Positions 1 through 64,000 of a stretch of 64,000 bases of DNA are shown one piece after another. A program made the position numbers and the translations under genes. Origin of the DNA: Candidatus Chloroploca asiatica (lineage in GTDB: Bacteria; Chloroflexota; Chloroflexia; Chloroflexales; Chloroflexaceae). Under the pieces are notes generated by a model, which was not told the DNA's origin, ran no database searches, and saw only the letters and a program-made list of their open reading frames with translations. Numbering within the stretch: the first letter of the stretch is position 1; each line of letters begins with the position of its first letter. The stretch is from NCBI RefSeq assembly GCF_002532075.1, contig NZ_LYXE01000188.1:1-64000 (forward strand), read 5' to 3'.

Positions 1-37
1 TGGCGCAAACAGCCAGCTTTGCTGGCTGTTTGCGCCA
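1..37. repeat. Long perfect palindrome, GCCAGC-core hairpin family
   Basis: Two 17-base arms pair perfectly around a TTT loop (arms 1-17 and 21-37). The centre is GCCAGC-TTT-GCTGGC, the core shared by nine other palindromes in this window. The element may extend to the left of the window. It lies upstream of the cupin gene and probably terminates transcription of whatever precedes it. Confidence 0.85.
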
Positions 38-55
38 CCACAAGCGAGATCCCTG

Positions 56-90
56 GGAGCCGTAGGCTCCGATATCTCTGCCGGAGGCAG
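56..90. repeat. Pair of mini-hairpins next to the long palindrome
   Basis: Two short hairpins follow the palindrome: 56-70 (GGAGCC-GTA-GGCTCC) and 78-90 (CTGCC-GGA-GGCAG). The second contains the GGAGG Shine-Dalgarno sequence (83-87) of the cupin gene at 94, so the ribosome site could be masked when the hairpin forms. The same pair of motifs follows the palindrome at 10914, where it is not next to a start codon. Confidence 0.6.
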
Positions 91-93
91 CGT

Positions 94-414
94 ATGAATG
101 CAACCAGTTTTCAGGATCTCGCCGCTCAGGTGACGATCCCCACCGATGGCACGATCAGCCGGACGATCTACCAGGATCCGCATCTCAAAGCGGTGCTCTT
201 TGGTTTTGCGGCGGGGCAAGAACTCTCGGAGCATACGGCCTCGATGGCTGCCATGCTCCATATTGTCGAGGGTTCGGCAACGTTGACGCTTGGCACCGAG
301 GTGCTTGAGGCCGGCCCCAATACCTGGGTGCATATGCCGGCCCAGTTGCCCCACAGCATTGTTGCCAAGACGCCCGTCGTGATGCTGCTGCTCTTGCTCA
401 AGGGGGCGACGTGA
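94..414 (+). CDS. Small cupin-domain protein
   Basis: A 106-residue single-domain cupin. The beta-barrel pattern is visible around residues 35-100, with histidines in SEHTA and MLH and a PHS motif near the end that could bind a metal. The start at 94 is chosen because GGAGG lies 6 bases upstream; an in-frame TTG at 19 would sit inside the palindrome. The stop codon overlaps the GTG start of the next gene (GTGA), so the two are translationally coupled. Members of this family act as small sensors or enzymes; the ligand cannot be told from sequence. Confidence 0.75.
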   Translation: MNATSFQDLAAQVTIPTDGTISRTIYQDPHLKAVLFGFAAGQELSEHTASMAAMLHIVEGSATLTLGTEVLEAGPNTWVHMPAQLPHSIVAKTPVVMLLLLLKGAT

Positions 415-1202
415 GTTCGTCGTCATCGCCACGAGCGGTGCGTCTGCGCCCGCTTGCGTTGCCGGTAGAACACGGCGGGTGGAGTTTTCTCGGTGCACCG
501 GTGCTGCTTGGGCTGTGGGTCGCCCCTTCGGTCGCCGGGTTCTGGCTGAGCCTAGCCGCCCTCGCGGCCTTCCTTACCCGTCAGCCGCTCAAAGTGGCGT
601 GGGCCGACCACCAGCGGGGCAAGCGTTTCCCGCGTACGCAGTGGGCCGAGCGCTTTGTGCTGCTCTATGGAGGCACCGCACTGGTGGCCTTTGGTGCCGC
701 TTGGGTGACAGCCGCGCACGCCTTCTGGCCCCCGTTGCTGCTGGCGGCACCTCTGGCGGCAGTGCAGTTGCGCTACGACCTGCACAAGCAGAGCCGCGCT
801 TTGCTTGCAGAGCTTGCCGGGGTCACGGCGATCAGTGCGCTGGTCGCGGCGCTGGCCCTGGCCGGCGGATGGGCTATGGTTCCGGCCTTGATCCTCTGGC
901 TGCTCATCGCATTGCAGGCCAGCGCGGCGATCCTCTACGTTACCACGCGCCTGCGCCTCGCCCGTGGTGAGCGCGTGCGACCCAGGCGGGCCTACCTCGC
1001 CCATCTTGTGGCACTGGGCCTCGTCATTGGCCTGGCCTGGGCAGGGTTAGCCCCGTGGCTAACGGTCGCAGCCTTTCTCGTGCTCGCCGCGCGGGCCTGG
1101 CTCGGTCTCCAACCACGCAGCCTGACCACGCCAACCCCCCTGGTTGGTGTGCAAGAACTAAGCGTCAGTTTGCTGACCGTGGCGAGCATTGCGCTGGGGT
1201 AA
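411..1202 (+). CDS. YwiC-like integral membrane protein
   Basis: A 263-residue, very hydrophobic protein with about eight predicted membrane segments. Near the N-terminus it carries a P-x-EHGGWSFLG signature (residues about 18-28) typical of the YwiC-like family, followed by a basic RQPLKVAWADHQRGKR stretch that probably lies in the cytoplasm. YwiC is found near anaerobic nitrate-respiration genes in Bacillus, but its biochemical role is unknown. The gene starts at GTG, overlaps the cupin stop codon and is probably co-transcribed with it. Confidence 0.75.
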   Translation: MSSSSSPRAVRLRPLALPVEHGGWSFLGAPVLLGLWVAPSVAGFWLSLAALAAFLTRQPLKVAWADHQRGKRFPRTQWAERFVLLYGGTALVAFGAAWVTAAHAFWPPLLLAAPLAAVQLRYDLHKQSRALLAELAGVTAISALVAALALAGGWAMVPALILWLLIALQASAAILYVTTRLRLARGERVRPRRAYLAHLVALGLVIGLAWAGLAPWLTVAAFLVLAARAWLGLQPRSLTTPTPLVGVQELSVSLLTVASIALG

Positions 1203-1497
1203 GGGCGGGCGCTTGCAACGTCCACCTAACCGGAGCACCGTCGGGCTGAAGCCCTCGGCTAGAGAATGCGAAGCCCACCTTCGTGGGCTGGAGCGGATTC
1301 ATTTCTGAAAGACCATAAGCCCTTGGCGACACAGGGACAAGCCGGCCTGCGTCGGCTGGATCAGGCCACGCCGCTGGTCTTCGCTGCCAAGGAGCCGCGT
1401 CATTCATGACCACGGCAGGAAGATGCCATCGCCCTGAGGAGGGACGGGGCACAAAAACCCCCAATCCCCAATCCCCAATCGCTCTAGCGCTTGCGCC
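1203..1497. other. Intergenic region with repeat remnants, no gene seen
   Basis: Holds several small hairpins (1243-1254, GGGC-TGAA-GCCC; 1272-1289, AGCCCAC-CTTC-GTGGGCT). It also has a stretch at about 1419-1437 matching the GGAAGATGCRATCGCCCT end of the large repeats at 17399 and 52798, and three tandem copies of CCCCAATC at about 1459-1482. It looks like an accumulation of decayed repeats between two genes that converge here. Confidence 0.5.
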
Positions 1498-1839
1498 TCA
1501 ACGCGGCAAGAGTGCGCCGCGCTGGCGGTGTGCCATCAGATAGGCGAGCGGCCCACGCAGGCAGCGGATCGCACGGCGCGCACCACGAGGGATCACCAGC
1601 GCAATGCCAGGCTCAAGGGCAAGCCGCTGATCATCCAGCAGCAGTTCACCAGAGCCCTCAAAGACCACCAGGAGCACATCGAGTTCACCATTGCGATGCT
1701 CAGCAATGCCCGCCCCGGACATCAAACGCATCAGATTCACATTCAACTGCTCGCAATTCAGGCTCCAGATCGCACCATCATAGGAAGCCTGGCGCAACGC
1801 CTCGGCCACATCAACCATATATTCAGGATCAAAGCTCAT
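1498..1839 (-). CDS. Cupin-domain protein
   Basis: A 113-residue protein with a cupin pattern: SGAGIAEHRNGELDVLLVVFEGSGELLLDD followed by LEPGIALVIPRGARRAIR. The N-terminal 30 residues are helical. The start at 1839 is preferred because GAGGAT lies about 8 bases upstream; an ATG 15 bases further out (1854) has no such site. Few metal-ligand histidines are left (one in AEHRNGE), so it may bind a small molecule without a metal. It is not closely related to the cupin at 94. Monocistronic, converging on the YwiC-like gene. Confidence 0.65.
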   Translation of the reverse strand: MSFDPEYMVDVAEALRQASYDGAIWSLNCEQLNVNLMRLMSGAGIAEHRNGELDVLLVVFEGSGELLLDDQRLALEPGIALVIPRGARRAIRCLRGPLAYLMAHRQRGALLPR

Positions 1840-1967
1840 CAGGGATCCTCGCATCTTTCAGTGTGCAGATCGAGCACGGGTAGGGCACCCAAGCCCTGGT
1901 TGCTTTGATTGTATGATATGGTAGAGTAAGCGGCAAGGACGCAAACCTTGAATGAGAGCACGATCCA

Positions 1968-2963
1968 ATGTTAGATCGCTATAAAATCGCCTTTGCTCGG
2001 CTAAAGATTGATCGGATTCCTGAACGATGGAGCGAAGCGACAAATAAAGGTGCTCCACATAAGGCGTTTCTGTTGTTGGCGATCATGGATCTGATCGCAC
2101 AAGGCGAAATAACCGAGAATTTTATTGAACTCAAGAGTGACCTGTTAGAGACGTTTGATCTCTACTGGGAAAAAGTTATGGGGGGCAAACGGCAGACGAC
2201 CATCGCCATGCCCTTCTACCATATGAAGAGCGAGGGCTTCTGGCATCTTGTGCCCATTCCCGGTCAAGAGATTGCTCTGAATAGCCCTGTACGCTCGCTT
2301 GTCCGGATGCGGCAATGCCTGCTGGGCGCAAAACTCGATCCGGAACTCTTTGCCTTGCTGACGGTAGCCGAAACACGCGACGCCTTGCGACAGATCTTAA
2401 TTGAAACTTATTTTGCCCCTCAGACACGCCCAATTCTCGTTGAAGTTGGCATCATCACGGCGCAAGCGTTTGCGTACAGTCGTGAGCTACTGGTGCGATC
2501 GCAACGGCGCTTCAAACTCAGAGAGACACCCGAGGTCGAAGCGCACTATTTTGCTGAATCGCGTTCAACCGGGTTTCGGCGCACAATAGTGTCTGCCTAT
2601 CAGCACACCTGCGCGATCTGTCGCATTCGGATCGTCACACCAGAAGGCAGAACCGCCGTCAGCGCAGCCCACATTGTGCCGTGGAGCGTGAGCCACAACG
2701 ACGATCCGCGCAATGGCATGGCGTTATGTGGCCTGCATCACTGGGCCTTCGATGAGGGCGTCGTGAGCATTGAGCCATCAACCTATCGCATCATCGTCTC
2801 GCCCGTCGTACGTTCAGATGACGAAGCCACAGAGCCGTTGCGCACCCTGCAAGACCAACCCCTCTACCTACCCGAGAACGAAGAGATCTACCCGGCCAAA
2901 GAAGCACTGCGCTGGCATCAGAAAGAATTGTTCAGAGCGACGATTCCGCCGTCGTTGGTGTAG
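1968..2963 (+). CDS. HNH restriction endonuclease with sulfur-binding-like N-terminus
   Basis: A 331-residue protein. The C-terminal half holds a full HNH nuclease of the HNH_2 type: C215-x2-C218, AAHIVPW with H235, N249-G, C254-x2-HH, then D262. The N-terminal 110 residues show APHKAFLLLAIMDLI (29-43) and MPFYHMKSEGFWHL (81-94). In arrangement these resemble the DNA sulfur-binding domain of ScoMcrA-type enzymes that cleave phosphorothioated DNA. I therefore infer a modification-dependent restriction enzyme (COG3440-like). The residues that contact sulfur are only partly conserved (MPF where YPF is usual). No methylase or dnd genes are nearby. The ribosome site is weak (GAGAG). Confidence 0.75.
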   Translation: MLDRYKIAFARLKIDRIPERWSEATNKGAPHKAFLLLAIMDLIAQGEITENFIELKSDLLETFDLYWEKVMGGKRQTTIAMPFYHMKSEGFWHLVPIPGQEIALNSPVRSLVRMRQCLLGAKLDPELFALLTVAETRDALRQILIETYFAPQTRPILVEVGIITAQAFAYSRELLVRSQRRFKLRETPEVEAHYFAESRSTGFRRTIVSAYQHTCAICRIRIVTPEGRTAVSAAHIVPWSVSHNDDPRNGMALCGLHHWAFDEGVVSIEPSTYRIIVSPVVRSDDEATEPLRTLQDQPLYLPENEEIYPAKEALRWHQKELFRATIPPSLV

Positions 2964-2985
2964 GTGCCTATAACATGACGTGCGC

Positions 2986-3267
2986 TCAGATTTCTACAAC
3001 CTCAGCCAGGATCCGCTCACGGAGGTGAGGGCGTAAATCGGGACGATGGACGAGGTCGACCGGGACGTGCAGTAGATCGGAAAGGGTCTGTTGCAGGCCA
3101 ACATAGGTCAGAAGGCCCGGCAGTTCCTCGAACTCGACCAGGATGTCCAGATCGCTCTGCGCGGTCTGCTCGTTGCGGACGTATGAGCCGAATAGCCCCA
3201 GGGATTTGATCTGGTAGCGCTGTTTGAGTTCCGGCAGATGTTGCCGGAGGATGGTGATGTTTCTCAA
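2986..3267 (-). CDS. MNT-type nucleotidyltransferase (MntA-like antitoxin)
   Basis: A 93-residue minimal nucleotidyltransferase. The signature GSYVR (residues about 27-31), followed by SDLDILVEF, gives the G-S-x(n)-D-x-D active site. Proteins of this kind normally work as the MntA half of HEPN/MNT toxin-antitoxin pairs, where they AMPylate the HEPN RNase. No HEPN gene is found on either side. Translation starts at TTG with AGGAG five bases upstream. The next gene upstream on the same strand is a small antitoxin-like protein. Confidence 0.8.
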   Translation of the reverse strand: MRNITILRQHLPELKQRYQIKSLGLFGSYVRNEQTAQSDLDILVEFEELPGLLTYVGLQQTLSDLLHVPVDLVHRPDLRPHLRERILAEVVEI

Positions 3268-3381
3268 CTATCTCCTGTCGGATTTTCATTTTTGTTCTTT
3301 CCTAATATTTTTATACCAAAAAACATTTGCTTATCTAGAATACCAACGTAGAGAGAATTGTGTTGTATTCACATCAGAAAA

Positions 3382-3609
3382 TTATATCGTTCTCAAAATG
3401 TCGGCTAGAATCTCTGGCGTTAGCCCACGTTCACGAGCGTTCTGACCAATACGCCGCATGAGGTCTTCGAGCGATTCCGTCGTCTGGGTGGCTTCTAAGA
3501 TTCGCAAGCTGAGGAGGACGCCAATTTTGCGCTGATCTTCCTCAGATAAAGCGTGGAATGCTTGCGCAACTCGTGTATCAACTGCGATCGTAATCATTTC
3601 AGGTGACAT
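3382..3609 (-). CDS. Small antitoxin-like protein
   Basis: A 75-residue soluble helical protein. Its pattern (MITIAVDTRVAQAF, then a helical stretch, then GLTPEILADIL) resembles small proteins encoded next to PIN-domain toxins in cyanobacteria and Chloroflexi. Start 3609 is chosen because GGAG lies six bases upstream; further upstream ATGs would add a tail with no such site. No PIN or other toxin gene follows. Instead there are about 110 AT-rich bases and then the MNT nucleotidyltransferase. It may be an orphan antitoxin whose partner has been lost. Confidence 0.55.
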   Translation of the reverse strand: MSPEMITIAVDTRVAQAFHALSEEDQRKIGVLLSLRILEATQTTESLEDLMRRIGQNARERGLTPEILADILRTI

Positions 3610-3900
3610 AGGTTGCTCCATATCTTCATACAGGATGCGTCTACAAGCGTAGTATAGCAGTCCTATCTGGGTTATAAACAGGAGTGTTGGCTTATGAATA
3701 TTCAATTAGGATTGCTATATACCGCAGCGTGTGTTCGCATGAGTATACGTGTAGGATTCGCTCGTAACCCTGGGGTTTAGTGGTCTGGAACGTGCATTTT
3801 CTGAGGATTTGACGCAAAGGCGCAGAGGCGCAAAGCGCATTGAGACGCCACGCGTGCGACGGATGGCTGTGCGTGGCCTGGGAGCATGGCTGTGGGCATC
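3610..3900. other. Intergenic region with one dispersed repeat copy
   Basis: No convincing gene. Positions 3808-3835 carry the GACGCAAAGGCGC repeat. The following bases to about 3880 (ACGCCACGCGTGCGACGGAT) match the inverted copy at 7760-7840. The left part is AT-richer and probably contains the promoter of the antitoxin-like gene. Confidence 0.5.
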
Positions 3901-4125
3901 TCAGAACATGGAGTTGACACCCCAACCCATTTGTCCCAGATAGTGATCGTGGTTGTCGGCCCAGTCACTGCCGTCACCATCAAACGCCCCAATAAAGGCG
4001 TCGAGCGGATCATGGGCAAATTGCTCGGCTCCAACCGTAAGCCACTTGGTGGCAATCTCTCCAAGGTCACGACCATTGTAGAATATCAGGCAGATCAGGT
4101 TTGCTCTATCGCCATCTCCACCCAC
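3901..4125 (-). CDS. Hypothetical small acidic protein
   Basis: A possible 74-residue protein starting at GTG (4125). Its composition looks protein-like: an LICLIFYNGRDLG segment, then an acidic FDGDGSDWADNHDHYLG segment. I do not recognise a family, and no good ribosome site is seen. The frame is bracketed by two inverted copies of the GACGCAAAGGCGC repeat (3808 and 4128), so it could be a gene remnant or a carried cassette. It lies 30 bases downstream of the SDR gene on the same strand. Confidence 0.3.
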   Translation of the reverse strand: MGGDGDRANLICLIFYNGRDLGEIATKWLTVGAEQFAHDPLDAFIGAFDGDGSDWADNHDHYLGQMGWGVNSMF

Positions 4126-4127
4126 AG

Positions 4128-4146
4128 CTTTGCGCCTTTGCGTCAA
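4128..4146. repeat. GACGCAAAGGCGC dispersed repeat, inverted copy
   Basis: Reads CTTTGCGCCTTTGCGTCAA, the inverse complement of the copy at 3808. It lies directly downstream of the SDR gene stop codon. Confidence 0.7.
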
Positions 4147-4155
4147 CCAGTTGCC

Positions 4156-5034
4156 TTATTTCTTGCTCGGCGCAAGGTCGCCAAACGGCGGCAAGGCGAG
4201 CCGTACGAGCCAATCGCGTAGCCACGTGGGGAGGTGGATCAGCACGAGCTGGCCGTAGGCGTCGAGGCCAATCACGTAGCGCGCCCGTGGGCGGCGACAG
4301 GTGATCGCCTGGCCGACGACGCGGGCAACACGCTCGGGCGGGATGCCCATGCCTGGTTTGACCGTGGCTTTCACCATATCGATCAGCGGTTGGTATGGGG
4401 CTAGGCGCGCCTGTGATACGTCGGCCAGCATCTGGAGACTCGACGCGAGCGTTTTGTCCCAGATTGGCGTCGCGATGATGCCTGGTTCAATGCAGACTAC
4501 CCGGATGCCCCAGGGACTCAGTTCGATGCGCAGGGCGTCGCTGCACGCTTCGAGGGCGAATTTTGAGGCCGAGTAAGGGCCAAAGAGCGGGTGCGTGAAC
4601 CGTCCTGAAATCGAGCCCATGTTGACAATGGTGGCCGGACGGGACGATTCGCGCAGCAATGGCAAAAAGGCCTGGGTGACGGCGATCGGTGAGAGCGTGT
4701 TGACTTCGAGTTGACGGCGAAACGCTTCGATCGGCACAACCTCGAGTGGCCCTGGCACGGCAATGCCCGCGTTGTTGACCAGGGCGCGCAGGCCCTGCCC
4801 ATTGGTCTGGGCGCGAATCGTGGCAACAGCAGCGTCGATCTGGGCGGCGTCGGTGACATCGAGCATCACCGTCGTCACGCGCCCCCCACTCGCAAGCCGC
4901 AGTTGCTCGGCATGCTCGGGCGAGCGCACCCCGGCGAAGACCTGAAAGCCTCGCGCAACGAGATGGAGGGCGCATGCTCGCCCGATCCCGGTTGAAGCAC
5001 CTGTAATCAAGACTGATCCAGCCTGGTTGTTCAT
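4156..5034 (-). CDS. Short-chain dehydrogenase/reductase
   Basis: A 292-residue classical SDR. The Rossmann dinucleotide site TGASTGIG lies at 11-18, NNAG at 87-90, the catalytic serine in MGSISG (about 141-143), and Y154-x3-K158 in YSASK. R37 in AGVRS after the second strand suggests NADP(H) preference. The C-terminal helix is amphipathic (LVLIHLPTWLRDWLVRLALP) and may touch the membrane, as in some lipid or ketone reductases. The substrate cannot be predicted. Two ATGs lie side by side; the inner one (5034) has AAGG at better spacing. Confidence 0.85.
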   Translation of the reverse strand: MNNQAGSVLITGASTGIGRACALHLVARGFQVFAGVRSPEHAEQLRLASGGRVTTVMLDVTDAAQIDAAVATIRAQTNGQGLRALVNNAGIAVPGPLEVVPIEAFRRQLEVNTLSPIAVTQAFLPLLRESSRPATIVNMGSISGRFTHPLFGPYSASKFALEACSDALRIELSPWGIRVVCIEPGIIATPIWDKTLASSLQMLADVSQARLAPYQPLIDMVKATVKPGMGIPPERVARVVGQAITCRRPRARYVIGLDAYGQLVLIHLPTWLRDWLVRLALPPFGDLAPSKK

Positions 5035-5386
5035 CATAGACCTTTTGTGAGCATCAATAGTTCGCGAAAGCGGGCGGGCCGCCCGCGCTCCCAGGAATGC
5101 CAAAAAACTTCGTTGACCCACTCATCAGTTGGTTGGTGTGGCGCTACCCCGAGCGCCAAGCATCTGTATGGTAGCTGCGTCGGTCAATAAAAGCAAGCGT
5201 AACAAGCGGTCACGCTACTACACTCAGTATGAGTTGATCAGAGCCAGTTAAATAGTTTTTAACTTGACAAACATGGTCTTTTCCTGTTACATATAAAGTT
5301 AGCCTGCTCTTACAACCCGAAAGTCTCTGCACTGTCAGGCCGCTGCTGACGATCTTGATCGTCAAATCAATTGCGTCATCTGGTCA
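5035..5386. other. Divergent intergenic region with a candidate promoter
   Basis: Separates the SDR gene from the sensor kinase. It holds a perfect -35 box TTGACA at 5264-5269. At 17 bases the -10 is poor (TTACAT, 5287-5292); a better TATAAA at 5292 is 22 bases away. The region is AT-rich there, fitting a promoter for the kinase-receiver pair. A run of GC-rich bases at 5070-5100 resembles the arms of the palindrome at 52590. Confidence 0.35.
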
Positions 5387-7372
5387 ATGTATTCGGGTTC
5401 ATCTATGCCATCGTTGGTCGCCATCATTTGCATATTCATGCTTGTTGTTACGGCTTTGACAAGCAGCATTGTGAGCCTGCAGGGTTGGCGACGACGCGAT
5501 CGTGCCTGGGCTCGTCCTTTGTCGTTTGCCGGCATTGCCGTTACGATCATGGCTGCCGGTTATGCTGTTGAGCTCGCCAATACTCAGCTTGAGAACATAC
5601 TCCTGGCAGTGCGTTTTCAATATATTGGCATCGTGAGCATCCCAGTCTTTTGGCTCTGGTTTGCCTTGACCTACACGGGCCGAAGCAAGATGGTTGATGC
5701 ATCCCGCCACTATGCTTTGCTCATTGTGCCGGCGTTAACCCTGATCCTGGCGTGGACCAACGACCTTCATGGTTTAATCTGGCAAAGCACTGCGGTTACC
5801 GTTAATGAAAATGGTACTTTTTTTGCGCCAACATACGGTAGTTGGTTTTGGATCCACACGCTCTATAGCTATAGCTTGATTCTGCCGGCGACTGGTTTCT
5901 TGATGATGACTGCGCTGCGCACGCATCGGCTCTTTCGTTGGCAGGCGTTGATGCTCGTGATGGCCGCAGTCGCGCCTCTGCTCGGCAATCTTCTGTATCT
6001 GCTACGGATCGGGCCGGGGCAGTTTCTTGACTTGTTGCCCATTGGGTTTGGTGTCTCGGTGCTGCTGGTCGCACTGCTGACAATGAGGGGTCGTCTGCTT
6101 GAAGTGATTCCTCTGGCCCGTACGTTGACATTTGAGCAGATGCGTGATGGGGTGGTTGTGCTTGATCCTGAGCGGCGCATTGTTGATCTCAATATTACGG
6201 CCAGCAAGATGTTTAACCGTGCGATTGCTGATGTGATCGGGATGCCGATTACAGCTCTGTTGCCTGCTGATACCAACCTGCCTGCGCAATACCTGACAGC
6301 CCACGAGATTGATGAGGAGATCGCCCTGACTACCAACACAGGCCTGCGTTGGTTCTCGATCCAGGTGTTTCCGCTTGCGGGGTGGCGAGGGCGGATCAAA
6401 GGCTGGCTTGTTCACTGGCGTGACATTACAAGCCGTCGTCAGGACGAGGAGTTGCTGCGGTTGCGCAATGCTGAACTGGAAGCTTTGCATCTTTCGCTCC
6501 AACAAGAGTTAGTTGAACGCCAGCGTACCGAAATCGCCCTTGCCCAGGCACGCGACATGGCTGAGGCTTCGAGTCGTACCAAAAGTGCGTTTATTGGCAA
6601 TATGAGTCACGAACTACGTACGCCGCTGACTTCGATTATTGGCTATGCCCAGCTGATCGAGCGTCAACTGGGTGGGGGTGATGATGAATTGATCCGAGCT
6701 GAACTTGAGATCATTATCAATGCCGGTCGCCACCAGGTTGAACTGATCAATGATCTGCTCGATCTTGCGAAAATCGAAGCTGGTCAGATGCAATTCAAGT
6801 ACGATGAATTCGCGATCAGCCTGTTGATCGATCGCATCATTCAGATGGTGCAACCACTGGCGCAGCGAGGGGGCAATCGCTTCGTCATTGATGTGTCAGA
6901 TGAGGTTGAGACCTACTATGGTGATGAGCAAAAAATCGGTCAGATTTTGATTAATCTGCTTTCCAATGCCGCCAAGTTTACTCAGCACGGCACGATTACC
7001 CTGCGGGTCAGGTATGATCTCCGCAACGATGGTGCATGGATCGAGTTCAGTGTGCATGATACGGGGATTGGCATTGCACCTGCTTTTCTTACGACGATCT
7101 TTGAAGAATTTTCGCAGATCCCTGGTTCACTGCAACAACAGTATGGTGGAACTGGCCTTGGTTTGACGATCTGTAAACGCTATACCGAATTGATGAAAGG
7201 TACGATCAGCGTGACGAGCGAAGAAAACCGGGGCTCTTCGTTCTATGTGCGCTTGCCCGTTGAACGTGATTGGGCCATCATTGCACCCCCAAGCAGTGCT
7301 CTTGAGGCCTCGGGCAAGCCAATATATGTGGCTGACACAGGAGAAATATATGCCTCGCCTCCTTCTCGTTGA
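5387..7372 (+). CDS. 7TM sensor histidine kinase with PAS domain
   Basis: A 661-residue membrane kinase. Residues about 8-225 form seven membrane segments of the 7TM-histidine-kinase type. A PAS domain follows (about 245-350), then a short coiled coil and a HisKA domain with H408 in NMSHELRTPL. The HATPase domain has N-box NLLSNAAKFT, G1 DTGIGI and G2 GGTGLGL. The 7TM module usually senses a hydrophobic or membrane-borne signal. The start is uncertain: 5387 lacks a clear ribosome site and an ATG at 5405 is possible. The last 23 bases overlap the receiver gene, its likely partner. Confidence 0.85.
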   Translation: MYSGSSMPSLVAIICIFMLVVTALTSSIVSLQGWRRRDRAWARPLSFAGIAVTIMAAGYAVELANTQLENILLAVRFQYIGIVSIPVFWLWFALTYTGRSKMVDASRHYALLIVPALTLILAWTNDLHGLIWQSTAVTVNENGTFFAPTYGSWFWIHTLYSYSLILPATGFLMMTALRTHRLFRWQALMLVMAAVAPLLGNLLYLLRIGPGQFLDLLPIGFGVSVLLVALLTMRGRLLEVIPLARTLTFEQMRDGVVVLDPERRIVDLNITASKMFNRAIADVIGMPITALLPADTNLPAQYLTAHEIDEEIALTTNTGLRWFSIQVFPLAGWRGRIKGWLVHWRDITSRRQDEELLRLRNAELEALHLSLQQELVERQRTEIALAQARDMAEASSRTKSAFIGNMSHELRTPLTSIIGYAQLIERQLGGGDDELIRAELEIIINAGRHQVELINDLLDLAKIEAGQMQFKYDEFAISLLIDRIIQMVQPLAQRGGNRFVIDVSDEVETYYGDEQKIGQILINLLSNAAKFTQHGTITLRVRYDLRNDGAWIEFSVHDTGIGIAPAFLTTIFEEFSQIPGSLQQQYGGTGLGLTICKRYTELMKGTISVTSEENRGSSFYVRLPVERDWAIIAPPSSALEASGKPIYVADTGEIYASPPSR

Positions 7373-7721
7373 AGATAATGAGATGAACCGGCAAATGATT
7401 GTTGGACATCTGAAGTGGCTCGGGTACGAGGTCTTCCTGGCCGCCGATGGGCATCAGGCGGTTGAATTAGCTGCCGATCTCCAGCCTGATCTGATCTTGA
7501 TGGATATGGGCCTGCCTTTGCTGAACGGTTGGGATGCGACAGCACAGATCAAGGCTGATCCAGTCTTAGCAACGATTCCGATCATTGCGCTGACCGCCTA
7601 TGCAATGAGTGATGATTATTATCGCAGTATGGCCGCCGGATGCGATGCATTTGAAACCAAGCCGATTGACTTTGAACACCTGGCGGCGACGATGGAACGC
7701 TTGCTCGCAGGGTCGCGTTAG
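7350..7721 (+). CDS. CheY-like single-domain response regulator
   Basis: A 123-residue receiver domain without an output domain. The acidic pocket is E8-D9, the phosphoacceptor D52 is in LILMDMGLP, the conserved threonine is in ALTAYA, and the lysine is in FETKPID. GGAG lies seven bases before the ATG at 7350, inside the end of the kinase gene, so translation is coupled. It resembles the DivK/CheY type that works by protein contact or phosphorelay and is the likely target of the 7TM kinase. Confidence 0.9.
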   Translation: MPRLLLVEDNEMNRQMIVGHLKWLGYEVFLAADGHQAVELAADLQPDLILMDMGLPLLNGWDATAQIKADPVLATIPIIALTAYAMSDDYYRSMAAGCDAFETKPIDFEHLAATMERLLAGSR

Positions 7722-7759
7722 TTGCGTCCTGCTACGGTAACGAAGTTTCCTGATCCACT

Positions 7760-7840
7760 TCTGGCGCAGCTATCCGTCGCACACTTGGCGTCCAGATGTG
7801 CGCTCGACGCAGCTTTGCGCCTTTGCGCCTTTGCGTCAAA
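7760..7840. repeat. Extended GACGCAAAGGCGC repeat, inverted copy
   Basis: The core at 7813-7840 reads CTTTGCGCCTTTGCGCCTTT then GCGTCAAA, with one extra CTTTGCGC unit. The flank at 7760-7812 contains ATCCGTCGCACACTTGGCGT, the inverse complement of bases next to the copy at 3808. Together they define a repeat of about 75 bp that lies between two convergent genes here. Confidence 0.6.
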
Positions 7841-7856
7841 AAAACCGCCCTTGGTA

Positions 7857-8846
7857 TTAAGCCGCAATCAGTTGCCGTACATGCTCGTTTGGCCGCCCAT
7901 GGCTCACGATAGCAATCTCAAGCCCGTAGTCCTGATGGCGATGGAGCGTACGGGCGATGCTGGCGATGATCCACTTGATGTCGTTGCCAAAGACCCCCCC
8001 ACCAAGCAGGGTCAGGAAGATGCGCCGTGAGCCGTGCGTGGCGGCGTTGATGATGCCGGCGCAGATCGTTGCTTCGTAGGCCGCTTCGAGTACCAGGCGG
8101 GCGAAGGGCTCCCAGAGCTCGATGGGGTGATCCGCATAGGCGACCGGCAGGGCTGAACAGTAGGCCTGCGAGACGAGGTGTCCAGACGCCGCGATGGTTA
8201 CCTGGGTCTGCCATTGCATGCCGATGCGCAACAGGCTGCGCAGGTCGTCACGTTCGGCCTCGCTTGCGGCTTGCAGTCGCTCGGCGATCGCCGTGAGCCC
8301 GCTGCGCGAGGGGAGGGCATAGCCGTTTTGCATCTGCCAGAGTTCGCCCTTGGCGTTGCCCAGCGCGTGCCCGAGATCGGCCAGACAATCGATCTGGTTG
8401 CTGGCTGTTTGCCCGCTCGCACCGTTGATCGGCGCAAAATAGTTGCGATAGATTGTTCCCGCGCCGGCGGCAATGGCACACGCTGGCCCCTGGGTATGAT
8501 CATAGTCGTAGATGCCCACCCCTTGCTCGGGGGTGACGTTCGGCGAGGCCATTTCGAGCAGGTTGAACTGCGAGGCAACCTGAAAGAGCGCCGCTGTATT
8601 GTCCGGGTCAGCATGGAGTTGCTGCACATTCGCGACGACTTCGCGTACCGTCAAACGCCCGTACACCGACGTACACGCGGCAGCCTCGCGCCGCAATTCG
8701 CCGAGGGACGGGGTTGCCAATTGACCACAAACAAAGCTTGCCCCATTTGCCGTGGAATGAAGCTGCGTGCCCTCAACCCGCAGGTGGGTGCGCACCTCGT
8801 CAGGCGAGGTTTCACGCACCCCGGTAAGCGTTTCAAACCATGTCAT
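7857..8846 (-). CDS. Conserved protein of unknown function, macro-like C-terminus possible
   Basis: A 329-residue soluble protein that I cannot assign. The N-terminus reads MTWFETLTG and is followed by a beta-rich region, a motif GASFVCGQLATPSL, and YDYDHTQGPACAIAAGAGT (about residues 112-130). The C-terminal part has RIFLTLLGGGVFGNDIKWI (about 271-289), a glycine-rich turn between a hydrophobic strand and a helix that recalls phosphate loops of macro/PARG-type ADP-ribose-binding folds. That resemblance is tentative. The gene sits four bases downstream of holB with a strong GAGGAGG site, so the two are probably co-transcribed. Confidence 0.6.
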   Translation of the reverse strand: MTWFETLTGVRETSPDEVRTHLRVEGTQLHSTANGASFVCGQLATPSLGELRREAAACTSVYGRLTVREVVANVQQLHADPDNTAALFQVASQFNLLEMASPNVTPEQGVGIYDYDHTQGPACAIAAGAGTIYRNYFAPINGASGQTASNQIDCLADLGHALGNAKGELWQMQNGYALPSRSGLTAIAERLQAASEAERDDLRSLLRIGMQWQTQVTIAASGHLVSQAYCSALPVAYADHPIELWEPFARLVLEAAYEATICAGIINAATHGSRRIFLTLLGGGVFGNDIKWIIASIARTLHRHQDYGLEIAIVSHGRPNEHVRQLIAA

Positions 8847-8850
8847 CTGG

Positions 8851-9876
8851 TTAGCCTCCTCGTGGCAATTGCAAGACGATGCTTTCGAGCACTAGTTGCG
8901 GGTTGCCATTTTCACGGAGTTGTTGCACCGCCTGGTTGATCTTGGCAACCATCGTATAGGCCTGATGCGCATCATAGCGTCGTGCAGCCTGTGCGAGATG
9001 CTCTTGCCGATCAAGATTGATCACACTTTCGGGGCACCCAGCCGCGACCAGCAGCACATCGCGCCACCAACTCTGCCAGAGGTCAAGCCAGGCAAAGACG
9101 GTCGCCTGTTCGCCGCTACGATACTCTTTGGCGCGTTGTTCGGCCCAGCGCAGGCCAGCGCTCACGCCCTGTTGTGATAAGGCAAGCAAGCTTTCAAGTT
9201 GCTCATCGCGGTGGGCGATCGCCTCGGGTTGCTCGAGCATCTGGATCGCCCACCCGATCCGCCCCCCGCTCCAGGCGGCAAGCGTGGCCGCATCACTCGC
9301 GGCAATCCCGCGTGCCTCTAATGCCGCCGCCACCTCACGGCGTGGCAAAGGCCGCAGCCGCAAGACACGACAGCGCGAGACAATCGTCGGTAGTAAGTCA
9401 GTGCTATTGGCAACCAAAATCAGGGTTGCGTATGGGGGTGGTTCCTCAAGCGTTTTCAACATCGCATTCGACGCCTCTTCATTAAGGCGTTCAGCATCGT
9501 GCAGGATCAAGATCCGGCGTCGTGCCTCATAGGGGCGCAGGCTCAGATCATTTTGCCATGCACGGATCGTCGCAATCTTCAATTCCTTCTGGCGCGCCGC
9601 TTCGTCGGCTTTCAAGCCCGCGGCCTGGGTCGCCATGCTCGCAATGCGCACATCGGGATGATTGCCTCGCTCGATGCGGCGGCAGGTGCGACAGGTCAGA
9701 CATGGCTCGCCATGGCCCTCGTCACAGTTGAGGGCCTGGGCAAAACGCAAGGCGAGCAGCGCTTTGCCGATACCCGGCACGCCACTGATCAGGTAGGCGT
9801 GAGCATCAGTGCCCGCCTCAATGTTGTGCTTCAACTGGGCGATCGCCCAATCATGACCGAGGATCTGCCAGGGCAT
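8851..9876 (-). CDS. holB: DNA polymerase III subunit delta prime
   Basis: A 341-residue AAA+ clamp-loader subunit. Features in order: GHDWAIAQL start, Walker A GVPGIGKA (32-39), a four-cysteine zinc module (C51, C59, C62, C65), Walker B LILHDAERLN, and the SRC motif in TIVSRCRVLRL, where delta prime supplies the arginine finger. The length and the C-terminal helical collar fit HolB and are too short for DnaX. The Walker A is intact although many delta-prime proteins do not bind ATP. It heads a two-gene unit with the downstream unknown gene. Confidence 0.9.
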   Translation of the reverse strand: MPWQILGHDWAIAQLKHNIEAGTDAHAYLISGVPGIGKALLALRFAQALNCDEGHGEPCLTCRTCRRIERGNHPDVRIASMATQAAGLKADEAARQKELKIATIRAWQNDLSLRPYEARRRILILHDAERLNEEASNAMLKTLEEPPPYATLILVANSTDLLPTIVSRCRVLRLRPLPRREVAAALEARGIAASDAATLAAWSGGRIGWAIQMLEQPEAIAHRDEQLESLLALSQQGVSAGLRWAEQRAKEYRSGEQATVFAWLDLWQSWWRDVLLVAAGCPESVINLDRQEHLAQAARRYDAHQAYTMVAKINQAVQQLRENGNPQLVLESIVLQLPRGG

Positions 9877-9952
9877 AGCTCTCCTGCGAGGGTTGCGCGT
9901 GTCAGGCCCATTATAGCATCACTAGGGGTGAAGCCCCTGCGCTCTACACCTA

Positions 9953-10005
9953 CTTGCTGGTGCTAAAAAAAGCCAGCGTAGCTGGCTTTTTTTAGCACCA
10001 GCAAG
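9953..10005. repeat. Long perfect palindrome, GCCAGC-core family (meh terminator)
   Basis: Two perfect 25-base arms around loop GTA, core AGCCAGC-GTA-GCTGGCT. Seven A and seven T residues flank the core symmetrically. It begins four bases beyond the meh stop codon and would fold as a strong terminator on that strand. A mini-hairpin at 9924-9938 (AGGGGT-GAA-GCCCCT) precedes it. Confidence 0.85.
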
Positions 10006-10009
10006 ACTC

Positions 10010-10858
10010 CTACCCGAGTTCGGCAACTGCGCTCAGCGCAACCTTGCCGTCGGGCCCTTGGGCTTCAAGCATGACGCGCTCTGCTTCGGGCGTGGCGACG
10101 AGGCGAAATGGTGCGAGGTCAAAGAGCGGGGCCTGGCCGCGAAAGCTAAAGCCGGTGATGCGGCGGTTGGTCGTGTGGCGCACTAGTTCGAGTAGCAGCA
10201 CAGCCGTCAGGGGGCCATGCACCACCAGACCCGGATAGCCCTCCTCGTTGATCGCATAGGGCCGGTCGTAGTGAATCCGGTGCGCGTTGAAGGTCAGGGC
10301 CGAAAACCGAAAGAGCAATCGCGGATCGGGTGTGACTGTGCGCGTCCACGCTCCCTCGGGAACCGGGGGGAGTTCGGCGGGCACCGGCGCGGGCACTGGT
10401 GGCCCGGGCTCGCGGTAGACGATGTCTTGCTCTTCGTCAAGGCAGAGGATGCCTTGCTGGTAAAACTGGTAGCCTACGGTGACAAAGGCCAGGTTGCCGC
10501 TGCGCCCTGACTTTTGCACGATATTGCGGATTTCGCCCTTGCGCTGAGCTGGTCGCCCGAGGATCATGGCGTGGTGAAAGGTAAGGCGCGCACCAGCGAA
10601 CATCCGGCGTGGATACGGGATCGGCGGCAGAAACCCGCCGCGCTCGGGGTGCCCGTCACTACTCAGTTTTGACTGCGGGGCGCGTGGCAAAAAATAGAAC
10701 CAGTGCCACAATGGCGGTAGCGTCGCGTTGCCGTTGATCATGGTGGTTGCATCATCAAGTGTTGCCGCTGCCGCATGTGCCTGCGCGGGACTCAGATCGT
10801 CTTCGAGCAGTTCGGTGGTGCCGATCCAACTGCTGAACGCTGCCTCTGCGTCACTCAT
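10010..10858 (-). CDS. meh: Mesaconyl-C4-CoA hydratase (MaoC/hotdog family)
   Basis: A 282-residue protein with two tandem hotdog halves. The C-terminal half carries the MaoC active-site pattern FSALTFNAHRIHYDRPYA (Asn and His of the hydratase motif). The N-terminal half has the substrate-facing MFAGARLTFH. In Chloroflexus this enzyme hydrates mesaconyl-C4-CoA to (S)-citramalyl-CoA in the second loop of the 3HP bi-cycle. The assignment rests on family resemblance plus its position, divergent from smtA in a cluster holding the enzymes just before and after it in the pathway. It acts in the cytoplasm. GGAGG precedes the ATG. Confidence 0.88.
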   Translation of the reverse strand: MSDAEAAFSSWIGTTELLEDDLSPAQAHAAAATLDDATTMINGNATLPPLWHWFYFLPRAPQSKLSSDGHPERGGFLPPIPYPRRMFAGARLTFHHAMILGRPAQRKGEIRNIVQKSGRSGNLAFVTVGYQFYQQGILCLDEEQDIVYREPGPPVPAPVPAELPPVPEGAWTRTVTPDPRLLFRFSALTFNAHRIHYDRPYAINEEGYPGLVVHGPLTAVLLLELVRHTTNRRITGFSFRGQAPLFDLAPFRLVATPEAERVMLEAQGPDGKVALSAVAELG

Positions 10859-10913
10859 TATTTGCTTCCTCCCGGTGGGGTTCTGCCGTGAGCTATGCTC
10901 GCTATCCCCACTC

Positions 10914-10960
10914 CTTGTCTGGCAAAAATGCCAGCGTAGCTGGCATTTTTGCCAGACAAG
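10914..10960. repeat. Long perfect palindrome, GCCAGC-core family
   Basis: Perfect 22-base arms around loop GTA, core TGCCAGC-GTA-GCTGGCA. It lies in the divergent meh/smtA intergenic region, upstream of both genes, so it cannot be a terminator for either. Confidence 0.85.
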
Positions 10961-10972
10961 AAAACACGCTTA

Positions 10973-11005
10973 GGGCCGCAGGCCCCAATCCCTTAGCCGG
11001 AGGCT
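10973..11005. repeat. Mini-hairpin pair between two palindromes
   Basis: 10973-10985 folds as GGGCC-GCA-GGCCC and 10995-11005 as AGCC-GGA-GGCT, separated by CAATCCCTT. The layout (long palindrome, mini-hairpin, mini-hairpin) repeats that at 1-90. Confidence 0.6.
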
Positions 11006-11010
11006 CTATC

Positions 11011-11053
11011 GTGCGCTTACACCGACCAGCATCGCTGGTTGGTGTAAGCGCAC
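11011..11053. repeat. Long palindrome, ACCAGC variant of the core family
   Basis: Arms of 20 bases with one G-T mismatch around loop ATC, core GACCAGC-ATC-GCTGGTT. It ends 11 bases before the -35 box of the smtA promoter, so it could also act as a boundary or binding site. Confidence 0.8.
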
Positions 11054-11063
11054 CGCTCTAACT

Positions 11064-11092
11064 TTGCATCTGATGATATTCTGACATATAAT
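11064..11092 (+). promoter_or_regulatory. Promoter of the smtAB-mct-mcl-mch operon
   Basis: -35 box TTGCAT (11064-11069), spacer of 17 bases, perfect -10 box TATAAT (11087-11092). The expected start of transcription is near 11100, giving a leader of about 105 bases before smtA. Confidence 0.7.
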
Positions 11093-11159
11093 TCGACATT
11101 ATAACATTGCTACCCCAAAAAAGTGACTCCCTGAACTTCCTTGCGTGACGTGTCCTGAC

Positions 11160-11179
11160 GCATATCGAGGACGATATGC
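11160..11179. promoter_or_regulatory. Inverted repeat in the smtA leader
   Basis: GCATATCG-AGGA-CGATATGC: two perfect 8-base arms around a 4-base loop, about 60 bases downstream of the predicted transcription start and 27 bases before the smtA start codon. It could be a regulator binding site or an RNA hairpin; nothing in the window tells which. Confidence 0.4.
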
Positions 11180-11205
11180 ATATATATTGAAGCGGAGGCA
11201 AATCG

Positions 11206-12606
11206 TTGAGCAAGCGCGAGCGTATTGCTACGGATCAGGCGGATGCGACTGATGTTGCTAAGACAGCAACGGGGGGGCCTGAGGGCGAAGGCGCAGCACA
11301 GGTTTCCCCTGAGGCTGAACCAGCGCAACCACCACCTTCAACGACGGAGAACCAGGAGACCCCGCGGGTGAAACCGCTCCCACCTTCCGATCGTCCTTCG
11401 GATCACGAGCAGTTGCCTCTGAGTGGGATTCGGGTCGTGGATGTCGGTAACTTCCTGGCTGGCCCGTATGCGGCTTCGATTATGGGTGAGTTTGGAGCCG
11501 AGGTGCTGAAGGTTGAACACCCGATTGCCGGCGATCCCATGCGTCGTTTTGGGACGCCAACCAAACGCCACGATGCCACCCTGGCCTGGCTCAGTGAGGG
11601 GCGCAATAAGAAGTCCGTGACCATCGATCTTCGCCAGAAAGAGGGGGTGCAGATCTTTCTCAAGCTCATTGCCAAATCCGATGTGCTGATCGAGAATTTT
11701 CGCCCCGGTACGATGGAAGAGTGGGGCCTTGGCTGGGAGCAGTTGCGTGAGGCGAATCCCCGCCTGGTGGTGCTGCGTGTTTCTGGGTATGGTCAGACTG
11801 GCCCGTATCGCCGGCGCTCTGGTTTTGCCCATATTGCCCACGCCTTTGGCGGTCTCTCGTACCTCGCTGGCTTCCCCGGTGAGACGCCGGTGTTGCCCGG
11901 CACCGTGCCCCTCGGCGATTATATGTCGAGCCTCTATGGTGTCATCGGGGTGCTGGTGGCGCTGCGTCATCAGGAGGAGACCGGGCGCGGTCAGGTGATT
12001 GATGTCGGCATCTATGAGGCGGTCTTTCGTCAACTCGACGAGATTGCGGCAGCCTATGGCCTTTTTGGCAAGGTGCGCGAACGTGAAGGCTCGGGCAGCT
12101 TTGTCGCGGTGCCCCACGGTCACTTTCGCACCAAAGATGACAAGTGGATCGCGATTGCCTGTACGACCGACAAGATGTTCGAGCGCCTCGCGGAAGCGAT
12201 GGAACAGTCTGAACTCGCGACGACCGGGCTCTACGGCGATCAGCGCAAGCGCCTCGCCGCCCGCGATCAGGTCAATCAGATTGTGATCGAGTGGGTTGGT
12301 TCGCTCACCCGCGACGAGGTACTCGAACGGTGCCTCGATAAAGAGGTGCCCGTCGGCAAGGTCAATAGCATTGCCGATATCTTTGAAGATGAGCACTTTC
12401 AGGCCCGGGGCAATCTCGCCCGGTTTGAGGAAGAGGGCCTTGGTGAGGTGGTTGTACCCGCAGTGGTGCCGACGCTCTCGGCAACCCCCGGGCGCATTAC
12501 CAACCTGGGGCCGCCCCTCGGCGATGCGACCTATGAAGTGATGCGCGAACTGCTCGATATTACGGCGGACGAGATTCGACGGCTGCGGCAGCACAAGATT
12601 ATTTGA
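11206..12606 (+). CDS. smtA: Succinyl-CoA:(S)-malate CoA-transferase, subunit A
   Basis: A 466-residue family III (CaiB/BaiF) CoA-transferase. The catalytic aspartate is D238 in LGDYM, and the fold motifs [21 protein letters not shown] and GYGQTGPY are intact. With SmtB it forms (S)-malyl-CoA from malate and succinyl-CoA, the step before glyoxylate release in the 3HP bi-cycle. Compared with SmtB it has an extra N-terminal segment of about 61 residues, rich in Pro, Glu, Ala and Thr and probably disordered. The TTG start at 11206 is supported by GGAGG seven bases upstream. The stop is followed 14 bases later by smtB. Confidence 0.93.
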
Positions 12607-12620
12607 GAAGGATATTACCC

Positions 12621-13841
12621 ATGACCGCAGAGTCTGCACCTGCGTTGCCCCTGGCGGGCATTCGTGTCATTGATGTGGCAACGGTGATTGCCGCCCCCTA
12701 CTGCGCGACGCTGCTCGGTGAGTTTGGCGCTGATGTGTTGAAGGTTGAGCATCCGGTTGGCGGTGATGCCTTGCGCCGCTTTGGGACGCCGAGCCAGCGT
12801 GGTGATACGCTGACCTGGCTCAGCGAGGCGCGCAATAAGCGCTCGGTGACGATTGACCTCCATCGTCCCGAAGGCGTGGCCGTGTTCAAGCAACTGATCG
12901 CCCAGAGCGATGTGCTCTGTGAGAATTTTCGCCCCGGGACCCTCGAAAAATGGGGCCTCGGCTGGGAAGTGCTGCACGAGATCAATCCTGGTCTGATTAT
13001 GCTCCGGGTCACGGGCTATGGTCAAACCGGCCCCTACAAGGATCGCCCCGGGTTTGCCCGCGTTGCCCATGCCGTCGGTGGCATTGCCTATCTCGCCGGG
13101 ATGCCCAGGGGTACCCCGGTGACGCCTGGCTCAACGACGCTTGGTGATTACATGACGGGTTTGTACGGCTGCCTCGGTGTGTTGCTGGCGCTGCGCCATC
13201 GTGAACGTACTGGTCAAGGCCAGTATGTTGATGCCGCGCTCTACGAGTCGGTCTTTCGTTGTACTGATGAACTCGCCCCCGCCTATGGCATGTACGGCAT
13301 CGTTCGTGAACGGCACGGCCCATCACATAACGATTTCGCCTGCCCGCACGGCCACTTCCCAACCAAAGATGGCAAGTGGGTCGCGATCTCCTGTGCCACC
13401 GACAAGCTCTTTGCGCGCCTCGCTGCAGCGATGGGCAGGACCGAGCTCGCCTCGTCGAGTACCTATGGCGAACAGAAGACACGCCTCGAGCATCGCCACG
13501 ATGTCAATGAGATTGTCCGCGACTGGTGTGGTTCACTCTCCCGCGATGAGGTGCTTGACCGCTGTTACGAGACCGGGACGCCCGCTGGGCCGCTCAACAA
13601 TATTGCTGATATCTTTGGCGACCGCCAGTTCCATGCCCGTCGCAACCTGATGGCGGTTGATGTCCCTGATACCGGCGAAACCGTCATTGTCCCCTCAACA
13701 ATTCCCAAGCTCTCGGAAACCCCCGGCAGTCTGCGCAGTCTTGGCCCGAAACTTGGCGAACACACGGTTGAAGTCTTGAGCGAACTGCTGGGCATGGACG
13801 AGCAACAGATCGCTGAACTCCGCCAGAAACGGGTTATTTAA
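12621..13841 (+). CDS. smtB: Succinyl-CoA:(S)-malate CoA-transferase, subunit B
   Basis: A 406-residue family III CoA-transferase, closely similar to SmtA over its whole length but without the N-terminal extension. The catalytic aspartate is D176 in [26 protein letters not shown] is conserved. Start 12621 (ATG) is chosen because AAGGA lies eight bases upstream; a TTG at 12603 would overlap the smtA stop and has no site. The two genes clearly come from a duplication. A hairpin (13856-13888) separates smtB from mct, so message levels may change at this point. Confidence 0.93.
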
Positions 13842-13855
13842 CGCTGGCATGCGTC

Positions 13856-13888
13856 AGACCGCACCGGTCTCCAAGACCGGTGCGGTCT
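13856..13888. repeat. Hairpin between smtB and mct
   Basis: Perfect 14-base arms (AGACCGCACCGGTC and its complement) around a 5-base loop, without a T-tract. Because the operon continues, it is more likely an mRNA processing or stabilising structure, or a partial attenuator, than a full terminator. Its core differs from the GCCAGC family. Confidence 0.7.
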
Positions 13889-13901
13889 CTCAGGAGCAAT
13901 T

Positions 13902-15119
13902 ATGCAAGGCATTCTCAAGGGTCTGCGGGTGATCGAGGGCTCGGCCTTCGTCGCTGCCCCGCTCGGCGGGATGACCCTGGCTCAGCTTGGTGCCGATGTG
14001 ATCCGTTTCGATCCGATCGGCGGCGGCCTTGATTATCAGCGCTGGCCCGTCACTGAAACCGGCCAGAGTCTCTTCTGGGCTGGCCTTAACAAGGGTAAAC
14101 GTTCGATCGCCGTTGATCTGCGCCATCCCCGTGGGCAAGAGTTGCTTACGCAGTTGATCGCCCTCCCCGGTGACGCGGGTGGCATCTTCAGTACCAATTT
14201 TCCGGCACGGGGTTGGCTCAGCTATGAGGCCCTGCAACAGCATCGCGCCGATCTCGTGATGGTCAATCTGCTCGGTCGCCGCGATGGTGGCTCGGACGTT
14301 GACTATACGATCAATCCGCAACTTGGCTTTCCGTTTATGACCGGGCCAACCAGTACGCCCGAGCCGGTCAATCATGTCTTGCCAGCCTGGGATTTCATTG
14401 CTGGGCAGATGATCGCCGTGGCGATCCTCGCCGCCGAGCGCCATCGCCGCTTGACTGGCGAGGGGCAACTGGTCAAACTCGCCCTCAAGGATATTGGTCT
14501 GGCGATGCTTGGGCATCTTGGCATGATCGCCGAGGTGATGGTCAACAATACCGACCGCCCTCGTCAGGGCAACTATCTCTATGGGGCCTTTGGACGCGAT
14601 TTTGAGACGCTTGATGGCAAGCATGTCATGGTCGTTGGCTTGACCAGTTTGCAGTGGAGTTGTCTTACGAAGGCGACGGGCATGGCCGAGCAGTTTGCGG
14701 CCCTGGGCCAGCGCCTTGGGCTTGACCTCGCTCAAGAGGGCAATCGTTTCCGCGCTCGTCACGCCCTCGCTGATCTGCTTGATCCCTGGTTTCGCGCCCG
14801 GACGCTCGCCGAGATCAGTCAGATCTTCGAGGCTCACCGGGTCACATGGGCACCCTATCGCAGTGTCCGCGAGGCGATCGCCGAAGATCCTGACTGCTCA
14901 ACCGATAACCCGATGTTCGCGCTGCTTGAACAGCCTGAGATTGGTACCTATCTCGCCGCTGGCTCGCCCCTCGCTTTTAGCCAGGTTCCGCGCCTCCCCG
15001 TGGTGCCTGCGCCGCGCCTCGGCGAACATACCGACGAAATCCTGCTCGACATGCTTGGCCTCACCGAGGCCGAAGTCGGCAAACTGCACGATGATGGCAT
15101 CGTTGCAGGGCCTGCCTGA
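13902..15119 (+). CDS. mct: Mesaconyl-C1-CoA - C4-CoA CoA-transferase
   Basis: A 405-residue CaiB/BaiF-family protein. It moves CoA within one molecule, from the C1 to the C4 carboxyl of mesaconate, linking mch and meh in the 3HP bi-cycle. The catalytic aspartate is D164 in PAWDFIAGQM. The sequence departs from SmtA/B in the CoA-binding loops, as expected for an intramolecular enzyme. AGGAG lies five bases before the ATG. mcl follows 15 bases after the stop. Confidence 0.9.
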   Translation: MQGILKGLRVIEGSAFVAAPLGGMTLAQLGADVIRFDPIGGGLDYQRWPVTETGQSLFWAGLNKGKRSIAVDLRHPRGQELLTQLIALPGDAGGIFSTNFPARGWLSYEALQQHRADLVMVNLLGRRDGGSDVDYTINPQLGFPFMTGPTSTPEPVNHVLPAWDFIAGQMIAVAILAAERHRRLTGEGQLVKLALKDIGLAMLGHLGMIAEVMVNNTDRPRQGNYLYGAFGRDFETLDGKHVMVVGLTSLQWSCLTKATGMAEQFAALGQRLGLDLAQEGNRFRARHALADLLDPWFRARTLAEISQIFEAHRVTWAPYRSVREAIAEDPDCSTDNPMFALLEQPEIGTYLAAGSPLAFSQVPRLPVVPAPRLGEHTDEILLDMLGLTEAEVGKLHDDGIVAGPA

Positions 15120-15134
15120 TCAAAGGAGACCAGA

Positions 15135-16178
15135 ATGAAGTTACCGGTGAATTTCTACAAGCCGTTGGCGACCGGCGCACCGCAGCCGCTGCGTGAATTG
15201 CCTATTCGCCCCGAGCGGATGATTCACTTTTTTCCACCCCATATCGAGAAGATCCGCGCCCGTCTGCCCGAAACCGCCCGCCAGGTTGATGTGCTCTGCG
15301 GCAATCTCGAAGATGCGATCCCGCTTGATGCGAAAGAAGCCGCCCGCGCTGGCTTTATCGAGGCCATCGCGACCCTCGATGCCCCCGAGACCGCCATCTG
15401 GGTGCGCGTCAATGCCCTCAATAGCCCGTGGATCCTCGATGATATGGACCAGATTGTCAAAGCCGTGGGCAATCGCCTCGATGTGATCATGTTGCCCAAG
15501 GTCGAGGGCCCCTGGGATATTCATTTTGCCGACCAGTATCTTGCGCTGCTCGAAGCACGGTATGGCGTGCAGAAGCCGATCCTGTTGCATGCCCTGCTCG
15601 AAACTGCCGAAGGCGTCAAGAATGTTGAGCAGATTGCGGGAGCAAGCCCCCGGATGCACGGGTTGAGCCTTGGCCCAGCCGATCTCGCGGCGTCACGCGG
15701 GATGAAGACTACCCGCGTCGGCGGCGGCCATCCCTTCTATGGCGTGCTCACCGATCCCGTCGAAGGCCAGATCGAGCGCGCCTTCTATCAGCAGGATCTC
15801 TGGCACTATACCGTTGCCCGTATGGTCGATGCGTGTGTTGCGCATGGCATCCGGGCCTTCTACGGGCCATTTGGCGACCTCAAAGATGAAGCAGCCTGCG
15901 AGTCGCAGTTCCGCAATGCCTTTCTCATGGGTTGCACCGGGGCCTGGTCACTTGCTCCGAATCAGATCCCGATTGCCCGCCGCGTCTTTAGCCCCGATGT
16001 CAAAGAAGTTCTCTTTGCCAAACGCATCCTCGAAGCGATGCCCGACGGGGCCGGCGTTGCGATGATTGATGGCAAAATGCAAGATGACGCCACCTGGAAA
16101 CAGGCGAAGGTCATTGTTGACCTCGCCCGCCTCGTCGCCAAAAAAGATCCCGAACTGGCCGAAGCCTACGGGCTCTAG
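15135..16178 (+). CDS. mcl: (S)-malyl-CoA / beta-methylmalyl-CoA / (S)-citramalyl-CoA lyase
   Basis: A 347-residue HpcH/HpaI-type TIM-barrel lyase of the CitE family. Visible motifs: [28 protein letters not shown] (metal-binding glutamate region) and [14 protein letters not shown]. In the 3HP bi-cycle it cleaves malyl-CoA to acetyl-CoA and glyoxylate, condenses glyoxylate with propionyl-CoA, and cleaves citramalyl-CoA to pyruvate and acetyl-CoA. It uses Mg2+ or Mn2+. AAGGAG lies six bases before the ATG. The gap to mch (128 bases) holds a repeat pair, so mch may be less tightly coupled. Confidence 0.93.
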
Positions 16179-16207
16179 GGGCAATCTCATGCAACAAAGG
16201 TGGTTGT

Positions 16208-16277
16208 TTTGACGCAAAGGCGCGAAGGCGCAAAGGTTTTCGTGTAGGTGAGTTGACCGTTTGCGCCTTTGTGTCAA
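16208..16277. repeat. Inverted pair of GACGCAAAGGCGC repeats inside the operon
   Basis: A forward copy at 16208-16235 and an inverted copy at 16260-16277 can fold on each other with one mismatch, around a 24-base spacer containing TTTTCGTGTAGGTGAG. The same spacer sequence flanks the copy at 18386. It separates mcl from mch. Confidence 0.7.
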
Positions 16278-16306
16278 CCTCAACCCCATTGCTTCAAGGA
16301 GCAGCG

Positions 16307-17368
16307 ATGTCTAGCAAAACCAGAGCCGGGAACTTTTTCGAGGATTTTTATGTGGGTCAGGAGCTGATCCACGCGACGCCGCGTACCGTCACCGAGGGCG
16401 ATGTCGCCCTCTATACGGCGCTCTTCGGCTCGCGTTTTGCCCTCAATAGCTCGACGCCCTTTGCCCAGACGCTTGGCCTCGAACGTGCGCCCCTCGATAG
16501 CATGCTGACGTTCCATATCGTCTTTGGCAAGACCGTGCCCGACATTTCGCTCAATGCCATCGCGAATCTCGGCTATGCCAATGGCCGTTTTGGGCAACCA
16601 GTCTATCCTGGGGATACGATCACGACCCGCTCCAGCGTCATCGGCCTGCGCCAGAATCGCGACGGCAAGACCGGCGTTGTCTATGTGCGTTCTGTTGGTT
16701 CAAACCAGCATCATCAAATGGTCGTTGAGTATACCCGCTGGGTGATGGTGCGCAAGAAGAACCTGGAGGCCCCGGCCCCCGAGCCGGTGATCCCAACGCT
16801 GGTCGAAGCCGTTGATGTGGCTGACCTGCACGTTCCCTATGCGTTGACGCCAGGCAGCTACGACATCGATCTCGCCGGTAGCCCTTATCTCTGGGAAGAC
16901 TACGAGGTGGGCGAACGCATTGACCACGTTGATGGCATCACCATCGAAGAGGCCGAGCATATGATGGCGGCCCGGCTCTACCAGAATACCGCCCGCGTTC
17001 ACTTCAATCAGCATGTCGAACGCGAGGGTCGGTTTGGCCGCCGCATTATTTATGGCGGCCACATCATCAGCCTCGCCCGGGCGCTCTCGTTCAACGGGTT
17101 AGCCAATGCGCTCAGCATTGCCGCCATCAACGGGGGCCGTCACACCAACCCGACCTTTGCCGGTGACACCATCTACGCCTGGTCCGAGATCCTCGCGCAG
17201 CAACCACTACCGGATCGCACCGACCTAGGCGCACTCCGCGTACGCACCGTTGCTCTCAAAGATCACTCGGCATCGGACTTTCTCTACCAGGATAGTGCAG
17301 GCAACTACGATCCTGCTGTTGTGCTCGACGTTGATTACACCGTGCTCATGCCCCGCCGCACCTCCTAA
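16307..17368 (+). CDS. mch: Mesaconyl-C1-CoA hydratase (beta-methylmalyl-CoA dehydratase)
   Basis: A 353-residue protein with two MaoC-like hotdog halves: the first around RTVTEGDVALYTALFGSR (residues about 25-42), the second around GITIEEAEHMMAARLYQNTARVHF (about 208-231). It interconverts beta-methylmalyl-CoA and mesaconyl-C1-CoA, between mcl and mct in the pathway. Start 16307 is chosen because AAGGAG lies just upstream; an earlier in-frame GTG-type start would read through the repeat. It is the last gene of the operon; a terminator hairpin follows at 17583. Confidence 0.92.
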   Translation: MSSKTRAGNFFEDFYVGQELIHATPRTVTEGDVALYTALFGSRFALNSSTPFAQTLGLERAPLDSMLTFHIVFGKTVPDISLNAIANLGYANGRFGQPVYPGDTITTRSSVIGLRQNRDGKTGVVYVRSVGSNQHHQMVVEYTRWVMVRKKNLEAPAPEPVIPTLVEAVDVADLHVPYALTPGSYDIDLAGSPYLWEDYEVGERIDHVDGITIEEAEHMMAARLYQNTARVHFNQHVEREGRFGRRIIYGGHIISLARALSFNGLANALSIAAINGGRHTNPTFAGDTIYAWSEILAQQPLPDRTDLGALRVRTVALKDHSASDFLYQDSAGNYDPAVVLDVDYTVLMPRRTS

Positions 17369-17398
17369 GCACGAATAATGTTGCCTCTCAGGACGCAT

Positions 17399-17585
17399 AG
17401 GGCGATGGCATCATACGAAACCGGATACAACAAGACGCTCTACCAGGGCACCCGCAAGGGGTGCCCCTACAGGCCGGGGGCCGGGCCCGGTGTACGGGCA
17501 CCCCTTGCGGGTGCCCTGGCCCGGTGTACGGGCACCCCTTGCGGGTGCCCTGGCGGGGTGCATACACGGAAGATGCAATCGCCCT
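17399..17585. repeat. About 187 bp repeat element with inverted ends, copy 1
   Basis: Begins AGGGCGATGGCATC and ends GATGCAATCGCCCT, an imperfect inverted pair. The inside holds three or more copies of a palindromic unit (GGGCACCC-GCAA-GGGGTGCCC and its inverse). Copy 2 lies inverted at 52798-52994. The unique inner flanks (CATACGAAACCGGATACAACA on one side and ACACGGAAGATGC on the other) are also shared by the two copies. No coding capacity. Confidence 0.75.
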
Positions 17586-17619
17586 CTCACCACGCAAGCG
17601 AAGCTTGCGTGGTGAGAGG
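17583..17619. terminator. Bidirectional terminator hairpin between mch and the AIM24 gene
   Basis: Perfect 17-base arms (CCTCTCACCACGCAAGC) around loop GAA. It abuts the 187 bp repeat and lies between two convergent genes, just beyond the AIM24 gene stop. A run of six A residues follows on the plus strand, which would give a U-tract for the minus-strand reading. Confidence 0.65.
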
Positions 17620-17627
17620 CAAAAAAT

Positions 17628-18284
17628 CTACTCACTACTACTGCCCGTCCCGCGTTTCAAACTCTGCAACAGCACCGTCCCCGGCCCTTGCAGGCGGGTC
17701 ATAAAGATGCCCTCGCCCCCAAAGAAAGCCCGTCCAACGCTGCCAACCGTCTGAATATCGTAGTCAACGCTATCGGCAAACGCGGCGAGATTACCCGTAC
17801 TGACCAGCAAGGTCTCGTTCTGGACAAGCTGGCGGCGGTCGAAGTCGCCGCTGCCGTGCAAAAGCACCTTGCCCTCGCCCGAGATGCGTTGCAGGAAGAG
17901 CCCGGCCCCGCCAAAGAAGGCCGCCCCGGCCCGCCGGGCGATCACCACCGTAATATCGACCTCGGTTCCCCAGGCCGCCAGAAACGAGCCACGGGTCGCC
18001 AGCACCGGGCCATCAGCAAGATCCCACTCGGTGATATGTCCAGGTGCATTCGAGGCGATCAGGGCAAACTGGCCCTCTTGGGTCGTTTCGGCATAGGTAA
18101 GCGAGATGCCCTCGCCTGCCAGCGAGCGGCGCAGCGCCCCGCCGAAGCCACCAGGCACCCGCGGACGCCACTCGATCCCTGGCGAATAGGCCATCAACGC
18201 GCCCTTGCTGAGCCAGACCGCCTCGCCAGGGGCAAAATCCAGGCGTGCACGTTGGGCAATCGTTCCTATGATGGTGTATTCCAT
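17628..18284 (-). CDS. AIM24 / TIGR00266 family protein
   Basis: A 218-residue beta-rich protein of the AIM24 family. Repeated strands and glycine-rich motifs are visible: GEAVWLSKGALMAYSPG, RRAGAAFFGGAGLFLQRISGEGKVLLHGSG, and RAFFGGEGIFMTRLQGPGTVLLQS. The FFGGxGxFxxR motif appearing twice is diagnostic. Bacterial members have no settled function; the mitochondrial namesake helps organise cristae. No signal peptide. GGAGG lies four bases before the ATG at 18284. Monocistronic. Confidence 0.88.
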   Translation of the reverse strand: MEYTIIGTIAQRARLDFAPGEAVWLSKGALMAYSPGIEWRPRVPGGFGGALRRSLAGEGISLTYAETTQEGQFALIASNAPGHITEWDLADGPVLATRGSFLAAWGTEVDITVVIARRAGAAFFGGAGLFLQRISGEGKVLLHGSGDFDRRQLVQNETLLVSTGNLAAFADSVDYDIQTVGSVGRAFFGGEGIFMTRLQGPGTVLLQSLKRGTGSSSE

Positions 18285-18385
18285 AGTTCCTCCTTGTAAA
18301 CTCTAGCACTCTTAGTCTAGAACAAATATCTTTCAACCAAGCTCACGCGCAGTCGCGAAGGATTCGCTCACCTACGGGAAAAACG

Positions 18386-18402
18386 TTGCGCCTTTGCGTC
18401 AA
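18386..18402. repeat. GACGCAAAGGCGC dispersed repeat copy
   Basis: Reads TTGCGCCTTTGCGTCAA, preceded by CTCACCTACGGGAAAAACG, the inverse complement of the spacer beside the copy at 16208. It lies between the convergent methyltransferase end and the AIM24 gene start. Confidence 0.65.
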
Positions 18403-18431
18403 AAAACCGCCTTCTGTGCAAGGTATTGCGT

Positions 18432-19037
18432 CTAGGCCTGCGATAGACGCTCGGCGACCACAATTGACCAGTGTACGCCCACCCGCCCACCATCGGCTTC
18501 AACGTCTTGTTTCAGCACATGCAAGCCCGAGGCGGCACAGCATTGGGCCAGTTCATCCTGATCGATGGGCGTATAGAGACGGCCATCGGGCTCGCGGGGC
18601 GTTGTCGTTTCACTGGCACGATACGTCAGCACTAGCCGCCCACCGCGACGCATAATCCTCGCCAATCCGGCCACGGCGGGCGCAAGCGCCTCAGACGGCA
18701 GATGCATCAAGACGGCACTACACAGCACATTCGTATAGCCTTCATCGGGAATCGTCGCGAGGTGAGGCAACGTATCGTGGCGCAGATCAAGCTCGGGATA
18801 CGCAGCGCGTGCTGCGGCAACCATCCCGATCGAGCCATCATAGCCAACCGTAGGAAAGCCCGCTGCCACAAGCCAGGCCGTATCGCGGCCACTGCCGCAG
18901 CCAACATCAACGGTCGGTTGCCCGGGGACAAAAGCCGCCAGCACCTGCCGTTGCAACGCAAGCGGCGTTTTGCTCCGTTGGGTCTGCGCGAAACGCTCAG
19001 CCTCGGCGTCATAGACCGCAAGGGTCGTTGGATCCAG
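18432..19037 (-). CDS. Class I SAM-dependent methyltransferase (probable CTG start)
   Basis: A SAM-binding Rossmann domain: VDVGCGSGRDTAWL (motif I), GYDGS (motif II), NVLCSAVLMHLP (motif IV) and GRLVLTYRAS. Using the first standard start, a TTG at 18956, gives 174 residues and cuts off the helix before motif I. The frame stays open upstream with plausible protein (LDPTTLAVYDAEAERF) back to the TGA that ends the previous gene. No ATG, GTG or TTG occurs there. A CTG at 19035-19037 has GAGAGG about six bases upstream, so I propose it as the start (201 residues). Last gene of the partner-switching operon; substrate unknown. Confidence 0.7.
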   Translation of the reverse strand: MDPTTLAVYDAEAERFAQTQRSKTPLALQRQVLAAFVPGQPTVDVGCGSGRDTAWLVAAGFPTVGYDGSIGMVAAARAAYPELDLRHDTLPHLATIPDEGYTNVLCSAVLMHLPSEALAPAVAGLARIMRRGGRLVLTYRASETTTPREPDGRLYTPIDQDELAQCCAASGLHVLKQDVEADGGRVGVHWSIVVAERLSQA

Positions 19038-19040
19038 ACG

Positions 19041-19877
19041 TCACCTCTCTATCTGTTCAATCTGCCCCTCAGCCAGCAGTTGCCGTCCCTGGACAAACAG
19101 ACTGATCTGGGCCAGACCAAGCCAGACCAAGAGCAGGATCAGCCCGAACTGGACGAGAACAAACCAGAAGGGAGCACTTACCTGGACAGCCGCGACCTCG
19201 TTGCGTAACTCGATGACAATGGTTTCATAGTCAGCGACGACCGTCATCGCCTCATCGAGATTCAGCGCAATGAGATCGAGGCCAGCGGCTACCTCTTCTA
19301 AATCATCTGCAATTATACGCAGATTATCCTGCGCCGTTCCAAGCCCCTCGGTCACTTCATCGAGCGCCGTTGGCAGATCAACCAGGCTATCGGCGACCTG
19401 TTTGATGGCGATACTCAACGGCACCTCGGGCTCATAGCGGAGCCCAAAAAAACCGAGAGTACCGAGCACATCATCAACGAGGCGCGCCGACTCGCTTGCG
19501 GCCTTGAGCGCCTGATTGGTCGAGTCAAGTGTCTTGGGCAAACTCGTCCCGGTCACATCGCGGAGCGTGGTGAGCGTGGGGTCGGTCGCAACCAGGGTAC
19601 GTGAAGTACTGTTGACCGTGTTACTCAGCGATCGGATCGTCAATTGCGTGTCAGTGAGCGTCCCATCCGCAACCTGCAACCCCTCTTGGGTCACGAGCAA
19701 GGCGCGATCGAGGATCGCAAGCTCACGTGCAAGCGCCTCGGAGGCGACCCGTCCCGTCACGAGCACAAAAAGAATGCCCGACAGACTGATGAGCAGACCG
19801 AGCCAGGCGGTCGCCATCAGGGTCAGGCCGAGCGTGCGCTTGGAACGGGAACGAGGAAGCGAAGACCGTGGTGGCAT
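19041..19877 (-). CDS. Membrane-anchored coiled-coil protein
   Basis: A 278-residue protein with a membrane segment near each end (about 18-40 and 238-262). A long heptad-rich helical region lies between them, presumably outside the membrane (ARELAILDRALLVTQEGLQ through ALDEVTEGLGTAQDNLRII). No enzymatic motif is seen. The topology resembles methyl-accepting proteins or tethering factors without a signalling domain. It lies between a receiver gene and a methyltransferase in the partner-switching operon. Its TGA is in the same frame as the methyltransferase that follows, two codons before that gene's CTG. Confidence 0.6.
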   Translation of the reverse strand: MPPRSSLPRSRSKRTLGLTLMATAWLGLLISLSGILFVLVTGRVASEALARELAILDRALLVTQEGLQVADGTLTDTQLTIRSLSNTVNSTSRTLVATDPTLTTLRDVTGTSLPKTLDSTNQALKAASESARLVDDVLGTLGFFGLRYEPEVPLSIAIKQVADSLVDLPTALDEVTEGLGTAQDNLRIIADDLEEVAAGLDLIALNLDEAMTVVADYETIVIELRNEVAAVQVSAPFWFVLVQFGLILLLVWLGLAQISLFVQGRQLLAEGQIEQIER

Positions 19878-19892
19878 ACATTTATTCGTTGA

Positions 19893-20309
19893 TCAGGCAG
19901 CGCTCTGGCCGGTCTTTAGAAAGGGTGAGTCGGAACGACTCACCTCCTGGGTAAGTAATTGAGCGACTGTTTGGGCGAGATCCTCTGAGTCGACCGGCTT
20001 GGTGAGAAACGCATTGACGCCGATCCCGGCGGCCTTGATTTCATCAGTCTCTTTGCTGCTGGCGGTAACAACCACAATTGGCATCCTGGCATACCGAGGA
20101 TCGCTGCGGATGCGTTCTACCAGGGCAAGCCCATCAAGGCGCGGCATCGTCAAATCGGTCACCATCAGATCGATTGGCACCGTCGCCAGACATTCGAGCG
20201 CGTGGATCCCATCGTGGGCAGAAACAACGGCATAGCCATGGTGCTCTAGCACAAAACTCATCAAACGATGATTTGGCGCATAATCATCAACTATCAAAAT
20301 AGTGCTCAT
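19893..20309 (-). CDS. CheY-like single-domain response regulator
   Basis: A 138-residue receiver domain. Acidic residues D8-D9, phosphoacceptor D52 in LMVTDLTMP, threonine in VVVTASS and lysine in FLTKPVD are all present. No DNA-binding output follows; there is only a short tail of about 15 residues. It starts six bases after the RsbW-type gene and is part of the same operon, suggesting that two-component input meets the partner switch here. Confidence 0.9.
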   Translation of the reverse strand: MSTILIVDDYAPNHRLMSFVLEHHGYAVVSAHDGIHALECLATVPIDLMVTDLTMPRLDGLALVERIRSDPRYARMPIVVVTASSKETDEIKAAGIGVNAFLTKPVDSEDLAQTVAQLLTQEVSRSDSPFLKTGQSAA

Positions 20310-20315
20310 CGAGCA

Positions 20316-20759
20316 TTATATCCCTTTCACAAGCAAACTCTTGGTGAGATTCCACTGATTACGCCCAGGATATGGGGTATACGTGACATCATCCATCAGA
20401 TTACGGATCAAAAAGATCCCCATGCCACCGATCGGTACATCATCAAGATCCGGCGGCGCATAGCTCTCTGCATCAAAAGGCTTGCCGGTATCTTGCAACT
20501 CAATCGTTAACTGCGGTGGATCGAAAGAAAGCGTCAGCGTAATGAGAATACGCCCTTCACCCTTATTTTCATATGCATGACGAACAATATTCGTACATGC
20601 TTCATGGACGGCCAGTTGAATGTTATAAATCACCATTTCAGCATCTTGCATCTGCTCAAGCAAGCGTAGCATATCGGCAATGCAATCGCTCAACAGATGA
20701 AGGTAGGTATAGCGGGCCGGCAGGTCAAGCCGGACCTGCTCCGGTTGAGTCACTGTCAC
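20316..20759 (-). CDS. RsbW-type serine protein kinase / anti-sigma factor
   Basis: A 147-residue single GHKL ATPase domain. N-box QLAVHEACTNIVRHAYE, G1 LQDTGKPFD and G2 GGMGIFLIRNLMDDV are clear. Such proteins bind and phosphorylate a STAS-domain antagonist and hold a partner (often a sigma factor) inactive. The STAS protein is encoded at 22283 in the same operon. Translation begins at GTG, overlapping the stop of the phosphatase gene (GTGA). No sigma-factor gene is in the window, so the final target may be elsewhere. Confidence 0.9.
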   Translation of the reverse strand: MTVTQPEQVRLDLPARYTYLHLLSDCIADMLRLLEQMQDAEMVIYNIQLAVHEACTNIVRHAYENKGEGRILITLTLSFDPPQLTIELQDTGKPFDAESYAPPDLDDVPIGGMGIFLIRNLMDDVTYTPYPGRNQWNLTKSLLVKGI

Positions 20760-22279
20760 GACACTGCTCCTTTTAGTATGACGAGCGTCTGATCATCATC
20801 TTGTTGGCCCCCTTGACCAAAGTGCTCAGTCTCGGCAAAGAAGGCCTCTGCGATCTCGTGCGCGTTCTTGTGATGCGAGGCATTGACCAGTTGGAGCAGG
20901 CGTTCAATGCCAAGCAGATCATCATCGTGATCGCGCACATCGGTGAAGCCATCGGTGGCGGCAATCAGCAAATCGCCAGGTCCGAGGCGCAGGTGCTGAT
21001 TTCGACACGGATTTACTGGCAAGATGCCAATCGCCGTGCTATCGGCGCGTAGCAACACCGCCTCACCATCATAGGGTCGGTAGATCACTGGTGCGTGGCC
21101 CGCATTGGCATACGTCAAGACATTACTCCCTGGTTCGAACTGCCCAACCAGGGCCGTCGCAAAGACGCCCACCCTGGTAAAATCGTTATAGAGATCCTCA
21201 TTTGATTGGCGCATAATGGCTTCTGGCGTTGGATACGGCATAAACTGCGCTTTGCTATGGATCGCCGTGCGCGTCATCGTCATCAAGAGTGCCGCAGACA
21301 AGCCTTTGCCCGTTACATCGCCGATAACAAAGATAAACGGCCGTCCATCTTGCACCACAAAGTCATAAAAGTCGCCCCCAACCTCTGAGGCAGGCCGTGA
21401 ATGTGCATAGATATCGAGCCCGGCGATGCTTGGCAGGGTTGGCGGCAGCAATTCGAGTTGCACCCGACGTGCCAGATCCATTTCGGTACGGAGCTTGGCC
21501 TGGTCAAACATCTCTTGATAGAGTAAGACCCGATCAATCTGCGCACTTGCCTGATCGGCGATGGACTTGCTCAGCTTGATGTCAGGGGTGCCAAAGCCAC
21601 CGGATCGATTAATAATCGCTAGGCCAGCCATAAAATTATTGCGAATACGCAGGGGAAGATATAAAAGATTATACAACCCTTCTGGGCCTTCCGAGGGGCG
21701 TACTTTTGAGAGATGGATTGGATGTTCGGTCGCTAACCCTTGCCAGTAGAGTTGCCAGAGGTAATCATCCGACAAAAATCCCTCGGGTTGTTGGATCAGC
21801 AACGCATCTTGCCCCGAGTTTGGCACAAACATCATGCAGCACACTTCGGCCTTCAGAATCCGCATCGTCTCTTTCACGACCACGTCTAACGTCTGTTCGA
21901 CCGTGACATACTCACGCATCCGCTGGGTCAGGCGATAGAGGGCCAGTTGTTGATCCTGGCTGGTGACCAGATCAGCGGTTATCTGTTGCAACTCTTCTTC
22001 GAGTTGCAACAGATAGCTGATCAATTCTGCATCAGCGCGGAGCCGTTGTTCAAACGCTGTGCCGGTAATGCCAGCGACGCGCAACTCACCGATTTCTTCC
22101 TTACCCTGCATTATCAATGGAGCGCGGAGGCTGGGGGTCGTGAGGCGATGACTCGAAGGCCAGTAGACAATCGGACGTCCATCCTGCCAGACGCCAAATG
22201 CCGACGCACCCAGGGCCAGCCATGACTCGGCCAGGGCGGCAAATCGTGCGTATTGTGAACTGAGGATGGATACTAACAT
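20756..22279 (-). CDS. RsbU-type PP2C phosphatase with GAF-like sensor domain
   Basis: A 507-residue protein. Residues about 1-75 form a small sensory region. A coiled coil follows (about 85-125), then a GAF domain (about 130-260), then a SpoIIE/PP2C phosphatase (about 290-505). The phosphatase metal sites are EVGGDFYDF, VIGDVTGKGLSAALLM and LIAATDGFTD. It should dephosphorylate the STAS protein, freeing it to bind the RsbW-type kinase. It starts three bases after the STAS gene stop and is translationally coupled to the kinase gene. Confidence 0.92.
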   Translation of the reverse strand: MLVSILSSQYARFAALAESWLALGASAFGVWQDGRPIVYWPSSHRLTTPSLRAPLIMQGKEEIGELRVAGITGTAFEQRLRADAELISYLLQLEEELQQITADLVTSQDQQLALYRLTQRMREYVTVEQTLDVVVKETMRILKAEVCCMMFVPNSGQDALLIQQPEGFLSDDYLWQLYWQGLATEHPIHLSKVRPSEGPEGLYNLLYLPLRIRNNFMAGLAIINRSGGFGTPDIKLSKSIADQASAQIDRVLLYQEMFDQAKLRTEMDLARRVQLELLPPTLPSIAGLDIYAHSRPASEVGGDFYDFVVQDGRPFIFVIGDVTGKGLSAALLMTMTRTAIHSKAQFMPYPTPEAIMRQSNEDLYNDFTRVGVFATALVGQFEPGSNVLTYANAGHAPVIYRPYDGEAVLLRADSTAIGILPVNPCRNQHLRLGPGDLLIAATDGFTDVRDHDDDLLGIERLLQLVNASHHKNAHEIAEAFFAETEHFGQGGQQDDDQTLVILKGAVS

Positions 22280-22282
22280 AGC

Positions 22283-22621
22283 TTACTTTGCAAAAGCTTT
22301 GAGCGCGTGTTCTTCATCGGCAAAAATCGTAAACGCCTTATCCAGACGCGTCAATTCAAACGTCATATAGACCGACCGTCGCATCCCACAGAGATAGATT
22401 TCGCCCTGATGTTGCTGCGAGCGCTTCATTCCCTGTACTAGCGTTGCGAGCCCGGTCGAGTCAACAAAAATCGTTTCGCTCAGGTTGACCAGCACACGAC
22501 ACCCTGGTTTTGTGGTCATTTGTTCAAGCCACGCTGCGACCGGGGCGACTGTATTGGCATCAAGCCGTCCACTGATATCGATAATGTTGACCTTGTCTAC
22601 AAGGCGTGTTTTCATCTCCAT
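22283..22621 (-). CDS. STAS-domain anti-sigma factor antagonist
   Basis: A 112-residue STAS domain. The phosphorylatable serine is S55 in IFVDSTGLATL, the standard context of SpoIIAA/RsbV. It heads an operon that also encodes the opposing phosphatase and kinase, so all three core parts of a partner switch are together. GAGG lies nine bases before the ATG. Confidence 0.92.
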   Translation of the reverse strand: MEMKTRLVDKVNIIDISGRLDANTVAPVAAWLEQMTTKPGCRVLVNLSETIFVDSTGLATLVQGMKRSQQHQGEIYLCGMRRSVYMTFELTRLDKAFTIFADEEHALKAFAK

Positions 22622-22766
22622 AACCCGAGCCTCTCTTTCGCATGCTGTTTCAACCAGAAAATTTGCCGGTGAAGGTTGAGCGCACTGTCACAACCGTTTG
22701 GCCGTGTTGCTCGCCTTGGGTGAGCATGGCCCGTACGTGCATGATACTACACCTTGCAGGCAAACT

Positions 22767-24452
22767 TTACATGCGATTGATCTGGTTTTTCGTTTTTTCA
22801 TCTTTGTCCTGGGGCGTTCGTGTTCGTATGCGGCGTGCCCAGACGCTCGGTGTCTGCAAGAGGATGCGCACATCTTCGAGCCATGTGCGGGTCGCGGTAT
22901 AGTAGACATCGGTCACAATCACGGTGTCGAGATCCGTCGTGCCCTCGGTTTGCAAATACCAGAGCCCAGTAAGACCGGCTGGTGCGTCGTGGCGACGTTG
23001 ATGCCATTCTTCGGTCAGTTGGGTTGCTTCGGCGCGACTCAGCGGCTTGACGCCAACCAGTTCGAGATCGCCACGCAACACATTGAAGAATTCTGGCAAC
23101 CGATGCAACTCCCACTGCTCTAGCCACTTGCCAAGCAGTGTGTAACCTCCATCGTGACGACGAGTGCGAAAATGGATCAGTTCAAAGGTGTATAAGCGTC
23201 CATTCTCCTCGTTGAGCCGCTGGCCTACCTTCACGTCGCGTACCAGCATGCGCCCGCCGGTCGTCAAGAAATTGAGCAGGCCGATCACGCCGAGGAGTGG
23301 ACTCGCCAGCAGAATGAGGGCTAGCGCAATCACGTTGGTCAGCGTACGCCGTAGTGAACTACGGTTGCGTTGCTTGCTTTCGACCTGACCGATCAGGAAT
23401 GGATCGACTATTTCGGTCGTCACCCCTTCGACCGGATCGTTCACCGAGCCGGGGGTGACCAGTTTGTGCTCAATATGCACGAGTTGACCGACATAGGTAT
23501 TGCTCAAGATACTACTCTGGATAATAGTAGCCTCATCGTCAATAACTACATTGCTACCGATGATCGTCCCGAACCCGAGTTCAACCTCTCGCCCGATCCA
23601 GCTATGCTGTCCAATATAGACTGGAGGGGCGAGTTTGACCGTTGGGTGGATCGAGTGTTCGCGGCCAACCCAGATCCCGGGGGCAATCGGACGAGCTTCG
23701 AGGGAAGGATAGCGGATCCGTTCCGTCGGGCCTGCGATGGCTTCTTCAGGGGCACTGGCGGCATAGGCACTGTAGAGATAGACCTGTTGCGCTTCGTGGT
23801 AGTCGCCAAAGGTCGCGAGCGGGTTCCAGTAACCGCTCATCCGAAAGCCGTAGACAGGTTCGTTGACTGCCACCAGTTCGGGCAAGAGGTCGGCCACAAT
23901 GTCGTAGTGCTCGTGATCGGGGATCGCCTGCAGCAGCTCAGGTTCAAGGATAATTGCTCCGGTGACTTGCAGGTCACCAGCAGCGGTACTGAATTCGGTG
24001 ATGCGCTGGTCGTCATTCAGACGTACGCAGGGGTGTCGGTCGCCAGGGCGTGGCGCATGAAGGATTGCCGTCACCTTGCCGTTGTGGGCCTGATGAAACG
24101 CAAAAGCCTCGGCCAGATCGAGATCAAAGAGAGCGTCGCCTGGCAGCACCAGCGTGGTGGTTTCCAGCAAACTTCCCGCCCAGCGCAGCGAACCTGCCGA
24201 CCCCCAGGCTTCGCGCTGCGTCACATACTTGATGTCGAAGCCCCAACGTCTTCCGCCGCCAACATATGCAGCAATCTGGCCCCCACGTTCGTATAGACTG
24301 ATCAAGACATCCGGACAACCACAACGTCCCAGAATCTCTAGTGTGGTGGCAATCACGGGACGATCAACAAGCGGGAGAAGAGCGGTTGGCATTGTTGCGG
24401 TGAGCGGCCCCAGCTTTGGCTGCTCATCGGTCGCGAGAATGAGTACTTGCAT
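22767..24452 (-). CDS. Fused sugar nucleotidyltransferase - left-handed helix - sugar transferase
   Basis: A 561-residue three-part protein. Residues 1-235 are a nucleotidyltransferase (LPLVDRPVI, GSAGSLRWA, LVLPGDALFD). Residues about 260-345 are a left-handed beta helix of hexapeptide repeats (IHPTVKLAPPVYIGQHSWIG). After one membrane segment (about 372-396) comes a bacterial sugar-transferase region ending at about 535. In that last region the usual KFRSM, DELPQ and GPRP motifs read HFRTR, HRLPEF and GVKPLS, so catalysis may be altered or lost. Expected role: making a nucleotide sugar and loading sugar phosphate onto a lipid carrier for exopolysaccharide. Confidence 0.8.
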   Translation of the reverse strand: MQVLILATDEQPKLGPLTATMPTALLPLVDRPVIATTLEILGRCGCPDVLISLYERGGQIAAYVGGGRRWGFDIKYVTQREAWGSAGSLRWAGSLLETTTLVLPGDALFDLDLAEAFAFHQAHNGKVTAILHAPRPGDRHPCVRLNDDQRITEFSTAAGDLQVTGAIILEPELLQAIPDHEHYDIVADLLPELVAVNEPVYGFRMSGYWNPLATFGDYHEAQQVYLYSAYAASAPEEAIAGPTERIRYPSLEARPIAPGIWVGREHSIHPTVKLAPPVYIGQHSWIGREVELGFGTIIGSNVVIDDEATIIQSSILSNTYVGQLVHIEHKLVTPGSVNDPVEGVTTEIVDPFLIGQVESKQRNRSSLRRTLTNVIALALILLASPLLGVIGLLNFLTTGGRMLVRDVKVGQRLNEENGRLYTFELIHFRTRRHDGGYTLLGKWLEQWELHRLPEFFNVLRGDLELVGVKPLSRAEATQLTEEWHQRRHDAPAGLTGLWYLQTEGTTDLDTVIVTDVYYTATRTWLEDVRILLQTPSVWARRIRTRTPQDKDEKTKNQINRM

Positions 24453-24491
24453 AAGAACGCTTATCGTCCGATCTCAAAAAAAGCCTTGAGA

Positions 24492-25220
24492 CTAATAGGC
24501 ACCACGACTAAAGATCACGGCGGGGATCGTGCGCGTCAGAATCTCGATATCTTTCCAGAGACTCTGCTCGGCAATATATTGGAGATCAAGCTCAACCCAG
24601 CGCTTGAAATCGAGATTGCTCCGCCCCGAGACCTGTTGGAGACCGGTGATGCCGGGGATCGCATTGAGGCGCCCAAGTTGTTCATAGCTATAGCGTGCCA
24701 CTTCACTGGGGATCGCGGGTCGTGGCCCGACCAGGCTCATCTCGCCCTTCAAGACATTGAAGAGTTGGGGCAGTTCATCAATGCTGAGTTTACGAATAAC
24801 CTTGCCCACGCGGGTAATGCGGGGATCATCTTTCATCTTGAAGACCGGGCCATCAGCCTCGTTTTTTGCCAGTAACTCGGCTTTGCGCCGCTCGGCATCA
24901 AGATACATCGAGCGAAACTTATAGCAGCCAAAGGGTTCGCCATCTTTGCCCACCCGTTCCTGCTGAAAGATGACCGGCCCTGGCGAATCGAGCTTGATCG
25001 CAACGGCTGTGCCGATCATGAGGGGGGCCGTGGCAACAATGGCAGCACTGGCAAGCGAGACATCAAGCGCACGCTTCAGGTTCCGCACCACTTTCGTGCG
25101 GATTGCCCACACCAGCATGCGTGCGCGTAACCGCTGGTTGGCGCGCGAACGCTCAAAGCGTCGCTCGGCGAAGATCGCGACCATCCGGGCTGTCTTGGGG
25201 TCATCTGGTGGTTGAACCAT
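24492..25220 (-). CDS. Polyprenyl-phosphate sugar phosphotransferase (initiating transferase)
   Basis: A 242-residue bacterial sugar transferase (WcaJ/RfbP C-terminal type). A membrane re-entrant helix lies at about 48-75 (KRALDVSLASAAIVATAPLM). The conserved motifs FQQERVG, YKFRSMYLDAE, SIDELPQLFNVLKGEMSLVGPRP and PGITGLQQVSGR are all intact. It transfers a hexose-1-phosphate to undecaprenyl phosphate and starts repeat-unit synthesis. It lacks the N-terminal four-helix domain of full-length WcaJ. It lies upstream of the fused protein on the same strand and diverges from the wzz-wzx operon. Confidence 0.9.
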   Translation of the reverse strand: MVQPPDDPKTARMVAIFAERRFERSRANQRLRARMLVWAIRTKVVRNLKRALDVSLASAAIVATAPLMIGTAVAIKLDSPGPVIFQQERVGKDGEPFGCYKFRSMYLDAERRKAELLAKNEADGPVFKMKDDPRITRVGKVIRKLSIDELPQLFNVLKGEMSLVGPRPAIPSEVARYSYEQLGRLNAIPGITGLQQVSGRSNLDFKRWVELDLQYIAEQSLWKDIEILTRTIPAVIFSRGAY

Positions 25221-25687
25221 CGCCTCTTACTCCTTTGCAATGCACGCATAGCAGGCTAGCGATACTATGTCCCACTCTACTTTACCTGAAATTTTAAACA
25301 ATTTCCTTACACCTTGGCAATGCGCAGATGAAGATTAGTTCACGTACTCAATGCTGGTATGTTCTCGATATGGCCTTGAGTCGTGATGAAAAGGACGATT
25401 TCGGCTGACGTGTCTGCTCTCTCTGCGCCTCTCTTTGCCGAAAAGGTTCCTTCATTGTATTAGTTTTCTGAGGCTATAGTATCACCTTTTGTTCATTCAG
25501 GATAGCCCGATTGTCACCCCCAATGACAGAGGTGTCAGTCTCAGGTGTGGTATGCTACCATCACAAGCAGACGTCGCATTGTAGCGTGGCATTGTCCATG
25601 CATTCACTGTGTGCTGTTTGGTTATACCTGTCTGGTATGCTCTTTACAAGGGGCAAAGCAGCTTGAGGTTAGGCGAAGGATACGAGC
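25221..25687. promoter_or_regulatory. Divergent control region of the exopolysaccharide locus
   Basis: No gene seen in 467 bases. A candidate extended -10 (TGG-TATGCT, 25633-25641) lies about 47 bases before the first Wzz-like gene. The second Wzz-like gene has a matching TGG-TATAGT at 35219. Small inverted repeats (TGGTA-TGC-TACCA at about 25546-25558) could be operators. Confidence 0.35.
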
Positions 25688-26752
25688 ATGTCGCGCCGGT
25701 TTATTTTGCGTTTTATCGAAACATTATTGCGTCATCGCTGGTTGCATTTCTTGCCTGTGGTGGGCTTGACGCTGCTGGCAATCCCGTTTTTATTGACGCC
25801 AGTCTATATTTCGCACGCCACGATTTATCTGCAGCGTGATAACCTGCTTGAAACCCTGACCGCTATTCGGCTTCGTGATACGGCCTTTGGTGGCGTCACC
25901 GTGGTGAGCATGGCCCAGATCACGGCGAGTGAATTTCAGGCGTTAGCTTCGACCGATGCGTTTGCTTCCGCTGTTATCGCCGAGACGGATCTCCGTGATC
26001 AGTTGAATGGTTCGCCCCGTGAGGTTGAGCAGGTGCTCAATCTCTACCGTGACTCACTTACGGTCGCGATCCCAGCTGATAATCTGATCCGGCTGGAGAT
26101 CGAGGCTGAGCGTCCTGAACTTGCCTATCAATTGACGATGGCAACCCTTAATGCGTACCGTGCCTGGAATATCAATCGGAGTATCGTTGAAGGCCAGATT
26201 GCCCAAACCTTTTTTGCCGAGCTGATCGAACCCTATCAGCGGGATCTTGCTGTGGCGCGTGATGCACAGCGGCGCTATCTTCAACTCTATCCTGATCCTG
26301 CCGTTGGCAATCGCCCCGTCGAAGAAGTGCTCGAACTGACCCGCCTGCAGAATGAGGTGACGCTGCTCGAGACGCGCTTGCAGGATATCCAGGATAAAGC
26401 CGAACAAGCCCGCCTGGCCGAGTTGCAAACTGATCGTGATATTGATCAGACCTATCGGATTATTGATCTTCCCGTTGTTCCACCAGCGCCAGAACCAATT
26501 GTCGCACGTCTGTTGTTGGCAAGCATTTTTCCGCTCGCCGGGTTGCTCGTGATGATCATGTTTGTGTTCGCACGGATGGCCTTTGATCGTACGTTGCTCT
26601 TCCGGATCGACGTGTATGAAGAATTGGCGTTACCCGTACTCACCGAGGTTCCTACGGCGCGGCAGCAGTTGGTACCCGCACCGCACATTGGGGGGCGTAC
26701 CGCTCCATCAACACCAATTGATGACCCAATCACCACAACCGCTACTTCCTGA
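25688..26752 (+). CDS. Wzz-like polysaccharide chain-length regulator, copy 1
   Basis: A 354-residue protein with the Wzz topology: a membrane segment at about 20-40, a long periplasmic helical domain, and a second membrane segment at about 272-295. A YPDP motif occurs in the coiled coil (about 201-204). No tyrosine-kinase domain is attached. It should form a ring with the Wzy polymerase and set chain length. A paralogue with the same layout is encoded at 35278. GAAGGA lies upstream of the ATG. Confidence 0.8.
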   Translation: MSRRFILRFIETLLRHRWLHFLPVVGLTLLAIPFLLTPVYISHATIYLQRDNLLETLTAIRLRDTAFGGVTVVSMAQITASEFQALASTDAFASAVIAETDLRDQLNGSPREVEQVLNLYRDSLTVAIPADNLIRLEIEAERPELAYQLTMATLNAYRAWNINRSIVEGQIAQTFFAELIEPYQRDLAVARDAQRRYLQLYPDPAVGNRPVEEVLELTRLQNEVTLLETRLQDIQDKAEQARLAELQTDRDIDQTYRIIDLPVVPPAPEPIVARLLLASIFPLAGLLVMIMFVFARMAFDRTLLFRIDVYEELALPVLTEVPTARQQLVPAPHIGGRTAPSTPIDDPITTTATS

Positions 26753-26771
26753 GCCATAAGGTAGTTTCTCA

Positions 26772-28256
26772 ATGTCGCATTCCAAGGAAGTCATCTTCAA
26801 AAATGCCCGGGTCATGCTCGCATCACAGTTGATCACCTGGATGCTTACCCTCGTCTTCTCGATCATCATGCGGCGTTTTCTTGGGCCGGAAGGTTCAGGG
26901 CATATCGTGATCGCGATGTCGATCTGGTCAATTATGGGGGTCTTTATTGGCTTTGGGATGGACATCCTCCTCGCTAAAGAGATTGCCCGTGATCGTGACC
27001 GTGCCGCCGAGTTGCTTGGCACCTCGTATTTCATCAGATTCGTCTTTTATGTGATCAGTGTGGGCCTCGTCTATTGGTATAGTGTTGCCCTCAAGTTTAC
27101 GCCTGACATTATCTTGTTGATCCAGGTGGTTGGGCTCATGGCCTTCCTGTTTCAACTCTCCAGCGCCAGTTCAGCGGCCCTGCAGGGGCTTGAGACGATG
27201 GAGTATATCTCGTTGTCAGAGATTGTCAGCAAGTTTGCTCATATGGTCTTGGGGATCACCGTGCTGATGCTCGGTTTTCGTGAACTGGCTGTGGCAATGG
27301 TGATGACGACGACTGCCTTGCTGATGTTCTTGATGCAAGCCTATTTTCTCTATCGCTATCATCAATTGACGCCGCGGGTGCGCCTTGCGGCGAGCCGTAC
27401 GATTTTGACCCTGAGTCTGCCCTATGTCGCTACCATTTTTGGCATGGTTGCGTATGATGAACTGTCGATCCAGACGCTTTCCATCCAATTGGATGCAACT
27501 GAGGTGGGTTGGTACGGCGCTTCGATGCAGATTTTTGGCGCGTTGCTCTTTGGGGCCGTTATTTTCAATACGGTCACGTTTCCGCCGATGGCCCGTGCCC
27601 ATAAAACTAACCCGGAAGGCATGCCCGCCCTGCTGCGTCGGAGCCTTTCCCTCATCTTGATGCTCAGTGTCCCGATTGGTTTTGGTGTCTTTGCTGTTGC
27701 TGATCAGTTTATTCATCTGCTCTTTGGGGCTGAATTTGCTCCCAGTGGTGATATTCTTCAGGTGCTCGGGTTTGCGGTTATTTTTATGTATCTCAATACG
27801 CTCTTTGGGCAGTATTTCGTCTCGATTGATCGCCAGCATATCTGGACGATGGTGATGATTGTGACGGCTCTCATGATTGTGCCGCTCAATTTTCTTTTTG
27901 TACCCTGGAGCCAGCGTGTTTTTGGGATCGGGGCAATCGGTGGGGCTTTCAGTTTCCTAGTGACCCAGGTCGGTCAGGTGGTGGCCGGCTGGTTCCTCGT
28001 TCCTCGCGGAACCCTTGATGGCAAGACAATTATTCATTCGCTCAAGGTGGTTGCGGTGGCTCTGATCATGCTCCTGTGTGTCTGGCCGTTTCGTGATCTG
28101 TTTCTCGCCATCCCTATCTTGATCGGGGCGATTGTCTACCCGACCTTGATTGTTCTGCTGCGGGTCATTGCTCCAGATGATTTACAGATGGTGATCGATT
28201 TTGTCCGCAGTGCAGTTTTTCGCCTGCGTAAGCCTGGTGCTGATACGGTCAATTAG
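26772..28256 (+). CDS. Wzx-type polysaccharide flippase
   Basis: A 494-residue membrane protein with about 14 hydrophobic segments, of the polysaccharide transporter branch of the MOP superfamily. It has the typical start FKNARVMLASQLITW and GPEGSGHIVIAM, and a central HKTNPEGMPALLRRSL loop. It should move lipid-linked repeat units across the cytoplasmic membrane. It follows the Wzz-like gene by 19 bases, and the next gene begins 21 bases after its stop. Confidence 0.9.
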   Translation: MSHSKEVIFKNARVMLASQLITWMLTLVFSIIMRRFLGPEGSGHIVIAMSIWSIMGVFIGFGMDILLAKEIARDRDRAAELLGTSYFIRFVFYVISVGLVYWYSVALKFTPDIILLIQVVGLMAFLFQLSSASSAALQGLETMEYISLSEIVSKFAHMVLGITVLMLGFRELAVAMVMTTTALLMFLMQAYFLYRYHQLTPRVRLAASRTILTLSLPYVATIFGMVAYDELSIQTLSIQLDATEVGWYGASMQIFGALLFGAVIFNTVTFPPMARAHKTNPEGMPALLRRSLSLILMLSVPIGFGVFAVADQFIHLLFGAEFAPSGDILQVLGFAVIFMYLNTLFGQYFVSIDRQHIWTMVMIVTALMIVPLNFLFVPWSQRVFGIGAIGGAFSFLVTQVGQVVAGWFLVPRGTLDGKTIIHSLKVVAVALIMLLCVWPFRDLFLAIPILIGAIVYPTLIVLLRVIAPDDLQMVIDFVRSAVFRLRKPGADTVN

Positions 28257-28277
28257 TCAGAGAATGGGAGATCGTCT

Positions 28278-29075
28278 ATGTTGTCACGACGTAAAGAGCG
28301 TATGCCAGTCGATGGTGTTGAATATGAACTGATGTTGAGTACGGCTGATGGCAAAGGTATGCTCGCCTTCTCTGGAGAAGTAGTGACGAGTATGCGGCGC
28401 ATGTTGACGACGTTGATGTATCAGTCCACGCTTCCCCGCAGTATTGCCTGTATCTCGGCACTGCAACAAGAGGGTGTGACCTATCTTACGCTTGCTATGG
28501 CGACAACGCTTGCCCATGATGTCGAGGCCCGTGTCTGTGCCGTAGAGGTGAACTGGTGGCACCCCGGGATGCATCAGTATCTTGCGGGGCAGCCGCCTGC
28601 CCTGCGTACGGGGGGGAAACGCAAGCAGCGCAAAGCTGCCGCCACGATGGAGCCGCTGTCTGGCCCTGATGATCTGGGCCTCGGGGCGGTCGTACAGGGT
28701 ACACTGGCGCTCGAAAAGGCCCTTGTGCCGACTGACCGTGCTAATCTGTGGCTTCTCCCGGCTGGTTTTGTGGCCCCCGATGCACGTTCCGCTGTTGCCC
28801 GTAGTAGTGAGCTCAAAGCGGTGTTTGCCGCGCTGGCAGAACAGTTCGATTATCTGTTCATTGATGTGCCGGCTGTGGCTACGAGTAGTGATACGCTCGC
28901 GTTGACGTCGCTGGCCGAGGCGGCCTGTGTGGTGGTGCGCCATGGGGTGACCCCGATCAATACGGTCAAGCTTGCCCTCGATGAGGTCAAGCATATGCCC
29001 GTGCTCGGTGTCGTCTTGAATCAAGTCAATCTGTCTACCCCTGATTGGATTTTGGGCCTCTTGCCGCAGGAGTAG
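28278..29075 (+). CDS. CpsD/BY-kinase-like protein lacking ATP-binding residues
   Basis: A 265-residue protein with the fold pattern of CpsD-type tyrosine kinases. The P-loop position reads ALQQEGVTYLTLAMATTLA, where active enzymes have EGKST, so the Walker A lysine is a valine. The Walker A-prime DxD position reads VEVNWWHPG. Walker B (YLFIDVPAV) remains, and no tyrosine-rich tail is present. A basic GGKRKQRK insert lies at about 112-119. I infer a pseudo-kinase that may still bind the Wzz-like protein, which itself has no kinase domain. Confidence 0.75.
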   Translation: MLSRRKERMPVDGVEYELMLSTADGKGMLAFSGEVVTSMRRMLTTLMYQSTLPRSIACISALQQEGVTYLTLAMATTLAHDVEARVCAVEVNWWHPGMHQYLAGQPPALRTGGKRKQRKAAATMEPLSGPDDLGLGAVVQGTLALEKALVPTDRANLWLLPAGFVAPDARSAVARSSELKAVFAALAEQFDYLFIDVPAVATSSDTLALTSLAEAACVVVRHGVTPINTVKLALDEVKHMPVLGVVLNQVNLSTPDWILGLLPQE

Positions 29076-29079
29076 ATCC

Positions 29080-29214
29080 ATGACGCAGTTTATTGCCTTG
29101 ATGCTCATTTTTAGCATGATCGGCATTCTTTTACGCAAGAAGCCATTTATCTATACCCAACTTCTGCTCGCATTGATCGTTGTGCTTTTTATGGTTCGTT
29201 TGTATTTTTTCTAA
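29080..29214 (+). CDS. Two-helix small membrane protein, 44 residues
   Basis: Starts at ATG 29080 with GCAGGAG seven bases upstream and ends at TAA 29212-29214. The sequence has two hydrophobic stretches (FIALMLIFSMIGILL and LLLALIVVLFMVRLYFF) joined by a basic turn RKKPFIYTQ. It fits tightly between the CpsD-like gene (4-base gap) and the polymerase gene (5-base gap), which supports it being real. Function unknown; it may be an accessory subunit of the polymerase complex. Confidence 0.7.
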   Translation: MTQFIALMLIFSMIGILLRKKPFIYTQLLLALIVVLFMVRLYFF

Positions 29215-29219
29215 CGCGT

Positions 29220-30812
29220 ATGACCCAGCATAATCCATCTGTTTCGTTGCCGACGACGATGCCGTTGATGCAGCGGATCTCGACCCTTGGACAACAACTC
29301 GCCTATGCGCGACGCAAGCATGTGCTTTTGTCGCTGGCAGGGCTTGGCTTTAGTCTGCTGGTTGCCCTGGCTTTCTTTCTGCTTGGGCCTGGGCCGGCGG
29401 CCCTGGCCTGGCTCATCTTTATGATGGTCGTGGGCGCCATTTTCTATAACCCGCGCTATGGGGTCTATCTGATCGTTGGCTTCACTGTTGCCGCAGATGG
29501 GGTCTTGTTGCCGTGGTACCCGATGAGTAAAAATCTCTCGAGTCCCGAATCGATCATGTATCTTGGTCGGATTGCCAGTTTTAGCCCCCTCGAGATCTTG
29601 CTCGCGCTACTGGTGCTGAGCTGGTTTCTGCGTTTGCTCGCAACCCGGCGTTTCACCATGCCCTTTAGCCCGATCATCTTCTGGACGCTGATCTTTGTCG
29701 CGTTTGTTGCCCTGGGCTTTGCCTATGGGATCTTTCGTAGTGGTGATACGACGATTGCGCTCTGGTCGATTCGCTCGATGTTTTATCTGCCCATCATGAT
29801 CTTGATGGTGAGCCAGTATATCGAGACCCGCGAACATGTCCGTGTTCTCTTCTGGAGTGTGCTGTTGGGCCTGACGTTTAATGCGCTCTATGGTTTCTAT
29901 TTTGTCGCGATACAACTCAATTGGGCTTATGCTGAGTTGAATGAAATTGCCGAGCATCCTTTGTCGATTCAGTGGAATACGATCTTTTTGTTGGCGGCGA
30001 TGTTGATTTTTCTGGCCCGTGCCGAGCCAGTGACCCGCCCGATGCTCTGGTATACGCTCTTGCTCTTGCCGTTTTTGCTGGTTGCGTATATTGGGAATCA
30101 ACGTCGTGCCGGGTATCTTGTTCTGGCTGTTGCGCTCATTGTCTTTGCGCTGGTGCTCTTCTGGTTTCATCGTCGCATCTTTCTGATCTTTGTCTTGATC
30201 CCCGGCTTGCTCTTTGGTACCTATCTCGTTGCGTTCTGGAATGTTCAGTCGGCTCCAGGTGCTCTGGCGCAGATGATCCGGGCCGAGGTTGACCCTCCCC
30301 CTGATACCCGCGATTCTTCGTCGAACCTCTATCGCGATCTTGAGAATGATAATCTTTTGTATACGATCCGTCAGGCCCCGTTGCTGGGGATTGGTTTTGG
30401 TCATGCGTTCTATAAGCCTTTTCCTATGGCTGATATTAGCTTTTTTATCTGGGCTGATTATATTCCCCATAATTCGATCCTCTGGATCTGGGTGCAGACG
30501 GGCTTGGGCGGTTTTTTTGCCATGATGATGTTGATTGGAGTTTCGCTTGCCCTGGGGGCACGCCGCCTGTTTCAAGCACCACCTGGTGAGATGAGAGCCT
30601 TTGCTTTTGTTGCCTTTAGTTATGTGTTGATGCATGTGCTCTTTACCTACCTTGATATAGCCTGGCAGCCCCAGAGTATGGTCTATCTGGGGGCAATGTT
30701 GGGCTTGATCAGTGTGTTTGATCGCATTGTTGCTCATCCCGTTGTGGTGCCATCGCAACGCTGGCCCTGGCAACCGGTGCCTCAGCCTCCCCCTGGCCTG
30801 CAGCAACTTTGA
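29220..30812 (+). CDS. O-antigen ligase / Wzy-type polymerase family protein
   Basis: A 530-residue membrane protein with about 12 segments and one large outside loop (about 345-430). In that loop lie RDSSSNLYRDLEND, LLGIGFGH and PHNSILWIWVQTGLGG, the H-N-x-x-L pattern typical of the WaaL/Wzy family. It should polymerise or attach the exopolysaccharide outside the membrane. It is preceded by the 44-residue membrane protein and followed by two lipoproteins. Confidence 0.85.
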   Translation: MTQHNPSVSLPTTMPLMQRISTLGQQLAYARRKHVLLSLAGLGFSLLVALAFFLLGPGPAALAWLIFMMVVGAIFYNPRYGVYLIVGFTVAADGVLLPWYPMSKNLSSPESIMYLGRIASFSPLEILLALLVLSWFLRLLATRRFTMPFSPIIFWTLIFVAFVALGFAYGIFRSGDTTIALWSIRSMFYLPIMILMVSQYIETREHVRVLFWSVLLGLTFNALYGFYFVAIQLNWAYAELNEIAEHPLSIQWNTIFLLAAMLIFLARAEPVTRPMLWYTLLLLPFLLVAYIGNQRRAGYLVLAVALIVFALVLFWFHRRIFLIFVLIPGLLFGTYLVAFWNVQSAPGALAQMIRAEVDPPPDTRDSSSNLYRDLENDNLLYTIRQAPLLGIGFGHAFYKPFPMADISFFIWADYIPHNSILWIWVQTGLGGFFAMMMLIGVSLALGARRLFQAPPGEMRAFAFVAFSYVLMHVLFTYLDIAWQPQSMVYLGAMLGLISVFDRIVAHPVVVPSQRWPWQPVPQPPPGLQQL

Positions 30813-30825
30813 GGTGAGGATCACG

Positions 30826-31629
30826 ATGCGTTCCTTCGTTGTGTTGATGTTGGTGTTCCTCGTTGCGCTTGGTGGTTGTGGGTCGTCTGCTTCGACGACG
30901 GATCCGTCGCCCCGTCCAACCGCGACGATCGCTCCGCTCTTTACTGGCCAGGTGCCAACGATCCCGCCGGCGCTCTTCCCAACGGCGGCGCCTCGTCCTA
31001 CCCGGGTTGTTACTGATTCGCCCCGTGAGATGGCGACCCGCCAGGCCGAGGCGCGCCGTGATGCCTCCAGTCAGTTTTTGACCGAGTTTGCTATCTTTGA
31101 TGATCAATTCGCCCCCGGTTGGGGCGTCAGCGAGAGCTGGAATATGCAGATTCAACTGCAAAATCAGTTTGCAGCCTCGGGCCGTGCTGCGCTCCAGGTG
31201 ACGCCGTTGCAATATGGCTTCCGTGGCCTCTTCTTTGCCAATGGCCCTCAGGGTGGCACCTATCCTCGCGCTGAGGTGCTTGGGATGCGCTTTTATGTCA
31301 GCGGTGGGGCCAATGTCCTTGAGCCTGATAGCCTCATTGTTCGGGTGACGGGGAGCAATCGCTATCCCTACCATGTTCAGGGCGATACGTCGGTGCGCTT
31401 GCCTGAACGTGGCGCCGATCAGACGCTGGTCTTTCCTGAACTTGGCTTGAGCCAGTTTGGCTTGCGCCGGGCCCTCGAGCCTGGCGAATGGGCTGAAATT
31501 GAGGTCTGGCTCGATGGTTACGATCAGGTAGACTATACCTATGTGACTGGTCTTGTGCTAATGAATGATGCATCCTATGTCAAGACCTTTTATGTTGATC
31601 GAGTGGTGCTGTTATTGCGCCGTTCGTAG
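30826..31629 (+). CDS. Lipoprotein of the exopolysaccharide locus
   Basis: A 267-residue protein with a lipoprotein signal: hydrophobic VVLMLVFLVALGG and lipobox cysteine C18. A Pro/Thr-rich linker follows to about residue 75. The C-terminal 185 residues are beta-rich (FDDQFAPGWGVSESW, RAALQVTPLQYGFRGLFFANG), resembling a jelly-roll carbohydrate-binding or lyase-like domain. I cannot name the family. GAGGTGAGGA lies just upstream of the ATG; an earlier in-frame start would overlap the polymerase gene and lose the signal peptide. Confidence 0.65.
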   Translation: MRSFVVLMLVFLVALGGCGSSASTTDPSPRPTATIAPLFTGQVPTIPPALFPTAAPRPTRVVTDSPREMATRQAEARRDASSQFLTEFAIFDDQFAPGWGVSESWNMQIQLQNQFAASGRAALQVTPLQYGFRGLFFANGPQGGTYPRAEVLGMRFYVSGGANVLEPDSLIVRVTGSNRYPYHVQGDTSVRLPERGADQTLVFPELGLSQFGLRRALEPGEWAEIEVWLDGYDQVDYTYVTGLVLMNDASYVKTFYVDRVVLLLRRS

Positions 31630-31653
31630 CTCGCTCTATCGAAAGGGTTTTTT

Positions 31654-33339
31654 ATGAAATATAGATCGATCTGGTTGTTGGGCGTGCTGCTGTTGAGCAG
31701 TCTGCTTGCTTTGCAAGCTTGTGGCAGCCAAACTGCTCAGGTTGTGCCCACGCCTCGCCCTGTTGATGCGTCGCCAACGCCGCTCGCGCCGTCAGAGCCG
31801 GCGCTACCCTCAGAAGCATCGCCCGCCCCTTCGCCTGTTGAGTACGAGGGCACGCTTCAACTTGATGCAACCGCCTCCGGGCAGGCGATCGATGCGCGCC
31901 TCTTTGGAACCAATGTGCCTGCCTGGCTTAATCCAAATGGCTTGGCTGATCCGACCTTGATCGAACGCACAATCACCGCAGGGACAACGGTGATCCGGAT
32001 GCCCGGCGGCAGTTGGAGTAATCACTATGATTGGTTGGGTTGCCAGCTCGGTGACGAGGCGAACTGTTACTGGACCTGGGCCGCGCAGCCGATTCATTTC
32101 CTTGAACTGTTGACCCGCGTTGATCAGGAAGGGATGTGGACGATCAATTTTAATGGCACGTCCCAGGAAGCTGCCGCGCTGGTGGCCTTCTTTAACGCTA
32201 TGCCCGATGATTCGCGTGAAATCGGTGTCGATCGCCGTGGCCGCGATTGGAAGACCGTCGGCCACTGGGCGCAACTCCGCGCTGACCTTGGCTATCCCGA
32301 ACCGGTGCCGATCACGCTCTGGGAAATCGGCAATGAAATCTATGGCGGGAAAGAAGATGTTGGCAAAGGCTGCACCCCCTGGGGCTGGGAAGAGGGTGGC
32401 TGGACCTGTGATGGCACCGAGTATGTGCTGGGCCGTGGTGAAGGCGCTGCGCGTGACGAGGGCTTCCTTGATTTTCGCAATGCGATGCAGGCCGTTGATC
32501 CTACGATCCTCGTCGGGGCGGTTGGCGTCCCGTTCCAGGATGATTGGAATAACTGGGGCAATGATGTGATTGCGGCGGCGGGTGACGTGATGGATTTCTA
32601 TGTTGTCCATCAATATCCCTACTATGAACCGCCACGCTCGATTCAGGAACCGCTCGCTGAACCCCAACAGACCTGGCAGGCGATCGTCGCTGATGTCCAC
32701 GCGTCCTTCGACCGCTATGCCGGTGGCCGCCGTGTTCCGATTGCCGTCACCGAATACAATCTCTTCTCGTTCCAGGATTTTGATAGCGAACGCTGGATGA
32801 CGCGGGCGATCAATATGCTCCATCTGGCTGATACTATCGGGCAGATGGCCGTGCATGGTGTGGCAATGGGTAACCAGTGGAACCTTGCCAATGGTGAGAC
32901 CGATAGCTTTGGCAATTATGGCCTGCTTGATGCGGGCAGCCTCGAACGCTACCCACAGTACTATGTCTTCCCGCTCTGGACGAACTTTGGGAACACGCTG
33001 TTGCCCATCGAGTCGTCGTTTGATCCGGCGACAACGCTCAGTGTCTATGCCGGACGCAAGGATGAGAACACTCTCACGCTGTTGGTCATCAACAAGCAAG
33101 GTCAGGCCCAGCGTGCGTTGATTGCCCTTGATGGTGTGGCTGATGTGACTGGGGGTCGGGTTGATGTGGCGGCAGCCGACTCACTCGAGGCAATGCAGGT
33201 GCGCTGGAATGGGGTTGCTGATCCCGCGAACGATCTGAGTGATGCGCCGCCAACTGAGTTGACCGGGGTGAGCAGTCGCTTTATCTACACGTTTGCCCCA
33301 TACTCGATAAGTTTATTACAGATCGATATCCGACCTTGA
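31654..33339 (+). CDS. Lipoprotein glycoside hydrolase, GH51/clan A type
   Basis: A 561-residue lipoprotein with lipobox LQAC (C23) and a Pro-rich linker to about residue 62, then a TIM barrel. The acid/base is probably E228 in LWEIGNEIYG and the nucleophile E367 in AVTEYNLFS; the pair and spacing fit clan A alpha-L-arabinofuranosidase-like enzymes. The C-terminal 110 residues form a beta sandwich typical of GH51. Exported and anchored, it may trim the polymer made by this locus. It ends the wzz-wzx-wzy operon; a palindromic terminator follows. Confidence 0.8.
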   Translation: MKYRSIWLLGVLLLSSLLALQACGSQTAQVVPTPRPVDASPTPLAPSEPALPSEASPAPSPVEYEGTLQLDATASGQAIDARLFGTNVPAWLNPNGLADPTLIERTITAGTTVIRMPGGSWSNHYDWLGCQLGDEANCYWTWAAQPIHFLELLTRVDQEGMWTINFNGTSQEAAALVAFFNAMPDDSREIGVDRRGRDWKTVGHWAQLRADLGYPEPVPITLWEIGNEIYGGKEDVGKGCTPWGWEEGGWTCDGTEYVLGRGEGAARDEGFLDFRNAMQAVDPTILVGAVGVPFQDDWNNWGNDVIAAAGDVMDFYVVHQYPYYEPPRSIQEPLAEPQQTWQAIVADVHASFDRYAGGRRVPIAVTEYNLFSFQDFDSERWMTRAINMLHLADTIGQMAVHGVAMGNQWNLANGETDSFGNYGLLDAGSLERYPQYYVFPLWTNFGNTLLPIESSFDPATTLSVYAGRKDENTLTLLVINKQGQAQRALIALDGVADVTGGRVDVAAADSLEAMQVRWNGVADPANDLSDAPPTELTGVSSRFIYTFAPYSISLLQIDIRP

Positions 33340-33353
33340 TTGAAACTTACGAT

Positions 33354-33406
33354 AGCGCACGCATCCAAAAGAGCCAGCATTGCTGGCTCTTTTGGATGCG
33401 TGCGCT
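33354..33406. repeat. Long perfect palindrome, GCCAGC-core family
   Basis: Perfect 25-base arms around loop ATT, core AGCCAGC-ATT-GCTGGCT. It lies between the convergent glycosidase and adaptor genes and would terminate both directions. Confidence 0.85.
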
Positions 33407-33428
33407 GGTTATACCAAAGGAATTGGTG

Positions 33429-35012
33429 TTAGCGCGGCAATACTTCGCCAGCTACAACATCCCCTTCGACAAGACCGCGGAGAATCTCGACTTGATTGGG
33501 GGTGACAATGCCTGTGACAATCTCAAGGCGCTGTTCGGTATCACCATCAACTTTATTCACGAAGGAGCGGTCCCGTGTGACAATCACTGCTTCAGGTGGC
33601 AACCAGAGCGCATTGGCAACGCGCCCGAGCACAATCGTCACCTCAGCAAGATCACCGACGCTCAGTTCAAGCCCGGGTGCTTCGTAGCTAATGGCATATT
33701 CACTACTCAAGAAGGCATCACTCGTTGGGAGGCGACCGGGCACCCGTGTCACAACTCCTGGAAAGACCTGGCCGGGATACCGGACAAACTCAACCGCTAC
33801 CACTTGCCCAGGCAACAAGCGGGTTGTCGTGCCAAGCGGATCGAGGCCAACTGGTTCTTCAACAAGGATCTCGCGGCGGTCATTATTCGCCAACATAATC
33901 ACTGGACTGGCGGCACGCACGGCGATCCCTGGCTCGGCTTCTAAGGCCACTACCTGACCGGCCATCGTCGCAATCAGGCGACGACTTTCGATCTGCTGTT
34001 CCAGCCGGGTCACTTCGGCCTGGCTGCGCGCAATTTGCTTGGCAAGTTCGGGATCAGCCTGGGCCTGTTGACGAGCCGCCTCGAGATCAATCTGGGCGCG
34101 TGCGACCGCCTGTTCAGCCTGGGCAACATCAAAGGGATCTGGTCCCGCCAGCAAACGATCAACGTCAGCCTGGGTCGCCGCCACCACAGCCTCGGCGCGA
34201 GTCACCAGGGCGACTTCATTCGACAGGGATGTATCGTAGGCAATGCGGGCCCGGCGCACTTCATCTTCGGCCACCCGCAGATCTTCGCGGGCCTGGAGGA
34301 AAGCGTTGCGGGTGGTCTCATTCGGATTCTTCTCAAACTCGATCTGCGTCTCGGCAAAACGCTCCTGGACAAACGTCAGGCGTTCGACCGCCGTCTCCAT
34401 TTCGCGGAGGGCCTGATTCTTGACTTGGGAGGCCTCATTACGCACATTGGCGAGATCGGCCTCGGCTTGCCGCACGGTTGCGCGGGCCCGTGAAATCTCA
34501 TCGGGCCTGGCCCCACGCCGAGCGCGGGCTAATTCAGAACGGGCCGCATCAACATTAACCTGGGCCTGGCGCACCTGCGTTTGCGCATTGGCCCGCGCAC
34601 GCTCAAGCGCAATGCGATCCTGCTCGTACACCGCACGAGCCTGGCTCAACTGGGCATTCAGGTCACGCGTGTCGAGTTCAGCCAGCAACTGGCCTTGCGT
34701 AACCATATCTCCTACCTGAACAAAAATCGCTTTGAGTACCCCCTCCTCGGTAAAGGACTGCCCCTGTTGAACCTGAACAACCCTACCTTCAAGGGCCAGT
34801 TCGTTGACGATCTCGCCACGGCGCACGGTGTAGAGGGTCCGTTCTGGTTCGGCGACGCTGGGTGTGGGTGTGGGTGCGGTGGGTGGCGGTGCGGTCTCAG
34901 TCCCACCGGCGGCTGGCGTCTCGGTGGGTAGCGGTGGCGGTGGGGGGGTGGCTACCGCACATGCCCCCAGAAACAGGGCCAACGTTAACAAAAAGAGCAA
35001 TCTGAAAGGCAT
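33429..35012 (-). CDS. Efflux-type membrane fusion lipoprotein (HlyD/RND adaptor)
   Basis: A 527-residue lipoprotein: signal with lipobox LGAC (C18), Pro/Thr-rich linker, then the barrel-sandwich half VRRGEIVNELALEGRV. A very long coiled coil (about 120-365) comes next, then the second half (LIATMAGQVVALEAEPGIAVRAASPVI, read in two parts) and a beta barrel. It belongs to the periplasmic adaptor family of tripartite or MacAB-like exporters. No ABC or RND transporter gene is adjacent. In this locus it might help export polymer or a peptide. CGGAG precedes the ATG at 35012; an upstream in-frame start would hide the signal peptide. Confidence 0.85.
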   Translation of the reverse strand: MPFRLLFLLTLALFLGACAVATPPPPPLPTETPAAGGTETAPPPTAPTPTPSVAEPERTLYTVRRGEIVNELALEGRVVQVQQGQSFTEEGVLKAIFVQVGDMVTQGQLLAELDTRDLNAQLSQARAVYEQDRIALERARANAQTQVRQAQVNVDAARSELARARRGARPDEISRARATVRQAEADLANVRNEASQVKNQALREMETAVERLTFVQERFAETQIEFEKNPNETTRNAFLQAREDLRVAEDEVRRARIAYDTSLSNEVALVTRAEAVVAATQADVDRLLAGPDPFDVAQAEQAVARAQIDLEAARQQAQADPELAKQIARSQAEVTRLEQQIESRRLIATMAGQVVALEAEPGIAVRAASPVIMLANNDRREILVEEPVGLDPLGTTTRLLPGQVVAVEFVRYPGQVFPGVVTRVPGRLPTSDAFLSSEYAISYEAPGLELSVGDLAEVTIVLGRVANALWLPPEAVIVTRDRSFVNKVDGDTEQRLEIVTGIVTPNQVEILRGLVEGDVVAGEVLPR

Positions 35013-35218
35013 ACACGAACTCCGAACGATGACCACAGAGTTAGGACTGCTATAGTCAAAACAAGAAAGCTTGCTGGTTGTCACAGCCTAGCTTGTATAT
35101 TATCATTAGTGTACCTCAAGCGCGAGTCGCATGGTGACAGATACGCACCTTTTGTTGTCTGAATGACAAACTTTTTAACAAGCATGTCGTGCTTTGCAAC
35201 CCGGTGTACATAGCGATC

Positions 35219-35227
35219 TGGTATAGT
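35219..35227 (+). promoter_or_regulatory. Candidate extended -10 promoter of the second wzz gene
   Basis: TGG-TATAGT, an extended -10 without a recognisable -35, about 50 bases before the start codon. The preceding bases (GATC) differ from those at 25633, but the TCTGGTAT core is shared by both Wzz-like genes, suggesting common control. Confidence 0.35.
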
Positions 35228-35277
35228 GATATGATATGAATGGAACCAGTGACAGATTTTGAACGAGGATTGAGCGT

Positions 35278-36339
35278 ATGCTGCGTCTAATCACCTTGCG
35301 TTTTCTTGAAACAATTTTCCGTAACTATCGCCTCTATATATTGATTTTGGGCGCTGCTTTGCTTGCCGCTCCGGCGATCTTCTTCTTGATCCCACCGAAT
35401 TATCAGGTGCGCGGTACCGTCTATGTGCAGCGTGACTCGTTGCTGACGTCGCTTTCTGATGTTACCCAGGTGACGCAATATACCAGTCCCTCACAGGCGA
35501 CGCTCTCGGAGGTGGTCTCGCTGATCTATACCGACTCGTTTGCGAGTGATGTGCTCAAAGAGACTTCCCTGCGCAATAATGTGCTTGCTGAAGGCCGTTT
35601 TCGTGAACGTGCGCTGCGTGATTATCGTGACGCAATGATGGTGATGGCCGAAGGTGTGAATATTGTCGTCTTTGTCGCAACGCATCCTGATCCCGTGCTT
35701 GCGCAACAGATGGTCAATGAAACCATGAATGCCTATGTCGACTGGCGCTTGACCTTTGAGCGTACTGATAGCGAAGTGGCGCGCGACTTCTTTGCGGATC
35801 TCATCGTTCGTTATGAAGAAGATCTTGCTCGGGCGGAACGGTCCTTGTTTGACTATCTGATGCTGTATCCTGACCCGATCCGCGGCGCACGTCCGTCTGA
35901 GGAGGTCTTTGAAATAAATCGGCTGCAGTCGCTAGTTGCTCAGGCGGCAAATCGACTGGCCGATGCGAAAGATAAGGAAGAGAATGCCCGCCTGTCGCTC
36001 GCTAAAGTGAATAGCGAGGCCTTGCAACGCTATCTGGTGATTGACTCGCCCGCGATTCCTACTCAGCCGCCTTCACTGCTGCGACGGGCCATCTTTGTGT
36101 TTGGTGGTTTCCTGGCAGGTGGTTTCTTCCTGATCCTGGCGCATATTGCCTTGCTGATGCTCTTTGATCGCGGGCTCTACTTTCCCACAGATGTGCAGTA
36201 TGGGTTGAATGCGCCCACGCTTGCGATGGTTCCACTGATCCAGCATCGCTCATCCAGTAACATGCGGGTCAGTTCATCGTCACTCTCTGATCCTGGTGCC
36301 ACAGGTGCCGCAGGTGCGGTTTCGCCTGTGAAGAGTTGA
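35278..36339 (+). CDS. Wzz-like polysaccharide chain-length regulator, copy 2
   Basis: A 353-residue paralogue of the protein at 25688, with the same membrane segments (about 20-40 and 272-295), the same VYVQRDSLL motif after the first one, a YPDP motif in the coiled coil, and a Ser/Ala-rich cytoplasmic tail. No kinase domain. It is followed 21 bases later by a GT2 gene, forming a separate two-gene unit. The two copies may set different chain lengths or serve two polymers. Confidence 0.8.
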   Translation: MLRLITLRFLETIFRNYRLYILILGAALLAAPAIFFLIPPNYQVRGTVYVQRDSLLTSLSDVTQVTQYTSPSQATLSEVVSLIYTDSFASDVLKETSLRNNVLAEGRFRERALRDYRDAMMVMAEGVNIVVFVATHPDPVLAQQMVNETMNAYVDWRLTFERTDSEVARDFFADLIVRYEEDLARAERSLFDYLMLYPDPIRGARPSEEVFEINRLQSLVAQAANRLADAKDKEENARLSLAKVNSEALQRYLVIDSPAIPTQPPSLLRRAIFVFGGFLAGGFFLILAHIALLMLFDRGLYFPTDVQYGLNAPTLAMVPLIQHRSSSNMRVSSSSLSDPGATGAAGAVSPVKS

Positions 36340-36360
36340 TCAAACAAAGCAGGTTCTGGC

Positions 36361-37551
36361 ATGGATATCGTCTTCACTCTCCTCCGCGCCGGTTTGCTCG
36401 CGTCTGATCTGATCCTGGCCGTGCTTGTGGCCTATTTGCTCTTGTTGACCGCCGCGGCGTTCTTTGCGCCGCGCTCGACCCCGCAATATGGTGGTGCCCC
36501 ACGCCACCGTTTCGCTTTTTTGATCCCTGCCCATAATGAAGAGCAGTTGCTGCCCGAGGTGCTCGCGAGCCTTCAGCAACTCGATTATCCGCACGCATTG
36601 CGCCAGTTTTTTGTCGTTGCCGATAATTGCACCGACCGTACCGCCGAGGTGGCGCGATCCGCTGGGGCCGTTGTCTACGAACGCCACGATCAGACGCTCC
36701 GTGGCAAGGGTTATGCACTCAATTGGTTGGTTGAACAGATCGCAGCCCGCGATGAAACCTATGATGGCGTCGTCATCCTCGATGCCGATACGATTGTCTC
36801 ACCCAATTTCTTGCGGGTCATGGATGCTCGTTTTGCCCGTGGCGAACGCGTCATCCAGTCCTATTATGCCGTCCGGAATGCCGAAAGTTCGTGGAGTACT
36901 TCCCTGCGTGCGGTGGCGTTGATTGTTTTGCATTTTCTGCGCCCCCAGGGGCGTATGGTGCTCGGTGGTTCGACTGGTCTCAAAGGCAATGGCATGGTCT
37001 TCGCTACCGATATCGTCCGCTGTCAGCCGTTTACTGGTGGCCTGACGGAGGATATTGAATATCATATGGAGCTCATCCTTGATGGTGAGCGGACTATGTT
37101 TGCCCCCGATGCCGTGGTCTGGGCCGAGATGCCGAATACGCTCAAGGCCGCCGATTCACAGCACGCACGCTGGGAACGAGGGCGGGTCGAGATGGTGCGC
37201 CGTTTTGTCCCTCGTCTTTTGCGTGAGTCGCTTCAGCGCCGCGATTTTATGCTCTTTGATGCCGCGATGGAGCAACTGATCCCGCCCTTTTCGGTGTTGG
37301 CAGGGGCCAGCGCCGCTGCGCTTGGGGCCGGTGTTGTGCTGCGCAGCCGTCCGGCGGTGATCATTGGCACTGCGCTGATCGGCGGGCAGGCCGTCTATGT
37401 CCTGACAGGCCTCGCCATGACGGGTGCTTCGCCCAAGCTCTATCAGGCCCTCCTCTATGCGCCAGGGTTGGTCGTCTGGAAGATCTTGCTCTACCTGCGC
37501 GTGCTCTTCGGGGCCGGTCCAAAAGCCTGGGTGCGTACCGCCCGTAATTGA
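36361..37551 (+). CDS. Membrane glycosyltransferase, family 2
   Basis: A 396-residue GT-A enzyme. An N-terminal membrane segment (10-35) precedes the catalytic domain: FLIPAHNEEQLL, ADNCTD, ILDADT (metal-binding DxD), GLTEDIEYHMEL (catalytic acidic residue) and QHARWERGR (the Q-x-x-R-W motif of processive enzymes). Two or three membrane helices follow (about 310-385). The Q-x-x-R-W motif suggests repeated addition, as in cellulose or hyaluronan synthases. It forms a unit with the second Wzz-like gene. Confidence 0.88.
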   Translation: MDIVFTLLRAGLLASDLILAVLVAYLLLLTAAAFFAPRSTPQYGGAPRHRFAFLIPAHNEEQLLPEVLASLQQLDYPHALRQFFVVADNCTDRTAEVARSAGAVVYERHDQTLRGKGYALNWLVEQIAARDETYDGVVILDADTIVSPNFLRVMDARFARGERVIQSYYAVRNAESSWSTSLRAVALIVLHFLRPQGRMVLGGSTGLKGNGMVFATDIVRCQPFTGGLTEDIEYHMELILDGERTMFAPDAVVWAEMPNTLKAADSQHARWERGRVEMVRRFVPRLLRESLQRRDFMLFDAAMEQLIPPFSVLAGASAAALGAGVVLRSRPAVIIGTALIGGQAVYVLTGLAMTGASPKLYQALLYAPGLVVWKILLYLRVLFGAGPKAWVRTARN

Positions 37552-37557
37552 GGCGAA

Positions 37558-37612
37558 GTTCATGTACGTAGCAACCCGCCAGTTTAGCTGGCGGGTTGCT
37601 ACGTACATGAAC
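37558..37612. repeat. Long palindrome, GCCAGT variant of the core family
   Basis: Arms of 26 bases with a single T-G wobble next to the loop TTA, core CGCCAGT-TTA-GCTGGCG. It begins seven bases beyond the GT2 stop, so it terminates that unit and insulates it from groESL. Confidence 0.85.
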
Positions 37613-37626
37613 CGGAACCCACCATC

Positions 37627-37653
37627 CTGGCACTCAAAACAAAAGAGTGCTAA
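37627..37653. promoter_or_regulatory. Upstream CIRCE operator (left arm imperfect)
   Basis: CTGGCACTC, nine bases, GAGTGCTAA. The right arm matches the CIRCE consensus fully; the left differs from TTAGCACTC at three outer bases. It ends eight bases before the -35 box of groES. HrcA could bind here as well as at the downstream site. Confidence 0.65.
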
Positions 37654-37661
37654 AATACCCC

Positions 37662-37690
37662 TTGACAAAATCCCGCCGTTTGAGTATCAT
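37662..37690 (+). promoter_or_regulatory. groESL promoter
   Basis: -35 TTGACA (37662-37667), spacer of 17 bases, -10 TATCAT (37685-37690): a strong housekeeping promoter flanked by two CIRCE operators. Transcription should begin near 37698, at the edge of the downstream operator. Confidence 0.85.
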
Positions 37691-37699
37691 ACACAACGG

Positions 37700-37726
37700 T
37701 TAGCACTCGTATGTGATGAGTGCTAA
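37700..37726. promoter_or_regulatory. CIRCE operator, perfect consensus
   Basis: TTAGCACTC, nine bases, GAGTGCTAA: an exact match to the HrcA-binding CIRCE element. It covers the transcription start and lies in the 5-prime leader of groES, so both repression and mRNA effects are possible. Confidence 0.95.
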
Positions 37727-37769
37727 CACTTCTCACGTTAGTCAAGTCACTAAGTATGGAGGGATAACG

Positions 37770-39754
<1,985 letters not shown>

Positions 39755-39768
39755 GAAGTTCAAGCCCC

Positions 39769-39809
39769 GACACAAAAACACGCCAGCAAAGCTGGCGTGT
39801 TTTTGTGTC
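39769..39809. repeat. Long perfect palindrome, GCCAGC-core family (groEL terminator)
   Basis: Perfect 19-base arms around loop AAA, core CGCCAGC-AAA-GCTGGCG. It starts 15 bases beyond the groEL stop and separates it from the convergent sppA gene. The arm includes a run of five A / five T. Confidence 0.85.
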
Positions 39810-39825
39810 CCGAGGATGTTATGAT

Positions 39826-40845
39826 CTAGGGTGCCCAGCGATACTCTAGTTTCACTGGCTCACGTTCGGTGAGAACCCGTAAGCCCAGCGGATCAATTGG
39901 CTGTTGCGGGGCGCTCAGCCGACTCAAGAGCAGGCTGCGCCACGAACTGCTTCGCGTATAGCGTACGACTAGCGCGGTCTCGAGGTTAGCGAGTTCGCGT
40001 GCCCCGACGATGGCTTCGTCGAGGTTGCCCAGTTCGTCAATGAGGCCAAGCTCGAGCGCCTGGTTTCCGGTATAAATGCGCCCGTCAGCCAGTTCGCGTA
40101 CCCGAGCCTCGTCCAGGCCGCGCCCCTCGACAATCACCTGCACAAAGCCATTGTAGGCCTCGTCAACAATGGCTTGAAGCACGGCGATCTCTTCTGGCGT
40201 GGCTTCGCGGTTAGAAGAACCAATATCTTTGAGCTCGCCACTTTTGTAGACAATGCTGCGCAAGCCGAGTTTCTCAAAGGCTTCTTCGACGTTGATCGTC
40301 GAAAGGATGACCCCCAGACTCCCCGTGAGGGTATCGGGATTGGCATAGATGCGGTGGGCCGGTGCGCTAATATAATAGCCGCCACTGGCTGCGGTTGATC
40401 CCATTGATACAACCAGGATCTTGCCATTGTCACGCAAGTCACGTAGCTTTTCGTGCAACTCGCTACTCGCAACAACGCCTCCACCAGGGCTATCCACGCG
40501 CAAGACCACTGCCTTGACGCGATTGTCCCGACTCGCCTGGCGGATCTGGCTCAAGAGTTGTCCCTGCGAGAGTTGCAAGCTAAACGGGTCGGCGGCTGCG
40601 CCAATGGCACCACTCACCTCAATAATCACAATGCGATCAGTTCCTGAACCTTCCACCAGTTGTTCTTCCCAGGGCGGTGAAGCGATTGGTCCGATGCTGG
40701 TGTTGCTGCTGCCGGCAGCAAGCAGCAAAGCCAACCCGCCGAGCGGCAAGAGCGCACAGGCAAAAAGAATGCCAATAATGATCGAGACCGCAATGATCCA
40801 GCCCCGCGTGGCCGGCTTTTGCGGTGCTGGTTGTTCGACAGACAT
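39826..40845 (-). CDS. sppA: Signal peptide peptidase SppA
   Basis: A 339-residue membrane serine protease of the short SppA type. One membrane segment lies at about 15-44. The nucleophile is probably S154 in STAASGGYYIS and the lysine base K206 in SGELKDIGSS; VDSPGGGV (118-125) forms the oxyanion region. It degrades leftover signal peptides in the membrane. The aminotransferase gene upstream ends exactly where this gene's start begins, so both are probably on one transcript. Confidence 0.92.
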   Translation of the reverse strand: MSVEQPAPQKPATRGWIIAVSIIIGILFACALLPLGGLALLLAAGSSNTSIGPIASPPWEEQLVEGSGTDRIVIIEVSGAIGAAADPFSLQLSQGQLLSQIRQASRDNRVKAVVLRVDSPGGGVVASSELHEKLRDLRDNGKILVVSMGSTAASGGYYISAPAHRIYANPDTLTGSLGVILSTINVEEAFEKLGLRSIVYKSGELKDIGSSNREATPEEIAVLQAIVDEAYNGFVQVIVEGRGLDEARVRELADGRIYTGNQALELGLIDELGNLDEAIVGARELANLETALVVRYTRSSSWRSLLLSRLSAPQQPIDPLGLRVLTEREPVKLEYRWAP

Positions 40846-42045
40846 CTAGCCTCCTTCTGTAGGTCGTTGTACGACCTTGATCGCCGTGCTAAGACGACGG
40901 ATCGCTGTTTCAATCTGATTGTCAGGTAACTCGCTGAAGGCCAGACGAATATACGCTTCGCCTGAGCCATCGGTATAACAGCGTGTCCCAGGCAGAATCT
41001 CAACCCCGTGCTCGATTGCAACCGGGGCCAGTTGGCTCGCCTGGACGCCTTGTGGTAGCTGCAACCAGATAAAGAAGCCCCCATCTGGCTCGATGAAGGG
41101 GGCTTCGGGTAACTGATGACGCAGCGCCTGACTCATCGTAGCACATTTTATTGCATAATGAGCACAGAGATCCGCAATATGTTGTTCGAGCCGACCATTG
41201 GCGCTAAACCCGGCCACCAGATGGGTCACGAAGGGGCTGCTCGCTCCTTCGAGTTTGAACATCTGGAGACGCGCAATCAGTTCGCGGGGGCCGTGTGCCC
41301 AACCCACGCGTAGCCCTGGGGCAAGAATCTTGGAAAACGTGCCGACGCGTAGCACCCATCCTTCCTGATCGAGCGACGCCATCGGTGGCAATGGCTCACC
41401 ACGAAAGCGTAGATCAACATACGCATCATCTTCTACGACCAGCACCCCATAGGTGGCGGCAAGTTCAACGATCCGCTGGCGTCGTTCCAGGCTCAACGTG
41501 ACGCCCGCTGGATTCTGGAAGGTTGGAATAGTATAGAGAAATTTGGGACGAAGATTTTTGCGCTTCAGCGCTTCCAGGGTGGTCGCGAGGGCTTCCACAT
41601 CCAGCCCATGGGCATCAACTGGCAGCCCGATCATCTGCGCCCCCGCACGCTTGAATTGACGCACGGCCCCCATAAAGGTTGGAGCCTCGACCAGCACGGT
41701 ATCACCAGGCTCGATCAATACCCGGGGCAAGAGCCCGAGGATCTGCGACGAACCGTAGGCGACGAGAATCTCGTCTTCATGAGCCTGCACGCCCTCATGG
41801 TGCAGGCGCTCGGCAATCAAGGTGGTTAACGCAGGTGCCACAGGCGCATAATTCAAGGCGTCATTCAGATGTGAAGCCAAGATCTTGGCCGTTGTGTCAA
41901 CCAGTTCTTCCTGGGGAAACAACGCCGGATCAGCCAGTCCATAGGCCAGTGAGAGCGGCGGTTCCCCATCAGTCTCAAGGGAAGGCCCCCAGAGCGGGGG
42001 CAATGCTTCGCGCGCTTGGGCTGTGTAGAGGTCGGCAAGTTGCAT
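40846..42045 (-). CDS. PLP-dependent aminotransferase, class I/II
   Basis: A 399-residue fold-type I aminotransferase. Motifs: YGSSQILGLL (cofactor phosphate region), PTFQNPAG (substrate/cofactor asparagine), VEDDAYVDLRF, and the Schiff-base lysine in GTFSKILAPGLRVGW (about 229). The sequence resembles 2-aminoadipate/aromatic aminotransferases of the LysN type, and also the aminotransferase half of MocR regulators; no DNA-binding domain is attached. The substrate is uncertain. The stop codon abuts the sppA start. Confidence 0.87.
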   Translation of the reverse strand: MQLADLYTAQAREALPPLWGPSLETDGEPPLSLAYGLADPALFPQEELVDTTAKILASHLNDALNYAPVAPALTTLIAERLHHEGVQAHEDEILVAYGSSQILGLLPRVLIEPGDTVLVEAPTFMGAVRQFKRAGAQMIGLPVDAHGLDVEALATTLEALKRKNLRPKFLYTIPTFQNPAGVTLSLERRQRIVELAATYGVLVVEDDAYVDLRFRGEPLPPMASLDQEGWVLRVGTFSKILAPGLRVGWAHGPRELIARLQMFKLEGASSPFVTHLVAGFSANGRLEQHIADLCAHYAIKCATMSQALRHQLPEAPFIEPDGGFFIWLQLPQGVQASQLAPVAIEHGVEILPGTRCYTDGSGEAYIRLAFSELPDNQIETAIRRLSTAIKVVQRPTEGG

Positions 42046-42064
42046 AGGTGTTTCTATCCTTATT

Positions 42065-42144
42065 GCTTTCTTCTGGCGAAAGATGCCAGCATTGCTGGCA
42101 TCTTTCGCCAGAAGAAAGCTTTTTCTTGGGGGCTGCAGGCCCCC
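42065..42144. repeat. Long perfect palindrome of the GCCAGC-core family plus mini-hairpin
   Basis: 42065-42119: perfect 26-base arms around loop ATT, core TGCCAGC-ATT-GCTGGCA, followed on the plus strand by five T residues. 42128-42144: mini-hairpin GGGGGCT-GCA-GGCCCCC. Both flanking genes are on the minus strand, so this lies between the end of one gene and the start of the next. Confidence 0.8.
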
Positions 42145-42155
42145 AAACCCCAGAT

Positions 42156-43211
42156 TTACATCACGAGGGCCGGGGTATGATGTAACGAGAGCATCCCTGC
42201 AGCGGCTTGCTCGGCTGAGGGCAGCGCCGATTCGGCTGGTTTATCTGACGCGGCCATGCAGAGTGCCCCCCGACGGGCAAGATCCTGACCGACCTGAAAA
42301 AGATCACTACACAGGGTCAGGCGCCCATCGTGCATTCGATCGAGCGTTGCGGTCAGTTCAGCTCGCCGAAAGGCTTTGAAGGGCGTTGGATCGCCCTCGG
42401 CGACCCTGGCTTGCAATTCGACTTGCAGGCTCGCCAGACTCGTCGGCAAGCGTGGCGTGGCAACGGCGATAATCTCGCTGATGGTCGGTGCCGTCCCGTG
42501 CAGAATCGCATCAAGCATTGGCTCAAGTTCAATTGCCCCGAGCGTTGCCCACAGGGCCGTTGCAACCACGTAATCCTGATTATCAAGCGTATAACTGTGC
42601 CATTCTTTGCGGCAGAGTTCACTGTAGTAACGGCGAAACGTGCTCACGTCGAGGGTTTCGCCCACCAGTTGGCTGGCGATCACCAGGGCTCCCTCGGCCC
42701 GTGCATCATCAATCGCCCCATCTGAGCGCCCGCGTGGCCCCAGGAGCGTCTTGTCAATATCAATCAGCAGGGCGGTACGTGCCCAGTCAATGCCCCGTGC
42801 TTCGAGTTCGGCAATCCATGGGTGAATCAGATGCCAGCGGGTTGCCGTTGCTGTAGCGCCCTGCCAGGTCATCGCCTCGTCGGCCACAGGCCGATCTTCA
42901 CCGATAAAGCCATAGGCAGGCCGTGAACCAATGATGCGCAGGTGGGCCGCAAGCATGCGATCATTATCGGTGTCGCCAAGCACTGCAAAGGCGGTCAGCG
43001 TCGGCCCGCCTCGCAGCTGCTGGGCGGAATCTGCCAGTGCTTGCATCACCTCGGCATAGGCCTGATCACGCTTGCGTGGCGGTGGCCCGTCGCTATGGCC
43101 GAGCGATGCACGGATCGTCGCCAGCCGCGGCAGCCGTAGATCACATGCCTCTAGATCACGATAGATCACCACATTCCCGGTAAGGTCGGCAATCGTTGCT
43201 CTGATGCTCAT
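42156..43211 (-). CDS. HAD-like protein of unknown function
   Basis: A 351-residue protein. The centre has a HAD-type motif I, LLIDIDKTLLG (D151-I-D153-K-T), and the C-terminus has AASDKPAESALPS, resembling the lysine and acidic motifs III/IV. This suggests a phosphatase or related phosphotransferase, but the cap region and substrate are not recognisable. The N-terminal 145 residues show MSIRATIADLTGNVVIYRD and no known domain. The start ATG (43211) overlaps the asd stop (ATGA), so the two genes are coupled; a role tied to aspartate metabolism is possible but unproven. Confidence 0.6.
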   Translation of the reverse strand: MSIRATIADLTGNVVIYRDLEACDLRLPRLATIRASLGHSDGPPPRKRDQAYAEVMQALADSAQQLRGGPTLTAFAVLGDTDNDRMLAAHLRIIGSRPAYGFIGEDRPVADEAMTWQGATATATRWHLIHPWIAELEARGIDWARTALLIDIDKTLLGPRGRSDGAIDDARAEGALVIASQLVGETLDVSTFRRYYSELCRKEWHSYTLDNQDYVVATALWATLGAIELEPMLDAILHGTAPTISEIIAVATPRLPTSLASLQVELQARVAEGDPTPFKAFRRAELTATLDRMHDGRLTLCSDLFQVGQDLARRGALCMAASDKPAESALPSAEQAAAGMLSLHHTPALVM

Positions 43212-44257
43212 GCCTTCACCAGGCCCTGTGCATACATCAGTTCCGCATTGAGCAGTGAACCACCAGCAGCCCCGCGGATCGTATTGTGGCTGAGACAAAC
43301 CAGTTTGTAATCGAGCAGCGAGCATGGGCGCACCCGGCCCACCGTGGTGCTCATCCCACGCCCAGCATCGCGGTCACGGCGTGGCTGCGGGCGGTCTGGC
43401 TCATCACGCACAATGATGGGCTGGGCTGGCGCACTGGGCAGGTTGAGTTCTTGCGGAAGACTCCGGAACGAGCGCAACGTCGCGACTACTTCTTCAAGCT
43501 CGGGACGTTGCGCAAAGCCAATCGAGAGGCATTCCAGGTGGCCTTCCAGTACGGGAACACGATTGCAATGGGCTGAAATCGTACATGCAATCGGCACGAT
43601 AACCCCATCACGCACAACCCCCAGCATCTTCTGGGGCTCAGTTTCAACTTTTGGCTCTTCACCGCCAATATACGGGATCACATTGTCAATCGCATCGTAG
43701 GAAGGAATGCCGGGATATCCTGCACCCGAGAGCGCTTGCATGCTCATCAATAAGAGCTTGGTGACGCCAAAACGGTCATGGAGTGGGCGCAGCAGCATCG
43801 TCGGACCAGTGGCAGTACAATTTGGGTTCGTCACGATTGCTCCAGACCAACCCCGACGGGCGCGCTGCACGTCAATCAACGCGAGATGTTCAGGATTTAC
43901 CTCGGGAATCAGCAAAGGTACGTCAGGTTCCATCCGATGATCCGAGGCATTGGAACAGACGATATGCCCGGCTCGCGCGAGGCGTTGCTCGATGCGGCCT
44001 GCTGTTTTGCTGGGCAGGGCCGAGAAGACCAGTGGGGTGTCGAGATCGGCATCGTCAGGCAAAATCGTCATACCCTCAACCTCGCTGGGCATAGGCGCAT
44101 CTAGAACCCAGCGGGTGGCCTCGGCATAGGTCCGCCCGGCACTGCGCTCGCTCCCTACAAGTGCGGCAAGCTCAAACCAGGGATGCCCTTCAAGCAACTG
44201 AATAAAACGCTGGCCGACAGTTCCTGTGGCTCCCAGGACACTGACTCGTATCTTCAT
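43208..44257 (-). CDS. asd: Aspartate-semialdehyde dehydrogenase
   Basis: A 349-residue enzyme. NADP-binding GATGTVGQRF (9-18), catalytic C147 in TNPNCTATGP, a histidine in ISAHCNRVPV, and a C-terminal SHNTIRGAAGGSLLNAEL. This is the archaeal/fungal-like branch of the family, not the usual proteobacterial type. It reduces aspartyl phosphate to the semialdehyde for lysine, threonine and methionine synthesis. Start 44257 is chosen because GAAGGAG lies just upstream; an in-frame extension to 44380 lacks such a site. Confidence 0.93.
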   Translation of the reverse strand: MKIRVSVLGATGTVGQRFIQLLEGHPWFELAALVGSERSAGRTYAEATRWVLDAPMPSEVEGMTILPDDADLDTPLVFSALPSKTAGRIEQRLARAGHIVCSNASDHRMEPDVPLLIPEVNPEHLALIDVQRARRGWSGAIVTNPNCTATGPTMLLRPLHDRFGVTKLLLMSMQALSGAGYPGIPSYDAIDNVIPYIGGEEPKVETEPQKMLGVVRDGVIVPIACTISAHCNRVPVLEGHLECLSIGFAQRPELEEVVATLRSFRSLPQELNLPSAPAQPIIVRDEPDRPQPRRDRDAGRGMSTTVGRVRPCSLLDYKLVCLSHNTIRGAAGGSLLNAELMYAQGLVKA

Positions 44258-44394
44258 CGAGTACTCCTTCAGTCTATATCCTCGCGTGAACCTCTGTGCT
44301 TCCCTCGGCGAGGTAGCGGTAGGGATCGGTATAGGGTGTATTATAAGCGCTACTGCGCAGAGTGAAACATCGTCGAACAACAGGAAGAACGCTT

Positions 44395-44763
44395 ATGATC
44401 AATGCACTGCTGAGCCTGCTCGTTTTTCAATTGCTTGGTGAGGTGCTGGTACGCGCCATTGGGGTGCCGATTCCCGGGCCGGTCGTGGGGATGTTGCTCC
44501 TCTTTGGTGCCCTGAAGCTTCGTGGTCGTGTGCCCGACACGCTCCACAAAGTCTCCGAAGCCTTGCTCAATAATCTCTCGCTGCTCTTTGTGCCTGCCGG
44601 AGTCGGGGTGATGGTACACCTGAATCTGTTGCGCACAGGATGGTGGCAATTGCTCGTGACGGTCATCGTCAGTACGCTCATTACCCTTGTTGTGACGGCC
44701 CTCACGATGCAGGGGTTGGTCAGGGTGCAGCGACGCGCCAGGGGAGGTCAGACCGATGGGTGA
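44395..44763 (+). CDS. lrgA: LrgA/CidA-family membrane protein
   Basis: A 122-residue protein with four membrane segments. The family signature IPGPVVGMLLLF (about 26-37) and LLFVPAGVGVM (about 66-76) are clear. In staphylococci it is called an antiholin-like protein; in Bacillus the pair also imports pyruvate. Start 44395 has CAGGAAG upstream. It overlaps lrgB by eight bases, so the two are coupled. Confidence 0.88.
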   Translation: MINALLSLLVFQLLGEVLVRAIGVPIPGPVVGMLLLFGALKLRGRVPDTLHKVSEALLNNLSLLFVPAGVGVMVHLNLLRTGWWQLLVTVIVSTLITLVVTALTMQGLVRVQRRARGGQTDG

Positions 44764-45478
44764 ACCAATCATCGAGATCTGGGTCTACCTGGCTCAGACG
44801 CCGCTACTCTGGCTGGTGACGACGATCGGGGTCTATCAGGTTGCGCAGGCCCTCTCACGGCGGGTTGGGGCTCCCCCGTTGCTCAATCCGGTCTTACTGA
44901 CGATTGTGGCGCTGGTCAGTCTCTTGCTGCTCACCGATACGTCCTATGATGTCTATTTTGACGGGGCGCAGTTTATTCACTTTTTGCTCGGGCCGGCTAC
45001 CGTTGCGTTGGCGATGCCACTCTATCAAGCCGAGCGCAAACTACGCCAGGTGCTCTTGCCCGGGCTTGGAGCGTTGGTGCTTGGTGCCGCGACCGGGATC
45101 ATTGCGGCGGTGCTGATGGGCACCCTGGTCGGGTTAGACGAACCAGTGTTGCGTTCGCTGGCGCCCAAGAGCATCACCACCCCGATCGCCATGGGTGTTG
45201 CCGAGGCCATCGGAGGACTGCCGTCACTCACGGCTGTGCTGGTCATTCTGACCGGCATGGTGGGGGCGATCGTGGGGCATGAAGTGCTTGACCTGTTGCG
45301 CTGTCGCGATCAGAGCATCCGTGGCTTTGCGATGGGCCTGGCGTCACACGGGCTCGGCACTGCACGCGCACTGCAAGTCGACCGCGAGGCAGGTGCCTTT
45401 GCGGGACTGGCGATGGGACTCAACGGGGCGATGACGGCCATGTTGGTGCCGCCACTTTTGCGATGGTTGGGTTTATAA
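44756..45478 (+). CDS. lrgB: LrgB/CidB-family membrane protein
   Basis: A 240-residue protein with about seven membrane segments. Signature: LLGPATVALAMPLYQ, followed by LAPKSITTPIAMGVAEAIGG and ASHGLGTARAL. It pairs with LrgA, probably as a small-acid (for example pyruvate) or murein-hydrolase-related transporter. GGGGAGG lies upstream within lrgA. A hairpin terminator follows immediately. Confidence 0.9.
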   Translation: MGEPIIEIWVYLAQTPLLWLVTTIGVYQVAQALSRRVGAPPLLNPVLLTIVALVSLLLLTDTSYDVYFDGAQFIHFLLGPATVALAMPLYQAERKLRQVLLPGLGALVLGAATGIIAAVLMGTLVGLDEPVLRSLAPKSITTPIAMGVAEAIGGLPSLTAVLVILTGMVGAIVGHEVLDLLRCRDQSIRGFAMGLASHGLGTARALQVDREAGAFAGLAMGLNGAMTAMLVPPLLRWLGL

Positions 45479-45482
45479 TGTT

Positions 45483-45518
45483 ACGCGACAACCCGCGTCA
45501 CGATGCGAGTTGTCGCGT
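45483..45518. terminator. Hairpin between convergent lrgB and an unknown gene
   Basis: 14-base arms with one mismatch (ACGCGACAACCCGC / GCGAGTTGTCGCGT) around an 8-base loop. Starts four bases after the lrgB stop. It is not a member of the GCCAGC family. Confidence 0.6.
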
Positions 45519-45526
45519 CGCTTGTA

Positions 45527-45934
45527 TTACTCACGCTGCATCGTGCCATCAGGCAGCCAGCGAATGCGTACACCGTCAACGTCTGTCCAGGTCTCGCCTG
45601 GTTCGTCGTCATCTTCTTCACGCACCATGACCGGGCCATTGTTGCGCGACCAGAGCATCAACTCGTCAATCGTATACCAACCTGATTGGTACTGAACCTG
45701 ATCAGTTGGATTCAACCAGAAGCGTATCTGCCCATCCATCCACTGCCAGCGTTCAAGTGAGCGCCACTGCTTGCCCTGGTCGTTGAGTGCTGTCTTCAAC
45801 TCTTCAAGCATACGCAGCAGTTCGGGGAGGGTGTGGCGGTTACTGTAGCGAAGTTGGATAAGACGATGATTTACCGCATCACGTAACCGTTCCAACTCGG
45901 TCAGACTCAAACCATCGATATCAATGTCGATCAC
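45527..45934 (-). CDS. Hypothetical protein
   Basis: A 135-residue acidic, soluble protein. The N-terminal 55 residues are helical (LSLTELERLRDAVNHRLIQL). The C-terminal half has several tryptophans in short strands (WRSLERWQWMDGQIRFWLNP, GETWTDVDGVRIRWLP). No recognised domain. GGAC/GAAAGGA lies upstream of the ATG. It converges on lrgB and has a long untranslated-looking region upstream. Confidence 0.6.
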   Translation of the reverse strand: MIDIDIDGLSLTELERLRDAVNHRLIQLRYSNRHTLPELLRMLEELKTALNDQGKQWRSLERWQWMDGQIRFWLNPTDQVQYQSGWYTIDELMLWSRNNGPVMVREEDDDEPGETWTDVDGVRIRWLPDGTMQRE

Positions 45935-46566
45935 AGCAGCGTCCTTTCTGTGGACACTGGTTCAGCCGGGCGGCTGTGAACGCCGTATTGGAAGTCGTGC
46001 GACCTTCGCAGCTGATCCGCTCCAATGTCCATTCCAGAGCGACTCCGTGGGGTCCATCCGACGCGTACTGCGGTGTACGTAGGTCGTCGAAGCTTGTTCC
46101 CGCTATTGTATCATACCGCAATTCTATTACCAGGAACCTGGCAAAAACGTGACACTCTTGTCACCTAGAGGAAAATTGTAGCATTTTATCGGGGAAAACA
46201 GGGCCAGGGTTCCCTATCTAGGTCAAAATTGATGGCAAGTGGCCTTCAGTACTTGCGAAACGTGGCCTTCGTCGGTTAAGATACACAAAAGCAGGATACC
46301 ATGACATGATTTTCTCCGCTGAGCCGTTTATACTAGAGCCAGGGGGAATCCTACCGCAAGTTGTCGACTATCTGGTGCGGCAATGGAAGCAATTCAGTTG
46401 ATGGACTGGTCTGCTGACGCATCAGCCCAGTCTGGAGTTGCACAACGTAGAGATGGCGTCCCTCCTTCGCCAGCAACACGCAAGTTATTCGAGGGCGGTC
46501 GCCCCGCCTCTGCTGGCCCAATGGTAAAGCGGTGGGTTGCTGGTTTCCGGTTAAGGAGCAGGTGAC
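45935..46566. other. 632-base intergenic region, no gene recognised
   Basis: Lies between divergent genes. The left part (about 45950-46110) is GC-rich with scattered complementarity and could be a structured leader of the minus-strand gene. The middle (46110-46340) is AT-rich and contains GTGAC-ACTCTT-GTCAC (46149-46164), a possible operator. A 66-codon reading frame across 45921-46121 has no ribosome site and is not supported. AGGAG at about 46555 belongs to the next gene. Confidence 0.4.
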
Positions 46567-47247
46567 ATGCATATTCTGGTGGCCGATGATGATATTCCCA
46601 GTGTAAAGTTGACGTCTTTTGTGCTGGAAGAGGCGGGTTACCGGGTCTATAAAGTCTATGATGCGCAGAATATCTTGCAGGCTGTTGAACAGCACAACCC
46701 TGATCTGATCCTGCTTGATGTCATGATGCCCCGATCAGATGGTTTCGAGATTTGCCGTCAGATCCGGCGTAATTCGGATGTGCCGATTATTTTTCTCTCA
46801 GGTCGTTCCCTGCTGCAAGATCGGGTGATGGGGTTGCAAATTGGTGGTGATGACTATCTGGTCAAACCCTACGAGCCATCTGAATTGCTTGCGCGGGTGG
46901 AGGCAGTGCTGAGGCGTCGCAACAGTGATATGCTCAACCCTTCGTCACGCCTGAGTCAAGGTGAAATCACGCTTGATCCTGTGGAACATAAAGTGATTTT
47001 TACCAATAATCGCACAACTGAATTGACTCCTCTTGAGTTTCGATTACTCTATTATCTGATGAAGAATTCCGGACGCATTCTCAACATTACCCAGATTCTT
47101 AATAAGGTCTGGGGCTATGATTATGAAGGCGAGAGCAACCTGGTTGCGGTCTATATCCGTCGTCTACGCACCAAAATCGAAGAAGATCCTGAACATCCCC
47201 GCCATGTGATTACTGTGCGTAACCTGGGCTATAAATTTGAGCCTTGA
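46567..47247 (+). CDS. OmpR/PhoB-family response regulator
   Basis: A 226-residue regulator. Receiver: D8-D9, phosphoacceptor D51 in LILLDVMMP, serine in FLSGRS, and lysine in YLVKPYEP. A winged-helix DNA-binding domain follows (about 130-225) with ELTPLEFRLLYYLMKN and VAVYIRRLRTKIE. AGGAG lies nine bases before the ATG. It overlaps the beginning of the adjacent kinase frame and is surely its partner. Confidence 0.95.
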   Translation: MHILVADDDIPSVKLTSFVLEEAGYRVYKVYDAQNILQAVEQHNPDLILLDVMMPRSDGFEICRQIRRNSDVPIIFLSGRSLLQDRVMGLQIGGDDYLVKPYEPSELLARVEAVLRRRNSDMLNPSSRLSQGEITLDPVEHKVIFTNNRTTELTPLEFRLLYYLMKNSGRILNITQILNKVWGYDYEGESNLVAVYIRRLRTKIEEDPEHPRHVITVRNLGYKFEP

Positions 47248-47264
47248 GGAAGAGAGCCGATTTC

Positions 47265-49448
47265 ATGGCGGCAACCGAGCCACCTCTTGCGCGTGACCCG
47301 TTCTGGTTACGCGCTACTATTCGTACCGGTGTGCGCGCAATGTTGCCGCTCCCCGTGCTGGGCCTGGCCTGGTGGCTGGCCCTGATGTCTCTTGAGACGA
47401 CCACGACCTTCGGGCTTGTGATCTATGCCGTTGTCAACCTGATGTTGTTGGCAGGGCTTATCAAGGCTGATCAACAGCGGCATGAACGTGCGTTGTTCGC
47501 CTTGTTGTTTGTGTCGGTTGCCAGTGATGCCTTCCTTGCCTGGTTCCTCTTTGCCACCGCTGGTCCATTGACCCTCGGTATCTTTCCTCTCTATGTGGTG
47601 ATGGTGCTGAAGGCGCTCTGCTATCGCCGCATTACCCTCTGGACGTTATTGGTTCCCGCCCTGGTGGGGCCAGTCGATCTCGCTGTCCTCTATCTGACGC
47701 AACGCCCGGAAGCTTTTTCGACCGAAGAATGGCTCGCCTTCTGGGGAATTGTGGCTAGTTCCGTCTTTTTTGTGGTGTTGCTGCTCGTACTGACTGAACA
47801 ACGCATGGTAACTGCACGACGCGTGAGTCTTCGCCTGGAACAGGATCGCTACGCCAACGCTGAGCACGTTGCTGAGCTCGAAGGCATTGCGACGGATCTC
47901 CGCTCGCGTATTCGCCGCCAGCAGACGCTCGAAGAGAGTTTGCGGGCCATTACTGGTTTGCTTAGCCTTGATGCGGTGTTGAGTCAGATTCTTGATAGTT
48001 TGCGCCAGATGCTTGGATCACGGCCCGTCAAGGCGACCGCACTGACCCTTGCCCGGCGTGACCATTTTGACCACCGTCTGTTGAGTGATGATTCTAGGTT
48101 GACAAGTGAATTGGCCTGGGCTGAAGCGCTCGCCTCGCATGTTATCGCGGCACGTACGTCTTTGCTGGTGGGTGATGCGAGCAGCGAGCCCGAGTGGCTC
48201 GCCCTTCAGCCTTTTGGGATCAAGTCGGCGCTCAGTGTGCCCTTGATTGACCCTGATGATCAGGTGCTTGGTGCCTTGACGATTGTCAGTGATGAACCAC
48301 ACCTCTTTACGTCGGTCGAGTCACGGTATCTCACCTCGTTTAGTATCCAGGCAAGTATTGCGATTCATAATGCTGATTTGCATACCCAGTTGACCCGTCA
48401 ACGTCTTTTGCTTGAAGCAGTTCTGCGTGATATTGGCGATGCGTTGCTCGTCGTTGATGCTCACGGGGCCTTGCTCTTGGGTAATTCTCATGCGTATCAG
48501 GCGCTCCAGCATAACGATGTCCACGCAGGGAAGTTGCGTGAGGTGCTCGATCAGTTGAACCAGGAGATTCGTGAACACGAGGTTCCCGTCTTGACCCGTG
48601 AATTGACGGTTGGTGAGGGTGACGATGAATTGCACTATGAGATCTTTGCCTCGCTTGTGCGCGTGCCTGATGAAGGGCCGTGCCCGGTTGCTTTTGTCCT
48701 CCATGATGTGACCAGTCTGAAGATCCAGGAGCTCCAGCGGGTCGAGTTTATTTCGATGGTATCACATGAATTGCGCAATCCCCTCAATACGCTCAATGGC
48801 TTCCTCAAGGTTGTGTTGCAAGGCAAAGCCGGAGCCTTGAATGCGCTCCAACAAGAGTTTCTGGCGCTTGCTGATGAACAGGCGGATGCACTCAAAGGCC
48901 GGATTACGGAACTACTTGAATTTAATCGTCTCGAAGCCGGGCGCCTCCAGCTGCACCCCGATTGGTCTGATCTGACTGACCTCTTGCTGATGACGGTGGC
49001 GCGTTTTCAACTTCAGGCTGATCAGGCTGGGTTGGCTATTGTTGCACACATTCCACCCTCGATTCCTGAACTGTTGATGGATACAGAACGGGTTGGTCAG
49101 GTTGTGACGAATTTGATTGAAAATGCGATTAAAGCAACACCGAGTGGTGGTACAATTACCGTTGGTGTTGATGTGCACGAGCGCGATGTCGAAGTGTATG
49201 TGCGTGATACAGGTATTGGCATTTCACCTGAAGAGCAGGAGAAGATTTTTGATCGGTTTTATCAGGTGAAGAATCGCTCTGTGACACAGGGCGTGCATCT
49301 CGGCCTTGGGCTCTCGATCTGTCAACAGATTATCGAAGGCCACAATGGGCGGCTCTGGGTTGAAAGCGAAGAGGGCAAAGGAAGCCGTTTTGCCTTTGTC
49401 TTGCCCTTGGTGCTCCGCGAACAGACAATTAGCGAGCCTATCCATTGA
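47265..49448 (+). CDS. Membrane sensor histidine kinase with GAF and PAS domains
   Basis: A 727-residue kinase. Five or six membrane segments lie at about 20-180. A coiled coil follows (about 185-230), then a GAF domain (about 235-380), a PAS-like domain (about 390-480), and HisKA with H501 in SMVSHELRNPL. The HATPase has NLIENAIKATP, DTGIGI and HLGLGLSICQ. No extracellular loop is large, so the signal is probably membrane-borne or cytoplasmic through GAF/PAS. The ATG at 47265 is preferred over a TTG at 47244 that overlaps the regulator stop, although both are possible. Confidence 0.9.
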   Translation: MAATEPPLARDPFWLRATIRTGVRAMLPLPVLGLAWWLALMSLETTTTFGLVIYAVVNLMLLAGLIKADQQRHERALFALLFVSVASDAFLAWFLFATAGPLTLGIFPLYVVMVLKALCYRRITLWTLLVPALVGPVDLAVLYLTQRPEAFSTEEWLAFWGIVASSVFFVVLLLVLTEQRMVTARRVSLRLEQDRYANAEHVAELEGIATDLRSRIRRQQTLEESLRAITGLLSLDAVLSQILDSLRQMLGSRPVKATALTLARRDHFDHRLLSDDSRLTSELAWAEALASHVIAARTSLLVGDASSEPEWLALQPFGIKSALSVPLIDPDDQVLGALTIVSDEPHLFTSVESRYLTSFSIQASIAIHNADLHTQLTRQRLLLEAVLRDIGDALLVVDAHGALLLGNSHAYQALQHNDVHAGKLREVLDQLNQEIREHEVPVLTRELTVGEGDDELHYEIFASLVRVPDEGPCPVAFVLHDVTSLKIQELQRVEFISMVSHELRNPLNTLNGFLKVVLQGKAGALNALQQEFLALADEQADALKGRITELLEFNRLEAGRLQLHPDWSDLTDLLLMTVARFQLQADQAGLAIVAHIPPSIPELLMDTERVGQVVTNLIENAIKATPSGGTITVGVDVHERDVEVYVRDTGIGISPEEQEKIFDRFYQVKNRSVTQGVHLGLGLSICQQIIEGHNGRLWVESEEGKGSRFAFVLPLVLREQTISEPIH

Positions 49449-49489
49449 GGTTCATAGGTGATCCTCCTGCTCGGAAACGAGGTTGATGC

Positions 49490-50596
49490 GTGAACATGGC
49501 ACTCATTGCACTGGCTAGTGCGTCTAACTCGGTCTGCCCTCCCCTCAGTCTCGCTTATCTGGCGGCACTGCTCGAACAGCGACGCCATATTGTGCGTATC
49601 TATGATCTTGCCCTTGAACCTGATGTTCCCCTCGCCGAGGCCCTTCAACCCCTCCGTTCCTTTTTGCCCACGGTGGTCATTGTTGCCGGCGAATACGAGG
49701 CTGATCTTGAAGTGGCCCTCCACGCGTTGCAAGAGGTTCATGATGGGCAGGTCCTGGGGATGCTCATGAGTCGCAATGGCCTTGATGCCTGGCAGGTGAG
49801 TGTCGAAGGACTGACATGGTTCGATCAGCAGTATGGGCAATTCAAACAGGAGCCTTTGCCGGCCAGTTGCAATCAGTTGCCCTTACCCGCTCGTCACTTG
49901 CTGTCGCTTGAACGCTACGCCTTGCGTGCCGCCGGTGGTGAGTTGCAGACGAGCGTCGCGATTGCCGGGCTTAATGCTGTCGGTGCCTTTGTGTTGCGGA
50001 TACCCACCCAGATTGTGGCCGAGTTGCGCTCCCTTTCGCACGAGTTTGGTGTTCGCCATTATCTGCTCACCGATGTGCCGGTGACGATTGACCTTGCCTG
50101 GTTGGATGCGTTTTTGCACTATCTGTTACAGGCCCAACTCAGGATTAGCTGGGAGGCGCACGCCTCCTTTGCGCACCTGGAGCGTGCGTTGCTGGCGCGG
50201 ATGGCGCGGGCCGGGTGCGAGTGTCTGATCTTTGATCTTGATGCTCCAGAGCTTTTCGAGTCACTCGCCGCTCGTCAGCAGTTCCGTCAGATCGTTGCCA
50301 GCGCCCGTGATGCGCAGATCTTTGTGCGGGCTAACCTGAAACTTGAACCGCCGTATGAGTCATTGACCCGGTTGATTGATGTGGCGGCGAGCTTTGGCCT
50401 CGATGGCGTGAGTTTTGATGTCTCGCCTGCAGTAGCGCGGAGTGTTGGGGCTGATGCGCAGGAGTTGCGCCAGCTCGCCCATCAATTGTATGCGCAAGGA
50501 CGCGATCGCCAGCGCTGGGTTGATCGTTTTGGGCCTGCCCTTGGCAATCTGATCTGGCGCTTACGTGGGTTGCATGTCTCAAATCAGCAGGATTGA
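49490..50596 (+). CDS. B12-binding/radical-SAM-like protein lacking the iron-sulfur cysteines
   Basis: A 368-residue protein. The start reads ALIALASASNSVCPPLSLAYLAALLEQRRHIVRIYDL (in pieces), as in cobalamin-binding domains of radical-SAM proteins (P-P-L-x-L-A-Y-L-A). Further on, IPTQIVAELRSLSHEFGVRH, then LRISWEAHASF and LLARMARAGCECLIFDLD, follow the radical-SAM barrel order. The CxxxCxxC cluster motif expected near residue 150 is absent; that stretch reads LQTSVAIAGLNAVGAF. I infer a pseudo-enzyme. It is 42 bases downstream of the kinase and may belong to its operon. The GTG start fits GAGG eight bases upstream. Confidence 0.65.
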   Translation: MNMALIALASASNSVCPPLSLAYLAALLEQRRHIVRIYDLALEPDVPLAEALQPLRSFLPTVVIVAGEYEADLEVALHALQEVHDGQVLGMLMSRNGLDAWQVSVEGLTWFDQQYGQFKQEPLPASCNQLPLPARHLLSLERYALRAAGGELQTSVAIAGLNAVGAFVLRIPTQIVAELRSLSHEFGVRHYLLTDVPVTIDLAWLDAFLHYLLQAQLRISWEAHASFAHLERALLARMARAGCECLIFDLDAPELFESLAARQQFRQIVASARDAQIFVRANLKLEPPYESLTRLIDVAASFGLDGVSFDVSPAVARSVGADAQELRQLAHQLYAQGRDRQRWVDRFGPALGNLIWRLRGLHVSNQQD

Positions 50597-50607
50597 TTGA
50601 TTAGGTA

Positions 50608-50648
50608 AAGCAAACGCGGGGCCAATTATGCTGGCCCCGCGTTTGCTT
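50608..50648. repeat. Long palindrome, diverged-core member
   Basis: 17-base arms around a 7-base loop. The centre GGCCAAT-TAT-GCTGGCC differs from the family core at two bases on the left side, which breaks the innermost pairs. It lies just beyond the stop of the radical-SAM-like gene, a probable terminator. Confidence 0.75.
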
Positions 50649-50696
50649 GAGCGTACAGTTGTTCGTCTGGGAGCGAAGTTTTCTCGTCTAGGTATT

Positions 50697-50767
50697 GGCT
50701 TCGACAAGCTCAGCCAACGGCGGACGATGGGCGTTGCGAATGGACGGAGGCTGAGCTTGTCGAAGCC
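50697..50767. repeat. Inverted repeat with GGCTTCGACAAGCTCAGCC arms
   Basis: Perfect 19-base arms at 50697-50715 and 50749-50767 separated by 33 bases. This arm sequence is a dispersed repeat known from many bacterial genomes. It lies between convergent genes. Confidence 0.8.
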
Positions 50768-50785
50768 CCCACTGGTATCAAATTA

Positions 50786-51562
50786 TTATACGGTAAGCAA
50801 ATGGCGGAATTTGTCAAAGTTCCGTGGGCCGACACCTGCAATTCCGTTGAGGTCTTCGACTGTGTTGAAGGGGCCACGTTCCTGGCGATAGGTAACGATG
50901 CGCTTGGCTAGTGATGGGCTGATCCCGGGCAAGGCTGCAAGGGCTTTTTCGTCAGCCGTGTTCAGGTTGACAAGCTCCCGCGTTCCTTTTTTGGCTTCGT
51001 CTTCCCCGTCTTCCCCGTCTTCCCCGTCTTCCTCTTGTTCATCAGCAACCGTCTCGGCGACGGCGTCGGCCATATCATCGGCGGTGTCGGCGACGGCGTC
51101 GGCCATATCATCGGCGGTGTCGGCGACCGCTTCGGCGGCGTCGGTGACGGTGTCGGCGACCGTTTCGGCGGTGTCGGCGACGGCGTCAGCGACCGTTTCG
51201 GCGGTGTCGGCGACGGCGTCAGCGACCGTTTCGGCGGTGTCGGCGACGGTGTCAGCGACCGTTTCGGCGGTGTCGGCGACGGTGTCAGCGACCGCTTCAG
51301 CGCTCACTGGGGCAGGTGCTTGTGCTCCGGGTAACGGTGCGCTTGGTGGTGCACCACGGTGAACCCGCGTGGGGATGCGGCGCGGACCGCTGCTGGCGGC
51401 TGGATTTGCTGATGATGGCCCGCTCGTTGCTGGTGCAGCAGCAGGACGAGCAGGTGGCGCATACGGTGCCGGGCTGACCGGTTTGTTTTGCTGGCGTAAC
51501 CAGCGCCAGGCCAGATATCCAGCCCCAGCCAGAGTACTCAACCAGAAAAGCCTGCGTAGCAT
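50786..51562 (-). CDS. ComEA-like helix-hairpin-helix protein with hendecad repeats
   Basis: A 258-residue protein. One membrane segment (about 5-20) is followed by a Pro/Ala-rich linker. Next come eight tandem 11-residue repeats of the type VADTVADTAET (residues 91-178), an acidic EDGEDGED stretch, and a C-terminal helix-hairpin-helix domain LVNLNTADEKALAALPGI to VGPRNFDKFRHLL. The last domain is that of ComEA, the DNA receptor of natural transformation. The repeats are an unusual insertion, probably a long amphipathic helix. ATG at 51562 has AGGAG six bases upstream. No comEC gene is adjacent. Confidence 0.8.
   Translation of the reverse strand: MLRRLFWLSTLAGAGYLAWRWLRQQNKPVSPAPYAPPARPAAAPATSGPSSANPAASSGPRRIPTRVHRGAPPSAPLPGAQAPAPVSAEAVADTVADTAETVADTVADTAETVADAVADTAETVADAVADTAETVADTVTDAAEAVADTADDMADAVADTADDMADAVAETVADEQEEDGEDGEDGEDEAKKGTRELVNLNTADEKALAALPGISPSLAKRIVTYRQERGPFNTVEDLNGIAGVGPRNFDKFRHLLTV
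51029..51292. repeat. Tandem 33-base repeat inside the comEA-like gene
   Basis: Eight in-frame 33-base units encode the 11-residue repeats. The units at 51170-51290 are nearly identical (GGTGTCGGCGACGG, GTCAGCGACCGTTTCGGC); those on the left side have diverged more. The repeat keeps all three reading frames open on the opposite strand. Expected to vary in copy number between strains. Confidence 0.85.
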
Positions 51563-51652
51563 CATGATCTCCTGTGGAACAATGACCTCAAGTACCACTC
51601 CTGATGGAGGGGTGGGAGCTACAAGCCCCCGATTAAGATCGTCTTTTTTCGT

Positions 51653-52501
51653 TTACAACGCAACAAGTGACCGCAGTAGGGTCAGATTTTCGATATCTTC
51701 GAGCATCGCATCACCTTTAGGCGTCTCGATAATCTTTGGAATGGAACGAAAACGTGGATCATTGACCAGCAGACGAAAGGCCTCAAGGCCAAGGAAGCCT
51801 TGCCCGATATGGGCATGGCGGTCAACGCGACTCGCGAGATCTTTTTGCGAATCATTCACATGAAAGCACTTGATCCGGTCAACCCCCACGAGCCGATCAA
51901 ACTCGGCGAAGGTGGCAGCGTAGGTCGTAGGGGTACGGATATCATAGCCGGCGGCAAAGATATGGCAGGTGTCGACACAAACAGCCATGCGATCATGGTG
52001 GGGAACCAGTTCAAAGAGCCGCGCCAGGTGTTCAAAACGATGGCCAAGCGCTGTGCCCTGACCGGCGGTTGTTTCGAGCAGCACGGTTGTTGTGCCGCCA
52101 ACTCCCTCGTCAAAGAGACGATTGAGGGCCACTGCTTCGCGCTCGAGACCAGCCTCTTCGCCACTACCCGTATGCGCCCCGGGATGGGTTACGAGGTAAG
52201 GAATATCTAGCAGTGCGCAACGCTCGAGCTCATCGGCAAAGGCACGCATTGATTTTTCCCAGAGTTCATCCGCAGGGGCGGCCAGGTTGATCAGGTACGA
52301 ATCGTGAACAATCACCGGGCCAATGCCACTGCGCGCCTGTTCTGCCTTGAATGCGGCAATTTCGGCCTCGGGCAGTGGCCGCGCAGCCCACTGGCGCTCG
52401 TTTTTGCTAAAGATCTGCATGGCCTCACAGCCAACCTGCTCACCACGAGCAAAGGCTTTGGAGACCCCGCCTGCGATCGACATATGTGCGCCAAATGGCA
52501 T
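51653..52501 (-). CDS. nfo: Endonuclease IV
   Basis: A 282-residue AP endonuclease with a TIM-barrel fold. Metal-binding motifs: GAHMSIAGG at the start, HDSYLINLA, VTHPGAHTG, LLETTAGQG, VCVDTCHIFAAGYD, CFHVNDSQKDL and HAHIGQGFLG. It cuts at abasic sites with three zinc ions. Start 52501 is chosen by homology (MPFGAHMS) with AAAGG six bases upstream; an in-frame extension to 52558 is unlikely. Confidence 0.96.
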   Translation of the reverse strand: MPFGAHMSIAGGVSKAFARGEQVGCEAMQIFSKNERQWAARPLPEAEIAAFKAEQARSGIGPVIVHDSYLINLAAPADELWEKSMRAFADELERCALLDIPYLVTHPGAHTGSGEEAGLEREAVALNRLFDEGVGGTTTVLLETTAGQGTALGHRFEHLARLFELVPHHDRMAVCVDTCHIFAAGYDIRTPTTYAATFAEFDRLVGVDRIKCFHVNDSQKDLASRVDRHAHIGQGFLGLEAFRLLVNDPRFRSIPKIIETPKGDAMLEDIENLTLLRSLVAL

Positions 52502-52589
52502 ACAAACCTTTACAGACGATGCTTTGAAACCTGCTTGATTATAGCATGATCTGCGCAACAGGGGTGAAGCTGTATCTGTTCACATGTGT

Positions 52590-52652
52590 CCTGGGAGCGA
52601 GGGCGTCCCGCCCTCGGCATGCCTTCGAGGGCGAGACGCCCTCGCTCCCAGG
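52590..52652. repeat. Long GC-rich inverted repeat
   Basis: 27-base arms (52590-52616 and 52626-52652) with one mismatch around a 9-base loop. The arms begin CCTGGGAGCGAGGGCG. Similar arm sequence is seen once near 5080-5098. No T-tract. It lies upstream of nfo. Confidence 0.8.
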
Positions 52653-52674
52653 CTTCGCCTGAATCCGCTCGTCC

Positions 52675-52698
52675 AGACCTCACAGATCTGTGAGGTCT
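52675..52698. repeat. 24-base perfect palindrome
   Basis: AGACCTCACAGA and its exact complement with no loop (centre AGATCT). It may be a regulator site or a short dispersed repeat; only one copy is present in this window. Confidence 0.6.
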
Positions 52699-52797
52699 CG
52701 ACCGTGTCGCGTCTACCGGATTGTGTACTGGAAGACCATAAGCCCACGGCTGCAGGGGCAAAGCCCGGCGTCGCGGGCTGAACCGGCCTCGCATCTT

Positions 52798-52994
52798 GGG
52801 CGATTGCATCTTCCGTGTAGGCATCCCGCCAAGGCACCCGCAAGGGCACCCGCAAGGGCACCCGCAAGGGGTGCCCCTACACCGGATGCGGGCGCCGCCC
52901 CGGGGCGGGGCACCCCTTGTGGGTGCCCCGCCCCGGTACGGGCACCCCTTGCGGGTGCCCTGTTGTATCCGCTTTCGTATGATGCAATCGCCCT
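52798..52994. repeat. About 197 bp repeat element with inverted ends, copy 2
   Basis: Inverted relative to copy 1 at 17399. Begins GGGCGATTGCATCTTCCGTG and ends CGTATGATGCAATCGCCCT. Inside are five or more copies of the CACCCGCAAGGG / CCCTTGCGGGTG unit, with a variable centre (CCGCCCCGGGGCGGGG). The preceding bases (GAAGACCATAAGCCC at about 52731) also occur at about 1307, hinting at a larger family. Confidence 0.75.
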
Positions 52995-53050
52995 AGCCTC
53001 GCACCTTGAGATAGATGACGGATCAGCCCTGGATCGTGTATTATTAGGCC

Positions 53051-54469
53051 ATGGAGAAATTGTCGAACGCATTTGCTGTCGGGTTGGGTAAAACGACAGG
53101 TACGCTGTCGCGCATGTTGCGCATCGGTGGGGGTACGACGCTGCCCGGAAGGGTTGCCCGTCTGGTTGCGCCTTCGGTGTTACGCGATCTGAGTGCTACG
53201 CTGCCAGGTGGGGTGATCCTCCTTTCGGGTACCAATGGCAAAACAACAACCAGCCGGATGCTGGCTGAAATCTTGTGCGCCAATGGTGAGCGGGTCCTGC
53301 ACAATCGTGCGGGGGCGAATCTGATCACAGGGTTGACGACAACAGCGCTGGCCGGCACCGATTGGCGGGGGCGTCCACAGGCGACCATTGGTCTCTTTGA
53401 GACCGATGAGGCGGCGCTTCCGCAGGCGCTTGCCGAGACAGCCCCTCGTCTTGTGCTGATCAATAACCTTTTTCGCGATCAGCTTGATCGCTATGGCGAA
53501 GTTGACACCCTAGCCCAGGCCTGGAAACAAGCCCTCCGAACGCTCTCGCCTGAGACACGGATCGTCTTGAATGCGGATGATCCCGCCGTTGCCTATCTTG
53601 GACAAGATCTGAGATGTCATGTCTTTTACTACGGGCTTGAAGATGCACAGCATGCTGTTGGCGCGGGGGCCCATATTGCCGATTCGCAGTTTTGTCAGCA
53701 GTGTGGCGAGCGTTATCGCTACAGCCTGGCCTTTTATGCCCATATCGGCCACTACCAGTGTCCACGCTGTGGCTACCAGCGCCCCACACCCCAGGTGCAA
53801 CTGGCTCGGCTTGACCTGAGCGGCATCGAGGCGAGTCGGCTCTATCTACGTTATCCTGGGGGCGGGCTCGAACTCAACTTGCCACTTCCCGGGCTCTATA
53901 ACGCGACCAATGCCCTGGCTGCGTTTGCGGCTGCGCTTGCCCTCGGTGTGCCGCCCGCGACGTCACGTTATGCGCTCGAACGCTTCAGTGCCGCCTTTGG
54001 GCGGATCGAGCGGGTAACGGCCGGCCAGGGTGGTGCGCCGATGCTCATTGCCTTGATCAAGAATCCGGTTGGCGCAACCGAAACAGTGCGGATGATTGTC
54101 CAGACGGCGACGGTTCCGGCGCACGCATCACAAGGACTGCACCTCTTGATCGCGATCAACGACCGTTTTGCCGATGGAACCGATGTTTCGTGGCTCTGGG
54201 ATGCCGAATTTGAAGCCCTGGCGGGCCAGGTTGCTTCGGTGGTGGTCAGTGGTACGCGAGCCGAAGATATGGCGGTACGGCTGAAATATGCTGGCGTTGA
54301 TCCCGCGATGATGCGGATTGTTCCCGAGGTGCATCCAGCACTTGATGAAGCCCTGGCGCGTTTGCCAGCGGGGGCAACGCTGGCGATCTTGCCTACCTAC
54401 ACTGCGATGCTCGCCTTGCGCCAGGATCTTGCGCGGCGGGGGTGGGTGAAGCCCTTCTGGGAAGGGTGA
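53051..54469 (+). CDS. murT: Lipid II isoglutaminyl synthase, MurT subunit
   Basis: A 472-residue Mur-ligase-like protein. ATP site SGTNGKTTTSRM (59-70), FETDEAALP, NLFRDQLDRYGE, and an inserted zinc ribbon with C215, C218, C237 and C240 distinguish MurT from other Mur ligases. The C-terminal DUF1727 domain (AINDRFADGTDVSWLWD) is present. MurT works with the glutaminase GatD to amidate glutamate in the peptidoglycan stem. In most genomes gatD follows directly; here a palindrome and a convergent gene follow instead. The ribosome site is weak (AGG). Confidence 0.92.
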   Translation: MEKLSNAFAVGLGKTTGTLSRMLRIGGGTTLPGRVARLVAPSVLRDLSATLPGGVILLSGTNGKTTTSRMLAEILCANGERVLHNRAGANLITGLTTTALAGTDWRGRPQATIGLFETDEAALPQALAETAPRLVLINNLFRDQLDRYGEVDTLAQAWKQALRTLSPETRIVLNADDPAVAYLGQDLRCHVFYYGLEDAQHAVGAGAHIADSQFCQQCGERYRYSLAFYAHIGHYQCPRCGYQRPTPQVQLARLDLSGIEASRLYLRYPGGGLELNLPLPGLYNATNALAAFAAALALGVPPATSRYALERFSAAFGRIERVTAGQGGAPMLIALIKNPVGATETVRMIVQTATVPAHASQGLHLLIAINDRFADGTDVSWLWDAEFEALAGQVASVVVSGTRAEDMAVRLKYAGVDPAMMRIVPEVHPALDEALARLPAGATLAILPTYTAMLALRQDLARRGWVKPFWEG

Positions 54470-54474
54470 GTTGG

Positions 54475-54515
54475 TGCGCTGAAAAGAGCCAGCATGGCTG
54501 GCTCTTTTCAGCGCA
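54475..54515. repeat. Long perfect palindrome, GCCAGC-core family (murT terminator)
   Basis: Perfect 19-base arms around loop ATG, core AGCCAGC-ATG-GCTGGCT. It starts six bases after the murT stop and separates it from the convergent META-domain gene. Confidence 0.85.
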
Positions 54516-54545
54516 AAAAGCTAGGTTGAAAGGCTAGGCCTGATC

Positions 54546-55724
54546 CTACGCACGGACAAAGACGAGGGTGGCCCCGTCATCAACAGTGATTGTCAGGGTC
54601 GTGCCGTCGATCACATAGCTCGTGGCTCGGCTTAGCTGATCGAGGAAGGCCATTTCCTGGGCCAGGATCGCATCCTCGCACGCCATCATGGTGCTGCCGG
54701 CCTGGGTAATGCTGAGTGTACCTTCGGCAACGGTGTAGCCCGCAAAGTAGCGGTTGCAGCCAGCCGAACCCGCGACGCGGCCTTCGTCGTCAAACTCGGC
54801 GGAGATGGGCGTAGCCTCGCTCAGCGGCGCTGCGCCGTTGAGCTCAGTCAGCAGCCAGCTCGTGCCGGCCAGGGCATTGCTTGTCTGCTCAAAGACGAGC
54901 GTAGCGCCATCATCAATGGTGATCGTCAGGGTCGCGCCGTCGATCACATAGCTCGTAGCCCGGCTGAGTTGATCGAGGAAGGCCTGCTCTTGCGCCATGA
55001 TCGCCTCTTCACATGCCATCCGCGTGCTACCGGCCTGCGAAATGCTGAGCGTGCCATCGGCAACGGTGTAGTCGGCAAAGTAGCGGTTGCAACCAGCCGA
55101 ACCCGTGATGCGGCCCTCGGTATCAAACTCGGCCGAAATTGGCGCACTCTCGCTCAGCGGCGCTGCGCCGTTGATGGCGGTGAGTACCCAATTCGTTCCG
55201 GTCAGGTCATTGCTCGTGGTCACTTCTTCCTCCGCACGCTCAAAAACGAGGGTGGTTCCGTCATCAATGGTGATCGTCAGGGTCGCGCCATCGATCACAT
55301 AGCTCGTAGCGCGGCTGAATTGATCCAGGAACGCCTGTTCCTGCGCCATGATTGCATCCTCACACGCCATCATGGTGCTGCCGGCCTGGGTAATGCTGAG
55401 CGTGCCATCGGCAATGGTGTAACCGGCAAAGTAGCGGTTGCAACCAGCGGAACCCGCGACGCTTCCCTCGGTATCAAACTCGGCCGAGATTGGCGTACCC
55501 TCGCTCAGCGGCGCTGCACCGTTGAGCTGCGTCAGCACCCAACTCGTTCCGGCCAGGGCATCACTCGCCTCTGGCGTCGTGGCTTCTTCGGTGACCGGTG
55601 TCTCCTGCTCGGTCGTCGCAGGTGTCGGCTCGGTGGTTGAGCCGGTGCTCGGTGCGGTGCCACAGGCAGCCAAGACAAGCATGCCCATCAGCAGCGCCGA
55701 AAGAATCGTCATACGCAACTTCAT
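54546..55724 (-). CDS. Lipoprotein with three tandem META domains
   Basis: A 392-residue lipoprotein: signal with lipobox LAAC (C21), a Thr/Glu-rich linker, then three near-identical META domains (about 57-166, 172-280, 283-392). Each has GTxWxLTxLNGAAPLSE, GSAGCNRYFAxYT and TMMACEDAI-type cysteines, which probably form a disulfide as in HslJ/META proteins. The very high similarity between copies shows recent triplication and leaves a 345-base DNA repeat. Family members are linked to stress or drug tolerance in the cell envelope. GAGGAG precedes the ATG at 55724. Confidence 0.88.
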   Translation of the reverse strand: MKLRMTILSALLMGMLVLAACGTAPSTGSTTEPTPATTEQETPVTEEATTPEASDALAGTSWVLTQLNGAAPLSEGTPISAEFDTEGSVAGSAGCNRYFAGYTIADGTLSITQAGSTMMACEDAIMAQEQAFLDQFSRATSYVIDGATLTITIDDGTTLVFERAEEEVTTSNDLTGTNWVLTAINGAAPLSESAPISAEFDTEGRITGSAGCNRYFADYTVADGTLSISQAGSTRMACEEAIMAQEQAFLDQLSRATSYVIDGATLTITIDDGATLVFEQTSNALAGTSWLLTELNGAAPLSEATPISAEFDDEGRVAGSAGCNRYFAGYTVAEGTLSITQAGSTMMACEDAILAQEMAFLDQLSRATSYVIDGTTLTITVDDGATLVFVRA

Positions 55725-55844
55725 TGCTCTCCTCACTTCTACTCAAGGATAATCTGTGTGCGGGGCCACTATTCTGGTGCTGTGTAGCCCTGCCATAGTG
55801 AGAACGTTGTCTTGGGCAGGAATGTTCCCACCTGACGCTATTTC

Positions 55845-56576
55845 TCAGCTATTTCTCAGCCAGTCGCGCAGGGCATAGGGTAGATAGACCAGCACAAACG
55901 CGAGTAGGCCGACAAACTGCAGTGGAATGAGATACCAGGGCCACGGCCCCATGAGATCGAGCAGACTTGGGAAGGCCGGCTTGCGGGCGATAAACATATA
56001 GTTGCCCCCAGTGAGCCAGTTGACCAGGCCAACAACAAGCAAGATGGCATTGGTAAGCAGAAAGACCCGCCCAAGCGACCCCCAGGTGGGGCGATAGTGC
56101 CACGCTCTGATCGCAAACAGGGCCGCGAAAAGCGGAACCGCGTGTGAGGTCCAGAAGATCCAGTAGACAAAATGAGGAAAATTGAACCCATTGCTCTGGA
56201 GATCCGGGGTGAGCAGGGCCTGAACCGAACCGGCAAAGCCCCAGAAATAGATCAGTTCGAATAGCCGCACGTTGCCTGTCGCCAGCATCAAGGCCGACAG
56301 TGGAACCGCTAGTGTGCAGAGGTGTAACGGCAGCGAATACTGTATATTCCAGAGTCCGTTGCTCAGTTGCCAGAGATCCCAGGCGAACCAGTTGGCAAGG
56401 CTGTAGACAATCAAGCCACGCTTGAGCAGGGTGCATCCCTGCGCATCAAGGCGTGGTGTCACCCACGCCAGGACGACACATCCCAGGGCAATTGTCAGCA
56501 GTGGCAAGAGATGCTCAGGCGACCAGAGCTCAAACCGAGGTCCGATAAACGACGGGCCAAAGATATTGGGGAACAT
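55845..56576 (-). CDS. YwaF/TIGR02206-family membrane protein
   Basis: A 243-residue protein with about seven membrane segments. Signature residues NIQYSLPLHLCTLAVPLSA, FWGFAGSVQALLTPDL and HFVYWIFWTSHAVPLFAALF match the YwaF family, related to the acyltransferase-like TMEM164 group. The conserved C and H could form an active site. Function in bacteria is unknown. The start at 56576 has AGGA nine bases upstream. Confidence 0.8.
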   Translation of the reverse strand: MFPNIFGPSFIGPRFELWSPEHLLPLLTIALGCVVLAWVTPRLDAQGCTLLKRGLIVYSLANWFAWDLWQLSNGLWNIQYSLPLHLCTLAVPLSALMLATGNVRLFELIYFWGFAGSVQALLTPDLQSNGFNFPHFVYWIFWTSHAVPLFAALFAIRAWHYRPTWGSLGRVFLLTNAILLVVGLVNWLTGGNYMFIARKPAFPSLLDLMGPWPWYLIPLQFVGLLAFVLVYLPYALRDWLRNS

Positions 56577-56681
56577 GACCGTTTCCTGTCTCTTGTTGTT
56601 CATTCTTTTCGAAGTTGCACCCATCTTCTATTCTTCGTATAATACAGTGATACTGCTCTATCAACCGGAGGATTTTTGCCC

Positions 56682-58670
56682 ATGCCGATGTACGAGGTCG
56701 AGACATCACAGCCGCCAGACCTCGTGGCGGCGTTGTGTGAAACCTGGCCGCGCATTGCCGAATTGCTTGCCGATCTGGAGACCGAGGCGATGGCCGAGGC
56801 GCGGATCGGCGGTTTGCGTCATATCGGGGCTGTCTGGTATGCGCAAGGAGGCGTGGCTGAGGTTTTGACCGAACTCGGGCTGGCGCTCGCCGAACGCCTC
56901 AAGCTCTCGCAGGGGTTGGTGGTCAGTGAATTATTGCTGGCGTATGGGGCCGCCCAGGAAGAGCAACGTACCCGCGAATGGGAAGCACGTCTGCTGGCGC
57001 GCGCCTCGGAGCTCGATGGTCTTCATCGCATTATTTCGGCGGCAAACTCGACGCTGGATCTCGATACCTCCCTCCAGACTGTGGTTGAAACCGTTGCCCA
57101 GGTTGTTGGGGTTGAGGCATGTTCTGTCTACCTGTACGACAAGCATCGTGACGAACTGGTCTTGCGGGCGACCCGTGGGCTCAATCGTGCCGCGATCGGG
57201 CAGGTTGTGTCGCACCTGGGGCAAGGAGTGACGGGTTGGGCTGCCCAGTTGGGGCATCCTGTGGCGGTGCGCGACGTCTGGCAGGATCCTCGTTTCAATG
57301 TTGAACCGCAGCTTGGCGAAGAGACCTTTCGCTCGATGCTGGCGGTTCCGATTGTGCTCTTTAGTGCCGAGCGCTATCAGTTCAGTGCCGATAAGCTGCA
57401 AGGGGTGATTACCGGGCAGACGATCGGTCCGCGTGACTTTACGCAGGAAGAGATCTCGTTTGTCGAAGTGGTGGCGGGCGAGCTTGCCTTCTTTATTGCC
57501 AATGCCCAGCTCTATCAGCAGACCGACGAACGCCTCCACCAGAAATTGCGTGAGTTGACGACATTGCAGCAGGTCTCGAAGAGCATTGCCGAGCAGATCG
57601 GGTTGCGTGATGTGCTCTCGCTGATTACCGAGAAGGCGGTCGAACTCGCCCAAGCTGACCGGGCTTCGATCTTTCAGATGGGCGACGACGGGCACCTGCA
57701 ATTGATGGCGACGTACGGCGGCGAGGGTGACGGCGTGCGGGATTTCATCATCCAGACGGTGCGGGATAGCCGCCCGCTGGCTGTGATGAATGCCTATCAA
57801 GATGCGCGCTTCCCTGAACTGGCTGCTGTTGCGCGGCGTGAGCAGTTTCATTCGCTCTTTTGCATGCCGTTGCGCGCCCGTGAACGCACGATTGGCGGGA
57901 TTTGCCTCTATAAACGTGAGCCGCACCTCTTTGATTATGAGCAGGTACGCTTGCTCAGCACCTTTGCTGATGAGGCCGCTATTGCGATTGAAAATGCCCG
58001 CCTCTATGAAGAAAGCCAGCGGGCGCTCGCGATCAAGTCGGCCCTGCTGCAAGAGATGCACCACCGGGTGCGTAATAACCTCCAGACTATTTCGGCGCTG
58101 CTGGCAATGCAACTGCGACGGGTTGAGCCGCACAGCCAGGGTGCCAAGGCGCTGCGCGAGAGTGCGGCGCGCATTCAGTCGATTGCGGCCATTCACAATC
58201 TGCTCTCACGCGAGGATGTGGGCGTTACCACGGTGAACGCCGTGGCTCGACAGGTCGTCGAGAGCGCTCAGTCAACGCTGGTGCATAGTGAGGCCCCCGT
58301 TCGCTTTGCCATTATGGGCGATGAGGTGCGTGTTGGTTCACGGGATGCAACGGTACTGGCGCTGGTCATCAATGAATTGATTAGCAATGCTCTCTCGCAC
58401 GGGCTTGCCGCTGAGGGGGGCAGTGTCGAGGTTGAAGCTACGCTCGGCGTAAGCCAGGTGATGGTCGAGATTCGCGATGATGGGCCGCGCCATCCACCCC
58501 CCCCGCGCCCTCCCCATAGCAGTGGATTGGGTTTGCACATCATCGAAACGCTTGTTCACCAGGATCTGGGGGGTGACTTCCGCTTGATCCGCGATGATGC
58601 GCACGGTTGGATGCGGGCACAGGTCTGCTTTCCGCAACATCTTATTGATGAAGTTGGGGAAACGCTGTGA
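56682..58670 (+). CDS. Sensor histidine kinase with two GAF domains (HisKA_2 type)
   Basis: A 662-residue soluble kinase. An N-terminal helical region (1-110) resembles RsbR-type sensor domains. Two GAF domains follow (about 120-280 and 300-440), then a HisKA_2 domain with H460-H461 in EMHHRVRNNLQTI, and a HATPase with NELISNALSHG, RDDGP and SGLGLHIIETLV. A Pro-rich HPPPPRPPH stretch lies in the ATP lid. The HisKA_2 class often signals to receivers that control partner switches. GGAGG lies ten bases before the ATG at 56682. The amidase gene follows 20 bases after the stop. Confidence 0.9.
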   Translation: MPMYEVETSQPPDLVAALCETWPRIAELLADLETEAMAEARIGGLRHIGAVWYAQGGVAEVLTELGLALAERLKLSQGLVVSELLLAYGAAQEEQRTREWEARLLARASELDGLHRIISAANSTLDLDTSLQTVVETVAQVVGVEACSVYLYDKHRDELVLRATRGLNRAAIGQVVSHLGQGVTGWAAQLGHPVAVRDVWQDPRFNVEPQLGEETFRSMLAVPIVLFSAERYQFSADKLQGVITGQTIGPRDFTQEEISFVEVVAGELAFFIANAQLYQQTDERLHQKLRELTTLQQVSKSIAEQIGLRDVLSLITEKAVELAQADRASIFQMGDDGHLQLMATYGGEGDGVRDFIIQTVRDSRPLAVMNAYQDARFPELAAVARREQFHSLFCMPLRARERTIGGICLYKREPHLFDYEQVRLLSTFADEAAIAIENARLYEESQRALAIKSALLQEMHHRVRNNLQTISALLAMQLRRVEPHSQGAKALRESAARIQSIAAIHNLLSREDVGVTTVNAVARQVVESAQSTLVHSEAPVRFAIMGDEVRVGSRDATVLALVINELISNALSHGLAAEGGSVEVEATLGVSQVMVEIRDDGPRHPPPPRPPHSSGLGLHIIETLVHQDLGGDFRLIRDDAHGWMRAQVCFPQHLIDEVGETL

Positions 58671-58690
58671 AATCTGCCTAAGGAAGCGTG

Positions 58691-60667
58691 ATGAGTGATT
58701 TTCCGACTGAGGGGCGTCCGCCTTTTATTAACCGACGCCTGTCGCTTGCGGAATGGAAGCAGTATGTGGCCGGGTATGACTTTGGCGCTCTGGCGCCGAG
58801 TCGTCTGGTGCTGCACCATACCTATACGCCTACCGAAGCCCAGTGGCGCGGCCTGACGACCATGCGCGGTATCCAGCGCTTTTATGCCGGCAAGGGCTGG
58901 ATGGCAGGCCCACATCTTTTTGCTGGCCCCGATGGAATCTGGCTCGCTACCCCGATGTCGCAGGTCGGCGTTCACGCCGGTGTTGGCAATGGCTCGGTCG
59001 CCCAGGGCTGGTATTCGATTGGCCTCGAAATGGTTGGTCGCTTTGATGCAGTGCGCCCAACTGGGGCCGTCTGGAACTATGCGCTGGCGGTGATGGGTGA
59101 GTTGTCGCGTCGCCTGCGTATTCCACCACGCCGATTGATCTCTTTTCACCGTGATTACACCAATGCGAAGAGTTGCCCGGGCTGGGCCGTGACCAAAGAG
59201 TGGGTCTGGGCGAGTGTCGAGGCCTATCTGAATAATACCGCGGTTCCCCCGCCCCCGCCGCCTGATCCACCTGTTATTCAGCCTTCTGATGAGGTCTTGC
59301 TTGAGCGGTTGCTCGAAGAGACTTTTCGTCAGCGGGCAGGGAGCCAGGGGTATAATCCGGCCTGGAGTTTCCATCAATCTGCGGTTGAGCAGCAACTTGG
59401 GGCCCCTATTGGGCCAAGTCGTACCCTGGTGGAAGGCGGCCAGCAGTACGATATGCAACCCTTTGCGCGTGAGACGCTCTATACGGAGGTGCCCAATTGG
59501 GGTGATGTGCGGACGCTCTCGGATCTGCTTGGAGGGAGTATTCCGCCCGCAGGTCTTGGGCGACGTTTGCTCGAAGAGACCTTTGCTGTCGGCAATGCGC
59601 CCTTCCGGCCCGACTGGGCGTTTCATCAGTTTGCGCTGCTGCGCCGCATGGGGCCGCCCCTTGCGCCCGGGGCGACGATCACGGTTGATGGCAACCAGTA
59701 TGCCTATCAGGTCTTTGCGGTTGATACGCTCTATAACCTGGTGCCCAACTGGGAAGATGTGCGCCTCTTGAGCCATCTCGCTGGGACAACGAATGCCAGT
59801 GATGTCCGCTTGCGTGAGGCGTTGCTCGCCACGACCTATCGGGTTGTCGGGCAAACGTATCGGCCAGATTGGGCGTTTCATCAACGCGCTCGTCGCGATG
59901 CGCTTGGGGCACCACTCTCGCCTTCGTACCAGATTCTGGTGGAAGGGCGGAGCTATGCGATCCAGGTCTATGCGTTGGACACCCTCTTTAACCTTGTCCC
60001 CCGCTGGAGCGAGGTGCGCCGGATGAGCCAACTCTTCCCGGCACCCTCGGTACTCGGTGGTGCATCGATTTCCGCTGCGGAGGAGCCAGCGATGACGATC
60101 CTCGGTGGCATGGTTGACGCTGAAGCACCAGTTGCCGCCCTCGAGACACTGGAACGTGGAGCCTTGCATCCCGACCGGCTTGACCAATCGATTATTCGCT
60201 CTACCCTGCCATCCTGGGCACGTAGCCCCCGTGATGGGCGCAAGGTTGAACTGGTGGTGCTGCATGCGCTGCCAGGTTCCCCCGAGGAGGTTCTGGCTCG
60301 GATGACCGATCCTGGGTCGCCCTTTGCGACCCATTATTATGTTACCCTCGCCGGCACGATCATCCAGTTGATCGACGAAACCGAGGCCGCCTGGCACGCT
60401 GGCTTCGGCTCGGCCGATGGGCTCTGGTGGAATCTCAATACCATCAGTCTGGGCATTGGCCTAGAACGACCGCCCGACTGGCCTGCGAGCCTGCCTAGCG
60501 AGACGACTTTGCAAGTCGCCGCACTCACGAACCTCTTGTGTGAACTGAGTATTCGATGTCAACTGACGCCTGATGCGATCCTGCTCTGGAGTAGCCTCGC
60601 TGGCGGTGCGCCCGAACTGCTTGAGGGTTTGCCGCTCGAGCGCCTTTGTGAGGCGATCAGCGTATGA
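58691..60667 (+). CDS. Multi-domain amidase with three internal repeats
   Basis: A 658-residue protein without an obvious signal peptide. Residues 35-180 are an amidase_2/PGRP domain with zinc ligands H42 (or H43), H153 and C162. After a Pro-rich linker come three repeats of about 75 residues (205-280, 293-366, 374-449). Their shared pattern is Y-x-P-x-W-x-FHQ, LGxPLxP, then Q-x-F-A-x-D-TLYxxVPNWxDVRxLS. Residues 517-657 are a second amidase-like domain (HALPGS, THYYVTLAGTI, AAWHAG) in which the usual C-terminal H and C ligands are missing. It overlaps the next gene (ATGA). Confidence 0.8.
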   Translation: MSDFPTEGRPPFINRRLSLAEWKQYVAGYDFGALAPSRLVLHHTYTPTEAQWRGLTTMRGIQRFYAGKGWMAGPHLFAGPDGIWLATPMSQVGVHAGVGNGSVAQGWYSIGLEMVGRFDAVRPTGAVWNYALAVMGELSRRLRIPPRRLISFHRDYTNAKSCPGWAVTKEWVWASVEAYLNNTAVPPPPPPDPPVIQPSDEVLLERLLEETFRQRAGSQGYNPAWSFHQSAVEQQLGAPIGPSRTLVEGGQQYDMQPFARETLYTEVPNWGDVRTLSDLLGGSIPPAGLGRRLLEETFAVGNAPFRPDWAFHQFALLRRMGPPLAPGATITVDGNQYAYQVFAVDTLYNLVPNWEDVRLLSHLAGTTNASDVRLREALLATTYRVVGQTYRPDWAFHQRARRDALGAPLSPSYQILVEGRSYAIQVYALDTLFNLVPRWSEVRRMSQLFPAPSVLGGASISAAEEPAMTILGGMVDAEAPVAALETLERGALHPDRLDQSIIRSTLPSWARSPRDGRKVELVVLHALPGSPEEVLARMTDPGSPFATHYYVTLAGTIIQLIDETEAAWHAGFGSADGLWWNLNTISLGIGLERPPDWPASLPSETTLQVAALTNLLCELSIRCQLTPDAILLWSSLAGGAPELLEGLPLERLCEAISV

Positions 60668-61878
60668 TCCAGGCAACCACACGCCTCTATCTTCATGACT
60701 CAAGCCGCTTCAATTTTGAGGCCACTGTGGTTGCCGCGCAGATCCGTGATGGTGTGCGCTGGATCGCGCTTGATCAGAGTGCCTTTTATCCTGAGGGCGG
60801 CGGTCAACCTGCCGATCAAGGCACCATCAACGGCTTGCCCGTCACTGATGTGCAGGCGAACGACGATGTTGTCTGGCACGCGCTTGGGGCAGCAGGCAAT
60901 GACCAGAGCCTTGACGTAGACGCACATATCCACGGTGCGATTGATCCAACTCGTCGCCTTGATCATATGCAGCAACACTGTGGCCAACACATCCTGAGCG
61001 CTGCTTTTCAGGCGCTCTGTGGGGCCGCAACGGTCGGCTTTCACCTAGGCGAGCGGATCGTGACGATTGATCTGGACATACCAGCCTTGCAGCGCAACCA
61101 GGTTCAGGCTGTCGAAGACCTGGCGAATCAGATTGTCTGGGGCAACCTGCCGGTAACGGTTCGCATCCTTGCTCGTGACGAACTGAATGGCCTGGCTTTG
61201 CGCAAAACGCCGACGGTTGCTGGCCCGGTGCGGGTTGTAAGCATTGATGATTTTGATCACTCGGCGTGTGGTGGTACTCACCCAGCCTATACCGGCACCG
61301 TCGGCATGATTGCGGTACTCCGCTGGACGCGGCAGCGCGGTGGGGTCAGGGTGAGCTTTGCGTGCGGTGGGCGTGCGCTGAACGAACTACGGCGCCTGAA
61401 CCAGGTCGCCAGTGAAGCTGCTGAACAGTTGAGCGTTGGCCTTGATGAACTGCCTATTGCGACCAAGCGTCTGTTGACCACTCAGCAAGCGCTGCAACGC
61501 CAACTCGCCACGGCGGAAGAACGTCTCCTTGACGATGAAGCCGAGCGTCTCTATGCCGCGGGTGAGCTGGTGGGAGCCAAGCGGGTCGTTCAGGCCTGTT
61601 TTGCTGATTGGTCTATCGAACGCTTGCGGACCCTTGCGGAGGCAATTGCCGCGCGACCGGGGGGCATTGCCCTGTTGGGGAGCAGTGGCACACGGGCCAA
61701 CCTTGTTGTGGCCTGTGCCCCCGAGAGTGGCTACGAGGCCAACCAGTTGCTGGCGCACGGCCTGCCCCAACTCGCCGGACGTGGTGGTGGCAACGCCCGC
61801 CTTGCGCAGGGTGGCAGCCCACAGAGTGAACACCTCGAAGCGGCGCTCGGCACCATACGCCAGCAGATCCAGGCCTGA
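60664..61878 (+). CDS. Alanyl-tRNA editing protein AlaX with DHHA1 domain
   Basis: A 404-residue protein corresponding to the editing and C-terminal parts of alanyl-tRNA synthetase without the catalytic core. The zinc site comprises H105-x3-H109 in MQQHCGQHIL and C/H in SACGGTH (about 203-208). AFYPEGGGQPADQG (40-53) is the start typical of AlaX. The DHHA1 domain fills the C-terminal 130 residues and ends with ARLAQGGS. It hydrolyses Ser-tRNA(Ala) and Gly-tRNA(Ala). Its start codon overlaps the stop of the amidase gene. Confidence 0.9.
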   Translation: MIQATTRLYLHDSSRFNFEATVVAAQIRDGVRWIALDQSAFYPEGGGQPADQGTINGLPVTDVQANDDVVWHALGAAGNDQSLDVDAHIHGAIDPTRRLDHMQQHCGQHILSAAFQALCGAATVGFHLGERIVTIDLDIPALQRNQVQAVEDLANQIVWGNLPVTVRILARDELNGLALRKTPTVAGPVRVVSIDDFDHSACGGTHPAYTGTVGMIAVLRWTRQRGGVRVSFACGGRALNELRRLNQVASEAAEQLSVGLDELPIATKRLLTTQQALQRQLATAEERLLDDEAERLYAAGELVGAKRVVQACFADWSIERLRTLAEAIAARPGGIALLGSSGTRANLVVACAPESGYEANQLLAHGLPQLAGRGGGNARLAQGGSPQSEHLEAALGTIRQQIQA

Positions 61879-61916
61879 CGCTGATCTCGGCAGGATTGAG
61901 GGTCTCAGCCCCGTAG

Positions 61917-61945
61917 TTGCAGGCCCATCTGTTGCATGGTATAAT
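61917..61945 (+). promoter_or_regulatory. Promoter of the mtnA transcript
   Basis: -35 TTGCAG (61917-61922), spacer of 17 bases, -10 TATAAT (61940-61945) preceded by TGG (extended -10). The start of transcription should be near 61952, about 45 bases before the riboswitch. Confidence 0.75.
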
Positions 61946-61996
61946 CACCACCGATCTTTGCACATCAAGATACTTAGGATTGCAAAGTAGATAGTG

Positions 61997-62115
61997 CTCA
62001 TCAAGAGGGGCTGAGGGACTGGCCCAATGACGCCCGGCAACCCCTGGAGAGGGATCTGACCCACTCCAGTACGGTGCCAATTCCAGCGGTACACATGGAT
62101 GTACCGGGAGATGAG
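61997..62115 (+). promoter_or_regulatory. SAM-I (S-box) riboswitch aptamer
   Basis: The P1 helix pairs CTCATC (61997-62002) with GATGAG (62110-62115). The conserved core reads AGAGGGGCTGAGGGACTGGC, then CCAATGACGCCCGGCAACC, and later GGTGCCAATTCCAGC: the S-box consensus. It lies directly upstream of mtnA, whose product recycles the methylthio group of SAM, so SAM feedback fits. Confidence 0.95.
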
Positions 62116-62126
62116 AGGAGTGATTG

Positions 62127-62156
62127 AAGAGCCTCTCGCCATGCGGGTGGCTTTTT
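62127..62156 (+). terminator. Riboswitch expression platform terminator
   Basis: A 12-pair stem with one mismatch (AAGAGCC...CTCGC / GCGGG...GGCTTTT) ends in five T residues. Its left side CCTCT (62132-62136) can pair instead with AGAGG at 62113-62117 beside the P1 helix, giving the antiterminator. High SAM would stabilise P1 and stop transcription just before the start codon. Confidence 0.75.
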
Positions 62157-62163
62157 GTACGTT

Positions 62164-63216
62164 ATGAACAATGAACTACGCACAGTTTGGTGGGAGCCGG
62201 GGGCGGTCTGTTTAATTGATCAGTTGCGCCTGCCTCACGAGCAGGTAATGGTACGCTGTACTGACCTTGCGGCAGTAGGTCACGCGATCAAGGCGATGGT
62301 GGTGCGTGGTGCCCCTGCGATTGGGTGTACCGCAGCCTATGGTCTGGCGCTCGTTGCGATGCAGAGCAAGGCGACTGATGGCGAGGCCTTGTTGCAAGAA
62401 CTTGAACAGGCGCGCCAGGTGCTGAATGCGCAGCGGCCAACGGCGATTAATCTGGCCTGGGCCACCGCGCGCATGCTGCGTCAGGCCCATCTGCTTAGCG
62501 CTGGTGGGGTTGAAATCGCTAGGCATGGCCTGCTTGCCGAAGCCCATGCTATTCTCGCTGAAGACCTCGCGATGTGCCATGCGATTGGCGATCACGGGGC
62601 CGTGTTGATTCCCGCACGCGGCCACGTGCTCACTCACTGCAATGCGGGAGGCCTGGCTACCGCAGGATATGGCACGGCGCTGGCCCCGATCCGCACCGCG
62701 TTTCGTCAGGGCCGCTCCCTCCATGTCTGGGTTGACGAGACCCGTCCCTTCCTTCAGGGGGCACGCTTGACAGCCTGGGAATTGCAGCAGGCCGGGATTC
62801 CCCTGACGCTGATTACTGATAATATGGCTGGCTATATGATGCGCCAGGGCCAGGTTGACTGTATTATCGTTGGGGCTGATCGCATTGTTGCCAATGGTGA
62901 TGTCGCTAACAAAATTGGCACCTATAGCCTGGCTGTGCTCGCTCATGCTCATGGAATTCCCTTCTATGTGGCGGCTCCTTCTTCAACCATTGATCTGAGT
63001 CTGGCACATGGGGATCTCATTCCGATTGAAGAGCGTTCGCCTGATGAGGTGACGCAGCTGGCCGGGCAACTCATTGCCCCGATAGGCGTGCGGGCAGCAC
63101 ATCCGGCTTTTGATATGACCCCCCATCATCTGATTACCGCGATCATCACCGAGCATGGGGTTCTCTTCCCCCCTTACGACGACGACTTACGGCGTTGTGT
63201 CGAGGCGGGGAACTAG
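62164..63216 (+). CDS. mtnA: Methylthioribose-1-phosphate isomerase
   Basis: A 350-residue enzyme of the eIF2B-like family. Motifs: RTVWWEPGAVCLIDQ start, VVRGAPAIGCTAAYG, HCNAGGLATAGYGTAL (catalytic cysteine region, usually in TxCNxG), DNMAGYMM and VGADRIVANGDVANKIGTY (catalytic aspartate). It converts MTR-1-P to methylthioribulose-1-P in methionine salvage. Start 62164 is chosen by homology; the ribosome site is weak (GGGTGG, lying in the terminator stem), which could add translational control by the riboswitch. The next gene starts six bases after the stop. Confidence 0.95.
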   Translation: MNNELRTVWWEPGAVCLIDQLRLPHEQVMVRCTDLAAVGHAIKAMVVRGAPAIGCTAAYGLALVAMQSKATDGEALLQELEQARQVLNAQRPTAINLAWATARMLRQAHLLSAGGVEIARHGLLAEAHAILAEDLAMCHAIGDHGAVLIPARGHVLTHCNAGGLATAGYGTALAPIRTAFRQGRSLHVWVDETRPFLQGARLTAWELQQAGIPLTLITDNMAGYMMRQGQVDCIIVGADRIVANGDVANKIGTYSLAVLAHAHGIPFYVAAPSSTIDLSLAHGDLIPIEERSPDEVTQLAGQLIAPIGVRAAHPAFDMTPHHLITAIITEHGVLFPPYDDDLRRCVEAGN

Positions 63217-63222
63217 TCACGT

Positions 63223-64000
63223 ATGGCGATGCAAGCCTCAACCACAACCTCGCCTGTCTCAACCGAACCCGGGTTTCGTGCCGATACCCCCGGGTGCCTG
63301 CCTGTCCCACGGGTTGGGGTACCTGTTCATACCAGCGCGACGGTTCAAGGCCGTCTGGCTGCACTGGCTCAGCGCAATGGGCCTGAACAGCCGTTTGCCC
63401 TTGCCATGGCTGGGTTCCCTGGCGGAACACTCGAACTGAAACAGGCACGGGCGGTCATTGACCATCAAGCAGCCGAAGCGTCGCTGGCTCGCCTTGCGTT
63501 GGCTTACCTCAATCATGAGGAAGCAGGGGCCGTTCCCCCTCCTGAGCAGACCCGCGTCATCGCTGAGGCGATCCGCCAGTTCGAGCAGATTGGGATGACA
63601 TGTGCACGCATTGAATTGACTGGCCCGGTGAGTCTCGCACTCCAGGTCGTTGATGATCACGAACGGCCCCTGGCCTACGATCTTCCCTTGCGTGAGGCCC
63701 TGTGTCAACACACGATCCTGCGGGCTAATTGGTATTTCAACCAGTTGAAGGGCGTGCCTGGCTTGCCGATGGTCTGCTTTGATGAGCCTTTTCTTGATGC
63801 GTTGAGTTCGCCCCTGTGCCCGCTTGACTGGGAAGCGGGTACCGACATGCTGATGCGTACGCTGGGCGAACTGCCCCCCACCCGTGCGCTGTGTGTGGCC
63901 GGGGTGCCCAATTGGGCGGCTGTGCTGGCCTTGCCAGCCGAAGTGGTCTTTTTTGATGCCTATGAACACAGTGCCGGGCTGATCCAGGCGGCAAGTGCGG
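63223..64000 (+). CDS. MetE-like (UROD/cobalamin-independent methionine synthase fold) protein, partial
   Basis: An open frame of 259 codons that runs off the right edge. The start MAMQASTTTSPVSTEPG is low-complexity. Then come RLAALAQRNGPEQPF, ARIELTGPVSLALQVVD, LRANWYFNQLKGVPGLPMVCFDEPFLDAL and ALCVAGVPNWAAVLAL, the order found in MetE C-terminal domain relatives (P-x-S-L-x-L and DEP motifs). The zinc ligands would lie near or beyond the edge. It starts six bases after mtnA and shares the SAM riboswitch, supporting a role in methyl transfer to homocysteine or a related thiol. Confidence 0.75.
   Translation, partial: MAMQASTTTSPVSTEPGFRADTPGCLPVPRVGVPVHTSATVQGRLAALAQRNGPEQPFALAMAGFPGGTLELKQARAVIDHQAAEASLARLALAYLNHEEAGAVPPPEQTRVIAEAIRQFEQIGMTCARIELTGPVSLALQVVDDHERPLAYDLPLREALCQHTILRANWYFNQLKGVPGLPMVCFDEPFLDALSSPLCPLDWEAGTDMLMRTLGELPPTRALCVAGVPNWAAVLALPAEVVFFDAYEHSAGLIQAASA

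Follow-up and report, generated by a model that had tools for sequence, protein, structure and literature searches.

A leaderless Chloroflexales amidase with a putative wall-binding cassette

The gene at positions 58691..60667 (+) of the window, the 64,000-nucleotide stretch of the Candidatus Chloroploca asiatica genome that we analysed, encodes a protein in which an N-terminal zinc amidase domain, three repeats, and a second, degenerate amidase domain are joined behind an N-terminus without a signal peptide. The parts of this architecture, designated type A, are ordinary, and their assembly is unusual. The combined data argue that type A is probably a leaderless, endolysin-like peptidoglycan amidase of Chloroflexales that carries a wall-binding cassette and has a role in lysis or wall opening. 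Across the order, a whole set of wall hydrolases lacking a leader is arranged around this one unnamed cassette, in hosts whose wall biology is little studied, and type A allows a clear-cut test of the path by which such enzymes get to the wall.

Domain architecture and the two amidase domains

The features of the gene and its upstream neighbour are as follows.

56676..58667, +: GAF-GAF-HisKA_2 sensor kinase gene, upstream, about 20 bases before the open reading frame
58691..60667, +: whole type A gene (amidase, three repeats, pseudo-amidase), 658 aa; conserved start at ATG 58691
58715..59236, +: N-terminal zinc amidase domain of the T7-lysozyme/PGRP type, residues 9-182 (PF01510, columns of 24 orthologs, Foldseek of the whole model)
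59237..59302, +: proline-rich linker, residues 183-204 (alignment; model pLDDT <50 at 192-197)
59300..59536, +: repeat 1, 79 aa (repeat comparison and alignment)
59558..59788, +: repeat 2, 77 aa (repeat comparison and alignment)
59813..60043, +: repeat 3, 77 aa (repeat comparison and alignment; three-repeat model)
60050..60187, +: disordered, fast-changing linker, residues 454-499 (pLDDT <50 at 451-498; dN/dS)
60188..60655, +: C-terminal pseudo-amidase, residues 500-655 (phmmer, Foldseek, ortholog columns; dN/dS)

The open reading frame at 58688-60667 (+) comprises 659 aa and opens with GTG at 58688; the orthologs favoured the ATG at 58691, in agreement with the gene bounds given by a first-pass annotation of the window. 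The ortholog set consisted of the window sequence and 23 of 42 loci (24 rows), gapped rows being left out of the column counts, and only rows from this alignment were used for the structure models. The genome falls in the genus Candidatus Chloroploca, and the nearest named records, at 95%, were from C. sp. Khr17 and Ca. C. mongolica. A Pfam scan of the type A protein detected Amidase_2 as the sole family.

The whole protein scored 97.3 bits for Amidase_2 (PF01510), above the curated cut-off of 26, and the candidate zinc ligands H42, H153, and C162, together with E113 and K160, were identical in 24/24 orthologs, so that the full zinc site seen at first pass in the N-terminal domain is borne out. 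The functional roles of Glu116 and Lys162 of AmpD and of the T7 lysozyme residues provide the background for these columns. Foldseek searches with the whole model matched XlyA, PlyL, PGRP, T7 lysozyme, and AmpD. The score and the three zinc ligands place the N-terminal domain in Amidase_2, and its predicted identity as an active zinc N-acetylmuramoyl-L-alanine amidase is strongly supported by sequence.

The C-terminal domain showed a real Amidase_2/AmpD fold, as judged by a phmmer match to AmpDh2 (E 1.6e-7) and whole-model Foldseek matches to AmpD, XlyA, and PGRP. The first-pass annotation had described it as a second amidase domain without zinc ligands, which is correct in part: the second His is replaced by Trp (W633) in 22/22 orthologs, the position of the catalytic Glu (590) is occupied by G, A, T, M, or L in 23/23, and no third conserved zinc ligand was seen in the columns of the 24-row alignment, but the first His (H525) is retained in 23/23. 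The domain lacks both the complete zinc site and the catalytic Glu of an active Amidase_2. Among three Chloroploca species, dN/dS was 0.13-0.22 for the pseudo-amidase and 0.04-0.08 for the repeats and N-terminal domain, with 0.45-0.64 for the linker preceding the pseudo-amidase; the type A gene is under purifying selection. The value for the pseudo-amidase and the fixation of Trp across the aligned orthologs rule out that this domain is a relic. Its fold and conservation suggest that it may bind peptidoglycan in the manner of a non-catalytic PGRP.

The triple repeat and its occurrence in other wall hydrolases

The three repeats were confirmed, at lengths of 77-79 residues rather than the 75 noted earlier. 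Pairwise Smith-Waterman scores were 188, 157, and 195 against shuffled means of approximately 23 (SD 3.7-4.8), and the repeats were 44-50% identical to repeat 1, a similarity far beyond chance. The repeat occurred in 40/400 genomes of the phylum, all within Chloroflexales and including every sampled member of the order. The type A frame was broken inside repeat 3 in MAG contigs at L023 and L051 (Oscillochloris RM1_1_4) and at L061, reflecting either sequencing error or decay.

At first pass the repeat had been considered unrecognised and possibly new. Profile searches agreed to the extent that none of 47 repeats matched PF08310 or any plausible Pfam family; Foldseek of the repeat folds returned 0 rows at E <= 0.001, and PDB sequence profiles yielded only molybdopterin synthase (E 0.13-0.2), which we took as chance. 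The predicted triplet model (m9e48ffa22c41; pLDDT 93.8, pTM 0.91) showed, for each copy, helices, three strands, and a short helix, and the model and the repeat alignment together revealed the helix, three-stranded sheet, and LGxP motif of LGFP repeats. The LGFP repeat comprises a helix and three strands, and the LGFP domain of MytA interacts with peptidoglycan-arabinogalactan, according to PMC11299179. This domain occupied the top rows of a VIA-align search (Z 5.4 and 5.0), where Z 5.4 falls in the range that the tool calls common; the best of these rows had an rmsd of 2.4 over 51 residues, and the list, spanning mainly one repeat, also included DDB1, LGI1, and other propeller rows. A Chloroflexota LGFP profile scored the triplets at a mean of 6.6 bits, compared with -8.5 for shuffled sequences, -10.0 for reversed sequences, and -6.7 for amidase domains; the scoring covered 39 non-redundant regions of 67, and the sequences are related, so that P values overstate the difference. 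Alignment of the repeat with LGFP by hhalign gave 50% over 25 columns. The link to LGFP is weak by itself, and these data suggest that the repeat is a divergent, lineage-specific, "LGFP-like" subfamily instead of a wholly new repeat, which is half of the known-domain match that the first-pass annotation had named as grounds for refutation; a wholly new fold is not claimed. The Ca. C. asiatica genome also contains two LGFP (PF08310) matches, both on other contigs. In another Chloroflexota family, an amidase-like protein (assigned by eye) carries one LGFP repeat (L165-L168), a precedent for the combination of amidase and LGFP.

The repeats were also found joined to other catalytic domains, in the following arrangements.

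Type B2: active AmpD-type amidase, triplet, degenerate amidase (L002, Chloroploca)
Type B1: AmpD-type amidase, triplet (L118, Roseiflexaceae; L119, Herpetosiphonaceae; L124)
Type D: dead amidase, triplet, Peptidase_M15_4 (L116, L117, L133)
Type E: dead amidase, triplet, Peptidase_M23 (L123, L132)
M23 forms with the triplet and without the dead domain (L128, L129)
Single repeat after a glucosaminidase-like domain that scores below the Pfam cut-off (L003, L114)
Single repeat after a glucosaminidase-like domain, by length and profile (L110, L112, L113)

The labels of the amidase types ("Cp" and "AmpD") derive from small home-made profiles. The dead amidases of types D and E can be aligned with the type A domain, several of them having the same Trp. 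The triplet and dead amidase stay constant while the catalyst changes, in either order, as would be expected if they served as a binding cassette. Worded at first pass as a possibility, the idea that the repeats bind the wall and the last domain only binds is the best supported, and wall binding by the cassette is probable. Both the repeat and the conserved pseudo-amidase are candidates for naming as families. L190:2698-5430, L191:3049-5409, and L194:339-2699 encode proteins of 787-911 aa that include a distant amidase domain of the N-terminal type, and the next gene in L190 and L191 encodes a repeat-bearing protein.

Missing leader, distribution, and phage copies

No signal peptide was found in 24/24 type A orthologs, as the first-pass annotation had noted for the window protein; the highest 15-residue mean hydropathy within the first 45 residues was 1.0, on a hydropathy scale and not by a trained signal-peptide predictor. 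The same was observed for the B1, B2, D, and E examples scored, and neither these nor type A had a strongly hydrophobic N-terminus (highest, 1.45). By contrast, the M23 (five readable of six over the cut-off) and Amidase_3 (2/2) proteins of the same genome had hydrophobic N-termini at 2.36-2.88; in this comparison L216 (M23) was unread and L217, below the cut-off, was left out. Since other wall hydrolases of the genome have such N-termini, the absence of a leader is a trait of this group and not of the genome. Among repeat-bearing proteins, higher values were obtained for L128 (1.65) and L129 (1.51), both M23 forms, and for L003 (3.00), the glucosaminidase form, and these three may be membrane-bound.

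Near-full-length matches (E <1e-100) were present in 35/61 genomes of the order, comprising 26/37 of the same family, 9/9 Roseiflexaceae, 0/6 of another family, and 0/9 Herpetosiphonaceae. Type A is not indispensable, being absent from 26/61 of these genomes. Relatives of the protein were sought in 84,980 species genomes and turned up at 42 loci, whose stated lineages were all Chloroflexota except for one given just as "bacterium". Plasmid spread was rejected, with only five weak single-domain hits.

IMG/VR contained nine loci with relatives, eight of which were relatives of the N-terminal domain. Two phage contigs, L076 and L077, encode this domain at 78 and 75% identity near terminase, with portal genes in L077. 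In a 61-row tree, which did not include the AmpD-type hit L084, L076 and L077 fell inside the host clade (100/95) beside Oscillochloris-like copies, L079 joined Roseiflexus (93/80), and L080-L083 were distant. From these placements, the phages represented by L076, L077, and L079 most likely took the catalytic domain from their hosts, a case of host-to-phage capture of a lytic domain. The presence of the domain without a leader in the phage lysis cassettes of L076 and L077 indicates that it is used lytically in leaderless form. The window gene itself lies among cellular neighbours and not in a phage lysis cassette, and a search of 50,697 phage records returned none that matched it; a prophage or phage origin of the gene was rejected on this result and on the nesting of phage copies within host sequences.

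Gene neighbourhoods and possible roles

A GAF-GAF-HisKA_2 kinase gene lies upstream of type A in Chloroflexaceae, both in the window and at nine other loci (9/22 loci read). The kinase gene directly precedes type A in L034, L035, L044, L045, L060, and L064, and an intervening gene encodes TerC in L040 and a TerC-like protein in L037 and L038. Further upstream in the window, the gene at 55848-56624 (-) matched TMEM164 over its full length (PF14808, 2.8e-50), which places a family familiar from animals in a bacterium, and that at 54549-55736 (-) encodes three META-domain stretches behind a lipoprotein-like start.

A different neighbour was found in Roseiflexaceae, where a CHAT gene lies directly downstream of type A in 12/19 genomes carrying type A (including G428, with a type A fragment, and G431, with an N-terminal CHAT piece at a contig edge); the remaining 7/19 had no match at all to that CHAT protein. 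A second CHAT family precedes the Chloroflexaceae paralog B2, directly upstream on the same strand and at a short stop-to-start distance, in 25/29 loci (L164, a different protein, is excluded from the 29). Of the four loci without CHAT, L143 and L159 are at or near a contig edge, and L162 and L163 had no match within about 1.5 kb. The His and Cys motifs were kept in most B2-linked CHAT proteins; L138 and L141 did not fit the Cys pattern, nor the truncated L148 the His pattern. A B2-linked CHAT protein, that of L115, matched the PADLOC model "chat" at 5e-94, and no PADLOC model matched the amidases. Each genome had 7-14 CHAT genes (5 genomes), and chance adjacency was estimated at approximately 1% for one gene. 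The two couplings, exemplified by the CHAT-domain genes at L115:9717-11135 (-) and L054:11890-14433 (+), look independent, as they involve different CHAT proteins on different sides. No CHAT hit was obtained on the contig of the window (C187), and none was noticed beside the other Chloroflexaceae type A loci read, whose neighbours were compared solely with those at three reference loci. Caspase-like (CHAT) genes are thus linked to wall amidases, a combination of CHAT domain and N-acetylmuramoyl-L-alanine amidase that our literature search did not find.

On the reading that we favour, type A would be synthesised in the cytosol without a Sec signal and retained there for want of a leader, reaching the wall only upon membrane breach or by another route, as do LytA and phage endolysins. 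The enzyme would be held on the wall polymer by its LGFP-like repeats together with its dead amidase, the latter domain, with Trp for a zinc-binding His, presumably binding without cutting as non-catalytic PGRPs do, and the N-terminal domain would cut the MurNAc-Ala bond. In filaments, the enzyme most likely serves to lyse the cell or open its wall when directed by a partner, which the neighbourhoods suggest may be the upstream sensor kinase here and the adjacent CHAT protease in relatives.

Alternatively, type A might be a housekeeping wall enzyme that leaves the cell by non-classical export and serves filament separation or growth, a reading we regard as possible but doubtful. It accords with the wide inheritance of the gene in the order (35/61 genomes) under purifying selection, and leaderless LytA is reported to act in daughter-cell separation (PMC12029793). 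However, a special route needs a reason in a genome whose other wall hydrolases have hydrophobic N-termini. The gene is also absent from the sampled Herpetosiphonaceae (0/9), which likewise grow as filaments. A cytosolic enzyme of the AmpD kind that recycles imported muropeptides would share the AmpD-family fold and the lack of a leader, but we consider it very unlikely, since the large cassette common to M15 and M23 peptidases and the phage use of the domain point to the polymeric wall. Least credible is that type A represents a prophage remnant or is delivered as cargo by a contractile injection system. The protein is leaderless and endolysin-like, and sheath-family genes occur in 42/82 genomes of the order; nevertheless, G003, G010, G033, G048, G054, and G060 have type A but no sheath match, which largely refutes the cargo, and the cellular neighbours in the window and the position of the closest phage copies inside the host tree speak against a remnant. 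The phage-sheath family genes (G000:C119:33876-34370 and 41 other order genomes) may themselves represent contractile injection systems or prophages.

The CHAT linkage raises a further reading, in which the leaderless hydrolases act as the executioners when cells die by a programme: once triggered, for example by phage, a CHAT protease would open the membrane or trim the linker, and the stored amidase would dissolve the wall. The frequent adjacency to CHAT at B2 (25/29 loci) and at Roseiflexaceae type A (12/19 genomes), the small number of CHAT genes per genome, the PADLOC match, and the long flexible linkers in the type A model are consistent with it. Adjacency, however, demonstrates linkage rather than cleavage, a partner that would open the membrane did not emerge, type A is kept in seven Roseiflexaceae genomes without the CHAT neighbour, and no CHAT was noticed near the window copy or the other Chloroflexaceae type A loci read; we hold this reading to be unlikely. 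Its order-wide form, a caspase-like lysis programme of Chloroflexales in which CHAT, coupled at least twice in evolution, releases a stock of leaderless, endolysin-like amidase, M15, and M23 enzymes with a common wall-binding cassette that dissolves the wall of the doomed filament cell, is rather improbable. If true, it would constitute a bacterial death pathway with a peptidoglycan amidase as executioner.

The favoured reading, a leaderless amidase for lysis or wall opening, can be set against several known systems. T7 lysozyme and PGRP amidases (PF01510) share the fold and the His/His/Cys zinc set with the N-terminal domain; unlike them, type A has a C-terminal copy minus two ligands and the catalytic Glu. 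This copy resembles the non-catalytic PGRPs (such as PGRP-SA, -LC, and -LE), which have the amidase fold without the full zinc site and bind peptidoglycan, as stated in PMC8124813; it differs in being bacterial, fused to an active amidase, and marked by the His-to-Trp exchange, and its peptidoglycan binding is putative. The repeats share with the LGFP repeats (PF08310) and MytA of Corynebacterium glutamicum the helix and three strands, LGxP, tandem arrangement, and fusion to wall enzymes, whereas they measure 77 and not approximately 54 residues, are PF08310-negative, occur as three copies in hydrolases, and have an extra helix and a W..V tail. The endolysins of L076 and L077 agree with type A in their catalytic domain (75-78% identity), down to the PPFINRRLS prefix, with a different C-terminus that is glucosaminidase-like (below the Pfam cut-off) and free of repeats. 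The closest working model is the pneumococcal autolysin LytA, from which type A differs in having repeats that match no choline-binding family in Pfam, in carrying an additional, dead amidase domain, and in having been found in Chloroflexales only. Like type A with its putatively wall-binding repeats, LytA combines an N-terminal amidase with a repeat-type wall-binding part, and PMC12029793 describes it as free of a signal peptide and akin to prophage lysins.
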